Below are positions 1 through 51,758 of a DNA stretch of 51,758 nucleotides, one piece after another. A model generated the notes under the pieces. That model did not search any database and had not been told where the DNA came from. It was given only the letters and a program-made list of their open reading frames with translations. A program made the position numbers and the translations under genes. Source of the DNA: Acidobacteriota bacterium (GTDB lineage: Bacteria; Acidobacteriota; Terriglobia; UBA7540); assembly GCA_023474345.1 (NCBI GenBank), contig JAMCXS010000017.1:1-51758 (forward strand). The letters run 5' to 3'. Position 1 is the stretch's first letter. Every line of letters begins with the position of its first letter.

Positions 1-198
1 GCCCTGCGGCGTAATCAGCCGGCCGTTAGGCAGAACCGATGTGCCGCCGGGAACGATCTCGGTGGGCCGGACTCCCGCCGGCGCCGCAAGTCCGAGCGTG
101 CGCGCCGGACGCTTCGTGCAATTGGAAACGAATATGATCAATAAAACGAAAAAGATGAAAACAGCGAAACGGACTCCTGCAACCTTATTGATTCGCAC
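1..198 (-). CDS. Secreted or lipid-anchored protein, N-terminal fragment
   Basis: The first 66 codons of a minus-strand gene that runs off the window start. A GTG start at 198-196 follows a GGGAGA ribosome-binding site with good spacing. The N-terminus has a basic patch (RINK, then VR) and a hydrophobic stretch at about residues 11-24, ending in VSNC at residues 24-27. This could be a lipobox, although Asn before the Cys is unusual, so a plain membrane anchor is possible. The rest (KRPARTLGL, then LPNGRLITPQG) resembles the beginning of YVTN-type beta-propeller or alkaline-phosphatase-like secreted proteins, but that is a weak resemblance. Function unknown. Confidence 0.6.
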   Translation of the reverse strand, partial: MRINKVAGVRFAVFIFFVLLIIFVSNCTKRPARTLGLAAPAGVRPTEIVPGGTSVLPNGRLITPQG

Positions 199-650
199 GG
201 TTGATTCTCCCTTGTGAAGTATCGTCCACGAACATATTTGGGACACCTCGATGCCCAAAAGGTTAAAAGCTTTGTTCGGCGATCTCGTCGGTCGAAGAGC
301 AAGTATTATAGCGACACTAGCCTCTGAAGTGCACTGCAAATTGGTTGAGGCCCCGGCCAAAAAGCCCCTACCATCGGGTCGCCCCATTGAACCGATCAAT
401 GGTTATGCAATCGAAGATCACCTGCGGGTAGCCGAGCCGACCTAAATCCCAGGTCTCTGCCGAGTCAGGAACACTTCTCTGCATGAGGTTTCGGAGTCGC
501 CAGAGGGAAACGTCCATGTCTCAGAGGACTAGGAGGAGACGGGGTCGGTCCCCATGCCTGGCCGGCCGGACGTTAAGCGCCGGCCAGTGGGAAGACCCGC
601 CTCCTCCTTACACTGGTATTGCTTACCAAAGTTGGTTTTGCCCAAGAGGC
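199..650. other. Intergenic region, no convincing gene
   Basis: This stretch separates two minus-strand genes. It must carry the promoter of the truncated gene at 1-198 and the 3' end of the receptor gene, but I see no consensus promoter. The only clear structure is the hairpin at 558-587. Short plus-strand open frames here have no recognisable protein content. Confidence 0.5.
558..587 (-). terminator. GC-rich hairpin downstream of the receptor gene
   Basis: A perfect 9-bp stem (CTGGCCGGC at 558-566, GCCGGCCAG at 579-587) with a 12-nt loop. It lies 64-93 nt beyond the receptor stop codon. No T-tract follows on the minus strand, so it is not a canonical rho-independent terminator; it may stabilise the 3' end or act with another factor. 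Confidence 0.35.
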
Positions 651-3600
651 TCAGAAGTCGATACGCGCTCCGACTTGTCCTTCGCGAGCGCCAGCGAACT
701 CATAGAGTCCCTGAGCCCCCGTGATACAGCCGAAGCCACAGAGCCCCTTTGCAGGGTCATTCACGTCAGTTGTCCTCATATCCGGGGTACCCAGATTGAC
801 GTGATTCAGTACGTTCACAAAGGAAGCTTCGATGTTGAGCGTAGCATGTTCAGTGAGATGGAAACTCTTGGAAAGTCCGAAGTCCCAGTCGATTGTACCA
901 GGACCTTCCAAACTACCCACACTTGCAGTGCCGAAGTTCCCGATGGGAGGGTTAGCAGCCGATGTGCCCGCTTTGCAGTTCCCTCCAGGGCATTCAAATC
1001 CGGAAGACAGAAACCACTGGTTTGCGGTCTGACTGCTCGGAGAGACAGGGCCGACAACGTCGGGCCGCGTGCCAACCCCTTCCAGCCCGATACCCGTTCC
1101 GGAAGGATCCGCTCCCGAAAAGTAGGGTGTGAGAAAAGGCCCAGACTGAAGTTCGAAGATATTGCTCATTTGCCAGCCGCCGATGAATCCGTTAACAATT
1201 CGACTCGATCTCTTTGCAAAGCGCTGGCCGGCCCCAAAAGGAAGTTGATAGATGACCGTGGTCAGCCAGCGATGGCGAGGATTGTAAGTGTTTCCATAGT
1301 CCAGGTACCGATCATAAAGGTCCGTCGCCGTGCTACAGGAGCCCTCGCCACAGAACCCCCCGTTGCCCGAATAGCCCTGATCATCCGCCAGGTCACGGGA
1401 AAAGCTATAGGTGCTGTCAAAGGTCAGCCCGGCCCCGAACCGGCGGTGCACTTCTACTTCCAGTGCGTTGTAATAGGCTGTCGCTCCGACATCTCTGGCC
1501 TTGACCTCATTCCCCCAGTTCGGAAAAGGGCGTGAACTTAGCGGTTGCAGTTGGTACGGAGTTGTCGAGGGGAGCGGCTGGTTCCAGTTTGGATTCCAGA
1601 CGAGCTGAGATGTCTTCATGCCAATGTAGGAAACGCGAATCCCGGTGGCAAAACCAAGACTATGCTCCACAGAGAGACCCCACTGAACCGCGTAAGGTTC
1701 CTTCCAATTGATTTGGTTCGCCGTGCCAAAATAAGCCGTACCGTATGCTGCCGTTGTGTAGCCGGACCCGCCCGTCTGAATCTGCGGCCAGGCGAACGCC
1801 GGGCCATTTGCACCCTCTGAGTTAAGGTACTCCCGAGTGAAAGCTTGGGCGGTCCCCGTAAGCGAGTAATAGATGCTGCCCAGAGTGGGTGCCTCGTAAG
1901 CGCCGATGCTGCCGCGCACCACGGTTTTGTGATTATGGAACGGTGTATAGGCAAAGCCAAAACGAGGCATAAAGCGTCTTGAGGTGGCACGCAGCCCTTC
2001 CGGGAAACCCGCTTGCGATGCGGAAAGTACCGGGGTGCAAGGGGCATCGTTCATCGTCAGAGGATCGTTAGCAGTTGCGGGGATATCCGGGTTGGGGCAG
2101 GCATCAAAGGACTGCAGAAACGGGGGCGACAGCAGTCCCGCATACCCATCGGGGTACACTACTTCGCCTGAGCGCGGCACGTGATTATCAAAATTGGCAA
2201 TATTGCCACTCGCATCTGTGTAGCCAGGGTCATATTCCCACCGGATACCATAATCGAGAGTTAACCGGGGAGTGACTCGGAAGCTGTCCTGAGCGTAAAG
2301 GGCCCATCGGTGGCTGTTTCCATTGTTATCCTGCGTCACGTTGTCCACGTCCGATTCGTTCGGAAGTCCCAGCAGGAAATCCGCAAAATCGTTTCCTGTG
2401 AACAAGCCGTTGAAATCGAACGTCCCGTAATTATTCGCACCGAAAAAGCCAAGCGGTGAAATCGCGTGCTGCATGCTCATGTCGAGCCCAAACTTGAAGG
2501 TGTGGTTGCTATGAACCCAGGTGAAATTATCGAGGAACTCGATCTGTCGGGACTGGTGAGTAGAATTAAATCGGCCGCCCAGGCCAGTCGCGGTCGCTTG
2601 ACCGTTGCCACTGAAACTGATCTCGGTGAGCCCGTTCCACCAGAGGTTCGTGATACCCTGAAGCCCGAGACCGGTAGTGAATGACTTCCCGTCGAAAGGA
2701 TTCGACTGGCCCCAGGGGTCGCTGGTAACCCCAAACCGGAATTCGTTGAGCATCGTGGGACTCAACGTGTACGTGGCGGATGCCACCAGCATACGTACAT
2801 GCTCGAAGTTCGAGCCTGTCGGGATGAGAAGTTGCTGCGGTGAGAGTTAATTGATGTTCTTATAGGTGTATCTGCCAAACACCGCAAGTTTGGAGCCCAC
2901 ATTCTGATCGATGCGAATATCAACAGTATTTGAATTCATGTTCGCGGGCTGGTTCACATTATAGTTGCTGGCCGTGAAGGTATTCTTAACATTGGGTAGA
3001 GGGTACAACTTGAGAAAGTCCTGGGCAACAGGGCTGATCATACTGTTTGGAATTTGATTATTTGGAAAAGCCTGCCCATTGTAGGGATTGTAGATTTGGT
3101 ACTTCGGGTCGTTGCAAATGCCGCCAGTGAAGCCCGCGGTGCACAAAGACGACAGATCGCCGTCGCGCATGGCTGCAGTTGGAACTGTGTCCTGAACGAC
3201 GCCGCTGCGTGGAAAGCGGAAACCCTCGAAGTCAACGAAGAAGAACGTCTTATCGTGTCCATTGTATAGGTGAGGTAGCACAACAGGCCCCCCAAAACTC
3301 CCGCCGAAATCATTGGCCACCTTCTTGGGCTTCGAGCGGGCGCCGTATGGAATGGCGTCGAGCGCGGCGTTTTGGCTGTACCAAAAAAGGCTGCCGTGGA
3401 ACGCGTTAGTGCCGCTCTTGGATATGGTGGTTATATCCGCAGCAGAGCCGTACTCGGCGGGAGCGCCGACCCCCTGCACTCGCATTTCGGCCAGGTCCTC
3501 TGCTGAGGGGAAAGCATTGGTCAACTCGCTGTGGCCCTGGACATTGACGGTGGACATCCCATCCACGGTGAAACTGGCTTGGCTTTCAAGGCCTCCTTGA

Positions 3601-4148
3601 ATAGACAGGTTGCCATTCTGGTCGGGTTGCACGCCGGGGAGGATGCTAAGCAGGTAGTAAGGACTGTTGCCGTTCGCGGACGCGCGATAATTAGTGGGCA
3701 GGTTAGTAATCTGCAGGTGTTGGAAGTTGGCGGAGATCGTCGGAGTGTCGGTCGCGATCACGCCCATTGACTTGCCGCTCACGGTGACAGACTGAGTCAC
3801 CTCTCCCAGGCGTAGGGTGACATCAGCTCGCAATGTCTGGCGGGACGTGAGCAGCAGGCCCGTAACCTGCGAGGTCTGAAAACCAGGCTTGCTCACCACA
3901 ACGCTGTAATGGCCCGGCTGCGCATCAACTAGTTCATAATTCCCACTGGCATCAGTTTCAACGGTTCGCAAGCTGCCTTCGTCAGTATTTTTGATGACAA
4001 CTTTCGCGCCGGGAATCACCGCTCTGGATGCATCTTTCACAGTGCCGAGCAGGGTCCCGAAGGTTGATTGCGCCCGGAGCGCTCCGGGCAAAATAGCCAA
4101 CATTCCTCCTAACAGGAATGCTATTAAAACTAGCTTCTTATGAAGCAT
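651..4148 (-). pseudogene. Oar-like TonB-dependent receptor, interrupted by an in-frame TAA
   Basis: This is an outer-membrane receptor of the carboxypeptidase-regulatory-domain class abundant in Acidobacteriota. Residues 1-27 form a signal peptide. Residues of about 30-115 form the regulatory-like beta-sandwich (GTVKDASRAVIPGAKV, GNYELVDAQPGHYSV). A plug-like region follows (SIQGG, TVDGM, EYGSAADITTISKSGTN), then a long beta-barrel ending in the outer-membrane-type terminal Phe (GARIDF). One TAA at 2849-2847 (codon 434 of 1166) interrupts the frame. The 18 codons between it and the first downstream Met (2792) stay in the same frame and read as normal barrel sequence (LSPQQLLIPTGSNFEHVR), so only a point change separates this from an intact gene of about 1165 residues, the usual family length. 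AGGAGG lies just before the start. The cause may be real nonsense decay or a consensus error. An AraC-type gene lies upstream on the same strand. The substrate is unknown. Confidence 0.85.
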
Positions 4149-4308
4149 TGCTGGCCTCCTGATGACATACCGAAATATGAAGGGTTCAGGTGCGGGATTA
4201 GATCCCTATATTCCCGGGAGGGCTGATCCAAGGCTGAGGGCGTTTCCCGAAATCCTGTGATACCCGCACAGGATGTAACATACGCTGAGAAGGCTGTCTT
4301 GTGTGTGG

Positions 4309-5217
4309 CTAGCACTTTTGGCGGAAATTAGCGCGGCAGTTCAGGCGACGGTACTCCGACGGGGTAACCCCTACCAGCTTCCTGAAGGTTTTTGTAAACT
4401 GACTTTGGTCCGGGAAACCGACTTCGATCGCAATGTCAACAAGCGAACCGTTATTTTTAGAGATCATTTGGCAGGCGTGTTCAATCCGCAACTGTCGAAT
4501 CTGCTGCCCGATGGTGCAGCCGACCTGGCGATGAAACTCCCGCGCAAGGTGAACGGGATGAACGCCGACCGTGCGTGCCAGATTGGCGAGCGTAAGTGGC
4601 TCGCTGTAGCGGTTGCGAATGAGGTCTTGCACTTGGATGAGCCATGGCAAGATTTTGGCTGAAGACGGCTTGACCCTGTGCCGAACGATCTCCGCCATTA
4701 ACTCGATGGTCAGCCCTTCAATCGCCATCCAGGAGAGGTCGTCCATCAACTGGAATTCGTTGTAAAGTCGCGCCGCCACCCAGCCCGCTTTGCCCCCGTG
4801 AATCAGCATGCCGTCGTCCGGGAAATAGAAGTCCTCGCACAACCGCTGCAGGTGCGTATGGGAAATCTCAATGTTGAATTCTTTCGCCCCACGCTCGTAA
4901 AACTGGTTCCGGTGCACTTCTCCGGCTGGATGATACAACACCGTCCAGGGCTCCAAAAAATGTACGTGCTTTCCGCAGACTTGTGTCGAAGTGCCGTCGA
5001 GCGTCACGCCGAAATAAGTATATTCGTGCGTGTGCGCGGCGTCTTGCAGACTGGGAGCATATGTCAGTTCCGTCAGCCGCAATCCCGCTGACTCCCTCGA
5101 TCGCAGGACCTCGCCGTGAAAAGAACACTGAGAAAATTTCCCCAAAGGGCGGCGAGGCAGCCCCCTATCAAATCGCGGAACGGAAGTATCGGTCGTGCGT
5201 GCGGAGTCTTGACCCAT
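4309..5217 (-). CDS. AraC-family transcriptional regulator
   Basis: A protein of 302 residues with the usual two-part layout. An N-terminal cupin-like sensor (about residues 40-130, with AHTHEYTYFGVTLDG and YHPAGEVHRN) is followed by a C-terminal double helix-turn-helix of about 100 residues. The first helix-turn-helix is around LTLANLARTVGVHPVHLAREF and the second is in the segment SLVDIAIEVGFPDQSQFTK followed by FRKLVGVTPSEYR. The latter matches the conserved AraC signature. It should bind promoter DNA in response to a small ligand held by the cupin. It lies 160 bp upstream of the receptor gene on the same strand and diverges from the DapA-family gene at 5669, so either could be its target. 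The ligand cannot be read from sequence. Confidence 0.88.
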   Translation of the reverse strand: MGQDSARTTDTSVPRFDRGLPRRPLGKFSQCSFHGEVLRSRESAGLRLTELTYAPSLQDAAHTHEYTYFGVTLDGTSTQVCGKHVHFLEPWTVLYHPAGEVHRNQFYERGAKEFNIEISHTHLQRLCEDFYFPDDGMLIHGGKAGWVAARLYNEFQLMDDLSWMAIEGLTIELMAEIVRHRVKPSSAKILPWLIQVQDLIRNRYSEPLTLANLARTVGVHPVHLAREFHRQVGCTIGQQIRQLRIEHACQMISKNNGSLVDIAIEVGFPDQSQFTKTFRKLVGVTPSEYRRLNCRANFRQKC

Positions 5218-5668
5218 GGACGACCATTTCCTGCGGAACCGCTACAGCATCCCGCTCAGAATCGCACGAACAATCAGAACACGTTTGCTGTGACCCTACC
5301 CGATTGGCAACTACCTATCTAAATAAGCTCTACTTCGCTTTCGCTTACCTGAGGGAAAGGTCAATGCAGCCATGACCCCTCCCTTTCCAGGTCCCAATTT
5401 TTGTTCGGCTGTTGGGCATTGTCAAGGATATTTGGGCTTCCAATCGCGGCGTTATAACCTACCGCGGTCGGCGGCGGTGCGCCTGTCGTTTGAGGAGTTG
5501 GAGCCGTCGAAGAAACCTTGCGTAAGCAGCGTGGGCAGCGATGGCCTGACGTTTGTTCTTTAGCGCCGTGCCCCATCAGAGTAAAAAACCACTCGGTACT
5601 CTGAGCGGAGCAGGATATAATGCCCGCCGTGTGCAAGTTTCATCATCAACGAAAGGGAGGAACTTTGG
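5218..5668. other. Divergent intergenic region between AraC regulator and DapA-family gene
   Basis: About 450 bp between two divergently transcribed genes, the expected location for promoters and an AraC operator. A TATAAT box at 5616-5621 precedes the plus-strand gene. I found no clear repeated operator half-sites, and the open frames here do not look like proteins. Confidence 0.4.
5593..5621 (+). promoter_or_regulatory. Candidate sigma-70 promoter for the DapA-family gene
   Basis: A perfect -10 hexamer TATAAT (5616-5621) with a poor -35 match TCGGTA (5593-5598) at 17-bp spacing. The weak -35 would fit a promoter that needs an activator such as the divergent AraC-type protein. The gene start is at 5669 behind AAAGGGAGGA. 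Confidence 0.4.
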
Positions 5669-6637
5669 ATGGATTCCAGCCTTAATCGTCGTGAGTTCTT
5701 GGGGAGCCTGGCAGCGGCCTCATCGCTGGCGATTCCCGCCCGGCCGGCGGTCAAACAGCCGTGGGCAGGCGTATTCATCATTATGCAGACGCCGTTCCTG
5801 GAGAATTTGGAAATTGACGGCAACTCCTTGAAGCGTGAAACGGAATTCCTGGTTAAGTGCGGAGTGCAGGGGATGGTGTGGCCCGCGGGCGCCGGGGAGT
5901 ATGCATCACTGTCTCACGACGAACGTGTGAAGTACGCGCGCGTGGTGGTGGAGCAGGCGCGGCACCGCGTTCCGGTGCTGATTTGCGTTCAAGCGCCCAA
6001 CAAGTTCGAAGCCGCCGAGTACGCGCGCCAGGCGGAACTGATGGGAGCAGATGGCATGCTCGCGTGCCCGCCCACCGAGGGGACCACGGACCTTGCAACC
6101 ATCACTGATTATTTCACCGCTATCACCTCCGCATCGAAGCTGCCGTTGTGCGTTTGGGTGTCCAACCCGGTCTTGACCGTCGACTACCTGATCGACCTGG
6201 CTCACAAACTGCCCACCTTCCGCTACGTCAAGGAAGAGGTGCATCCCGTCCCTCACCGCGTCAGCCAGTACGTAAAGAAAGCTCATGGCCTGATCACCCC
6301 CCTGACTGGGGGCGGCGCGCGAAACTTCCTGAATGAAATGTGGCGCGGCTCGCGGGGCACCATGCCGGGCGCAGGGTTTGCCGACATTCAAGCGCAGATT
6401 TGGGATTGGTACCAGGCGGGCAAACGGAAGCAGGCCCGCGATCTGTTTGGGAAAATGTTGATGATGGCCGTACTGGAACTCTCAACCGGCTACGTTGTGC
6501 AAAAAGAGATCATGCGCAGGCGCGGCGTCTTCAAGACCGTCGTCATGCGCGACACCACAAAGTTCAGCATGGACGCCGGCGACCGGCACGAGCTCGACGA
6601 TATTTTTGAAGTCCTGCGGCCTTACTTCCGCGTCTAG
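5669..6637 (+). CDS. Tat-signal dihydrodipicolinate synthase (DapA) family protein
   Basis: A protein of 322 residues. It opens with a twin-arginine signal (NRREFLGSLAAASSLAIPA, about residues 6-24), so the product is predicted to be exported after folding. The remainder is a DapA/NAL-type TIM barrel: the GAGEY segment stands where family members have GTTGE, and the Schiff-base lysine is K188 in RYVKEE. The tyrosine that completes the proton relay in true DapA (a YNVP-type motif) is missing; the matching segment reads CVWVSNP. Lysine biosynthesis in the periplasm makes no sense, so it is more likely an exported aldolase or lyase of sugar-acid type, or a non-catalytic relative. AAAGGGAGGA supports the ATG start. 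Confidence 0.82.
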   Translation: MDSSLNRREFLGSLAAASSLAIPARPAVKQPWAGVFIIMQTPFLENLEIDGNSLKRETEFLVKCGVQGMVWPAGAGEYASLSHDERVKYARVVVEQARHRVPVLICVQAPNKFEAAEYARQAELMGADGMLACPPTEGTTDLATITDYFTAITSASKLPLCVWVSNPVLTVDYLIDLAHKLPTFRYVKEEVHPVPHRVSQYVKKAHGLITPLTGGGARNFLNEMWRGSRGTMPGAGFADIQAQIWDWYQAGKRKQARDLFGKMLMMAVLELSTGYVVQKEIMRRRGVFKTVVMRDTTKFSMDAGDRHELDDIFEVLRPYFRV

Positions 6638-6721
6638 CTCCGGCAACCAAACTGCACAACTAGCCCGGTGCTAGAAAAAGAAGGGCTTCATTGAGATTTT
6701 AAGGCGCACCGAGCAGGTTGC

Positions 6722-6751
6722 TTGACACGGCGGCCCGGCGGTTTCTATAAT
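6722..6751 (+). promoter_or_regulatory. Consensus sigma-70 promoter for the tRNA pair
   Basis: TTGACA (6722-6727) and TATAAT (6746-6751) are both perfect, separated by 18 bp. Transcription should begin near 6758, about 25 nt before the mature 5' end of tRNA-Gly. A strong constitutive promoter is expected for stable RNA genes. Confidence 0.85.
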
Positions 6752-6782
6752 TTTTGGGTAACGTAACGGTCTAAATTACTGA

Positions 6783-6857
6783 GCGGGAATAACTCAGTGG
6801 TAGAGTGCGACCTTGCCAAGGTCGAAGTCGCGGGTTCGAATCCCGTTTCCCGCTCCA
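6783..6857 (+). tRNA. tRNA-Gly (anticodon GCC)
   Basis: A full cloverleaf of 75 nt with an encoded CCA end. The acceptor stem pairs GCGGGAA (6783-6789) with TTCCCGC (6847-6853), the discriminator base is T and CCA occupies 6855-6857. The anticodon loop TTGCCAA places GCC at 6815-6817. The T arm contains GGTTCGAATCC. It reads Gly codons GGC and GGU. Confidence 0.97.
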
Positions 6858-6865
6858 ATTTTCCC

Positions 6866-6940
6866 GGCGCGGTACCCAAGTGGTAAGGGAGAGGTCTGCA
6901 AAACCTTTATGCGGGAGTTCGATTCTCCCCCGCGCCTCCA
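6866..6940 (+). tRNA. tRNA-Cys (anticodon GCA)
   Basis: The acceptor stem pairs GGCGCGG (6866-6872) with CCGCGCC (6930-6936), with discriminator T and encoded CCA at 6938-6940. The anticodon loop CTGCAAA places GCA at 6898-6900, and the T arm contains AGTTCGATTCT. It starts 8 nt after tRNA-Gly and has no promoter of its own, so the two are cotranscribed. Confidence 0.96.
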
Positions 6941-7386
6941 ATCCTTTGAACAAATTACGGACAATGCTCGCCTTCCTTTGCGTCGCGCCAATTTTGTTGT
7001 AAATGTATAGGTTTTCCGCGGTTTGTCCTATGATGTCCCACGAAGAAAAGCAACACTATTCTTGCCCGATGCATTCGTCGCTTTAAGACATATTCCGCCT
7101 ACCGCACCTCCAGCGAGAATCGCCACGTGGACAAGCAAGAACGGTTTTGGCGGCACTGCCAGTGTCCGCGAAGAATTGCCAATACCCATCGCGTCCGATA
7201 AAATAAACGCTTGAAGGAAACCGGGGCATCGGCGCTACTTCGGATTGCAGTCGGGCTGTGTAAAATGGAGTGGCTTCGGAAGACCGCCGGCTTGGCCGAT
7301 AATGTCCTTCCAGGGGCTGATTGTCGCCTGCATCAGGTCAAGAGCATCACTGCTATGCAGAATTCTTGAGGTTCGGAGAAAATATT
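6941..7386. other. Intergenic region between tRNA-Cys and glyA
   Basis: This 446-bp stretch should hold the end of the tRNA transcript and the glyA promoter. I could not find a hairpin with a T-tract, a consensus promoter or a recognisable riboswitch. The small open frames here have no family resemblance. Confidence 0.4.
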
Positions 7387-8670
7387 ATGACCTTGTCTTC
7401 ACGTACGCGCCGCCTCGCTGAGGTGGACCCGGAGATCGCTCAATCGATTGGGCAAGAAGTAGAGCGCCAAGCGAAAACGCTTGAACTGATCGCCTCCGAA
7501 AACTTTGTCAGTGAGGCGGTGCTTGAAGCGCTGGGCTCCGTTCTGACCAACAAGTACGCCGAAGGGTTGCCCGGCAAGCGTTATTACGGGGGCTGCGAAT
7601 TCGTGGACGTCGCTGAATCCCTTGCCATCGAGCGCGCCAAGGAGCTCTTTAATGCCGAGCACTGCAACGTTCAACCACATTCCGGCGCTCAGGCCAATCA
7701 GGCTGTCTATATGACGGTTCTCAAACCCGGCGACACTCTTCTCGGCATGAGCCTTGCCCACGGCGGCCACCTGACCCACGGCCACCCGTTGAACTTCTCC
7801 GGCAAGATGTACAAAATCGTCTCCTACGGTGTCAACAAAGAGACCGAAACCATCGACTACGATGAGCTTGAGCGTGTGGCCACGGAGCATAAGCCCAAAC
7901 TGATTGTGGCTGGCGCAAGCGCCTACCCGCGCATTCTGGACTTTGAGCGGTTCGCAAAGATTTCGAGGAAGGTCGGCGCTCTGCTGATGGTTGATATGGC
8001 GCATATTGCGGGACTTGTGGCGGCCAACCTACATCCGAGCCCCTTCCCGCACGCCGACTTTGTCACCACCACAACCCACAAGACACTGCGCGGTCCTCGC
8101 GGCGGCGCCGTATTCTCAAAGTCCCAATTCGCCAAAGACCTCGACAAGGTTGTCTTCCCCGGCGTTCAGGGCGGTCCGCTGATGCACGTGATCGCCGCCA
8201 AGGCTGTTTGCTTCTACGAAGCGCTTCAGCCAGAATTCCGCGAATACCAAAGGCAGATTGTCGCAAACGCCAAAGCGCTCTGCGAAATAATAGCCTCCGA
8301 AGGTTTCCGAATCGTCTCCGGCGGCACCGACAACCATCTGATGTTGGTCGATGTCTTCTCAAAGAAAGTAACGGGGAAGCAGGCTGAAAAGAGCTTGGAG
8401 CGAGCAGGCATTACGGTTAATAAAAACGCCATCCCATTTGATCCCAATCCTCCCATGGTCGCGAGCGGCATCCGCATTGGCACTCCTGCTGTCACCACCC
8501 GAGGGATGAAGGAGCCCGAGATGAAACAAATCGGGCACTGGATTGCCGAAGTGCTCCACAACACGGAGGACGAATCGCTGCTAAGGCAGGTTCGTGGCGA
8601 GGTCGGTGCACTCACCGCAAGGTTCCCGCTTTACGAGAACCGCCTGGCGGCCATGGCAACAAAAGCCTGA
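7387..8670 (+). CDS. glyA: Serine hydroxymethyltransferase
   Basis: A 427-residue PLP enzyme that interconverts serine and glycine while moving a one-carbon unit to tetrahydrofolate. Family signatures are clear: the N-terminal [19 protein letters not shown], the substrate-binding region [15 protein letters not shown], and the PLP-lysine motif [14 protein letters not shown]. Length is typical for bacterial GlyA. The ATG at 7387 is chosen because it is preceded by GGAG at a normal distance and matches the family N-terminus; a TTG start 66 bp upstream in the same frame would add non-conserved residues. It is convergent with hpnE. Confidence 0.98.
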
Positions 8671-8729
8671 ACGCACTCCGGCAGAGCGGCGCAATAGGTG
8701 AGGTTGTCACTCTCGGCCATCAAGGTTCT

Positions 8730-10067
8730 TCAGCCTTGCTGCAAAATCATCTGAGCGGCCGTATACCCGCTTTGCACGGCGCCTTCAATAGTGGCGGGCA
8801 ATCCGGTATCTGTCCAATCACCGGCGAGGTAGAGTCCGCGAATAGGAGTTCGGGCGGATGGACGCATGGAATCAACGCCAACGCAAGGCGAAAAGGTCGC
8901 AAAACGCTCTTTGATTACCAGCGAGTGAAGAAGCTTGGCGCTCCGAACCTCGGGTAGCAAAGCAGCAAGCTCGCGAAGCACTATGTTGCGCAAGTCTTCT
9001 TTGGATCGCCCAATATGTTCGTGCGCGCCGCTCAGCACAAGTGATATGTAGCTCTGGCCGGTCCCCATAAGTCGGCCTTTGTTGAAAAGCCACTGGATCG
9101 TGGTTCCGCGGAGGCCCGCAAAATCGAGTTCCGTTACCGGACGGTCGAACCACAGATAAATTGAAATAATCGGCGCAGGGGCGAGACGCGGCAGGCGCGA
9201 AAAGAATGCATCGGAACTCACCATGCCTGAGGGAAGGAACCCGGGGAAGACGTACCACGGCACCGCGCTCACCACAGTTTTCCCCTCGATAACGGTGCCG
9301 TCGGCGATCCTGACACCTTTGCAGACTCCTTCAGAAATGAGCAACCCTCGCACGTCCTGGCGAAGTTCCACCTGCCCGCCCCGGGCGCGGATGGTTGCCA
9401 CGGCGGCATCCGTGTAGCAGTCGCTCAGACCTTTGCGGGGAATACCCAGGCGCGAGTCGAAGGGCGAGCTAAACAACGCCCGGCGCAGAACGTGCTCGAA
9501 CAAAACTGCCGAGGCGATCCGCGGGTCTTCATTCATTGCCGCAATGCAGATAAGGTCCCAAAAGTCCCGCCGCAGGCGTTCCGACTGGCCCAGCGTCCGT
9601 AGCCACTCCTCAACTGTTAGGCGGTCCGTTGCATTCGCGGAAGAGTTTTTCCCGGCACGTAAAACTCTTCCCATTCGCAGGACGTCGAGCTTTTGGTTGA
9701 AGGAAAAACTGTTCGAAAAGAAAACGCCGCACATTAAGTGCCAGGGCGATGGCAAATTCGGACACCGAAGCTCGGTAACTTTTCTCGTCGGATCAAGGAA
9801 TTGCACTCGCAGTTGGGGCTCAAAGTTAATGGTGTCGCGAGTTCCAATGGTTCCGAGAAACTTCAGGGTCGCATGGTAACACCCCATCAGCAAGTGCTGC
9901 CCGTTGTCCACAACCGACCCGGTAGTTGCTTCTTGAAAGGAGCGGGCCCTGCCGCCGAGATAGGATTTTTGTTCGAGGAGGAGCACGGACCTGCCAGCCT
10001 CGGCCAATGCCACACCAGCAGCCAGCCCCGCAAAACCACCGCCAACGATGATGATATCCTCAGACAT
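8730..10067 (-). CDS. hpnE: Hydroxysqualene dehydroxylase (HpnE)
   Basis: A 445-residue flavoprotein of the phytoene-desaturase/amine-oxidase fold. It has an N-terminal FAD-binding Rossmann motif (IIIVGGGFAGLAAGVALAEAG, about residues 5-25), then GGRARS and the HLLMGCY segment. The C-terminal FAD signature is LYLAGDWTDTGLPATIEGA. In the three-enzyme bacterial squalene route, HpnE reduces hydroxysqualene to squalene, the precursor of hopanoids. It is the last gene of the minus-strand block and follows hpnC by 72 bp, which supports this assignment over a carotenoid desaturase. No strong ribosome-binding site precedes the start. Confidence 0.9.
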   Translation of the reverse strand: MSEDIIIVGGGFAGLAAGVALAEAGRSVLLLEQKSYLGGRARSFQEATTGSVVDNGQHLLMGCYHATLKFLGTIGTRDTINFEPQLRVQFLDPTRKVTELRCPNLPSPWHLMCGVFFSNSFSFNQKLDVLRMGRVLRAGKNSSANATDRLTVEEWLRTLGQSERLRRDFWDLICIAAMNEDPRIASAVLFEHVLRRALFSSPFDSRLGIPRKGLSDCYTDAAVATIRARGGQVELRQDVRGLLISEGVCKGVRIADGTVIEGKTVVSAVPWYVFPGFLPSGMVSSDAFFSRLPRLAPAPIISIYLWFDRPVTELDFAGLRGTTIQWLFNKGRLMGTGQSYISLVLSGAHEHIGRSKEDLRNIVLRELAALLPEVRSAKLLHSLVIKERFATFSPCVGVDSMRPSARTPIRGLYLAGDWTDTGLPATIEGAVQSGYTAAQMILQQG

Positions 10068-10139
10068 GGAAAAGTGACATCTTCAAGCGCAAAGAATCGA
10101 AAAGCTTTGATCAAGAAACCGGGCCGACATTGGTCCATC

Positions 10140-11081
10140 CTACGTCCGGCGTCCCGGACCGGCCGCAACCTCCCGAGCACGCCCCGCAGCTTCCGATATC
10201 AGAGGATGACGTGCTTCGACATACAGACGCAAAAAGTCAAACCATCCCAGTTTTGGCCGCCGATTGAACACATCGTAGTTTACACTTCCGATTCTGGCCA
10301 GGATCGCCGTTCCCGTCAGCCAAGTCAGGCGAAGTTGGCGACGAAGCTCAGGCACGACTTTCTCTGCCAACGGTTTCCCTCTTGTGAAAAAATTCCACGT
10401 CCTCCCAACCTCAAAAGCCATCAAATCACGCCATCGGCTATCCGGTTCCACCTCTCGTTGACTCTCAAGCCCCCAGTGTCGGAGGTCCTCGAGAGAAATG
10501 TTGAACCGGGCAAGATCCTCCAGCGGGAGGTAGATTCGATCATGTTCCAAGTCAATCCGGACATCCTGCCAGAAATTGGTAAGCTGGAGTGCCGTGCAGA
10601 TGTCGTCTGACCAGGCGAGAAGCTCTGGCTCGCGATGCCCAAACAATTCCAGAACCAGGCGTCCAACGGGATTCGCCGAGTACTTGCTGTAGTTAATGAG
10701 CGATGCGAAGTCCTGGTGGCGGTTTTGCCGCACGTCCGATTCAAAGGCGCGCAGCAGGTTGTCCAGGTTTACCAAGCTGAGGTTATACGTGCGGATCGCG
10801 TCGCCAAGGGCCAGAAATACGGGATCGCTCGCTTTCCCCTCCGCACACTCGTAAAGCCTGCGGCGCCAGTCGGCAAGCAACGTCAGCCGTCCTTCCACGC
10901 CCGGCTCATCCGCAAAGTCGTCTGCCGAGCGGGCAAAAGCGTAGATGGCGGCCAGCACGTCCCTCCGATCCCTGGGCACCAGGAGCGAGGCGACCGGAAA
11001 ATTCTCATAGTGCCGCCGCGCCAGGCGCTGGCACTCGGCGTAGGCTGCTCGCAACTTCGCTTGGCTGTTTGTGGCTGTCAT
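10140..11081 (-). CDS. hpnC: Squalene-synthase-family protein, HpnC type
   Basis: A trans-isoprenyl diphosphate synthase of about 313 residues. The opening LARRHYENFPVASLL and the first Asp-rich motif in YAFARSADDFADE are characteristic of HpnC rather than HpnD. The second Asp-rich motif is in LTNFWQDVRIDLEHDRIYLP. HpnC converts presqualene diphosphate to hydroxysqualene, the step before HpnE. I place the start at the ATG at 11081-11079 because the conserved region begins just after it. The frame is open further to a TTG at 11207 that overlaps the ftsZ stop, so a longer, translationally coupled product is possible. HpnD, which makes presqualene diphosphate, is not in the window. Confidence 0.88.
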   Translation of the reverse strand: MTATNSQAKLRAAYAECQRLARRHYENFPVASLLVPRDRRDVLAAIYAFARSADDFADEPGVEGRLTLLADWRRRLYECAEGKASDPVFLALGDAIRTYNLSLVNLDNLLRAFESDVRQNRHQDFASLINYSKYSANPVGRLVLELFGHREPELLAWSDDICTALQLTNFWQDVRIDLEHDRIYLPLEDLARFNISLEDLRHWGLESQREVEPDSRWRDLMAFEVGRTWNFFTRGKPLAEKVVPELRRQLRLTWLTGTAILARIGSVNYDVFNRRPKLGWFDFLRLYVEARHPLISEAAGRAREVAAGPGRRT

Positions 11082-11203
11082 CTGGACATTGTGGATCGAA
11101 AGTTCCGCGCTTTTTGCTGTGCGGAAATCAAAATAGATGAACAGCGCGCTCGCGGGTTTGCCACCGCTTCTCAGCTTTAATCGACCCGCGCAACGCCCAT
11201 CTT

Positions 11204-12385
11204 TCAATCTGTTTCTTTCCGCAATGGCCGGCGCAGAAAGGCCGGAACGTCGAGGTCGTCACTCGGAATTTCTACGGGCACGTTTTCCTGCGGAGCTTCG
11301 ACTGGAGGCTTCTCTCGCCGCATCTTGATGTTCTTAACACTTTGTTGAGCGGTGCGCAGGGCGGGCGAAAGCCCGGCGGCAGGTTTCAGACCCATCTTTT
11401 CTGATTTGATCCCTGTCGCGATCACCGTCACCTTGATGGAGTCCTCCATTGATTCGTCATGGACCGCGCCAAAAATAATATTGGCATTCTCGGCGGCGGC
11501 TTTCTGAACAATGGTGGAAGCCTCATGCACTTCATGAAGAGTCAGCGCGCTCGATCCGGTAATATTCAAGAGGATACCCTGCGCGCCGTCAATAGAAGCA
11601 TCTTCGAGCAGCGGGCTGGCAATGGCTCGGTTAGTCGCATCAACCGCACGAGTTTCTCCCTGGCCAATCGCCGTTCCCATCACGGCATAACCCATGCCTT
11701 CCATGATGGTCTTGATGTCCGCGAAGTCACGATTGATGATGCCTGTGATGGTAATAATATCTGAAATGCCTTGGACGCCCTGGCGAAGAACGTCGTCGGC
11801 GATGCGAAAGGCCTCAAAAAAGCTGGTGCCTTTATCCACATATTGCATGAGGCGTTCGTTGGGAATGCAGATCACCGTGTCCACCGCCTGGCCCAATTCT
11901 GAAAGCCCGAATTCGGCCTGCGTCATCCTGCGACGCCCTTCAAACGCAAATGGCTTGGTCACCACTCCCACAGTCAAAGCGCCAAGTTCCCGAGCCAGGC
12001 TCGCCACAATTGGAGCGCCTCCCGTGCCCGTGCCGCCGCCTAATCCCGCCGTCACAAAAACCATGTCCGCTCCATCGAGAGCCTCGATTATTTTTTCAGT
12101 ATCCTCGAGTGCGGCAGCCCGGCCAACGTCCGGATTGGCTCCCGCGCCAAGACCCTTCGTCAGCTTGGCGCCCAGTTGGATCTTGAGCGGGGCCTTCGAA
12201 GTCTCAAGTGCTTGGAGGTCCGTGTTTGCCACCATAAACTCGACGCCTTCAACCCTGGCGGCAATCATGCGGTTGATGGCGTTTCCACCGCCTCCGCCGA
12301 CGCCGATCACCTTGATCTTGGCCCCGCGGCGAATATTGTCAGAAAAGTCGACCCGCAGTCCTTCACCATTTCCGTTATCTGTCAT
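11204..12385 (-). CDS. ftsZ: Cell division protein FtsZ
   Basis: A 393-residue tubulin-like GTPase that polymerises into the Z ring. The N-terminal part has [14 protein letters not shown] and the GTP signature [12 protein letters not shown], followed by [20 protein letters not shown] in the middle. After a variable linker (about residues 320-370), the C-terminal binding peptide [10 protein letters not shown], which docks FtsA, is intact. ATG start, 42 bp after ftsA. It is the last classical dcw gene here, upstream of the hpn genes. Confidence 0.99.
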
Positions 12386-12427
12386 ACGCGCTCCCTACGC
12401 TGGCAATTAAACGTTCCCGCCAAGTTA

Positions 12428-13651
12428 TCAGTCTCCAGGCCCTCGCAACACTCCCCATAGTTTTCCCATCAAACCCTTGCTTCGCTGATCCCGCAATAGC
12501 TGCATTCGCTTTCCATACGCTACAAGTCCCACAACAGCCGCATAGGACGGGTCAGGCAGAACTTCCTCAGAACCTTCCATGTTCATGGGACTGCCTATCC
12601 GAACCGGCAGCCCCAATACCTGTTCAGCCGCTGCCACCAAGCCCCCTAATTTCGCCCCGCCTCCGGTGAGAACCAATCCCGCCCCAAGCTGACTCTCCCG
12701 GTCAACGCGGTCCATCTCGACTTTAATCATCTCAAGTAATTCCGTCGCCCGAGGCTCAATAATTTCTCGCAGCCGTGCATAACTCACAATGCGAGCCGGG
12801 CGCTCACCAACGCTTGGGACTTCCAGTGCCGCAGACTCCGGGATGCCGGAATCCTGTTTTCCCCAAAGCCTCTTGATTTTTTCGGCTTCCGGAATCGGAG
12901 TTCGCAGGCCCACAGCGATGTCGTTAGTGAAATGGTCCCCGCCCACCGGAATCGAAGCCGCATGGCGAACACTTCCGTGCTGGTACACGATCAAATCGGA
13001 CGATCCCGCCCCCAAATCAACTAATCCGACTCCCAGTTCACGCTCATCCGTCGTCAGGCAGGCTTCAGCGCAAGCCAAAGGCTCAAAAATAGTACCACTG
13101 TCCGGGATTTCAATCCCCGCACGATTGACGGCAGTAACAATGTTTTGCCATGCCAAGGTTGAAGCCGTGATTAAGTGGACATTGGCTTCCAGACGGGACC
13201 CTACCATCCCCAGAGGGTCGCGGATCCCGTCTTGGGAGTCGAGAAGAAACTCCTGAGGGAGGACATGCAACAACTCCCGGTCGGCATGTAGACTGACTTT
13301 TTGGGCGGTCCGGATAACCTGCCGGATTTCCTCCCGGGTGACCCCGTGACCGCGATTGGCCACCGTCACAGCCCCTCGGGCATTGACCCCGCTGATGTGC
13401 GCTCCGCCCACACCCACATAAGCAGTGTCAACCGGGATGTTTGCAGCCGCCTCCGCCGCCTCCACTGCCTTCTTAATGGCAAGCACAGCGGCATCAAGAT
13501 TGACGATAACACCTTTGCGCCATCCTCGGGATTCCGCCACTCCAAGGCCAGCGACCTTGAGTTTTCCCGTTTCACTGAGGTAGCAAACCAGAGCGCATGT
13601 TTTGTTGCTTCCTAGATCAAGTCCGATCAGTGCATGTTCTTTGTTTGCCAA
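12428..13651 (-). CDS. ftsA: Cell division protein FtsA
   Basis: A 407-residue actin-like ATPase that tethers FtsZ to the membrane and recruits later division proteins. Actin-fold phosphate-binding segments are visible (IGLDLGSNKTCAL at residues 8-20, VGLVDLGAGSSDL and LVLTGGGAKLGGL). The C-terminal segment GLMGKLWGVLRG looks like the amphipathic membrane-targeting helix. The start is a TTG (13651-13649) preceded by AGGAAC; no ATG fits. It begins 6 bp after ftsQ ends. Confidence 0.97.
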   Translation of the reverse strand: MANKEHALIGLDLGSNKTCALVCYLSETGKLKVAGLGVAESRGWRKGVIVNLDAAVLAIKKAVEAAEAAANIPVDTAYVGVGGAHISGVNARGAVTVANRGHGVTREEIRQVIRTAQKVSLHADRELLHVLPQEFLLDSQDGIRDPLGMVGSRLEANVHLITASTLAWQNIVTAVNRAGIEIPDSGTIFEPLACAEACLTTDERELGVGLVDLGAGSSDLIVYQHGSVRHAASIPVGGDHFTNDIAVGLRTPIPEAEKIKRLWGKQDSGIPESAALEVPSVGERPARIVSYARLREIIEPRATELLEMIKVEMDRVDRESQLGAGLVLTGGGAKLGGLVAAAEQVLGLPVRIGSPMNMEGSEEVLPDPSYAAVVGLVAYGKRMQLLRDQRSKGLMGKLWGVLRGPGD

Positions 13652-13657
13652 GAGTTC

Positions 13658-14596
13658 CTACGTCTTCTTCGCCTTACGGGCGGTGCTCGTTTTAGTTGCC
13701 GGGGGGGCTCCTGATCCTTGCCCCTCTGGATTTACGACAACCTGGTTGCTATAACGCAAGTCTACAGAACTAATCCGGGCATTGGTTTTGCGCAACTCCG
13801 GAAGTACAGTCAGGAAATTTTCGAATCGCCCCAGAAAATCCCTGTCTCCAAAGTATACCAAAAGCGTCTCCTGCCCCTGGACTAAAAGCGCCTGCAGATC
13901 AGCCGGGTCACTCAAATTTATTTCGGAAACGATCCATCCCGAACGCGACATCTTGTCCGAAGTTTCCCGCATGAATTCACGATAAAGGTCAATCTGTGAT
14001 TTCCGCCTGGCCGGATCCGCCTGAAAATTAAGCCCCCGGATAATAGGAAAATCGAAGTGGCTTTTGTCCGGAGTGTCAAGCAGAACACCATTCCGGTCCA
14101 CCATCTTGATCTGGCCCTCCACGTCGACAAACGCCACGGGCTCGCGCTCGGTCACGTAGACGGTCAGATGGTGGGGATAAGACCGCACAATCGTCGCGGA
14201 GAGAATCCACGGGATGGTCTTGACCTGTTTTTCCTTGCTTTGCAGCGACAATCTGAAAACGTTGATACCGAAACCGGAGTTGGGAACCGGCACTCCCAAA
14301 GCGCTCAAGATTTCTTTCCGCGAAACATAGTGATTTCCCACGACAGTGACGTCGGCGGGTGAGTTCACCTGGAAGCGCGAAGAGTTAAGCGCGTAAACCG
14401 TCAACAGATACCCTGCCCCGCCGAGGGGCAGCAAAATGAGAATGGCAATAAACAGCGCGCGCACCGTCCGCCGGATACCCCATGGGAACCGGCTGCGGCG
14501 CACGGCCACCGCTCGCGAACGCCTCATGTATGGTGTCGCGCTCGGTTGTTCTCTTTCGTCAACCCCCGTTTCGTCCTCAGTCCCAAACATAGCCAC
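13658..14596 (-). CDS. ftsQ: Cell division protein FtsQ
   Basis: A 312-residue single-pass inner-membrane protein of the FtsQLB complex. A basic cytoplasmic tail (RRSRAVAVRRSRF) precedes one membrane helix (about residues 50-70, ALFIAILILLPLGGAGYLLTVY). A POTRA domain follows (DVTVVGNHYVSRKEILSALGV), then the FtsQ beta domain (VTEREPVAFVDVEGQIKMVDRNGVLL). The C-terminus is Lys/Ala/Thr-rich (about the last 25 residues), an unusual but probably disordered tail. Its place between murB and ftsA is standard, although ddl, often found here, is absent. Confidence 0.95.
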   Translation of the reverse strand: MAMFGTEDETGVDEREQPSATPYMRRSRAVAVRRSRFPWGIRRTVRALFIAILILLPLGGAGYLLTVYALNSSRFQVNSPADVTVVGNHYVSRKEILSALGVPVPNSGFGINVFRLSLQSKEKQVKTIPWILSATIVRSYPHHLTVYVTEREPVAFVDVEGQIKMVDRNGVLLDTPDKSHFDFPIIRGLNFQADPARRKSQIDLYREFMRETSDKMSRSGWIVSEINLSDPADLQALLVQGQETLLVYFGDRDFLGRFENFLTVLPELRKTNARISSVDLRYSNQVVVNPEGQGSGAPPATKTSTARKAKKT

Positions 14597-14660
14597 CGCT
14601 CTATCGGATCCCGCTTTTTCGGTTGGCCGCTTCTTGCCGACCTCTTGTCACCTGGAGACC

Positions 14661-15590
14661 TTACTGCAGTTTTGCTATGTCTCGCCAGATAATAACTTCT
14701 TCCTCGAGTTCCACTCCGCAAGCCCGCAGTACCCTTTCGCGGATCAATTCAATCAGTTTCAGGATGTCAGACGCCGACGCTTGGAAACGATTCACAACAA
14801 AGTTGGCGTGGCGTTCGGAAACCACTGCTCCACCTACGCGCGTTCCTTTCAGTCCCAATTCGTCAATCAACTTGCCCGCTGAGTATCCCGGAGGATTTTT
14901 GAAAATACATCCCGCGCTCTTTTCGTTCACGGGTTGGGACGCGCGGCGCCTTTGATTGCACTGCTTCACCCGCTCAAGGATGTCGGTATAAGGCCGTTCG
15001 GGCAATTCGAGCAGTGCAGAGAGCATGATATCGTCGGGAGCGAAACTCGTGTGCCGGTACTCGAACCGCATTTCGCTTGTTTGAAGGGTCTCCACCCGCC
15101 CGACTGCGCCTCGAAAGACCGTTAGGGACCGCACCGCATCTCCGATCTGTGTTCCGTAAGCGCCGGCATTCATTCGCAGCGCCCCGCCCACGCTTCCGGG
15201 AACACCGATCAAACCCTCCATGCCACCAAGGTTCCGTTTGGCACATTCCATCACTGCAGTCCCGAGATTTTGGGAGGCGGGAACCTCGACCCGATTGCTT
15301 TGGAATTCGAGTGCTTTCCAGGTACGCGCCAGGTGCAACACCACGCCTTCAAGGCCTTCGTCCGCAACCAGCAAGTTGGTCCCTCCACCCATGATTCTCC
15401 ACGGGATGCCGTATTCCCGGAGGATTGCAACCAATTCCGGCAGGCAGAAAGCATCACGAATCTCGATAACGTCGGCAGGGCCTCCAATACCCAGAGAGGT
15501 GTGCCTGGCCATCAGTTCACCGGGCAGCCACAGCGCCGCCGCAGCCCCGACTCGCCCCGCCATCTCCTCCTTCAGAGCGTTCGAGCGCAT
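14661..15590 (-). CDS. murB: UDP-N-acetylenolpyruvoylglucosamine reductase
   Basis: A 309-residue FAD enzyme that reduces UDP-GlcNAc-enolpyruvate to UDP-MurNAc. The FAD-binding region includes TSLGIGGPADVIEI and MGGGTNLLVADEG. The substrate region includes GVPGSVGGALRMNAGAYG, and the C-terminal SAGCIFKNPPGYSAGKLIDE carries the catalytic serine of type-I/II MurB (SAGC.FKNP). Its ATG overlaps the murC stop by one base (TGATG), indicating coupled translation. Confidence 0.98.
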   Translation of the reverse strand: MRSNALKEEMAGRVGAAAALWLPGELMARHTSLGIGGPADVIEIRDAFCLPELVAILREYGIPWRIMGGGTNLLVADEGLEGVVLHLARTWKALEFQSNRVEVPASQNLGTAVMECAKRNLGGMEGLIGVPGSVGGALRMNAGAYGTQIGDAVRSLTVFRGAVGRVETLQTSEMRFEYRHTSFAPDDIMLSALLELPERPYTDILERVKQCNQRRRASQPVNEKSAGCIFKNPPGYSAGKLIDELGLKGTRVGGAVVSERHANFVVNRFQASASDILKLIELIRERVLRACGVELEEEVIIWRDIAKLQ

Positions 15591-16999
15591 CAGCCTTTTG
15601 CTCCACCCACGCGTGCCATGCGATCACTCAACCCGGCCGCCAGTGCTTCCGCAATTGTCCATACGCTGCCGGCACCGACTGTGAGGATCAAATCGCCGGC
15701 GTTCGCCTCAGCCAAAACCTCTTCAAGCACAGCGGCCGGTGATGGCCGGTACCGCGCCCGTTTGAAACCAAGTTCGGACATTCTTCGAACCAGCCGTTCT
15801 GAAGTCACGCCAGCAATGGGAGGCTCGCTGGCGGGATAAATGTCCAGCACATAGACTCGATCGCAAGCCCCAAAGCATCGCGCGAAATCATCCATCAAGA
15901 ATTTTGTTCGGGTATAACGGTGAGGCTGGAAAATGGCCCAAATACGTTTCGCGCCATGCAGCTTTGCCGCCTCGAGCGTTGCCTGGATCTCCGTGGGATG
16001 ATGGCCGTAGTCATCGACAACCGTTATGCCGTCCAATTCTGCCTTGATCTGGAAACGCCGATCGGCGCCCCGGAAATGCTCCAGGCCTTCTCGAATCTGC
16101 TCCGGCGTCAAATCAAGTTCGCGCCCCACCGCAATCGCGGCAAGAGCGTTCTGGACGTTATGGCGGCCGGCAATATTCACGGTGAAACGTCCAATGCAGT
16201 TCCCGTTTACGTCCACATCAAAAAGCGAGCTTCCGGACTGCAAATCAAGATTGCGCGCCGTCACGTCCGCCCCGGGTTCAATGCCGTAAGTCACGACACG
16301 CCTGCGGAGCCGTGGCAGCAGAGTCTCCAAGGGACGCCGCCAAGGAGCATCAGTGCACGCAATGACAACTCCGTAGAAAGGAACCTTGTTCATGAAAGAA
16401 GCGAAGGAGTTCTCAATCTCCTCCAGGTTTTCGTAGTGATCAAGGTGTTCCCGGTCGATGTTGGTTATCACCGCGAGCGTCGGGAGCAGGTACAGAAACG
16501 AACGGTCGCTCTCGTCCGCCTCCACCACCATCAGTTCCCCTTTACCCAGCCGCGCGCTCGATCCGAAGGCGTCCAAGCGCCCGCCAATAACCGCTGTAGG
16601 ATCAAGGCCGGCCTCCGCCAGCATCACTGCCACCATCGAAGTCACGGTGGTTTTGCCGTGCGAACCGGCTACGGCCACACAAAATTTCAACCGCATCAGT
16701 TCAGCCAGCATCTCCGCCCGTGGAATTACCGGAATTTTGTGGCGTATTGCCTCAGCGATTTCCGGATTCTGGGGCGGGACAGCCGAAGAGACGACAACCA
16801 CTTCCGCATCGCCAACATTCGTTGCCGCGTGACCCTCAAAAACCTGTGCACCCAGCCGGGCCAGTCGCTCCGTAACCGGAGTCTGTTTCAGGTCAGAACC
16901 GGAAACGCTGAAACCCAGGTTTAACAGCACTTCGGCAATGCCGCTCATCCCGATGCCGCCAATACCAACAAAATGAATTCTGCGGATCTTTCCCAACAT
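15590..16999 (-). CDS. murC: UDP-N-acetylmuramate--L-alanine ligase
   Basis: A 469-residue Mur ligase that adds the first amino acid of the stem peptide. The N-terminal UDP-binding domain has [17 protein letters not shown], the central ATPase P-loop is [12 protein letters not shown], and the C-terminal domain includes [18 protein letters not shown]. All three are MurC-specific forms of the ligase motifs. Length is standard. It lies 41 bp after murG and overlaps murB by one base. Confidence 0.98.
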
Positions 17000-17040
17000 A
17001 AGAAGTTCCCTTTGCTCGGCCTTGTTAAGTCCGGCGTCCT

Positions 17041-18246
17041 TTATGCGCTCTGCGTTTTTCTGCCTAATTCTTCGACCAGGTCCGCAATGTGCCTCGCGGC
17101 TCCCGGCCGGGCCATACTCCTGGCCTTCTGTTCCATTAAGCCCAGATTCCGGGGATTACGGAGCAAATCCCAAATTTCTCTTACCAGGCGTTGCGGCGTC
17201 AAATCCTTTTGCTCAATCACCTGCGCTCCGCCAACGCGTTCGAGCGCTCTCGAGTTCTGCAACTGATGCTGATCTGTGGCGGAGGGATAAGGCACCAGGA
17301 TTGAGGCCTTTCCTGCAGCCGCCAATTCAGCCACCGTGGTGGCTCCCGCACGGCAAACAATCAGGTCTGCTCGCGAAAAAGTTTCCGCAATGCGATCAAT
17401 AAATGCACTGACCTCAGCTCGGATACCCTGTTTATCGTAAGCCGCTCGCACAACATTATAATCTGCCTCACCCGTTTGATGAATAAATCTCAAGTCGTTT
17501 CCGCCGTCCATCTGGAAGAGGGGAAGGCTTTCGATCAAGCATTGATTGAGTGCCCGTGCTCCCTGGCTCCCGCCCGCGATCAAGATGGTGAAAGGAGCGC
17601 TGTGCGCTTTGGGCACGATCTTGAAAAATTCCCGCCGGACCGGATGCCCGGTGAAATGCGCCTTAGTCCCGTACACCGAGAGCGATTCCTCAAATCCCAC
17701 CGCCGCCAGCCGTACCACGGGCGCCAAAACGCGGTTCGTAAACCCTGGAACGGCGTTCGGCTCAAAAAGCAAGGTCGGAATCCCTACGAGCGCGGCCTCT
17801 AACATCACGGGCCCCGAAATGTACCCGCCCATGCCGACAACTACATTCGGGTGAAAGTTACGGAGTACCTTTCCAGCCTCCAATGCGCTCTGTGGCAGCG
17901 TCATTAGGTTGCGAAATCGCTTTCGTCCCCTGATGCCTTTCAGACCGGCGCCCTTGATAATCTCTAAAGGGTAGCCTGCTTCAGGGATCAAGCGAGCTTC
18001 AAGTCCCCGGCCCGTTCCAAGAAACACCGTTTCGTAGGCCAGCCCGTCCGACTTGGAAGTTCCGGAGCATACCTGCAATTCTTCCGCCACCGCGAGAGCC
18101 GGAAAAATATGGCCGCCCGTTCCTCCCGCCGCCATCAGCACCCGGACAGATCCTCTTGGCCGGCTGGCAGCTTCGAACGCCGTGGTCGTCCCTTCTGCTC
18201 CCAGCATGAGTTCACCGTGTTGATCCACACTTACGCCTGACACCAT
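17041..18246 (-). CDS. murG: UDP-GlcNAc--lipid I N-acetylglucosaminyltransferase
   Basis: A GT28 glycosyltransferase of up to 401 residues that converts lipid I to lipid II on the cytoplasmic face. The glycine-rich motif [19 protein letters not shown] is the MurG signature; [26 protein letters not shown] and the nucleotide-sugar-binding [20 protein letters not shown] follow. The product carries about 35 residues before the first conserved strand, more than usual. The ATG at 18207 in the same frame may be the true start; neither site has a strong ribosome-binding site. Confidence 0.96.
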
Positions 18247-18260
18247 GCTCGTTCGCGCGC

Positions 18261-19352
18261 CTAACTTGTATTCTGGGATATATTTAGCAGAATCCCGATA
18301 GCCAGCAGGGTCATCACCAGAGATGAGCCCCCGTAACTGATCAGCGGCAGCGGAATGCCCTTGGTGGGAAGCAAGCCGATGACAACGCTAACGTTTACCA
18401 TGGCCTCGCCGACCACCATGATGGTCAGCCCGATGGCTAGCAGCCGGCCAAAATCGTTTGAACAGCGCGCGGCAGCCCGCAGCCCTCGCCACAGAATGAC
18501 TCCAAACAGGGCCAAGACCGCAATCGCACCGATAAGTCCCAATTCTTCGCTGATCACAGCAAAAATAAAATCCGTTTGCGGCTCAGGGAGGAAAAAGAGC
18601 TTCTGTTTCCCTTCCATCAAACCCACCCCTGCAATTCCACCCGTTCCCACCGCTATGTATGACTGCAGGATTTGAAATCCAGCCCCCAGCGGGTCGGCGT
18701 AAGGATGCAAAAATGCCAGTACGCGTTTATACCGGTATCCCACGTGGAAGATCAGTAAAAAAATCACCGGGAAGGCTGCGAGCATTCCGTAACCAAAATA
18801 GATCAATGGTAAACCCGCTGCAAAAAGCATGGCCGCCACAATCAACGCGAGCGCCAAGGTCGTTCCAAAATCCGGCTCCCGCAAGATCAACAGAGCGTCG
18901 ATCCCCACAACTAGCCCGATCGGCAGCAGCGTCCGCTTCCAGTCACTGATTTCGTTCTTGTGCATATCGAGAAAGTAAGCCAGGAAAACAATGATAACGA
19001 TCTTGGCGAACTCGGAAGGCTGAAAGCTGACAGCGCCCAAGTGCAGCCAGCGGCGGGCATGATGGGACGGATTCCAGAGCAACACCACTAAAAGCATCAA
19101 AACTTGCAAACCAAGCGCCGGAAAAATCACCAGGGGATTTGCGAGGCGGCGGTAATCCAGCTTCATCATAATCACCATGACAGAAAGTCCCAGCACTGCC
19201 CATACGCCCTGCCGGATAAGATAGTAGGTGCTGGAGCCATAGCGCTCTGAAGCAATCACGGCCGAAGCACTATAAACCATGATGATCCCGAATAAAACCA
19301 GGATGATCACCGCTCCAAACAACGCTTTATCGGCCTCAAGTTGTCGTGCCAT
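18261..19352 (-). CDS. ftsW: Septal peptidoglycan polymerase FtsW
   Basis: A 363-residue SEDS-family glycosyltransferase with about ten hydrophobic helices that polymerises lipid II together with FtsI. Conserved features include SERYGSSTYYLIRQGVWA near the N-terminus, the loop LREPDFGTTLALALIV with the conserved acidic residue, FAVISEELGLIGA, and the C-terminal PLISYGGSSLVMTLLAIGILL. It starts 7 bp after murD behind a closely placed GGAG and ends 14 bp before murG. Confidence 0.97.
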   Translation of the reverse strand: MARQLEADKALFGAVIILVLFGIIMVYSASAVIASERYGSSTYYLIRQGVWAVLGLSVMVIMMKLDYRRLANPLVIFPALGLQVLMLLVVLLWNPSHHARRWLHLGAVSFQPSEFAKIVIIVFLAYFLDMHKNEISDWKRTLLPIGLVVGIDALLILREPDFGTTLALALIVAAMLFAAGLPLIYFGYGMLAAFPVIFLLIFHVGYRYKRVLAFLHPYADPLGAGFQILQSYIAVGTGGIAGVGLMEGKQKLFFLPEPQTDFIFAVISEELGLIGAIAVLALFGVILWRGLRAAARCSNDFGRLLAIGLTIMVVGEAMVNVSVVIGLLPTKGIPLPLISYGGSSLVMTLLAIGILLNISQNTS

Positions 19353-19359
19353 GCTCCAG

Positions 19360-21186
19360 TTATTCCATCCTGCGAGATGTTGTAGGTTCCCCTGAGCCTG
19401 CCCTCACTGCGCTGCCTCGTTCCTTTGCTTCGACGGCCAGTTTGTCGCCGGAGGAAGGACGAACCTCGAATGCCAAGACTTCGTCCTCGACCTCCTCAGG
19501 AGACGTCAGGTCGGCTGTGTCTGGACGCGGTTCTTCGGTTCCCTCATAAAAATCGACTCCCGGCCCGGGCGAAGTTTCCTCGGCGCTTACTTCGTAGATG
19601 TATTCCAGTTCTCGCGGCGTCGATAATCGGAAGGCTTCCTGTTCAAGCGCAGGATGAACCACCCGAGCCCGGCTCACAGTCTCCCGGGGCGCAGATTCTC
19701 GCGCCCAGCGGGATGAAAGCTGTGGAGCACCGCAGACCGCCAATGAGGCATCTGTCGCCGCCGATTCAATTATCTTACCCTCTGATTTCCCCGCCGATCG
19801 AGACCGTTGAACCCCGGCTTTCCCTGAATTTTCCCCAGCCAGCCGTTCAACCAAGTCCTTAAACTCCCGGCCTCGGTGTTCAAAATTTTCAAACTGGTCA
19901 AAACTTGCGCACGCGGGAGCTAGCAGAATAACGTCCCCAGTCTCCGCGCGTTCGAACGCTTTCCGGACGGCGGTTTCTAGTTCGACCGCATCGATGATGT
20001 CCACGGTTCCGGCCAGCTCATTTCTAATGCGCTCGCGGTCAGCTCCGATTACTAGAATCTCCCGCACGCGGTCTTTTAGCAAACTGCGCAGCGGCTCGTA
20101 GGGCGCTCCCTTGTCCTTGCCTCCCAAAATCAAATGAACTCCTTGCTCAAAAGTTGAGAGCGCTTTTTGAGCTGCGTCAACGCTTGTGGCCTTAGAATCG
20201 TTGTAAAAAGCTACGCCCTGAATTTCCCCCACAAACTCCAGCCGGTGCTCCACGCCGTGAAACTCGCGGACGGCGCGACGAATGGAGGCAAACTCCGCTC
20301 CCAAAACGCACGCCGCGGCGGCAGCGGCAAGCACGTTTTCCAGGTTAAATTCTCCGCGCAATCGCACGTCGCGCGTCGCCATCAAATCCACCTCCAGGTT
20401 CCGGACGCGATATCGAATCTTTCCGCCGGAGATGAAGACGCCACTGGCAAGTTCCCGCTGCCGGCTGAAATAGATCTTCCGGCTGCGGATTCCCGGTGCG
20501 AGACTCACGACCTTATCGTCATCAGCATTCAAAATCGCGTAATCATTTTCCGTCTGGTTTTCGAAGATCCGGGCTTTGGCGGCGATGTAAGCTTCAAAGT
20601 CAGCGTGACGGTCCAAATGATTAGGAGTTAGGTTCAACAGCACTGCCACCTCAGGCCGAAAGGAATGAATTGTTTCAAGCTGAAAGCTGCTCAACTCAGC
20701 GACCACCACCGAGGCCGGCGGGACTTGATCGAGGGCGGAAAGCAAGGGCACTCCAATGTTCCCCCCCACAAAAGTGGAGAAACCCGAAGCCTCAAGGATC
20801 TTCCCAAGCAATGCCGTTGTTGTGGTCTTCCCGTTAGTCCCTGTAATGCCCGCGAGCCGTCCGTCAAGGAACCAACTGGCAACCTCGATTTCCGGGACCA
20901 CGGGGATTCCCTTCCGCCGCGCCACCTCCAGCAGCGGCAAGTCCGCAGGCACGCCGGGACTCACCACAATCACATCGTGGCGCAAAAAAGTTTCCTCGCG
21001 GTGCAGGCCAAGCTCCATGCCGATTTTCTGATCGAGCAGTTCGCGAATCTCTTTCGAAAAGAGCTGCGGCGGGCGCAAATCCGTCACCGTCACCACCGCC
21101 CCGCGCTGGGCCAGACAGCGCGCGACGGCAAGCCCCGTCCGCGCCAGGCCCACCACCAATACGTTCTTCCCGCGAACGTCTATCAC
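19360..21186 (-). CDS. murD: UDP-MurNAc-L-Ala--D-glutamate ligase with long C-terminal extension
   Basis: Residues 1 to about 450 are a normal MurD, which adds D-Glu to the stem peptide: VVGLARTGLAVARCLAQRG at the start, the P-loop GITGTNGKTTTTALLG (about 113-128), NLTPNHLDRH, HRLEFVGEIQGVAFYNDSKA and APACASFDQFENFEHRG. Residues of about 451-608 form a 158-residue tail rich in Glu, Ser, Pro and Arg with no recognisable fold, probably disordered; this is not normal for MurD. The start is GTG (21186-21184), preceded by GGAGG that lies inside the upstream small gene and overlapping that gene's stop codon (GTGA), so translation is coupled. Confidence 0.96.
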   Translation of the reverse strand: MIDVRGKNVLVVGLARTGLAVARCLAQRGAVVTVTDLRPPQLFSKEIRELLDQKIGMELGLHREETFLRHDVIVVSPGVPADLPLLEVARRKGIPVVPEIEVASWFLDGRLAGITGTNGKTTTTALLGKILEASGFSTFVGGNIGVPLLSALDQVPPASVVVAELSSFQLETIHSFRPEVAVLLNLTPNHLDRHADFEAYIAAKARIFENQTENDYAILNADDDKVVSLAPGIRSRKIYFSRQRELASGVFISGGKIRYRVRNLEVDLMATRDVRLRGEFNLENVLAAAAAACVLGAEFASIRRAVREFHGVEHRLEFVGEIQGVAFYNDSKATSVDAAQKALSTFEQGVHLILGGKDKGAPYEPLRSLLKDRVREILVIGADRERIRNELAGTVDIIDAVELETAVRKAFERAETGDVILLAPACASFDQFENFEHRGREFKDLVERLAGENSGKAGVQRSRSAGKSEGKIIESAATDASLAVCGAPQLSSRWARESAPRETVSRARVVHPALEQEAFRLSTPRELEYIYEVSAEETSPGPGVDFYEGTEEPRPDTADLTSPEEVEDEVLAFEVRPSSGDKLAVEAKERGSAVRAGSGEPTTSRRME

Positions 21187-21356
21187 GGAATCCTCCGGGA
21201 GTGTCTGCGTCCATTCCGTTGAAAATGGTCATCTAGAATTTCAGAAATGACAACCGAGAGCGAGTGCCGGGCCAGCCGGCGGGCGGCCTCGAGCGTTTTG
21301 CGGTCCAGGGTCAGGTTGACCCGCGCCGGATTACGAAAAGATTTCGGGCGTCCCAT
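21183..21356 (-). CDS. Small ribbon-helix-helix (CopG/Arc-type) DNA-binding protein
   Basis: A 57-residue protein between mraY and murD. The sequence begins MGRPKSFRNPARVNLTLDRK and continues TLEAARRLARHSLSVVISEI. It fits the RHH fold: a short beta strand (RVNLTL) that would pair in a dimer and enter the DNA major groove, then helix A (KTLEAARRLAR) and helix B (SVVISEILDDHF). The turn between the helices is two or three residues shorter than usual. A basic tail follows. The ATG is fixed by an in-frame TAA 6 nt upstream. There is no ribosome-binding site; two 10-bp direct repeats occupy that space. The stop overlaps the murD GTG. No toxin gene lies beside it, so it is more likely a local regulator than an antitoxin. 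Confidence 0.75.
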   Translation of the reverse strand: MGRPKSFRNPARVNLTLDRKTLEAARRLARHSLSVVISEILDDHFQRNGRRHSRRIP

Positions 21357-21362
21357 CGCTTA

Positions 21363-21383
21363 TTTATGCGCATTTTATGCGCA
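21363..21383 (-). promoter_or_regulatory. Tandem operator-like repeats upstream of the RHH gene
   Basis: Two identical 10-bp repeats, TTTATGCGCA on the plus strand (21363-21372 and 21374-21383), each holding the palindrome TGCGCA and spaced 11 bp, one turn of the helix. They start 7 bp upstream of the RHH start codon and lie in the 57-bp gap after mraY. RHH dimers bind such in-phase short sites cooperatively, so autoregulation by the neighbouring protein is a reasonable inference. Confidence 0.55.
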
Positions 21384-21413
21384 CAAATTCTCCCCGTCAA
21401 ATAGTCTTTGCAT

Positions 21414-22544
21414 CTAACGCAATTTCAGCGTCGTCAATGCAAAAAGCGCGCAGATCAGGGCGGCAATCCAGAATCGCGCAATGATCTTTGATTCCTTCCA
21501 TCCCTGCAGTTCGAAATGGTGGTGAAGGGGAGCCATCCTGAAAATGCGTTTCCGTCTCAGCTTGTAGGAGCCAACCTGCAGGATTACCGAAAGCGCCTCG
21601 ATCACAAAAATGCCGCCGATAAAAGGAAGCAACAGCTCCTGCTTGATAATCACGGCCACGGCGGCGACGGCGCCTCCCAACGAAAGTGAGCCCACGTCGC
21701 CCATAAAAATCTCCGCCGGGTAAGCGTTATACCAGAGGAAGCCCAGGCTGGAGCCGACCATAGCGCCGCAAAGAATGGTTAATTCGGCGGCGCTGGGCAA
21801 GTGCTCAATATCGAGGTACTGCGAAAGAATGGCGTGCCCGGAAACATAAGTCAGCACTGTCAACGCTGAAGCAGCCACCACAATGCAACCGATGGCCAGG
21901 CCATCCAGTCCGTCCGTAAGATTCACAGCGTTCGAGGACCCCACCAGGATCAGGACCACAAAGGCAAGGAAGGGCAGGAAAGCGACGGGATAGGTCCATG
22001 AGTTTCGCAGCAAGGCGGAGATTGCAAAAGTGGGATGAATCCGTTTGAAAAAGGGAAACACAATGGCCGTCGAGTAAAGCCCCCCCGCGGTCATCATCAC
22101 TAAAATCACACCGAAAACGAAGCTGACCAGGATCTGGAGCAAAAACTTCGTGCGCGCCGTCAACCCCTGATTTTGCCGCCGCCTTAGCTTTTGATAGTCA
22201 TCCCAAAAGCCGATACCCGCAAAGGCCACGGTGACCCCCAGCGCGAGCCAGATAAAAGGATTTCGCAGGTCAGCCCACATCAGCGTCGGAAGAATGATGC
22301 AAAGGTTAATCAGCACTCCACCCATCGTGGGAGTTCCAGCTTTCGCCTGATGAGCTTTGGGACCGTCCTCCCGGATATATTGGCCGATCTGAAATTGTTT
22401 GAGCTTCCGAATTACGTAAGGGCCCAAAAACATCGCGAGGAAAAGCGCCGTAAGGCTTGCGTAAGCGGTTCGGAAGGTAACGTATCGAAAGAGATTGAAG
22501 ATGTGATATTCAGTATGAAATTTTAGGTAGAGATAATAAAACAT
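21414..22544 (-). CDS. mraY: Phospho-N-acetylmuramoyl-pentapeptide-transferase
   Basis: A 376-residue integral membrane enzyme that transfers phospho-MurNAc-pentapeptide to undecaprenyl phosphate, making lipid I. Family motifs are intact: GPKAHQAKAGTPTMGGVLI, the aspartate pair in FWDDYQKLRRRQNQGL, NAVNLTDGLDGLAIG, and the C-terminal APLHHHFELQGWKESKI. The ten-helix hydrophobic pattern and length match the family. It starts 6 bp after the murF stop. Confidence 0.98.
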   Translation of the reverse strand: MFYYLYLKFHTEYHIFNLFRYVTFRTAYASLTALFLAMFLGPYVIRKLKQFQIGQYIREDGPKAHQAKAGTPTMGGVLINLCIILPTLMWADLRNPFIWLALGVTVAFAGIGFWDDYQKLRRRQNQGLTARTKFLLQILVSFVFGVILVMMTAGGLYSTAIVFPFFKRIHPTFAISALLRNSWTYPVAFLPFLAFVVLILVGSSNAVNLTDGLDGLAIGCIVVAASALTVLTYVSGHAILSQYLDIEHLPSAAELTILCGAMVGSSLGFLWYNAYPAEIFMGDVGSLSLGGAVAAVAVIIKQELLLPFIGGIFVIEALSVILQVGSYKLRRKRIFRMAPLHHHFELQGWKESKIIARFWIAALICALFALTTLKLR

Positions 22545-22550
22545 GAACGC

Positions 22551-23996
22551 CTATAAGACCAATCTTCCGGGAATTTCTGAGCGCACCCCGGAACGAGCGC
22601 GCATGGAGCTTCTGAGCAATTCGATGACCCTTTCAAGGCTGACGCCGCGCGAGCCCTTGACAAGCACCACGTCACCCGCTCTCAGGAGCGTTTGGCAGTA
22701 TTTGCCGGCCGCAGAAGCGTCGGGGAAAAACACGGCTTGTCCTGCGTTCAGACCTGCATCGAGCGCCCCTTCCACAAAGAATCGGGCATTCCCCTGAACA
22801 GCGATAAGCCGGTCAATACCGGTTCCTGCCAGCTTTCTGCCTACCTTGCGATGCAGCTCTGGTGAAGTTGGACCCAGTTCCAGCATCTCACCTGCTACGA
22901 CAATCCGCCGCTTGGCTCCGTCCCACCCCGCCAGCATCTCGAGCATTCGTTCCATCGCGCGCGGGTTTGAGTTGTAGCAATCGTTAAACACCAGAATGTT
23001 TCCCGCAAGTGTAAGAATTTCACCCCGCTGCGACAAATTTCTAAAGTCGCTGAGGGTTTGCTGAAGCGACGGGGCCGGCACTTCAAAAACGCTCACCGCC
23101 GCCAGAGCCGCCAGCGCGTTCTCTATATTGTGAATGCCCGGCAACGGCAACTCGAATTCCGCTTCCATGTTCGGGCCTTTGACTTGAAAACTGCTCCCAC
23201 CGCCCGCGCGGCTTTGAACCTTCGTCGCCCTGAACATGGCCCCGTCCCCCAGTCCAAAAGTTACGACGCTACCATCGAACCCGTCAGCGAACCCTCGCAC
23301 TCGTCTATCGTCAAAATTCAGGACGGCAATAGCATTTTCAGGTCGGGCGTTGAGATTTTCGATGAGTTCGCGTTTCGCCTTTGCGATCGAATCCACGGAA
23401 TCAAAAAACTGCAAGTGTGCCGGCGCAACGTTCGTAACCACTCCAATATCAGGTTCCGCGATCGCGGCCAGGCGGGCGATTTCACCGCGCGCAGACATCG
23501 CAAGCTCGACCACCGCCACTTGGTGCGACGCTTCCAGGTCCAGCAGGGTCAGCGGCAAGCCGTAATAGTTGTTCAGGTTGCCTTGCGACTTGTGAACAGA
23601 AAAACGGCTCGCAAGAAGCGCCGCAATCATCTCTTTAGCGGTTGTCTTGCCCATGCTTCCCGTAATGGCAATCACCCTCTTGCCCCACAGCCGGCGGACC
23701 TCGCGGGCAAGGCGCTGCAGCGCTTCAGTGGTATCTCCAACAGAAATCAGCGATTCGCGGACCTCCGGCGATGAACTCTTCCAAAATTCCTTATCAACCA
23801 CTGCCCCCGCCGCTCCGCGCGCCAGGACGTCAGGAACAAACGCATGTCCGTCAAAGCGCCGGCCGCGGATCGCGAAAAACAGTTGCCCGCTCTCGATGCG
23901 GCGGGAATCAATCGAATATCCCAGCGCCACCCGGTCAGAAGCCGGATACGGCGACCCCAGAATTTCCGCAACTTTGTCCAGCCGCAGTTGCATCAC
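22551..23996 (-). CDS. murF: UDP-MurNAc-tripeptide--D-alanyl-D-alanine ligase
   Basis: A 481-residue Mur ligase adding D-Ala-D-Ala to the stem. The N-terminal domain has GYSIDSRRIESGQLFFAIRG, the MurE/MurF-type uridine-binding segment. The P-loop is ITGSMGKTTAKEMIA. The central VVTNVAPAHLQFFDS and the C-terminal FNDCYNSNPRAMERMLEML are MurF-specific. Its partner ddl, which makes D-Ala-D-Ala, is not in this cluster. A 111-bp gap containing a short GC hairpin separates it from murE. Confidence 0.98.
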   Translation of the reverse strand: MMQLRLDKVAEILGSPYPASDRVALGYSIDSRRIESGQLFFAIRGRRFDGHAFVPDVLARGAAGAVVDKEFWKSSSPEVRESLISVGDTTEALQRLAREVRRLWGKRVIAITGSMGKTTAKEMIAALLASRFSVHKSQGNLNNYYGLPLTLLDLEASHQVAVVELAMSARGEIARLAAIAEPDIGVVTNVAPAHLQFFDSVDSIAKAKRELIENLNARPENAIAVLNFDDRRVRGFADGFDGSVVTFGLGDGAMFRATKVQSRAGGGSSFQVKGPNMEAEFELPLPGIHNIENALAALAAVSVFEVPAPSLQQTLSDFRNLSQRGEILTLAGNILVFNDCYNSNPRAMERMLEMLAGWDGAKRRIVVAGEMLELGPTSPELHRKVGRKLAGTGIDRLIAVQGNARFFVEGALDAGLNAGQAVFFPDASAAGKYCQTLLRAGDVVLVKGSRGVSLERVIELLRSSMRARSGVRSEIPGRLVL

Positions 23997-24107
23997 TTAT
24001 AACCTTTAACCAATCTCTTTCCGGCATCCTGGTGGCGCCGGGGTTTGCGCCTGGCATACCACCCTACAGGACGCCGCTACAGGTAAACGTCTTTTCCAAC
24101 CGTTATA

Positions 24108-25595
24108 CTAGCCGGCTGGCGCGCCGGAGTCGTAGCCAAAGTCCCGCAAGACGGCCCTTGCCACCTCGCGGTCATCAAATGGAATCGTTCGGTCGTTTAA
24201 GATCTGGTAGGTTTCGTGTCCCTTACCGGCAATCAACACGGCATCGCCGTCGCGGGCTTCCTCCAGGGCTCTTCGTATGGCGGCTTCCCGGTCTACTTCC
24301 GCCACATAAGGCTTTCCCGTCTTTTGCAGGCCCACCAGCACATCACTCATGATCAAAATCGGATCTTCCCCGCGAGGATTATCGGACGTTAAAATCGCAA
24401 GGTCGCTCAAGCGTCCGGCGATTTCCCCCATCAGCGGGCGCTTTGTGCGGTCGCGTTCGCCTCCGCACCCAAAGACGAGGATAAGCCTCCTCGTCGTAAG
24501 GTCACGGGCCGCCTGGAGAACATTTTGCAGCGCGTCGTCGGTATGCGCATAGTCGACCACCACCAGGAACGGCTGGCCTTCATCAATCTTCTGAAAGCGG
24601 CCTGGAACGGCCGATAAACGCCGCACCCCTTCCTGAATATTTTCTGCCGAGAGTCCCAACCCCACGGCGGTTGCCGTGGCAGCCAGGATGTTCATCAAAT
24701 TGGCTCGGCCCAGTAGCGGCGACGCGATCTCGATTTCGCCTCCATGCGTCGTAATCTTTGCAAACAAACCTGAGGGATTTTGCGAATACTGTTTAGGGCT
24801 GATGTCCGCGCCTGGCCCGAGCCCATAAGTAATTTGTCGAGAGTTAGCCACCCGCAAGAGCTTACGGCCCCACGGGTCGTCGATGTTGATCACTGCCAAC
24901 TCCGGAGCCGGAGAACCTTCCCCTTCAAAAAGCCTTCGTTTGGCCGCAAAGTAATGCTCAAAGTCCCCGTGATAGTCCAGGTGATCGCGGGTGAGATTGG
25001 TAAAAACTGCAGCCGAAAAATGCAGCCCCCAAACTCGCCCCTGCGCGAGCGCGTGCGAGGAAACTTCCATTACCGCGGCTTTTCCGCCGTTTGCTGCCAG
25101 CTCATTGAAATAATCCATAAGATCGAGTGATTCCGGCGTGGTATTAAGGGCAGGAACAACGCGGTCGCCAAGCCGGTATTCAATCGTTCCAAACATCCCC
25201 GTCCGGGTTCCAGCCGCCTGGAGGATGCTGTTCAGAAGATAAGCTGTAGTGGTTTTCCCGTTCGTCCCCGTGATGCCGACAAGCCGCAGCCTGAGGTCGG
25301 GATAATCGTAAAATCTTCTTGCAGCCTGCGCCAAAACAGGCCGAATCCTTTGGACTCGAACCCATCGGGTCGCGAGTCCTTCTGGCGCCTCTCGCTCGCT
25401 CGCAACAGCCACCGCTCCTCGCCTGTAAGCTTCCGCGACGAACCGGTGTCCGTCAGTCTTCTCGCCTTGAATGGCAAAGAAGAAGCAACCTGGCTTAACC
25501 CGGCGAGAATCGTAAGCAAGCGAAGCAACCTCGGTTTCCTGGTCCGCCCTTGTTTCAACCGGCGCGACTCGTTCGAGGAGCTCGCCTAATTTCAT
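24108..25595 (-). CDS. murE: UDP-MurNAc-L-Ala-D-Glu--meso-diaminopimelate ligase
   Basis: A 495-residue Mur ligase adding the third stem residue. The uridine-binding segment is LAYDSRRVKPGCFFFAIQG, the P-loop is GITGTNGKTTTAYLL, and NLTRDHLDYHGDFEHYFAAK is typical of MurE. The amino-acid selector motif reads DNPRGEDP. DNPR is the form found in enzymes that add meso-diaminopimelate, so the wall is predicted to be of the A1-gamma type usual for Gram-negative bacteria. Confidence 0.97.
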   Translation of the reverse strand: MKLGELLERVAPVETRADQETEVASLAYDSRRVKPGCFFFAIQGEKTDGHRFVAEAYRRGAVAVASEREAPEGLATRWVRVQRIRPVLAQAARRFYDYPDLRLRLVGITGTNGKTTTAYLLNSILQAAGTRTGMFGTIEYRLGDRVVPALNTTPESLDLMDYFNELAANGGKAAVMEVSSHALAQGRVWGLHFSAAVFTNLTRDHLDYHGDFEHYFAAKRRLFEGEGSPAPELAVINIDDPWGRKLLRVANSRQITYGLGPGADISPKQYSQNPSGLFAKITTHGGEIEIASPLLGRANLMNILAATATAVGLGLSAENIQEGVRRLSAVPGRFQKIDEGQPFLVVVDYAHTDDALQNVLQAARDLTTRRLILVFGCGGERDRTKRPLMGEIAGRLSDLAILTSDNPRGEDPILIMSDVLVGLQKTGKPYVAEVDREAAIRRALEEARDGDAVLIAGKGHETYQILNDRTIPFDDREVARAVLRDFGYDSGAPAG

Positions 25596-25683
25596 CTTTC
25601 ACTCGCATTATAACATTGGCGCGTTCCCCAACGGGACTCTCCGCGCCCCTCTGCTGCCACACCGTTACGCCGTAATCACCAGC

Positions 25684-27747
25684 CTAGCGCGCAAACCGCA
25701 CTCGAACGCTTGAACCCGCCCGCACCCGTGTCCCGGAAGAGGGATCCTGCTCGACCGCCAAGCCTGAGCCTGACATATCCATCTCCAAACCAAGCGACTG
25801 GCACTGCTCGCTGACTCGCCGCGCGGACAATCCCGTAAAATCGGGAACTGTCACCATGGGTCCGTCATCCAGCAGAACGGTCCCCTTGGAAGCGGCATTC
25901 GCCCATCCTGAAAAGGAAACCGGTTCGATGGGGCGAGTGGAAGGTCCGGTAAGTTCAGAGTCTACTGGAAGGCTCTCCCCCTTATCTCGCTCTTTTTGAG
26001 AAGATTTGGCGAGGCTGCGGGAAATGACTTGCGGTGACCTGGAGGGATTGTCTTGCGGTACGTTCAGATAACGCAGAGTCTGTTCTGCGATAGACTTGAA
26101 CGCTGGACCTGCCACTTCTGCCCCATATATTTCCCCCACCGGCGTATCGATGACCACCAAGACAGTTATCGCCGGATTTTCAACGGGAGCAAACCCGATA
26201 AAGGAGGCTACGTATTGCCTGTGGGAATAACGCCCGGCCGCGTCAATTTTCTGCGCGGTGCCGGTCTTGCCAGCCGCAGAGTACCCGTTCAGTTGCGCGG
26301 ACCGTCCCGTTCCATCCAAAACCACGCCGGCGAGCATCTGCCTCATCAAGGCAGCCGTCTCGCGGCTGACAACCCGCCGGCCAACGCTCGGAGGAATAAT
26401 GTCGTCGTCGTGCCCGCGAAAAACTTCCCGCACGATGCGAGGCTGCAGCACTACTCCGCCGTTGGCAATGGCGGAATACGCTGAAACCATCTGGAGCGGT
26501 GTCACCCCGATACCTTGTCCCATCGAGATCTCGCCGATCGCGATGCCGGACCACCGGTCAGGCGGCCGGACCAGGCCAACCTCTTCGCCAGGCAAGTCCA
26601 GATTCAGCCGCGAGCCGAATCCGAAGCGCCGGATGTATCGGTAGAAGCGGTCTTCACCCAGCCGCAATCCCAGCTTAATAGCTCCCACGTCGCTCGAATG
26701 CGCTAAAATTTGCGCCACCGTCAAATCGCCGAAGCGTTCGTGATCGTGAATCACATGCCCGGCCAGCACGATTTGCCCTTCCTGGCAGTTGATCACGTCG
26801 TTCGGCTGCGCCAAGTGTTCATTGAGAGCCGCGGAAACCGTAACCAGCTTGAAAGTCGAACCCGGCTCATAATTCCAGGAAATCGCCCGGTTCATCCGGT
26901 TGACCGCCGGGTACTTTTCGTAATGGTTCGGGTCAAACGTAGGCTGGTTGGCCATCGCAAGGATTTCGCCGGTATGCGGGTCCTGCACAATGATCGTCCC
27001 GCCTGCGGCATGGAACTTGGTTACTGTTTTGGCAAGCGCCTTTTCCGCGATGTATTGGATATCTTCGTCAAGCGTCAGCTCCACATTCTCGCCCGGTTCG
27101 CCGCGCCACTCAGTCGAGCGAAATGAATGCCGCCGCGCGTCGGTGGTCAGCAGGATTTTGCCTGGGCGGCCCTTGATCTGCTTGTTGAGCTCGTACTCCA
27201 CACCTCCCAGCCCATTATCATCCATGCCAACGAAGCCCAGCACCTGCGCCGCCAGTTCGCCGTCAGGATAGAAGCGCTTCGTCTCTTTTTGGAAGTAAAT
27301 GCCCTTAAGGTTGAGCGCCCGGACCCGCGCCGATTGCTGCGAGGTGATTTTCCGCTTGACCCAGCAAAAGCTTCGGTAGGTTTTGAATCGACCTTCCAGA
27401 TCCTTGGCATCAAGGTTCAGGATGGGCGCCAGAAGCCCGGCCACCATGCCGGGGTCCGTGATTTCTGAGGGGACCGCGTACACGGAATTAACGGCCAGGC
27501 TCATCGCTAGCGGGTGCATGTGCCGGTCATAGATCGTGCCGCGTTTGGGTGCGATTTCAACCGTGCGCTGTTGCTGCCGGTCGGCACGTGCCAGCAACTG
27601 CACGTACTGAATCACCTGGAGGTCATACAGGCGAAAAATAATGGCGACGATCCAGACTCCCAGCACCCCTGCCAGGATCAGGCTCCGCTTGGCCATCAAC
27701 GGCCTCGCGTCGGATGTTAATTGGGTTCGCCTCTCGCGCGGTGCCAT
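25684..27747 (-). CDS. ftsI: Septal transpeptidase FtsI (PBP3) with C-terminal PASTA domain
   Basis: A 687-residue class B penicillin-binding protein that cross-links septal wall alongside FtsW. One membrane helix (about residues 20-40) precedes the dimerisation domain (RGTIYDRHMHPLA) and the transpeptidase domain. The catalytic SxxK is S297-T-F-K300, and KTG is at 494-496. The second motif reads S351-S-D353 rather than the usual SxN. After a linker of about 60 residues, residues of about 625-687 form a PASTA domain (VTVPDFTGLSARRVSEQCQ), seen in FtsI of several phyla but not in E. coli. The ATG follows the ftsL stop directly with no gap. Confidence 0.97.
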   Translation of the reverse strand: MAPRERRTQLTSDARPLMAKRSLILAGVLGVWIVAIIFRLYDLQVIQYVQLLARADRQQQRTVEIAPKRGTIYDRHMHPLAMSLAVNSVYAVPSEITDPGMVAGLLAPILNLDAKDLEGRFKTYRSFCWVKRKITSQQSARVRALNLKGIYFQKETKRFYPDGELAAQVLGFVGMDDNGLGGVEYELNKQIKGRPGKILLTTDARRHSFRSTEWRGEPGENVELTLDEDIQYIAEKALAKTVTKFHAAGGTIIVQDPHTGEILAMANQPTFDPNHYEKYPAVNRMNRAISWNYEPGSTFKLVTVSAALNEHLAQPNDVINCQEGQIVLAGHVIHDHERFGDLTVAQILAHSSDVGAIKLGLRLGEDRFYRYIRRFGFGSRLNLDLPGEEVGLVRPPDRWSGIAIGEISMGQGIGVTPLQMVSAYSAIANGGVVLQPRIVREVFRGHDDDIIPPSVGRRVVSRETAALMRQMLAGVVLDGTGRSAQLNGYSAAGKTGTAQKIDAAGRYSHRQYVASFIGFAPVENPAITVLVVIDTPVGEIYGAEVAGPAFKSIAEQTLRYLNVPQDNPSRSPQVISRSLAKSSQKERDKGESLPVDSELTGPSTRPIEPVSFSGWANAASKGTVLLDDGPMVTVPDFTGLSARRVSEQCQSLGLEMDMSGSGLAVEQDPSSGTRVRAGSSVRVRFAR

Positions 27748-28239
27748 TTACCTCTCGCTAGGGATTTTGATTGGTACATGAAGGTTCCCTGCGAATTCGA
27801 CATCCGAAAGCTTTAAAGACGTCCCCGAGCCGTTGCCCACTTGAATAATCTGGTCGGATTTGGGCGGGACTAAGCCCAGGTCAGTGCGCGCGAGCGTATC
27901 GATCCGCTCGGGATCGGTCAAGGAAGCGCATTCCACTTTCAGCGCATGGTTCCACTCCTCCATGGCAGCCCGCTTTTCCCTGAGTTGCTGGATCCCGTAG
28001 CCGTAGCGGACACACTGAAAGTGCTGCCAGGCAAAGAGCATGATGAAGACAAAAACCACGCTGCTCAGCCCCAGCAGGCTGTAACACTCGCGGCGTTTCA
28101 CTAAATCAACTTCACGTTTCAGGCGAGAATTGTCGATATGCTTTACAAAGTAGATTTCGGGATAGGAAGCGCGTCCGGAGGCTGGTTCGTTCCGAGGACG
28201 ACGCTTCGCGCCAGGTAAAGTTGCTGCTATTGTAGCCAT
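27748..28239 (-). CDS. ftsL: Cell division protein FtsL-like
   Basis: A 163-residue bitopic membrane protein. A basic N-terminal region of about 60 residues precedes one membrane helix (LLGLSSVVFVFIMLFAW). A periplasmic heptad-like helix follows (QLREKRAAMEEWNHALKVE), then a segment typical of FtsL (TDPERIDTLARTDLGLVPP). FtsL sequence is poorly conserved; the assignment rests on topology and on its place between rsmH and ftsI. TAA of this gene abuts the ftsI ATG. Confidence 0.88.
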   Translation of the reverse strand: MATIAATLPGAKRRPRNEPASGRASYPEIYFVKHIDNSRLKREVDLVKRRECYSLLGLSSVVFVFIMLFAWQHFQCVRYGYGIQQLREKRAAMEEWNHALKVECASLTDPERIDTLARTDLGLVPPKSDQIIQVGNGSGTSLKLSDVEFAGNLHVPIKIPSER

Positions 28240-28326
28240 CAGTGTGTCCTCCCCTCGTGTGCGGCACTGGATCGGGCGTCGCAGTTAAAAATGCCCCACC
28301 CCCGATTCGCCCCTGCCGCCTTTCTT

Positions 28327-29214
28327 CTACACTTTCTCTGCCGCGCGCAGCTTAGCGCTGCGCGAGCGCGGATTCCCTTCCGTCTCTTCCGCCGTCGGCC
28401 GCACCACGTGTTTGGTCAGAATGCGAGCCTGCCCTACACGTTGCCAACGCCGGAAGCTTTCCTTCACGATCCGATCTTCGAGCGAGTGAAAACTGATCAC
28501 TACAACCCGCGCGCCGGGCTCCAGCACCACCAGAACCCTTTCCAGAAAACGCTCCAAGCTCTCAAGTTCCTGGTTCACGGCCAGCCGCAGCGCCATAAAG
28601 GTGCGAGTCGCCGGATGAATTTGGTGGAGGCCCGCTCGGGAGGGGATCGCTCGCGTCACCACCTGCGCCAGTTCGGTGGTTAATCGAAACGGGCGGGCCT
28701 TCACAATCGCTCGCGCTACTCGGCGCGAATGGCGCTCTTCTCCAAACTTGAAAATCAAATCAGCCAGTTCACGCTCCGGCAGGTGATTCACAATTTCTTC
28801 CGCGGTCAGCTTACCCCCGCCCATGCGCATATCGAGGGGCCCCGGCCGGCTGAAGCTGAAGCCGCGCTCGTCGTCCTCCAATTGCATTGAACTCAGCCCC
28901 AGATCGGCCAGTGCCCCCGCAGCGGGAGGAAGCAAGCTCCTTGCGTGCAGCGCATCAATTTCTGCAAAGTTCCCTTCCACCAGCTTTACTCTCTCTCCAA
29001 ATACCGCTAGTCGCTCTTGCGCGATCCGGAGCGCGTTGGGATCGCGGTCGATGCCCAGCAGCGTACCGCCGCCCCGCTGGAGCACTTTGAGAATCTCCGC
29101 CGCGTGCCCTCCCGCTCCCACCGTTGCATCGATGTAGATTCCATCCGGCTGAACCTTCAAAAACTCCAGAGCCTCCCGGACCATGACCGGCCGGTGGCGT
29201 TCGGATTCGCTCAT
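28327..29214 (-). CDS. rsmH: 16S rRNA (cytosine(1402)-N(4))-methyltransferase
   Basis: A 295-residue SAM-dependent enzyme that methylates C1402 in the ribosomal P site; formerly MraW. The opening HRPVMVREALEFLKVQPDGIY, the SAM motif DATVGAGGHAAEIL, GIDRDPNALRIAQERL and the C-terminal ISFHSLEDRIVKESFR are diagnostic. Its ATG follows the mraZ TAG directly, so the pair is cotranslated. Confidence 0.98.
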   Translation of the reverse strand: MSESERHRPVMVREALEFLKVQPDGIYIDATVGAGGHAAEILKVLQRGGGTLLGIDRDPNALRIAQERLAVFGERVKLVEGNFAEIDALHARSLLPPAAGALADLGLSSMQLEDDERGFSFSRPGPLDMRMGGGKLTAEEIVNHLPERELADLIFKFGEERHSRRVARAIVKARPFRLTTELAQVVTRAIPSRAGLHQIHPATRTFMALRLAVNQELESLERFLERVLVVLEPGARVVVISFHSLEDRIVKESFRRWQRVGQARILTKHVVRPTAEETEGNPRSRSAKLRAAEKV

Positions 29215-29655
29215 CTAAATGCCAAGGTTGCTCAGCGCCTCGAAGTCATCGTCGGTTAGCGGCTCGCGCTCGAGGTGTTCGCGGAAGCGCTCCATGTTCC
29301 AGACCTCGAGGTGTTTCAGGTGTCCGATCACCGCAACCTCGCCTTTCATCCCCGCTGACTCCCGCAGCAGCACCGGAATCAATATCCTCCCTTGCCCGTC
29401 CATCTGTACCGTCTGTCCCCAGTAATTCACCCGGTCCAGGAAACGCCTCTTGTGTTTGTCCGTCGAAGGCAACGCTGCCAGCTTTTCTTCAATTTTTTCC
29501 CACTCGGGAAAGGGATAGACTTTGACGCTCTCGCCCTCGAAACTCGTCACAAAAAATTCCCGCCCATAGTTCTCGTCCAGAAAGGTCTTGAAGGCGGTCG
29601 GAATCTTGAGCCGACCTTTGGGATCCATCGTGGCTGGATAATTTCCTCTCAACAT
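29215..29655 (-). CDS. mraZ: Transcriptional regulator MraZ
   Basis: A 146-residue protein made of two SpoVT/AbrB-like half-domains. The first has GNYPATMDPKGRLKIPTAFK and the second has VQMDGQGRILIPVLLRE, each with the DxxGR signature. MraZ forms a ring-shaped oligomer that binds repeats in its own promoter region and represses the dcw cluster in studied bacteria. Matching repeats lie 50-83 bp upstream here. It is the first gene of the cluster; no clear ribosome-binding site precedes the ATG. Confidence 0.97.
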   Translation of the reverse strand: MLRGNYPATMDPKGRLKIPTAFKTFLDENYGREFFVTSFEGESVKVYPFPEWEKIEEKLAALPSTDKHKRRFLDRVNYWGQTVQMDGQGRILIPVLLRESAGMKGEVAVIGHLKHLEVWNMERFREHLEREPLTDDDFEALSNLGI

Positions 29656-29704
29656 GGCAGCGGCTCAAAGCCATCAGGAATCGACCAAAAACGGTAGTTC
29701 CTTT

Positions 29705-29738
29705 ACACTTTTTTCTACTTCAGACCACTCCTGACCAC
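29705..29738 (-). promoter_or_regulatory. MraZ-box repeats
   Basis: Four GTGG-like tetramers on the minus strand with exact 10-bp period: GTGG (29738-29735), GTGG (29728-29725), GTAG (29718-29715) and GTGT (29708-29705). This spacing and motif match the operator of MraZ in characterised bacteria. They lie immediately downstream of the -10 box, so binding should block initiation. The last two are imperfect and may be weaker sites. Confidence 0.85.
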
Positions 29739-29740
29739 AA

Positions 29741-29769
29741 AATATATGTTTACCGGAATCGCTTGTCAA
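29741..29769 (-). promoter_or_regulatory. Sigma-70 promoter of the dcw cluster
   Basis: A perfect -35 TTGACA (29769-29764) and a -10 TATATT (29746-29741) with 17-bp spacing on the minus strand. The start should be near 29734, giving a leader of about 78 nt to mraZ. No comparably strong promoter is visible downstream within the cluster. Confidence 0.85.
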
Positions 29770-30202
29770 GCGTTATTTTTCTGGAAAGGAAGAAGTTAAG
29801 TTGTGGTACTAAAGCTCCGGTGCCACCCGTTGGGGATGAAACCGTTTGCGCATACTATCCATTGTTTTCCGGACGAAGTCAAGAGTTCAAAAATAGCAAT
29901 ACCAGAAGAGAAAGCCGCTATCGGGCTTCAACTCTACCGCCTGCGTACACGTATAGACTACTAACCAAAACATAGCATCGGGGAACGGAAGGACATGCGC
30001 GATGAAAGGAGCGGTCGTAGTCGCGCTCTGCGGTTTTTTCTGGCTCCTCAGGTGCTACGTCGTCGCCGGGTATCGTACCAGGCGGAGAGCCTGGGCGGGA
30101 AGGCGGAGGAAGGGTGGCCAGGGACGCCCGACTGGATTACACTGGCGATACCCTGGGTGGAGTCTTTGAGCTGGGCTGGGTTGACCGGGACGAAGTCGGC
30201 AA
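29770..30202. other. Intergenic region upstream of the dcw promoter
   Basis: About 430 bp between the dcw promoter and the end of the CadC/TPR gene, both on the minus strand. I see no hairpin with a T-tract and no RNA gene. A plus-strand open frame (29995-30267) overlaps the end of the CadC-like gene and has no recognisable content. Confidence 0.4.
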
Positions 30203-32065
30203 TTACGGCAAACCGACTTGCTCCAGAATTTGAACGAATCGCGGATCGGAACGGATCGTGGAATTAAACCAAGGATCCAACCGGATATAAGCCGGAACGT
30301 CCCGGTCGTGGGCGCTCACCGCCTTCGCCAGCCACTCGAAAGCCTCGCTGTATTGTCCGAGGCCGGCGTAGACTTCGGCCGTTTCGTAAGGCGCCTTGCC
30401 GGAACGGGTGATCTCTTGCAGAAGTTTCTCGCCTCCTACGCGGTTTCCGCTTTCGAAGCACGTGCGGGCTAAATACGCTTTGGAGGCATCACCACCGCCC
30501 TGCGCGACCGCAAGGCGCAATTCCCGCAGGGCTTGAGAATGCATTCCACAAAGTTCGTTGGCCCATCCGACCACATTGCGCGCGGCGACGTAATTGGGGT
30601 CCAGACTCACGGCCTGCCTGGCTTCGATGACCGCTCGTCCGTATCGTCTGCCCAGAATGTCGGCAACCGCCATATTCAAACGGGCCGAAGGCGAGACGGG
30701 ATCAAGCTGCACATATTTCGCCGCCTCGGCAAGACCATCCGCCGTTCTGCCCTCGGCCAACAGAACGTCCGAGTAGAGGTCATGGGCCACCGCAGAGTTG
30801 GGATTGAGTTCCACCGCGCGACGTAAATCGGCTGCTCCGTCTTTCCATCGCCATTCTTCAAACCATTCGATCATGCCGAGAGCGGTGTGAGCTTCCGAAA
30901 GGCGGTCGTTGAGTGCAATCGCCCGCAAGGCGGCTTTCCGCGTGTCCGCCAAGGTGTCCTTATTGACGAATGTTCCTCCCTTCGTCGCGTAGGCTTCCGC
31001 CATGCCAACATAAGCAAAGGCATTTCGCGGATCGAGTCTGAGCGCCTGCCGGAAATCATCAACTGCCAGCTTTTTCCCCTTTGCCGTTGGGTCTTTCTGA
31101 TGTGACCGGCCCTTGAGGTAATCCAGGTAAGATTCAGGAACGACGCGGATGGTCTTTACGGCAAAAGCGCGGCGCGTCGGGTCGATTTTCGACCAAATCC
31201 GCCGGGCGATGGACTGCGCCACGCGATCTTGTATCCTGACGCTGTTTCCCATCGTCTCTTCGTAGCTTTCGGTCCACAGTTGACTCTCTGGCGCCACCCG
31301 CACCAGTTGCACGGTGATGCGGATCCGGTGCCCGGCCCGCTCCATGACACCCTCGACGATCGCGTCCACGTCTAATTCGTAAGCAATTTCGCGCAACGGC
31401 TCATTCGTATTCTGATACCGCATTGCCGAACTGTAGGAAGTTACGCGCAATCCCGGAGCCTCCGCCAAATCGCAGATCAGGAGGTTTGTCATCCCGTCGG
31501 CGAAATACCCCTCTCCGGGATCACTCGAAAGGTCTCTTATAGGCAACACCGCAAGGGATCGTATCTCGGCGCCGTTCCCTTCACCTACGGGTCGTACGAA
31601 GTGACGATGGGGCAGCAGTCGGATCGTCGCTGCCAGTGCCATCAGGCAGGCTGCAGCAATAACCCAAGCCCTCACCGCCCGCCAACCGGAATTCCATTTC
31701 CGGGACGGCGGTTTTGTTTCCTGCTGTCCGGCGGCTTCCCCTAGAACTTCGATTGGCGCGATGAATCGATATCCTTTTCCCACAACCGTCTGAATGAAGC
31801 GGGGATGATCTGGATCCTCCCCGAGGGCTTGCCGCAACTTCCGCACCGCGGTGTTAATTCCATGTTCGGCGTCTACGAACCGGTCTTTGCCCCATATGGC
31901 TTCCACGATCTCTTCGCGAGTCAGTAGCTGACCTTGCTTCAAAACCAAGAGGGTCAGCAATTGAAAGGGGATATTCTGGAGGTTGGTCACACGTCCGCCC
32001 CGCCGGAGTTCTCGGCGCCCAAAATCCAGAACAAACCCTGCGAACCGGACCTCGTCCGCAGACAT
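30203..32065 (-). CDS. CadC-type winged-helix regulator with TPR sensor domain
   Basis: A 620-residue membrane-bound regulator of a type expanded in Acidobacteriota. Residues of about 5-100 form an OmpR/PhoB-like winged helix (FAGFVLDFGRRELRRGG, then GYRFIAPI at its end). One membrane helix is at about residues 130-150 (AWVIAAACLMALAATIRLL). The next part (SLAVLPIRDLSSDPGEGYFADGM) resembles the TolB-like region of adenylate-cyclase-associated TPR proteins. Several TPR repeats follow (such as RQALRLDPRNAFAYVGMAEAYA). The signal and target genes are unknown. I choose the ATG at 32065 because GGAGGG precedes it; an in-frame start 48 bp upstream lacks this. It diverges from the TauE/SafE gene. 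Confidence 0.88.
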   Translation of the reverse strand: MSADEVRFAGFVLDFGRRELRRGGRVTNLQNIPFQLLTLLVLKQGQLLTREEIVEAIWGKDRFVDAEHGINTAVRKLRQALGEDPDHPRFIQTVVGKGYRFIAPIEVLGEAAGQQETKPPSRKWNSGWRAVRAWVIAAACLMALAATIRLLPHRHFVRPVGEGNGAEIRSLAVLPIRDLSSDPGEGYFADGMTNLLICDLAEAPGLRVTSYSSAMRYQNTNEPLREIAYELDVDAIVEGVMERAGHRIRITVQLVRVAPESQLWTESYEETMGNSVRIQDRVAQSIARRIWSKIDPTRRAFAVKTIRVVPESYLDYLKGRSHQKDPTAKGKKLAVDDFRQALRLDPRNAFAYVGMAEAYATKGGTFVNKDTLADTRKAALRAIALNDRLSEAHTALGMIEWFEEWRWKDGAADLRRAVELNPNSAVAHDLYSDVLLAEGRTADGLAEAAKYVQLDPVSPSARLNMAVADILGRRYGRAVIEARQAVSLDPNYVAARNVVGWANELCGMHSQALRELRLAVAQGGGDASKAYLARTCFESGNRVGGEKLLQEITRSGKAPYETAEVYAGLGQYSEAFEWLAKAVSAHDRDVPAYIRLDPWFNSTIRSDPRFVQILEQVGLP

Positions 32066-32257
32066 GGTCTTACCCTCCAGCACGTGTTCAGATGAATTAT
32101 ACCCGCGCCCCATCTAAAGTCAATCTCTCGTATCCCCTGCAAAATCAATGAGAAACTAGTTCACTCAAGTTTATTGCGGTTCACTTCCCGTGCATTGACC
32201 GATGCTCCTTTTCCTACCAGAATCGGCGCTGGCAAATCACGAGAGGAGCCATGTGCA

Positions 32258-33100
32258 ATGCATCTGAGTCCCGTCGAGTTCACTTTCGCCGTGCTGATAA
32301 CGTCCATTACGGCAGGCTTCCTTGGATCGCTGACAGGGTTGGGCGGCGGCATCGTCATCACGCCCATCTTGACGCTGGTCTTTGGGGTGAAGATCGAGTA
32401 CGCAATTGGCGCAACGCTGGTCTCGGTCATCGCCACTTCTTCTGGTGCCGCTGCCGCTTACGTCCGTGAAGGCTTTTCCAACATTCGGGTCGGAATGTTC
32501 TTGGAGATTGCGACCACCGCCGGAGCAGTCTCAGGGGCCATGCTGGCGGAGAAACTCCCGGTTTCGGCGATCTTTATAATTTTCGGCCTCGTCTTGCTTC
32601 AGTCTGCGTACATCTCCGGCCGTCCTCTGCCCGACCGCCTGGACTCCTCGCCCGCCGACCCCTGGGGCACCCGCTTGAAGATGAATTCGACCTTTCCAAC
32701 TGTGGATGGGCCTTGCTCCTACCAAGTGCACCATGTGGGGCTGGGCTTCGGGGTTATGTACATCGCGGGTATCCTCTCAGGGCTGCTCGGGATCGGGTCT
32801 GGTGCGCTGAAGGTGATCGGCATGGATCAAGCGATGCGGCTTCCCTTCAAGGTGTCCACTACTACCAGCAACTTCATGATAGGGGTTACCGCCGCGGCGA
32901 GCGCCGGGATTTACCTCCGTCGGGGCTATATCCATCCCGGGCTGTCCATGCCGGTTATGCTGGGAGTATTGGCGGGAGCCACGTTGGGAACCCGCTTCCT
33001 GATCGGCGCGAAGGTACCTCTGCTGCGCGTCATTTTCGGAATTGTTGTCGCGGTGCTTGCGGTCGAGATGGTCTATCACGGCATCGCGGGAGTGATCTGA
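32258..33100 (+). CDS. TauE/SafE-family membrane exporter
   Basis: A 280-residue polytopic membrane protein of the sulfite/sulfoacetate exporter superfamily. The N-terminal LTGLGGGIVITPILTLVFGV and the repeat in the second half, LLGIGSGALKVIGMDQAMRLP, show the two-fold internal repeat of the family. The substrate could be an organosulfur anion or another small anion; it cannot be read from sequence. The ATG at 32258 has GAGGAG upstream at normal spacing; a longer frame from 32174 would add a hydrophilic non-conserved leader. The next gene starts 1 bp later. Confidence 0.88.
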   Translation: MHLSPVEFTFAVLITSITAGFLGSLTGLGGGIVITPILTLVFGVKIEYAIGATLVSVIATSSGAAAAYVREGFSNIRVGMFLEIATTAGAVSGAMLAEKLPVSAIFIIFGLVLLQSAYISGRPLPDRLDSSPADPWGTRLKMNSTFPTVDGPCSYQVHHVGLGFGVMYIAGILSGLLGIGSGALKVIGMDQAMRLPFKVSTTTSNFMIGVTAAASAGIYLRRGYIHPGLSMPVMLGVLAGATLGTRFLIGAKVPLLRVIFGIVVAVLAVEMVYHGIAGVI

Positions 33101-33101
33101 C

Positions 33102-33593
33102 ATGCAAATGGCAAAGAATTCTTCCGAAGCTGCCCACTGCGAGCTGCAAGCGGCAGAACCTCCTGTCACGAATGTGACTCCGGGCGCAAAAGCATCCGCT
33201 GACGCGTCCAAAGAGCCTTTTTGGACGGAAAAGCGCATCGAACTTGTGGTTGGGCGGCTGCTCCAGATTGGCGTGCTGCTGGCCGCGCTCGTGGTCATCG
33301 CTGGTGGCGTGCCGTACCTTGTGCGCGGTGGCGAACCCGAATCACACTACCATATCTTCACAGGCGAGCGAGAGGATTTGCGCAGCGTGGCGGGCGTTCT
33401 TCACGATCTCAGCGCCCTTCGCACCCGGGCCATCATCCAACTGGGGCTTCTCCTGCTGATTCTTACTCCTATCGCGCGCGTCGCGTTCTCGGCCATCGCC
33501 TTCGGCCTGCAGAAAGACTACATGTACGTGGTCATTACACTCATCGTCTTTAGTATACTGATGTACAGCCTGATGGGGCATTACGTTACCTAA
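33102..33593 (+). CDS. DUF1634-family membrane protein
   Basis: A 163-residue protein with a hydrophilic N-terminus of about 40 residues and three membrane helices: IGVLLAALVVIAGGVPYLV, IIQLGLLLLILTPIARVAFSA and MYVVITLIVFSILMYSLMG. DUF1634 proteins are regularly encoded next to TauE/SafE exporters, as here with a 1-bp gap, and are thought to be accessory subunits; their role is not established. Confidence 0.82.
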   Translation: MQMAKNSSEAAHCELQAAEPPVTNVTPGAKASADASKEPFWTEKRIELVVGRLLQIGVLLAALVVIAGGVPYLVRGGEPESHYHIFTGEREDLRSVAGVLHDLSALRTRAIIQLGLLLLILTPIARVAFSAIAFGLQKDYMYVVITLIVFSILMYSLMGHYVT

Positions 33594-33605
33594 AAGGGAG
33601 CTTTC

Positions 33606-34442
33606 ATGGCGATCATCACTATCTCGCGCGGGACCATGAGCGGCGGAATGGCACTGGCGGAGTGCTTGGCGAATCACCTCGGCTATCCATTGTTGTCGCG
33701 CGAAGTCCTGGTGAAAGCCGCCGAAAAGCTCGGCGTAAGTGAAGACACGCTTCGCGGCAAGGTGGAACGGAGCGCGGGCTTTTGGGAACGAATGACGTCG
33801 GACCGGCGAATTTACCTGATTGCCTTGCAGTCTGCGTTAGTCGATGCTGCCGTTGGCGGCGATCTGGTCTACCACGGCCACGCCGGTCATCTTCTGCTGG
33901 CCGATCTTCCCAATGTGCTGCGCGTGCGCGTGATTGCTCCCCTGGCGATGCGGATTCGCGAAGCGATGAAGCGCAAAGGATTCGATTACGAAGGCACCAA
34001 AGAGTACATCCGCATCATGGATATGGAGCGAGTTCGCTGGACCAAATTTGTTTATGGTCTGGACTGGAGCGACCCGAAGAACTACGATCTGGTAATCAAT
34101 CTCGGCACCATCAGCATCACAAACGCCTGCTCCGTGATTGCCGCCACGGCAAAGTTACCAGCCTATGCCGCCACCGAGGACGTCAAGAAAAAGCTGCGTG
34201 ACTTCGCCTTGGCCTGCCGCGTCAAAGTGGCCCTTGCCGCTAACGCGCATTTGCGAACGATCTCCTTCGATGTGACCGCAGACAGCGGCAAAGTGCAGAT
34301 TTTTGCCGAAACGGCATCCGTCGGGGTGCTCATCGCCAGGCCTCGGTCGAAAGCCAAAGACATCGAGATGATTGCGAAGACCGTGGAGGGGGTCAGCAAC
34401 GTCAGGGTCGATATGCGACTGTACCCTCAGTACGGTGAGTGA
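33606..34442 (+). CDS. Cytidylate kinase-like protein fused to a BON-like domain
   Basis: A 278-residue protein. Residues 1 to about 195 match the cytidylate-kinase-like family: ITISRGTMSGGMALAECLANHLGYPLLSREVL at the start, where a degenerate Gly-rich loop replaces the classic P-loop, then YHGHAGHLLLADLPNVLRVRVIAP and NYDLVINLGTISI. Residues of about 197-278 look like a BON domain (ISFDVTADSGKVQIFAE ... AKTVEGVSNVRVDMRL), a phospholipid- or ligand-binding fold. The natural substrate of this kinase family is not settled. It follows DUF1634 by 12 bp with an AAAGGGAG ribosome-binding site and is probably cotranscribed with the exporter pair. Confidence 0.8.
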   Translation: MAIITISRGTMSGGMALAECLANHLGYPLLSREVLVKAAEKLGVSEDTLRGKVERSAGFWERMTSDRRIYLIALQSALVDAAVGGDLVYHGHAGHLLLADLPNVLRVRVIAPLAMRIREAMKRKGFDYEGTKEYIRIMDMERVRWTKFVYGLDWSDPKNYDLVINLGTISITNACSVIAATAKLPAYAATEDVKKKLRDFALACRVKVALAANAHLRTISFDVTADSGKVQIFAETASVGVLIARPRSKAKDIEMIAKTVEGVSNVRVDMRLYPQYGE

Positions 34443-34492
34443 CGGCGTCTCGAGCGCGCCACCCGTTCCGAGTTTTTCAGGTCTGACCACCT

Positions 34493-34711
34493 TCAAGTTC
34501 TACGCTGGAAGACATTATGAGGCTGTCCAGCTCCGAAGGGCCGAGGGTCAGTCTTCGGCGGACTCACGTAGTCGGGAACAGACTTCGCGCCCTGAAGGTT
34601 TGTGCCATACACAGTAACGCTAGTATTAGCACCGGCTTGATTGGAAATGATGCTTAAGGTCCTCAGCACGTTTGCTGAAGTTATCGAAATGGTGAAATAG
34701 CCCTCCGGCTT
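34493..34711 (-). pseudogene. Decayed fragment of a secreted beta-sandwich protein
   Basis: A 72-codon minus-strand frame with no start codon, bounded upstream by TAG. Its first half reads like an Ig-like or TIG-type extracellular domain (YFTISITSANVLRTLSII, then SVTVYGTNLQG). The same frame continues upstream beyond two stops as EVYTPPNGQEAVDLKLTEHI, again protein-like. This suggests a pseudogene reduced by point mutations, possibly of a receptor or adhesin. No family can be named; chance resemblance is not excluded. Confidence 0.35.
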
Positions 34712-34948
34712 CTACGCCTGCTATTCCCGACACGGTTGCATGGAAACTGGCGTCGTAACGCCGGTGATGTGTTCCGTTAATTTCAAATCCACGGCTTCCT
34801 GGCCATTGGGAGGCGTGTATACTTCAGCCTCCGCGGTGTGGCGGGGCAATCTCGCCCTCTCACCGTGACACAGCCCTCAGTCCCTTCGCTCCGCAACACC
34901 GAAACCCGCCTACTGAACGTGACGTAAATTTGTGTATAAAAGAGAGGA

Positions 34949-35008
34949 GGGTGTAAGTTGGTTTCGCCTAGCAAGCGAGACCGAACCCTTAGAAAGGAAC
35001 TTACACCC
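34949..35008. repeat. 11-bp perfect inverted repeat around a 38-nt spacer
   Basis: GGGTGTAAGTT (34949-34959) and AACTTACACCC (34998-35008) are perfect inverted copies; inside them GGTTTCG and CGAACC can extend the pairing with a bulge. As RNA this would be a stable stem. It encloses AGAAAGGA and ends one base before an ATG (35010) that opens a 19-codon frame, so it could hide a ribosome-binding site. It could equally be the relic of a small mobile element. Confidence 0.5.
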
Positions 35009-35155
35009 CATGAGGGAACTAGCATCGATCACGGAGCACGTCGTCATGTGCGGCCGAACCGCCTCCTAAGCCTTCGTAAGGCATCTGCAAGAAATGGGAT
35101 ATTCAGAATTCCCAATGGTTATGGCAAGATCGCGAAATGACAAAAACGCCCATTG

Positions 35156-35184
35156 ACACTCGGTAGTTACAATTCTACAGTTTT
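35156..35184 (+). promoter_or_regulatory. Sigma-70 promoter for the GH15 gene
   Basis: A perfect -35 TTGACA (35156-35161), 17-bp spacer and -10 TACAGT (35179-35184). Transcription would start near 35191, leaving a leader of about 128 nt before the ATG at 35319. Confidence 0.6.
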
Positions 35185-35318
35185 TTGTGGGGAATCTGCT
35201 AAGGTTGGCTCCGAAACCTACCCTCTTCGCCAGGCTTACCCCGCCGAGAGGCAACGTGGGCTCCTGGGAGATTTCGGCATTAACAGCGCAGATCAATGTC
35301 AGGCCGGAGAAACATATT

Positions 35319-37190
35319 ATGGGTTACCAGCCAATTGAGAACTACGGAATCATCGGTGACATGCACACCATCGCCCTGGTAGGAATGAACGGGTCGATCG
35401 ATTGGCTTTGCCTCCCCCGATTCGACTCGCCCAGTGTCTTTGCCGCGATCCTCGATGAGAACAAGGGCGGACGATTCCAAATTGCTCCCACGGCTGATGG
35501 GATGACACTGAAGCAGCTTTACTGGCCGGATACGAACATTCTGGTCTCGCGCTTCCTTTCCCCGGTGGGCGTCGCTGAAATCACCGACTACATGCCCATC
35601 GAGGAGAAGGATACCTGGGAAGGCGAACATCAACTGATCCGGCGCGTGCGGGTAGTAAGAGGATCGATGCCATTTCGAGCCATTTGCAAACCCGCTTTTA
35701 ATTATGCGCGCGACCCGCACAAAGTCCGTATCTCCACCGCGGGCGTCTGCTTTGAGTCCGCCAGCCTCAACGTGGGACTCGCCGCGAGCGTACCTTTCTC
35801 AGATGATGGCCAGGGAGGTGTGTTTACGGAATTCACGCTAAACGAAGAGCAAAGCGCCATATTCCTTCTCCAAACACTTCCTGCTGGCGCCACCTGCGGT
35901 TCGCCGGTCGAGGAGAAACGGGAAGATGAGCTTTTCGAGCGTACTGTCAATTACTGGCGCCGCTGGCTCTCCCAATGCAGATATCGAGGCCGCTGGCGCG
36001 AGATGGTATACCGCTCCGCTCTGGTCTTGAAGCTGCTAACCTATCAGCCGACAGGTGCAATCGTCGCCGCGCCCACGTGCAGCCTGCCGGAACATATCGG
36101 CGGGGAGCGCAATTGGGATTACCGTTACACATGGATTCGCGATGCAGCCTTCGCCCTTTATGCCTTGATGCGTCTGGGCTTCACGCAAGAAGCTGCCAAA
36201 TTTATGCAATTCCTTGAGGCCCGCTGCCACGAACGCAGACCGGATGGGTCTCTCCAGATCATGTACGGAGTCGACGGCCGTCACGAGCTGGATGAAATCC
36301 GCCTAGACCATCTGGAAGGCTACAAATGCTCGCGCCCCATCCGCATCGGGAACGCCGCTTCCACACAGTTACAACTTGACATCTACGGCGAGCTGATGGA
36401 TTCGGTTTATCTCTACAACAAATATGGCAGTCCAATCTCTTACGAACTCTGGAAGGAACTTCGGGAACTTCTCAACTGGGTTTGCGAAAACTGGCAGCGG
36501 ACGGACGATGGGCTCTGGGAGGTTCGTGGGGGGCAAAAGCACTTTGTCTATTCAAAGGTGATGTGCTGGGTTGCTCTTGACCGAGGCTTGCGCTTGGCCG
36601 ATAAACGCTCATTCCCCGCCGATTGGGGACGCTGGCTCAAGAACCGCGACGCCATTTACGAAGAGGTGCTCGATAAAGGTTGGAACGCCAGCCGGCAGTC
36701 ATTTGTGCAATATTACGGCTGCAATTATCTCGACGCCTCCAGCCTGATTATGCCTCTCGTCTTTTTTATGTCACCCACAGACCCCCGCATGCTGAAAACC
36801 CTGGATGCGATCAACCGTCCTCCTGATAAAGGCGGGTTGGTCTCCAACAGCCTTGCCTATCGGTACCACCCCGAGACCGGTATCGACGGCCTGAAAGGCG
36901 ACGAAGGCACCTTCAACATGTGCACTTTCTGGCTGGTCGAGACGCTCACCCGTGCCGGACGCGTCGATCGGCGCAGATTGGACCAGGCTGTCCTAGTCTT
37001 CGACAAAATGCTAGGCTATGCAAATCACCTGGGACTTTATGCCGAGGAGACAGGGCCGTGCGCCGAAGCCATAGGAAACTTCCCGCAAGCATTCACTCAC
37101 GTCGCCCTGATCAGCGCCGCTTTCAATCTTGATCGCGCTCTGAGCTCCGGAGAATCAGGATGGCCCGGGCTGGCTGTCGCTCCCTGGTAG
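35319..37190 (+). CDS. Glycoside hydrolase family 15 protein (glucoamylase/trehalase-like)
   Basis: A 623-residue cytoplasmic protein with no signal peptide. The N-terminal beta-sandwich begins [14 protein letters not shown] and continues [20 protein letters not shown], the hallmark of bacterial and archaeal GH15 glucoamylases and trehalases. The (alpha/alpha)6 barrel has [39 protein letters not shown], and the C-terminal catalytic-base region [18 protein letters not shown]. Likely substrates are trehalose or alpha-1,4-glucans. The ATG at 35319 has GGAG at good spacing; upstream in-frame sequence is not conserved in character. Confidence 0.93.
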
Positions 37191-37649
37191 CATCCGTTGA
37201 CAGCGCCAAGGGTCTTTAATCGACAGGGTCTTTAACCCCGCAGGCTGTCTAAGGGTATGCTCTACGGAGGATCTGAGGATGGCCGTCCTCCTGCTGTCTT
37301 GCAACACACCCGGGATTTCAAATGAGCTAACTACAGTCGGTAAAATGCGCGCCGTGTTCGAAAAAGAACTGAAACAAACACTCCAACCCACGCGCTATTC
37401 ATGCTACGCCACCTCATCACCAGTGCGGCAACTCAATGCCCCGCACTTATCAAGGTGGAAGGCCCTGCTAACAGCAAGGCCCTCACCTGAATTTACGAAA
37501 ACAAATCGAGAACACCTTGGCACCGCTTCGGCCCGAAGAATGCCACAGAATCCCGGGTTAGTTGCTTCCGGACTCCCGCAACAAAACCTTTAAACCACTT
37601 GCCGAAGCTAACCTTAACCGAGACGACTCGCAACAAAAGAACCACTAAG
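37191..37649. other. Intergenic region between GH15 and HU genes
   Basis: About 460 bp between convergent genes. It contains short AAGGCCCT direct repeats near 37460-37490 but no clear terminator with a T-tract. The open frame 37279-37593 has no recognisable protein content, and I see no RNA gene. Confidence 0.4.
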
Positions 37650-37946
37650 TTATTTTTTTGGCGGGACGACAGCGTCCTTAAAAGCCTTCGCCAAACGGAA
37701 CTTCACAACCGTCTTCGCCGGAATCTTAATCGGTTCGCCGGTTTGCGGATTGCGTCCCGTACGCGCCTTCCGGTGTGCCTTGACCGCCTTGCCAAGGCCG
37801 GGAATCACAAACTGGCCATTGCTCTTGCATTCCTTAGTAGCCAGCGTTACGAGATCCTCCAGCACCGCAGCCGTGGCTTTCTTCTGGAGCCCGGATTTTT
37901 CAGCCAAGTGCGCTACCACCTGAGATTTGGTCATCACTTTTGCCAT
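37650..37946 (-). CDS. HU-family DNA-binding protein
   Basis: A 98-residue nucleoid protein of the HU/IHF family. It has the N-terminal helix pair (TKSQVVAHLAEKSGLQKKATAAVLEDLV) and the beta-arm signature GRNPQTGEPIKIPAKTVVKFRLAKAFKD. The dimer bends and compacts DNA without strong sequence preference. GAGGAG precedes the ATG and a good promoter lies 60-90 bp upstream. The short Lys-rich C-terminus is normal. Confidence 0.96.
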   Translation of the reverse strand: MAKVMTKSQVVAHLAEKSGLQKKATAAVLEDLVTLATKECKSNGQFVIPGLGKAVKAHRKARTGRNPQTGEPIKIPAKTVVKFRLAKAFKDAVVPPKK

Positions 37947-38006
37947 TTGCTGCTCCTCTCCTCAAAATAGACGTTTAGGGTCCCCTACATATGACCGAAG
38001 TGCGAC

Positions 38007-38035
38007 ACTCTAAGCAATAACGGCGCAACTGTCAA
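38007..38035 (-). promoter_or_regulatory. Sigma-70 promoter of the HU gene
   Basis: On the minus strand, a perfect TTGACA (38035-38030) lies 17 bp from TAGAGT (38012-38007). The start would be near 38000, about 54 nt before the HU ATG. Confidence 0.65.
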
Positions 38036-38603
38036 GCCATTTTGATACCTTAAGACTTCTCTCATCGCTTGACAAATAGCGGCCTTCATGCCTGCTTTTC
38101 GGTCGCCGTTGCATCACGCATATGTTGCGACAACCGACTTTTAAATGCAACCACCCGAGGCGGAACCGAAAAATCTTCAATTCCCCTGGCCGGCCCAAGA
38201 TCAGCGGGGCAGGGCCCGTCCAGTCCGCTTGACATCGGACCGTGGCACCGTAAAATGATGAAAGCTGACTCGGGCGTATGCGGCTCCGTGACATCCGGCA
38301 GCCGAAGAAAATGCGACGTGTGGTGCGAGTCGATAAACCAATAACACTGCTTCTTGACGTTGGCGAAAATCGTGAGATGATGCTTTGCAGCCGGTGATGA
38401 CTGGTGCTTGCAAGATATCGTGATGGCGTTCTTTGGCAGCGGCGCCCGACGGCGAGACTGCTAGCCGGAGCGGCTAAGGGCGCAGGCGTTAGACCCGCGT
38501 CATAGCGTTGGTTGTGACCGTATTTTGCGACCCTGCAATGAGTCCGGAGCGTTCGCACCAGCGTTATCCGCACATCGCCAACCGATAAAAGGAGGGGCAG
38601 CCA
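38036..38603. other. Intergenic region upstream of the PhyH-family gene
   Basis: About 570 bp between divergent genes. A second TTGACA occurs on the plus strand at 38069-38074 but has no matching -10 box. A weak hairpin (TAGCC/GGCTA) lies near 38462-38476. No coding sequence is convincing. Confidence 0.35.
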
Positions 38604-39416
38604 ATGGACTACAGAATTTTGACGGACCAGGAGATCGCTCAGTTTCACCGGGATGGTTACGTTCTGGCCAGGTCGCTGTTTGATGCCAGCGAAATGGAAC
38701 TCCTTCACAGAGCCCGCGAAATCGACAGCGCCATGAAGGAAAACGTGCATGCCGTGGACGACCGCGAAGGCGGCACGGTGAAGCTCGCGTTGTGGAACGA
38801 AGCGGGCGGGGACATCTATGGGTTGTTTTCCCGGTCCCGCCGCATCGTCGATTCCGCAGAACGGCTGTTGGGAGGCGAGGTCTACCATTGGCATTCCAAG
38901 ATGGTCCAGAAAGAGCCTTATGTGGGCGGAGCCTGGACGTGGCATCAGGATTATGGGTACTGGTATTATGACGCTTGCCTGTTTCCTGAAATGCTGAGCG
39001 TCATGATCGCGGTCGATCCCGCCAACCAGGAAAACGGGTGTCTGCAAGTCCTTAAAGGTTCGCATCGTTTGGGTCGAATCGATCATAACTTGGGGAAAAA
39101 TGCCGAACAGGCAGGAGCGAACCTGGAGCGTGTTGAAGCGGCAAAGAAAGTTTTGGAGCTTGTTTATTGCGAGATGGAAATCGGCGACGCGCTGTTCTTC
39201 CATTGCAATCTTCTCCATCGCTCGGATCAAAACAGGTCGCCGCGTCCTCGCTGGGCGCTGATCAGTTGTTATAACCTGGCCAGCAATACCCCTTACAAGG
39301 AATCCCGGCACGCCGCCTACGCGCCCCTTGAAAAAGTCCCGGACGAAGCGATCAAAGAATTCGGACTGAAACTGGAAGACAAATCGTTTTACCAGGGCCG
39401 CGGGAAGACAAGTTGA
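38604..39416 (+). CDS. Phytanoyl-CoA dioxygenase (PhyH) family protein
   Basis: A 270-residue Fe(II)/2-oxoglutarate oxygenase. The iron ligands are visible as H114 and D116 in WTWHQDYGYW and H205 in CNLLHRSDQN, and a 2-oxoglutarate-binding Arg follows in RSPRPRWAL. Bacterial PhyH proteins hydroxylate varied small molecules, so phytanoyl-CoA should not be assumed. It starts behind a strong AAGGAGGGG and lies 193 bp upstream of a Gfo/Idh/MocA oxidoreductase on the same strand, a common pairing in sugar or natural-product degradation loci. Confidence 0.92.
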   Translation: MDYRILTDQEIAQFHRDGYVLARSLFDASEMELLHRAREIDSAMKENVHAVDDREGGTVKLALWNEAGGDIYGLFSRSRRIVDSAERLLGGEVYHWHSKMVQKEPYVGGAWTWHQDYGYWYYDACLFPEMLSVMIAVDPANQENGCLQVLKGSHRLGRIDHNLGKNAEQAGANLERVEAAKKVLELVYCEMEIGDALFFHCNLLHRSDQNRSPRPRWALISCYNLASNTPYKESRHAAYAPLEKVPDEAIKEFGLKLEDKSFYQGRGKTS

Positions 39417-39438
39417 ATAGCCTCCCGGAGGCCGGAGC

Positions 39439-39476
39439 GTTTCCGTGCGGCAGCCGTCCGGCGGAAACAGCTTTTT
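39439..39476 (+). terminator. Hairpin with T-tract after the PhyH-family gene
   Basis: GTTTCCG (39439-39445) pairs with CGGAAAC (39462-39468), with a small extra stem in the loop, followed by AGCTTTTTG containing five T residues (39472-39476). It looks like a rho-independent terminator, perhaps a partial one because the next gene is on the same strand. Confidence 0.5.
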
Positions 39477-39609
39477 GATTCCCGCCTCTCCGCCGCAGCT
39501 TCCTGAAGCGGACAGGCTCCGGCAGGCGCATTCCCGGTCCAGGCTTTTGGCGCACGAGCTTTCCTTGATCGTGCCAAATATTCTTACCGCAAACAGGGAG
39601 GTGTTACTC

Positions 39610-41040
39610 ATGTCTGAAAAATCGGAAATCGGTCGTCGAAAGTTCTTGCAAACCGGCGCGAGGTTCGCCGCGCTCAGCGGTGTCAGTATGGCGGTTGATC
39701 CAAAGAAAATTCTCGGCGCGAACGACCGGATTCGGGTCGCGGTTTGCGGCATTCGCGAGCGAGGCTTCACGCATATCCAGTGCTTTTCCAATAATCCCAA
39801 TACCGAGGTGGCGGCAGTCTGTGACGTCGATGACAGTGTGATGCGAAAGCGCCTGGCCGACATGGAGAAGGCAGGCATCCCCAAGCCGAAAACCTACGTG
39901 GACGTACGCCAGGTAATCGAAGACAAGTCCATTGACGTGGTCGCGATTGCCACGCCAAACCACTGGCACAGCCTGATCGGTATCTGGGCCTGCCAAGCGG
40001 GCAAAGACGTTTACATTGAGAAACCGTGTTCGCACAACTGGTGGGAAGGCCGCCAGTTGGTTCTCGCAGCCAACCGTTACAATCGCATCGTTGCGCATGG
40101 AACGGAAGGCCGTTCCAGCCTTGCCGTCAGAGAAGGAATCAAGAAAATCCGCGACGGGCTGATCGGCGACGTTTATCTGGCAAGGGGTTTGTGCTTCAAA
40201 TGGCGCGACACGATTGGGCGCGCTCCAGTGCAGCCGGTTCCTCCAGGCGTTCATTACGACCTGTGGATGGGCCCGGCGCCGGTTCACGCCTTCACCCGCA
40301 ACCGCTTCCATTACAACTGGCACTGGTTCTGGTATTACGGCAACGGAGATATCGGCAATCAGGGCATTCACCAGGTGGACATAGCCCGCTGGGGTTTGGG
40401 AGTGGGCTTCCCGAATCGAGTTTCGGCGGTGGGCGGCCACTTCATGTTCGACGACGACCAGGAAACCCCGAACACGCTCAATTGCGCCTTCGAATATGAC
40501 ATGCCCAACGGCAAGCGCAAGTTGCTGGAGTTCGAAGTCCGCCACTGGATGACCAATCATGAGGCGACGATCGGCGCCTGGCAGGATCAGAAGGCCCGCG
40601 AAGCCGCAAGTTCGTCCAAGCCCAGGCTTGGCGCGCTCGCAGGAAGCAGGAACACCATTGGTGAAATCTTCTACGGCTCCAAGGGCTATCTGGCCATGGA
40701 CGAAGACAATGACACCTACAGCGTCTGGCTGGGCAAGGCTGCCGTGCCGGCGCCCGGCAACGACGTGGGCGGAGACTTCTCTAAAGCCAACCAGGCGCAC
40801 TTTGACAACTTCATCGATTGCGTCCGCAGCCGCCGCAAACAGGATTTGCACGCGTCCATTGAAGAAGGCCATATCTCCTGCACGCTTGTGCATTTGGCGA
40901 ATGCCTCTTACCGGCTGAGCCGCCCAGTCAACTTTGATCCCGAGAGCCAGACCGTCATCAATGATCCGGAAGCAGATCTCCTGATGCGCGACGGCGACCG
41001 CGGGTACCGCGCGCCGTTTGTGGTCCCTGAAGAGGTCTAG
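39610..41040 (+). CDS. Tat-exported Gfo/Idh/MocA-family oxidoreductase
   Basis: A 476-residue NAD(P)-dependent oxidoreductase. The N-terminus is a twin-arginine signal (GRRKFLQTGARFAALSGVSM, about residues 8-27), so the folded protein is predicted to be exported. The Rossmann fold follows (RIRVAVCGIRERGF), then ATPNHWHSLIGIWACQAGKDVYIEKP with the catalytic EKP motif. The C-terminal domain includes GDIGNQGIHQVDIARW. Such exported members occur in Acidobacteriota, Planctomycetes and Bacteroidota and act on sugars, some with tightly held cofactor. The ATG has GGGAGG upstream; the frame is open further upstream but would bury the Tat signal. Confidence 0.93.
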   Translation: MSEKSEIGRRKFLQTGARFAALSGVSMAVDPKKILGANDRIRVAVCGIRERGFTHIQCFSNNPNTEVAAVCDVDDSVMRKRLADMEKAGIPKPKTYVDVRQVIEDKSIDVVAIATPNHWHSLIGIWACQAGKDVYIEKPCSHNWWEGRQLVLAANRYNRIVAHGTEGRSSLAVREGIKKIRDGLIGDVYLARGLCFKWRDTIGRAPVQPVPPGVHYDLWMGPAPVHAFTRNRFHYNWHWFWYYGNGDIGNQGIHQVDIARWGLGVGFPNRVSAVGGHFMFDDDQETPNTLNCAFEYDMPNGKRKLLEFEVRHWMTNHEATIGAWQDQKAREAASSSKPRLGALAGSRNTIGEIFYGSKGYLAMDEDNDTYSVWLGKAAVPAPGNDVGGDFSKANQAHFDNFIDCVRSRRKQDLHASIEEGHISCTLVHLANASYRLSRPVNFDPESQTVINDPEADLLMRDGDRGYRAPFVVPEEV

Positions 41041-41182
41041 CCGCTGTTTCGAAAATCTGGAAAATGGTTTGCGAACCGTCTTCGTGGTCTCCGTCTCCTG
41101 GCAGGTACGAAAAGTCCGCAGGCGGCGTAAAATCGAACCGGGATGGGCTAGGATTCTAGGAATATCGCGCGGGGTCCGTTCC

Positions 41183-41334
41183 GGTTCGTTTTCGGTTCGT
41201 TTTTGGTTCGTTTTTTCGCCGATCCTTTATTTTCAATCAGTTGGCTAGCTTCGTTTTAGGTTCGTTTTCGGTTCATTTTGCCTGTTTTTTCCACAGCTAT
41301 CCTTTGTTTTCAACAACTTCCTAGCTTCGTTTGG
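41183..41334. repeat. Two tandem 76-bp repeat units
   Basis: Unit A begins at 41183 and unit B at 41259. Both start GGTTCGTTTTCGGTTC, share CCTTT(A/G)TTTTCAA in the middle and end in CTAGCTTCGTTT (41245-41256 and 41321-41332, exactly 76 bp apart). Small indels and substitutions separate the copies. Unit A also holds a third GGTTCGTTTT. This is the kind of sequence that tends to occur in many copies per genome. Confidence 0.75.
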
Positions 41335-41564
41335 CCCAAAAAAGAATTCTTTTTTTCTGCATTTTCGCGCTGTCAAAGTACTACCTCTTTTATTTTTAGC
41401 AAGTTAGCGCTTCTTCGTGAACCGCCTTAGCTCTCTCACATTTTCCGGTCATGTTCCTGCCGTCTCGTAATTGCTTGCAGCACGACCACTACAGATCTTG
41501 GCTTCTTCGCCCCTCTCCAGGAGCTATGTCCTCGTGGCCGATAATCCACCCATTCATGGCTAGA

Positions 41565-41593
41565 ATACTAGCATACTATGATAGAATTGTCAA
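41565..41593 (-). promoter_or_regulatory. Strong minus-strand sigma-70 promoter with overlapping repeats
   Basis: TTGACA (41593-41588), 17-bp spacer and TAGTAT (41570-41565) on the minus strand. A second TAGTAT lies inside the spacer (41578-41573), and CTAG follows, giving spaced TAG(TAT) repeats that could be an operator. The first ATG is at 41557, only 7 bases past the -10 box, so a transcript would be leaderless. No known gene follows. Confidence 0.55.
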
Positions 41594-41681
41594 GAGATTT
41601 TTTCTAAGGGATTGATTGACCGTGCGTCCTTGCCGCCATAAAATGGCTACGGCTGATAAAACCCGCTGCACCTACCCGCTT

Positions 41682-42734
41682 ATGAAACAGGTGGTAACAC
41701 TCGCAGTTCTTTCGGCACTGTTTGGCCCGTTACGCGCCACCGCCCAGCCGATGCGGATTTTTCTGGGAGATTCAGGCCATCCCGTGATCCGCGGCGAGGC
41801 ATGGGTGATTGCCGACCGCTGGGGAGCCTATCCTGCTGTTCTGGTCGCGAGGGTCAAAAATGGCAAGATGGAACTCCGCTCGGACGTCGGATTTCCTCAG
41901 TATTGGGAGCAGGCATTCGATTACAAGCTGCTGCTGGCTGTGTCGAACCGGCCGGTGCAGACGTGGAAGTCTGTGCTGGAAGATTTTGGCTACGGCACGC
42001 CCGAGGCCCCCGAATACCTTCAGAGATTTTCGATAATCTACCTCTCTTCTCCGCTCCCAAAGCAGGGCGGAGGGAGAGATTGGCAAACAGCTTTGCGGAA
42101 AATGGGCGGGACTACTCGCAGGGGCCTCATTTTACCTCGTCCCGTCCAGCGCGTGATTCGGTTACTTTATCCTGATGGCAAGCCTTTAAGTGCTGTGAGT
42201 GTCCCCGTTTCCCTGTACGGGTCTAACCAGAACCATTGCGGCGTAGCGGTCGGAATTCCTCTGAGGGTTTTCACAACCAGTGCCAAAGGAGAGATTTTCG
42301 TAGTGGCAACCGACTCCCCGCTCTCGCTCGCAAGACCATAATACAAAGTGGAGTCGGGCGGTCCGGCGGGAACGGCGTTTGCGTCGTGGAGCGATCTGAC
42401 CGTTGAGGGCGGACGGTCCATTACAGTAAAACGGCAGTGGACTCTCCCGGAATACAACTACACCATCCGCGTGCGGTGGACTGCGAATCATCCCGTTGAA
42501 CGCGTTGGCCTGAGTGCCTGCATGAATTTCGGAGGTTGCGGCACCGGCTGCGGGCCGCTCTACCAACCCTCGAAGTCCAGCCGGGGAGATGCGATTCGTT
42601 TCCGGGTTCAGGACTTACGCGAAATGAGGAGCCTGTCGGTCGTAAGCAGCGACGGCAAAACGATAAGGGACCTCACCACCCCGGAGATGCGGAAACTCTT
42701 GACGACGCATCATCTCGTTCTGTTTCTAAAATGA
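41682..42734 (+). pseudogene. Secreted protein of unknown family, interrupted by an in-frame TAA
   Basis: A 351-codon frame with one TAA at 42339-42341 (codon 220). The part before it starts with a signal peptide (MKQVVTLAVLSALFGPLRATAQP) and includes RVIRLLYPDGKPLSAVSVPV, which resembles a carboxypeptidase-regulatory or Ig-like beta-sandwich. The part after it (YKVESGGPAGTAFASW, TVKRQWTLPEYNYTIRVRW) continues naturally in the same frame, with a Cys/Gly cluster CMNFGGCGTGCG. A single base change, for example from CAA, would explain the break; a sequencing error is the alternative. I do not recognise the family. The start is uncertain: in-frame ATGs exist at 41643 and upstream, none with a good ribosome-binding site. 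Confidence 0.6.
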
Positions 42735-42960
42735 GCGGAGTTGATGCTTCGCGGCTGGCGCAAACCGTGGCCTTTGGTCTGCGATTTCCCAAAGGAGTGG
42801 CGTGCAACGATAACAACCTCTCGCTGCGCGAGATCGTAGACGCTCAAAAGCAAACGTTTGCACCAGCCGGCGTAGAATCCCAGGCATACAAATCACGGCG
42901 CGATTGTCTGCTGCAAGAGAATCTTGGAGATAAGTCGAGACTCATGTATTCTGTTGGCCG

Positions 42961-43872
42961 ATGCCAAAACAGAAGAAATTTCGGGTAGGCATGGTCCAGA
43001 TGGCGTGCGCGCCGGACCCGCGGCGGAATCTTCGCCGCGCCATCGCAGGCATTCAGAAAGCGGTCCGCAAGGGCGCCGCAATGGTTTGCCTGCCGGAACT
43101 CTTTCGCTCCCGGTACTTCTGCCAGCGCGAGGATGTGCGTTTCTTTGACCTGGCCGAATCGATTCCCGGCCCCACGACCGAGGCCCTCGCGAAAGTGGCG
43201 CAAAAGACCCAAGTGGTTTTAATCGCCCCGGTGTTTGAGCGCCGGGCGGCCGGCGTTTACCATAACAGCGCCGCCGTCATTGACTCGAACGGCAAGCTTG
43301 CCGGACTGTACCGCAAAATGCATATTCCTGATGACCCGGGTTATTACGAGAAGTTTTACTTCACTCCCGGCGACCTGGGTTTTCACGCCGTCAGCACAAG
43401 TGTTGGCACTGTCGCTCCGCTGATTTGCTGGGACCAGTGGTACCCGGAGGCCGCGCGCCTGGTGGCGCTGGAAGGAGCGGGCATCATCTTCTATCCGACG
43501 GCCATCGGCTGGCATCCCCATGAAAAAGAAGCTTACGGCACGGCTCAACGGGATGCCTGGAAGACGGTCCAGCGCGGCCACGCCATCGCAAACGGCATCT
43601 ACATAGTTGCAGCCAATCGAGTAGGATTTGAAGAAGGCGCTGATGGCGGCGGAATCGAATTCTGGGGATCATCTTTTGTTGCCGATCCCCAGGGAGTGGT
43701 CATCGCGGAGGCCTCGGCGGATCGAGAGGAAATTCTTCTCGCTGACATCGACCTCGATCACCTGGAAGACGTGCGGCGGAATTGGCCTTTCCTCCGTGAC
43801 CGCCGGATCGATGCTTACCAAGGCCTTGAGCGTCGCTGCGTTGACCAAGAAACGGGGAGCAGGGAAGCGTAG
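42961..43872 (+). CDS. aguB: N-carbamoylputrescine amidase
   Basis: A 303-residue nitrilase-superfamily enzyme that hydrolyses N-carbamoylputrescine to putrescine, CO2 and ammonia. The catalytic triad is visible as E46 (VCLPELF), K119 (LYRKMHIPDD) and C156 (LICWDQWYPE). HIPDDPGYYEKFYFTPGD is characteristic of the AguB branch. Its TAG shares one base with the GTG of aguA, so the two are cotranslated; this pairing makes the assignment firm. Confidence 0.96.
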   Translation: MPKQKKFRVGMVQMACAPDPRRNLRRAIAGIQKAVRKGAAMVCLPELFRSRYFCQREDVRFFDLAESIPGPTTEALAKVAQKTQVVLIAPVFERRAAGVYHNSAAVIDSNGKLAGLYRKMHIPDDPGYYEKFYFTPGDLGFHAVSTSVGTVAPLICWDQWYPEAARLVALEGAGIIFYPTAIGWHPHEKEAYGTAQRDAWKTVQRGHAIANGIYIVAANRVGFEEGADGGGIEFWGSSFVADPQGVVIAEASADREEILLADIDLDHLEDVRRNWPFLRDRRIDAYQGLERRCVDQETGSREA

Positions 43873-44987
43873 TGGAAGCGTCACCAGCGGCCCTCGGCTT
43901 TCGTTTGCCCGCGGAGTGGGAATCCCATGAAGCCACCTGGATTGCCTGGCCTCACAATGTGACCGACTGGCCGGGCCGGTTTGCGCCCATCCCGTGGGTT
44001 TACAGTGAATTTGCCCGCAAGATCACACCCGGCGAAATCGTTCGCATCATCGTTGATTCCCAGGCCCACGAAAATCGCGCTCGGCGTGTGCTCTCGCGCG
44101 CAGGGGTTGACCTCTCCCGTGTGGAATTTTTCCGCTTCCCCACGGACCGCGGCTGGACGCGCGATTCCGGCCCGATCTTTTTGAAGCGGCCGGCTTCCCC
44201 GTCTATCCCGCAGATTCAAGAGACGAGCGCCGCTGCACCGCAGTGCTCCTCCGAAGTGGCCGTAATCCGCTTCCGCTTTAATGCCTGGGCCAAGTATCCC
44301 GAATGGCGCAACGATGATGCCCTCCCGGAACAAGCGGCTCAGGCTCTCAATCTCCGTGTGTTTCAGGCCAAGGCGGGCAACCGGGACCTGGTCCTTGAGG
44401 GTGGAAGCATTGACACAAACGGCCAGGGTACGCTCTTGAGTACGGAAGAATGCCTGCTCGATACAAAGGTTCAAGCGCGCAATCCCGATCTCAGCCAGCA
44501 AGACCTTGAAACCGCCTTGCGCGATAACCTGGGAGTCAGCAATATCCTGTGGCTCGGACGCGGCATCGCCGGAGATGACACGCACGGCCACGTGGACGAC
44601 CTTTGCCGCTTCGTCAACTCGAAAACGGCGGTGCTTTGCCACGAAGACAATTCCAACGATGCAAACTACCTGCCGCTCGAAGAAAATCGCGAGCGGCTAG
44701 AGGGGATGCACTTGGAGGACGGGTCGCGAATCGAGATTGTGCCATTGCCGATGCCCGCGCCGCTCTACTTTGATGGCCAGCGGCTCCCGGCCAGCTATGC
44801 CAATTTCTATATTTCCAATGCGGCGGTGCTGGTGCCCACTTTTAACGATCCCAACGATCGAATCGCCCTCGGCACGCTGGCGGAATTATTTCCAAGCCGC
44901 GTCGTGGTGGGGATCCATGCGGTCGATCTGGTGTGGGGACTCGGAACCGTCCACTGCCTCACCCAGCAGCAGCCGGCGATGCCGTAA
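43872..44987 (+). CDS. aguA: Agmatine deiminase
   Basis: A 371-residue enzyme of the guanidino-modifying superfamily that converts agmatine to N-carbamoylputrescine. The N-terminal MPAEW-like segment appears as RLPAEWESHEATWIAWPHN. TDRGWTRDSGPIF, the catalytic-histidine region GDDTHGHVDDLCRF and the C-terminal nucleophile Cys (about C362 in GTVHCLTQQQPA) are all intact. GTG start overlapping the aguB stop. Together they make putrescine from agmatine; no arginine decarboxylase is in the window. Confidence 0.97.
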   Translation: MEASPAALGFRLPAEWESHEATWIAWPHNVTDWPGRFAPIPWVYSEFARKITPGEIVRIIVDSQAHENRARRVLSRAGVDLSRVEFFRFPTDRGWTRDSGPIFLKRPASPSIPQIQETSAAAPQCSSEVAVIRFRFNAWAKYPEWRNDDALPEQAAQALNLRVFQAKAGNRDLVLEGGSIDTNGQGTLLSTEECLLDTKVQARNPDLSQQDLETALRDNLGVSNILWLGRGIAGDDTHGHVDDLCRFVNSKTAVLCHEDNSNDANYLPLEENRERLEGMHLEDGSRIEIVPLPMPAPLYFDGQRLPASYANFYISNAAVLVPTFNDPNDRIALGTLAELFPSRVVVGIHAVDLVWGLGTVHCLTQQQPAMP

Positions 44988-45100
44988 GTAGCGCCGCCAT
45001 ATGATCGATTCCAGCCCTCTCCACGGGAGGATGAGGATGGAGGCGCAAGCACACCGGTGAGGGCTCCTGCAGCGCCGAGCGATGCTCGACGACGGAATTC

Positions 45101-45119
45101 CGGCGCTCATCGAGCGCCG
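45101..45119. terminator. Perfect 8-bp hairpin between convergent genes
   Basis: CGGCGCTC (45101-45108), loop ATC, GAGCGCCG (45112-45119). It spans the stop codon of the receiver gene on the minus strand and lies 114 bp after aguA. It has no T-tract on either strand, so it may be a structural 3' end for one or both genes rather than a classic terminator. Confidence 0.35.
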
Positions 45120-45484
45120 TTACAGTTGCCCGCCAGCCGAGCCTTGATCTCTTGCACCAGTTTCCCTACATCCACGGGGCGGAAAAGGACTCTTTCAAAG
45201 CCCCGGCCTTCCAGCGCCTCAGCATCCACAAGGCTGTGCCCTGCCATAACCCAAGTCGGCACCAGCTTTGACCACTGGGAAAGTTGGGACAAGTCTTCGG
45301 CAGGGTTTTGACTTTCGGAAAGGTCGGCAACGAACAGATGAGGCATTGTTTTGGTCGCGAGTAGTCGCTTCCCCGCCGCCCGCGGGTCCTCATAGGCTTC
45401 GACGTCAAAACCCTCTTCGATCAACTGCGCCCGCAGCAGAGTCCGCGCCGTCCAGTCCTTGCCACTCAGAATAATGTGGGACAT
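45107..45484 (-). CDS. Degenerate response-regulator receiver protein
   Basis: A stand-alone 125-residue CheY-like domain. The alternating fold is visible (HIILSGKDWTARTLLRAQLI, HLFVADLSES, TWVMAGH, RVLFRPVDVGKLVQEIKARL). The phospho-acceptor position D54 is kept, but the N-terminal acidic pair that binds magnesium is replaced by GKD (residues 8-10) and the conserved Lys of the KP motif is R102. It is therefore probably not phosphorylated normally and may be a pseudo-receiver that signals by binding. It diverges from the epimerase gene; no kinase is nearby. Confidence 0.75.
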   Translation of the reverse strand: MSHIILSGKDWTARTLLRAQLIEEGFDVEAYEDPRAAGKRLLATKTMPHLFVADLSESQNPAEDLSQLSQWSKLVPTWVMAGHSLVDAEALEGRGFERVLFRPVDVGKLVQEIKARLAGNCNGAR

Positions 45485-45781
45485 GCTAAGCAGAGTATAG
45501 CTGAATTATCCGGACTTCCGGGGCTTGAGCGAAGGGGCAGTTTCCGCGCAGGATTTTGGCAAAATCGCCAAACTTTTCAGGGTGCCGGAGAAAGCAGGAG
45601 ATCGAGGAACCGGCGTTAGAGTATTGAGCCGGCCTTCCTGACTTTTGCCTCAAGCGGACGTTGTTAAGCATTCAGCACCTGGAATGTGCTAAGCTAGGGC
45701 GAGCCGCCGGTGAGGATTCGGCCCGACAACTCGCGGCACGCGCCGATAGGTAACCTCAAAAAGTACCATTGGATGCCGCCC

Positions 45782-46690
45782 ATGAAGATCCTGATCACAG
45801 GCTCAAGCGGGTTGATTGGTTCAGCGCTGATTCCCGTTTTGACTGCCCAACACCACCAAGTAATTCGTCTGGTCCGCCGAAAGGCGGACTCAGAAGAGGG
45901 CGTGGCACAGTGGGACCCGGAAGCAGGAAGGCTGGATCCCCGCACCTTTGAGGGCATCGAGGCGGTGGTAAATCTTGCCGGCGAAAATATCGGTGCTGCG
46001 CGCTGGACTCCGGAACGGAAGACACGGATTCGCGAAAGCCGGGTGCGAGGAACCAAGCTCCTTTCAGATGCCATAGGTCAGCTACCACATCCCCCGAAAG
46101 TGCTGGTTTCAGCTTCCGCAATCGGATACTACGGCTCACGCGGGGACGAAACGCTCTCCGAGGATAAGCCGCCCGGCACTGGCTTCCTGCCGGAGGTCTG
46201 CGTGGCTTGGGAGGCCGCAACCGAGCCCGCACGGCAGAAAGGGGTCCGGGTCGTGAATTTGCGATTCGGCATGGTCTTGAGTGGCAAGGGCGGCGCTTTG
46301 GCCCCAATGGTTTCGGCATTCAAAATGGGTGTGGGCGGAAAGCTTGGTGATGGCCGGCAGTACATGAGCTGGATCGCCATCGACGACCTTACCAGCGCAA
46401 TCGTCCGTGTCATAACGGACGATACTTTTGATGGCCCGGTCAATACGGCAAGCCCGAATCCCGTGCGCAATAAGGAATTTTCGCAAACCCTTGGACGGGT
46501 TCTCGGCCGTCCCACGATTTTTTCGATGCCCGCCTTTGCCGTCCGCCTGGTATTTGGTGAGATGGCGGACGCGCTCCTGCTGGCAAGCACCCGGGTCGAG
46601 CCTGCGCGTCTTTTGGCTGGCGAGTTCACGTTTGAGTATCCTGAGCTCGAGAGTGCGCTTCGTCACATCCTTGGAAAGATGTATAATTAA
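45782..46690 (+). CDS. TIGR01777-family NAD-dependent epimerase-like protein
   Basis: A 302-residue short-chain-dehydrogenase-like protein. The Rossmann motif TGSSGLIGSALIPVL is at the N-terminus. NLAGENIGAARWTPERK and VSASAIGYYGSRGDE are signatures of the YfcH/SulA-like TIGR01777 group, and the C-terminal part includes GRPTIFSMPAFAVRLVFGEMADALLLAS, the DUF1731 tail. The reaction is not known. The frame is open upstream to 45710, but the fold begins at this ATG; an ATG 9 bp earlier is also possible. It is followed at 18 bp by moaD-moaE. Confidence 0.92.
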   Translation: MKILITGSSGLIGSALIPVLTAQHHQVIRLVRRKADSEEGVAQWDPEAGRLDPRTFEGIEAVVNLAGENIGAARWTPERKTRIRESRVRGTKLLSDAIGQLPHPPKVLVSASAIGYYGSRGDETLSEDKPPGTGFLPEVCVAWEAATEPARQKGVRVVNLRFGMVLSGKGGALAPMVSAFKMGVGGKLGDGRQYMSWIAIDDLTSAIVRVITDDTFDGPVNTASPNPVRNKEFSQTLGRVLGRPTIFSMPAFAVRLVFGEMADALLLASTRVEPARLLAGEFTFEYPELESALRHILGKMYN

Positions 46691-46708
46691 AACAATGTCG
46701 GGCGCTTA

Positions 46709-47404
46709 ATGAGAATTACGGTTTTATTTTTTGGATTAACTCACGATCTGACTGGCCTTCGGGAAGACGAAATTGAGCTCGAGGAAGGTGGCAATCTCGA
46801 GCACCTGCGGCGCGTCTGCGAAAAACGCTTCCCGCGCCTTCGCGAGCTTGCCGGTTCCGTGCTTTTAGCGGTAAATCAACAAGTTACAGACGGTACGTCG
46901 ATTTTGCATGAAGGTGACGAGGTGGCGTTCATGCCGCCGGTCAGCGGCGGTTCCGACAGAGACGTTTACCAGATTACACAAGAAAAGATTCGTACCAGGG
47001 AACTCGCGGAGTCGCTGAAAGAAAGCTGCGACGGAGCCGTGGTCGTATTTGAGGGCATTGTGCGCGAGCAATCCCACGGGCGGAAGACGCTTTATCTCGA
47101 ATACGAGGCTTATGAGGCCATGGCCGTTCGCAAGATGGGGGAAATCGGGGCGGAAGCAAAGGAAAAGTTTGATATTCATAACGTTGGAATGATTCATCGG
47201 GTTGGAAGGCTGGAAATCGGCGAAACCAGTGTGGCGATTGTCGTAACCGCCGAGCATCGGCACCCCGCATTTGAAGCCTGCCATTACGCCATTAACCGGC
47301 TGAAGCAAACGGTCCCCATCTGGAAGAAAGAGTACTTCGCAGACGGAAGCGTATGGGCCGAAGGAGAAGGCCAACAACGGGTGCTCATCGGAGCAAGAGG
47401 ATAA
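46709..47404 (+). CDS. MoaD-MoaE fusion (molybdopterin synthase)
   Basis: A 231-residue protein joining both subunits of molybdopterin synthase. Residues 1-81 are MoaD, a ubiquitin-like sulfur carrier ending in the thiocarboxylate-type tail PPVSGG (Gly80-Gly81). Residues of about 85-231 are MoaE, the catalytic subunit (VVFEGIVREQSHGRKTLYLEYEAYEAMA, then TAEHRHPAFEACHYAINRLK and VPIWKKE with the active lysines). The carrier works only with a free terminal Gly, so the fusion must be cut after Gly81 or act otherwise; MoaX of Mycobacterium tuberculosis is a known cleaved fusion. The enzyme converts cyclic pyranopterin monophosphate to molybdopterin. Confidence 0.95.
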   Translation: MRITVLFFGLTHDLTGLREDEIELEEGGNLEHLRRVCEKRFPRLRELAGSVLLAVNQQVTDGTSILHEGDEVAFMPPVSGGSDRDVYQITQEKIRTRELAESLKESCDGAVVVFEGIVREQSHGRKTLYLEYEAYEAMAVRKMGEIGAEAKEKFDIHNVGMIHRVGRLEIGETSVAIVVTAEHRHPAFEACHYAINRLKQTVPIWKKEYFADGSVWAEGEGQQRVLIGARG

Positions 47405-47471
47405 TCGTGCGGCGTGGAAGTTCATTGGCGTCGTAATTTGGCACGAAAGTGGGGTTAAGAGTCTATCGAAT

Positions 47472-48284
47472 ATGGAGAATTATTTAAGTGTTGCGGTAGA
47501 AATCGCACGCGAGGCAGGATCATTAATTGCGGAGTTTTCAAAACGGCCGATTGAGATTTCCTACAAACGAAAATCGGACCTGGTAACCGAAGCCGACCGG
47601 CGCTCGGAGGCATTGATCGTTGATCGCTTGCGGCGGCACTTCCCTCAGCATGCAATAGTGGCTGAAGAAGGAGGAGGGCAAGCGACAGGTTCTGAATATT
47701 GCTGGTACGTCGATCCCTTGGATGGAACCACCAATTTCGCGCATGGCTTCCCGGTATACTGCGTGAGCCTGGGCTTAGCCTGTCGAGGAGAAGTCATCGT
47801 GGGGGTCGTTTACGACCCCACCCGTGAGGAATTATTCCAGGCGGAGCGCGGCGCCGGCGCTTACCTGAACGACCAACGGATCAGCGTTTCGAAAACCGCC
47901 CACCTCTCCGAAGGCCTGCTGGCCACGGGCTTCCCGCCCTTCGCCACAAACCACGATCTGAACCTCCAATTCTTTTTCAAGTTTACTCATTTTTCGCACG
48001 GAATTCGGCGTGCCGGCGCGGCGGCGCTGGATCTTTGCTCGGTAGCTGCCGGACGCCTGGAGGGCTTTTGGGAACTCAAACTGAATCCCTGGGACAAAGC
48101 GGCAGGCGCTTTGCTGGTAATGGAAGCGGGTGGCCGGGTCACGGACCTGGCCGGAGGCGCTTTCGACCTGCGGCGGGATGAGGTTGTCGCTTCCAATGGT
48201 TTGGTTCATGATTCAATGCTCCAAATCTTCACAGAAGTCTTGGAGGAGAGCAAGAAAGTTGCGTGTGGCCAGGAACACTGTTGA
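47472..48284 (+). CDS. Inositol monophosphatase family protein
   Basis: A 270-residue Mg-dependent phosphatase. The metal-binding motifs are complete: VTEADRRSE, IVAEEGGG, WYVDPLDGTTNFAHG and the C-terminal NPWDKAAGALLVMEAGG. This group includes SuhB-type inositol monophosphatases and phosphatases for other sugar phosphates or for PAP; the sequence fits SuhB best but the substrate is not certain. It follows moaD-moaE by 67 bp on the same strand. Confidence 0.93.
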   Translation: MENYLSVAVEIAREAGSLIAEFSKRPIEISYKRKSDLVTEADRRSEALIVDRLRRHFPQHAIVAEEGGGQATGSEYCWYVDPLDGTTNFAHGFPVYCVSLGLACRGEVIVGVVYDPTREELFQAERGAGAYLNDQRISVSKTAHLSEGLLATGFPPFATNHDLNLQFFFKFTHFSHGIRRAGAAALDLCSVAAGRLEGFWELKLNPWDKAAGALLVMEAGGRVTDLAGGAFDLRRDEVVASNGLVHDSMLQIFTEVLEESKKVACGQEHC

Positions 48285-48333
48285 TAGTTTTTTGCGTCGG
48301 TAAGGTTAAAGCTGCCGAACGTAAGGAAGAAGC

Positions 48334-49194
48334 ATGAGGAAGCCCCTGGGGTCTAAGCGCTACGCCAGGCGTCGCGGGTTGATAACGCTCTCTCTTTCAG
48401 AGCGGGAGGGCAAACTTGCCCGGTGGGGCCGGTCTCTCGGACCGGAAATTACCCAGATGGACATCCACATGCGCCGGCTTGGCCTGGGGCACGATGGCCT
48501 GAAAGTCGCCCATCTTACCGACATTCACCACAGCCTGTACACGCCGATTGAAGATGTGGAACGGGCCGTTGACCTCACCAATCAATTGCGCCCCGATTTG
48601 GTTGCGCTGACCGGCGACTATGTTACTTTCTCACCGTCGTACATCTGGCCGGTAGCAAGAGTCCTGGGAAGGCTAAAAGCCAGGCTGGGAGTCTTCGCCG
48701 TCCTTGGAAATCATGATTTCCAAGTGGACCCGGATGAGATGACGCGGGCACTCGAGGCTCAGCAGATTCGCGTCCTTCGCAATTCCCACTTCGCTTTGCA
48801 CACGGATCACACACCGCTCTGGCTCATGGGAGTTGACGACCTTTGGTGGGGCGCTGATGACTTGGAAGCCGTGGTACGGCATGTCCCCTCCCGCGATCCC
48901 AAGATCCTGCTTTGTCATAACCCCATGGGCGTCCGGATGGCCGCGGAGCACCAAATCGACTTGGTTCTTTCGGGGCACACCCACGGTGGCCAGGTCCGGC
49001 TCCCACTGGTGGGCGCCTTGTACGGAAAGCCCAAACTAGGCAAACGTTTCATTCAAGGCTGGAATCGCCTGGATGGCACGCAGATTTACGTCAGCCGGGG
49101 GATAGGCAAAGTGCTCCTGCCTTTGCGCGTCGGTTGCCCGCCGGAAATCGCCTGCCTGCGCCTGCGCTCGGGAAATTCAACAAAAACGGATTGA
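48334..49194 (+). CDS. Calcineurin-like metallophosphoesterase (YkuE/YaeI-like)
   Basis: A 286-residue protein with all five metal-site motifs: HLTDIHHS, LTGDYV, LGNHD, LLCHNP and LSGHTHGGQ. YkuE/YaeI-like members hydrolyse phosphodiesters, some being UDP-2,3-diacylglucosamine or phospholipid hydrolases. The usual N-terminal membrane helix is missing; instead there is a basic stretch (GSKRYARRRG), so it may be cytosolic or loosely membrane-bound. It lies 49 bp after the phosphatase gene and closes the plus-strand run. Confidence 0.9.
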   Translation: MRKPLGSKRYARRRGLITLSLSEREGKLARWGRSLGPEITQMDIHMRRLGLGHDGLKVAHLTDIHHSLYTPIEDVERAVDLTNQLRPDLVALTGDYVTFSPSYIWPVARVLGRLKARLGVFAVLGNHDFQVDPDEMTRALEAQQIRVLRNSHFALHTDHTPLWLMGVDDLWWGADDLEAVVRHVPSRDPKILLCHNPMGVRMAAEHQIDLVLSGHTHGGQVRLPLVGALYGKPKLGKRFIQGWNRLDGTQIYVSRGIGKVLLPLRVGCPPEIACLRLRSGNSTKTD

Positions 49195-49259
49195 CACTTC
49201 ACGTGTCTGCAGCCAGGGCTCCCGCAGCCGCCTCCCTGCCTCACATGATATCGCAAGCT

Positions 49260-49299
49260 CGTGGGGGGACGCCTTGTACCGCCAAGCCACGTCCCCACG
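49260..49299. terminator. GC-rich hairpin between convergent genes
   Basis: CGTGGGGGGACG (49260-49271) can pair with CGTCCCCACG (49290-49299), leaving two G residues bulged. It sits between the metallophosphoesterase and alpha-mannosidase genes, which converge. No T-tract follows on either strand. Confidence 0.35.
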
Positions 49300-49350
49300 C
49301 CCCGGCTTTCACAAATGGTCAAGAGAGGCGCACCCGGCTGAAAGTTGCGC

Positions 49351-51758
49351 TTACGTCTTGATGAGCAGAGTCTTTATTTCATGTGGCGCTATCGGGACAC
49401 GAGTTTTCGACCCCTCGACGGCAAAAGTCTTTGGCTCAACAAACTGATCCCATTCCATCATGTCCGTTTCACGGACGCTCTGCGGTGTTCGTCTGAACTG
49501 GAGCACGGCTTCGGTGTTTTTGCCGTCAGTCTCGTAGATACGCACGACGTAGTCGTTTGAATCTTCGGCTTTTTTGAGTGACTCAACCATAATGTTCGCG
49601 GGTTCTATATTCAGGGCGCTGTAAGTGTCTGAAAGTTCTCCCGCGTGGGAAGGCTCAAGCCTCACCAGGAATGGAGCATTGAAGTCCACGCCTCGCCGGG
49701 TTGCATTGTCATCCTGCCAGGCGCCGCGGTGGGGCACCAGCGCGTACTTGACATGGTGGATTCCTACGATTGGGTCATCCGACTGATCTGACCACGAATC
49801 CGGCATACGAGGATAGCCGCGGCGCGGTCCACGGATCAGGCTCATGCGGAACACGCTCTGCTGGTAGGAAAAGCCGTACTTCGAATCATTCAGCAGGGTC
49901 ACCCCGTGGCTCCCGCTCTGGTCAGTCACATCCGCCCAACGCTGGGCCGCCACTTCAAACTTTGTGCGGTCCGCAATTTCCCACTGGCGCGCCGGTTCGT
50001 TGAGACGAACGTTCGGATCCTCCGTCAACGTGTAGTCAAAGCGCTGGATCGAGCCGAAAGGAATCTCGTAAGTGGCGAAATCGCTTGTAAGCCGCAGCGG
50101 AAACGCCACCTTGGCAAAACGGTACTTCTCATGCCAGTCGGCCCGAAGCTCGAAATCCACACGGTCCGAGTGGCTATAGAGAATGGTGTCCTGCTCGAAG
50201 GACGACGCGCCGAAGTGCTTCTTCACCCGCACGACCACGCGCACCGGCCCGCTTTCCACCACACTCACGCTTTCGGCCTTATCAAGCTTGTGGTCTTCAC
50301 CAAGGTAAATATTCCAGGCGGGTTCACCGCCGGGCGCGTTGGGCGGTCGGTCCTCCCATACCTCCAACGCGTTTGCCTGCAGGTCGCCGGGGAGAAAGTC
50401 CGCCTTGATTCCCTTCTTCCTCAGCGACTTGAGGTTGCCGGTGTTCGGATCAATCTCCACCTCCAGGCGGTCATTGGCCAGTTTGAGCCCTGATACGGCC
50501 AAGTCCGTCGCAAACTCCGGCCGACTCTGGCTCGGCACCAGCCGATACTGCTTGAATCCCAAACCCGGCACGTTTTCAGCGAAAAATAGGGCCTTGCTCG
50601 CCCCATCTTCCTGGATAATTTGATGAGGGACGGTACGCCCGGCCGTATCGACAATCTTAAACAATCCCGAGGCAGGATAATCGCCCGCCTCGAGAGAGGC
50701 CAGATCGGTTCTCGCCCACGGCGAAGAATTAAAGACCAGGATGGCCCGGCCTTCACCCTGTGTATTGGCGTGACGCGCAATCGACGCCAGCGCGGAGTTC
50801 AGCACCTTGCCGCTGCCTGCCTTGATGTCTCCGTAATCCGTCGCCGCATCGCGATAGACTTCGGCGATAGACGACCCATCGATGTTGTCATGCACCTGTC
50901 CGAAGAGCAGGTTCTGCCACATCTGCTTCAGTGAATCTTGCGGATAGGCCGCGCCGAACTCGGTGGCCAGCAGCGAAAACTTCTCCGCGTTCATGAGCAG
51001 CACTTCACATTCGCGGTTGTCGCGCTTTACCTGAGCGTCGGTGGTAAAAGTCCCGCGATGCGTTTTGACGTAGAGTTCGTCGTCCATAACCGGAAGGCTG
51101 GCGCTGTTCGGCAGCGCCTTGATAAGTTCAAAGTAGTCCAGCGCCTTCGAAAAGCGAACGGTGGGAAAGTTGGGGTCGTGCATTAAAGACATCGCACGGT
51201 TGACCATCTCCGGCATGGGCCCGCCACCGTGGTCACCCTTTCCGTACAGGATCAGGAGCTTATCCACGCCGTGCACCGATTTGAGCGTCGCGAGCTCCCG
51301 CAGCATCTGGTCAGGCATCACTTGCTGGTTGTAGTCACCCACGGTGTGGAAGGCAAGCATGCGCGAGCCGTCCGCGGCCTGCCACCAGAACAGATGGTAA
51401 GGGAAAGGCACCGGCGGGTTATTCCGCTCCACCTGCCATTTCAACTTGTGCGTCACAAAATACTCGATCCCGCACTTGCGGTAGATCTGCGGCATGTTCC
51501 AACTGAAGCCAAAAACATCCGGCAGCCACCCCACCTTTACGTCAACGCCGAATTTTTCCCGGAAGTACCGCTTGGCATAGAGATGCTGGCGCACCAGCGA
51601 CTCGCCGTTAGGAATGTTCGTGTTATGCTCCACCCACGCTCCGCCGACAATCTCCCACTGGCCGGCCGCCACTTTCTTCTTGATCTGCTCGAAGATCGCA
51701 GGGTAATAACGCTCTATCCATATGTAGAATTGTGCTGAACTCTGGGCCGCCACTTCAA
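49351..51758 (-). CDS. Glycoside hydrolase family 38 alpha-mannosidase, partial
   Basis: The C-terminal 802 or so residues of a minus-strand gene cut by the window end; the first visible codons (EVAAQSSAQFYIWIERYYP) are internal. The catalytic barrel shows WEIVGGAWVEHNTNIPNGES and the nucleophile region VGWLPDVFGFSWNMPQIYRK, typical of bacterial GH38. YGKGDHGGGP, the three-helix bundle segment (GQVHDNIDGSSIAEVYRDA) and the C-terminal beta-sandwiches follow (GPVRVVVRVKKHFG, AKVAFPLRL). It removes alpha-linked mannose from glycans; the missing N-terminus probably held a signal peptide. The last 17 bases of the window repeat an internal segment at 49942-49958, so the extreme edge may be misassembled. 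Confidence 0.93.
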   Translation of the reverse strand, partial: EVAAQSSAQFYIWIERYYPAIFEQIKKKVAAGQWEIVGGAWVEHNTNIPNGESLVRQHLYAKRYFREKFGVDVKVGWLPDVFGFSWNMPQIYRKCGIEYFVTHKLKWQVERNNPPVPFPYHLFWWQAADGSRMLAFHTVGDYNQQVMPDQMLRELATLKSVHGVDKLLILYGKGDHGGGPMPEMVNRAMSLMHDPNFPTVRFSKALDYFELIKALPNSASLPVMDDELYVKTHRGTFTTDAQVKRDNRECEVLLMNAEKFSLLATEFGAAYPQDSLKQMWQNLLFGQVHDNIDGSSIAEVYRDAATDYGDIKAGSGKVLNSALASIARHANTQGEGRAILVFNSSPWARTDLASLEAGDYPASGLFKIVDTAGRTVPHQIIQEDGASKALFFAENVPGLGFKQYRLVPSQSRPEFATDLAVSGLKLANDRLEVEIDPNTGNLKSLRKKGIKADFLPGDLQANALEVWEDRPPNAPGGEPAWNIYLGEDHKLDKAESVSVVESGPVRVVVRVKKHFGASSFEQDTILYSHSDRVDFELRADWHEKYRFAKVAFPLRLTSDFATYEIPFGSIQRFDYTLTEDPNVRLNEPARQWEIADRTKFEVAAQRWADVTDQSGSHGVTLLNDSKYGFSYQQSVFRMSLIRGPRRGYPRMPDSWSDQSDDPIVGIHHVKYALVPHRGAWQDDNATRRGVDFNAPFLVRLEPSHAGELSDTYSALNIEPANIMVESLKKAEDSNDYVVRIYETDGKNTEAVLQFRRTPQSVRETDMMEWDQFVEPKTFAVEGSKTRVPIAPHEIKTLLIKT
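51742..51758. repeat. 17-bp copy of 49942-49958 at the window edge
   Basis: CTGGGCCGCCACTTCAA occurs at 49942-49958 and again as the very last 17 bases. Both copies lie in the GH38 gene in the same frame (encoding FEVAAQ or a part of it). A match ending exactly at the edge suggests an assembly-graph overlap rather than biology. Confidence 0.6.

Follow-up and report, generated by a model that had tools for sequence, protein, structure and literature searches.

The nearest precedent for the gene and promoter signal described here is the CdrS-ftsZ2 arrangement in archaea. CdrS of haloarchaea is reported to be a 55-aa single-domain ribbon-helix-helix (RHH) protein encoded directly before ftsZ2 and transcribed with it; its regulation is described there as highly specific to ftsZ2, with CdrS acting as an activator and CdrL as the direct binder upstream (PMC7439475). 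Our locus resembles CdrS/CdrL-ftsZ2 only in size, fold class and gene order, as a small RHH-like gene directly before a division-cluster gene. The known system is archaeal and precedes ftsZ2; the gene studied here belongs to the dcw cluster of a bacterium and precedes murD, and a palindrome covers the -10 box of its predicted sigma-70 promoter.

Arc and CopG have their operator at their own promoter. In the account given in PMC3325190, the half-sites of Arc, CopG and AmrZ are separated by linkers of 5 bases and those of omega by 4, and a G/C linker lowers AmrZ binding 7.5-fold. Our locus resembles Arc, CopG and AmrZ in a predicted small RHH core, with weak matches in sequence and fold, and in two half-sites with a 5-base linker; those are phage, plasmid or virulence regulators, whereas the small gene is part of a core operon of the chromosome, with a single close target site found. 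MobC of plasmid RA3 is likewise described as an RHH protein that represses its own operon through a palindrome at the promoter, but it is a plasmid transfer protein of 176 aa whose palindrome lies between the -35 and -10 boxes (PMC4175270). RHH antitoxins such as RelB are reported to bind as dimers to palindromic half-sites of their own operator, with a half-site spacing that cannot be changed (PMC2812701). In our locus no toxin gene follows, and a product of 56-70 aa leaves little space for a toxin-binding tail.

MraZ, too, is a transcription regulator whose gene lies in the cluster that it controls according to its family description. It differs in family and in place: a separate mraZ is found in 22/22 genomes that carry the small gene (hereafter carriers), and it has 10-bp repeats of its own upstream. 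It has long been asked how one long dcw transcript can serve wall precursors and division proteins in the right proportion, and MraZ is the usual dedicated regulator. An earlier sequence-only reading of this DNA knew of no RHH regulator between mraY and murD. Literature searches, with most subscription journals outside their scope, found no paper on an RHH gene in this position, nothing on an internal dcw promoter at murD and nothing on DUF6364, so the position is new as far as these searches reach; RHH control of a division operon, however, is already reported for archaeal CdrS/CdrL-ftsZ2 (PMC7439475).

The window analysed here is a 51,758-nt stretch of contig JAMCXS010000017.1 from an Acidobacteriota bacterium. 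As the sequence-only reading stated, it holds an ORF of 57 codons with an ATG start (21183-21356, minus strand) between mraY and murD; the product has 56-70 aa in other carriers. The upstream gene, mraY (21414-22544, minus strand; Glycos_transf_4 1.9e-31, MraY_sig1), lies 57 bp before the small gene. The first gene downstream is murD (19360-21186, minus strand; 608 aa, Mur_ligase_M 6.6e-35), followed by ftsW, murG, murC, murB, ftsQ, ftsA and ftsZ (11204-19352, minus strand), none of the gaps exceeding 64 bp. Pfam assigned ftsW, while murG, murC, murB, ftsA and ftsZ score above NCBIfam cut-offs; ftsQ (13658-14596), without a match at 1e-8, owes its name to its position alone. The usual head-of-cluster regulator, mraZ, occupies 29215-29655 on the same strand (TIGR00242, 104.7 bits, above cut-off). 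The Mur ligase profiles stop at residue 426 of the 608-aa MurD frame, leaving a long tail before ftsW.

The small gene is tightly joined to murD. Its TGA stop and the murD GTG overlap as GTGA (21183-21186, minus strand), and GGAGGA (21191-21196, minus strand), the likely murD ribosome-binding site, lies inside the 3′ end of the small gene, ending 4 nt before the GTG. Both features had been read from the sequence earlier and were recovered here, as was the lack of a ribosome-binding site for the small gene itself, before whose ATG no Shine-Dalgarno motif was found in the window. Across the carriers, a start codon overlapping the small-gene stop opens the murD frame in 22/22 (an overlap of 4 nt in 19, of a single nt in 3); at locus L009 MurD similarity starts about 43 codons after that start codon. 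GGAG, GAGG or AGGA occurs within the last 25 nt of the small gene in 16/22 carriers, and none of the four Shine-Dalgarno motifs sought precedes its ATG in 20/22.

A survey of 101 relatives identified homologues of the small gene in 22, corresponding to 22 of the 39 family genomes versus 0 of the 62 genomes outside the family. The order mraY-small gene-murD is kept in 21/22 carriers; in the remaining one (L010) the gene and murD are adjacent and the contig ends before mraY, so that the small gene lies directly 5′ of murD in all 22. The survey of small ORFs and TGCGCA repeats that the sequence-only reading had proposed thus returned both in 22 of the 39 family genomes, rather than their absence from close relatives, the outcome which that reading had named as speaking against it. 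The gene also evolves under purifying selection, with a median dN/dS of 0.20 over the 116 of 231 carrier pairs with usable dS (the other 115 pairs were dropped). Between the window copy and its nearest relative, third codon positions hold 24 of 37 differences, and 0 of 2146 neutral simulations were as conservative as this pair. The presence of the small gene and its upstream signal is not due to chance.

Beyond this sample, a wider database contained 213 homologues of the small protein at E<=0.01, at least 120 of them among the matches listed; our protein alignment comprises 57 sequences chosen from one set of 48 and from at least 120 of the 213 homologues. A bacteria-wide scan returned 18 loci, all labelled Acidobacteria or Terriglobia (4 as gp13 or subdivision 13), with mraY-gene-murD in 18/18, murF in 16 and ftsW in 16. 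As these loci correspond to 18 of the 22 carriers, they name the group and add no independent evidence. A class-wide profile search matched 43 of 299 genomes, 22 of them the carriers; the other matches comprise 5 weak ones in the family (including a remnant in G029, described below) and 16 outside it, with a best E of 9e-8. No dcw gene was found within the locus around the 8 weak class-wide matches whose locus was inspected (7 outside the family). A phage or plasmid origin was considered and rejected, since neither collection gave a match to the small gene at E 0.1. Distances between the small proteins track those of mraY and murD (r 0.40, 0/9999 permutations, 20 genomes, with L010 and L012 left out), which fits vertical descent.

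Immediately upstream of the gene lie two identical 10-mers, TGCGCATAAA, at 21374-21383 and 21363-21372, 11 bp start to start. The sequence-only reading had described this TGCGCA-bearing pair correctly, but had placed it 7 bp from the ATG instead of 6, and had taken it for a direct tandem operator. Comparison of the 22 loci revised the latter view. What is conserved is a pair of TGCGYA half-sites in inverted orientation, separated by 5 bp and flanked by ATT/AAT; because the flanks are kept in dyad symmetry, the unit is a 27-bp inverted repeat, ATTTG-TGCGCA-TAAAA-TGCGCA-TAAAT (21362-21388, given without strand), delimited by column conservation and with 0 mismatches to the family dyad in the window. 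The second TAAA, which makes the 10-mers identical, occurs in only 4/22 loci. A direct-repeat operator is thereby ruled out in favour of the inverted layout, and the palindrome is the likely operator.

Its 17-bp core, TGCGCATAAAATGCGCA (21367-21383, minus strand), holds two TGCGCA half-sites whose centres are 11 bp apart and recurs with at most 1 mismatch in 22/22 carriers; upstream of the gene, TGCGCATAAAATRCGCA is matched without mismatch in 16 carriers and with 1 mismatch in 6. Half-site exceptions are few: the left half begins with C in 3 carriers and the right half ends in G in 1, and the L004 variant (TGCGTA left, TACGCA right) retains the dyad. The core stands 6-10 nt from the ATG in 16/22 loci and 64-120 nt from it in the other 6 (L008, L009, L015-L018). 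The extended dyad at <=2 mismatches was recovered in 21/22 carriers, at the small-gene locus only, versus 0 for the reversed control; the dyad of G003 was missed at this 2-mismatch limit.

The same signal was sought elsewhere in the genomes. TGCGCA alone is frequent, with 15 occurrences in the window, and, with regard to a possible control of mraZ by the small protein, a half-site is present in 2 of 19 mraZ upstream stretches, the window included (4 of 23 mraZ matches, being partial, were left out). In the window's own genome, which is 75% complete, nothing but the half-site pair matches with up to 3 mismatches, and the 39 family genomes, partly incomplete assemblies, yielded no further core site at <=1 mismatch. 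At 2 mismatches there are 10 other sites in the 22 carriers versus 9 for the reversed control, and 9 versus 8 in the 17 other genomes, hence nothing above chance. A wider regulon of close sites was therefore rejected for the assembled, partly incomplete DNA, which held no further <=1-mismatch site in the 39 family genomes and no further extended dyad in the 22 carriers.

A candidate sigma-70 promoter, absent from the sequence-only reading, is predicted from the same stretch and carries the palindrome on its -10 box. In the window, the predicted -35 box TTGACG (21395-21400, minus strand) and -10 box TAAAAT (21372-21377, minus strand, inside the putative operator) are 17 bp apart; TTGACG-N17-TAAAAT scores 10/12 and is the only promoter-like site in 21100-21700 (shuffled sequences: mean 0.2). 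All 22 carriers possess a predicted promoter of the form TTGAC-N17/18-TAAAAT scoring 10-11/12, with a spacer of 17 bp in 20 and 18 bp in 2, an identical TAAAAT, and the TGCGCA pair spanning this -10 box. Transcription usually starts 7-8 nt after a -10 box, which would place the start at 21364-21365 (minus strand), with a leader of 8-9 nt that lacks a Shine-Dalgarno motif.

What kind of protein the small gene encodes is suggested by weak profile matches and by a middling model of a relative, from which an RHH fold is predicted. Among the 57 aligned members, matches at E<=0.1 were obtained to DUF6364 for 55, to RHH_1 for 17 (best E 0.0061) and to Arc for 1. A PDB profile search returned Arc at 0.005-1.2 and CopG at about 0.08, ranked below one homeobox match at 0.0023. 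The cut-off of Pfam DUF6364 (PF19891; 27.3 bits) is not reached by the window protein (13.4) or by its relative P0003 (24.0), and PF19891 is precomputed on some relatives, so the wider family touches DUF6364 while the window copy is not filed there. The window's small protein has no NCBIfam match at E<=1 and is not of the MraZ family.

The ribbon of an RHH protein forms between two chains. The single-chain model of P0003 (60 aa, 84% identical to the window protein) starts with an extended N-terminus, followed by helices at 19-32 and 36-51 (pLDDT 68.2), and its Foldseek list is headed by Arc, as a weak fold match. The window's own copy was modelled as one continuous helix, 19-52, at low confidence (pLDDT 62.5); it is without three residues at the helix-helix turn, as is the homologue P0006, and the RHH fold accordingly rests on the 60-residue relative. 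The sequence-only reading had called the protein RHH-type and had named a predicted structure without this fold as counting against it: the outcome is mixed, with two helices and a turn in P0003 and a single low-confidence helix in the window copy. The paired TGCGYA half-sites with a fixed 5-bp A/T linker, at the gene's own predicted promoter, reproduce an RHH-like layout, a likeness of geometry only.

Signal and gene are lost together. Among the 37 family genomes readable from mraY to murD (G032 and G033, with no mraY match, could not be read for presence), 15 are without an intact gene, as are 3 genomes outside the family. None of these 18 loci holds the core within 3 mismatches, and none reaches a promoter score of 10, the highest being 9 (L029). 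Over all 40 loci, the core at <=1 mismatch and the gene are either both present or both absent. Decayed remnants of the small gene survive in 2 of the 18 non-carrier loci (E 2e-9 and 5e-7). That of G011 (L024) is in frame and without the first helix; it keeps TTGACG, and its core has 5 mismatches, the -10 box included. That of G029 (L025) is weaker, and promoter and core are gone. G011 and G029 appear as two decay stages in one genus whose third member, G024, is intact, and could serve as natural knock-outs.

On a tree of mraY and murD (from which L042, a piece of G036, was excluded), 6 changes are required to explain where the gene is present, and well-supported branches force at least 5 of them. 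The basal family branches are not resolved, so gain and loss are indistinguishable there. Gene and operator switch together in 5/5 independent pairs (p 0.0625, too few for significance). The repeated changes indicate that the gene with its operator and promoter, hereafter the cassette, is dispensable, and since 15 family genomes have neither an intact gene nor the complete promoter, it would tune rather than enable.

Taken together, these features suggest that the small gene probably encodes an RHH protein that binds the 27-bp palindrome as two dimers, represses its own promoter and thereby caps an internal transcript into murD-ftsZ. Two RHH dimers would occupy the two TGCGCA half-sites, 11 bp apart, and the bound protein would block RNA polymerase at the -10 box, repressing the small gene's own promoter. 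The transcript would start 8-9 nt before the small-gene ATG and read through murD to ftsZ, a reach expected from same-strand downstream genes with gaps of at most 64 bp. With no second close operator seen, the site could control only the small gene itself and the genes downstream, and such a limit would make the cassette a self-limiting internal promoter for the second cluster half, beside MraZ at the head. We infer that it would provide a second, internal control point for murD through ftsZ, a reading tempered by the fact that, of 37 readable family genomes, 15 have neither an intact gene nor the complete promoter.

A more specific role is possible, and we put it forward tentatively. The gene may be read both from the head promoter and from its own, and its product, a single-target RHH repressor, may close the internal promoter when flux through murD-ftsZ is high and let it open when MraZ shuts the head, keeping the second dcw half steady independently of the first. 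If this is true, it would be the first case of an RHH regulator encoded within the dcw cluster of a bacterium.

The strongest competing explanation, though in our judgement an unlikely one, is that the small gene is a domesticated antitoxin without its toxin, a relic in which a promoter and its reader quiet themselves, which has no useful role at murD, persists by chance and is freely lost. Antitoxin families do appear among the weak matches of the 57 aligned members at E<=0.1 (CcdA 7, Antitox_RHH 3, FitA-like RHH 3), eight distant matches in the class have open frames of 74-145 aa, which by eye we take to be antitoxin-like, and the at least 5 presence changes on the tree are what free loss would produce. 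By the criterion of type II toxin-antitoxin systems, however, no adjacent toxin gene was found: the neighbours are mraY and murD in 21/22 carriers and murD in the 22nd, and with murD next in every carrier there is no space for one. A relic is also hard to reconcile with purifying selection, with the failure of all 2146 neutral simulations to match the conservation of the window copy and its nearest relative, and with the retention of promoter and palindrome in all 22 carriers.

It is improbable that the small protein instead activates the internal promoter locally or acts on it in both directions. Precedents for both exist, since archaeal CdrS is reported to activate ftsZ2 (PMC7439475) and AmrZ is described as acting both ways (PMC3325190); nevertheless, the palindrome covers the -10 box in 22/22 carriers, where a bound protein is expected to block polymerase, and the predicted promoter already scores 10-11/12. 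Least probable of all is that another regulator reads the palindrome and the small protein is unrelated in function: protein-palindrome binding is a prediction and TGCGCA is common, but core and gene co-occur or are co-lacking in 40/40 loci, and decay together in G011 and G029, and no other close site was found that a second regulator could use.

Self-repression through the palindrome is the reading that we favour as likely. The cassette is intact in some related genomes, decaying in others and absent from the rest, which offers a natural comparison, and a one-site regulator is simple enough for transfer into a laboratory strain. Furthermore, the DUF6364-like small proteins of these Acidobacteriota gain a concrete predicted target sequence.

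Two further repeat elements were noted in the same genomes. Upstream of mraZ (window 29709-29738, minus strand, and L115-L132), a promoter-like TTGACA-N17-TATATT is directly followed by GTGG/GTAG units with a 10-bp period, and similar units were seen by eye in most of the 19 mraZ upstream loci; we regard these 10-bp repeats as a candidate MraZ box for the lineage. Stretches resembling GAATTTCGAGTTTCGAA were likewise seen by eye upstream of L009 and L018 and in the mraY-murD gaps of L027, L031-L034 and L041, and possibly represent an intergenic repeat family of the lineage.
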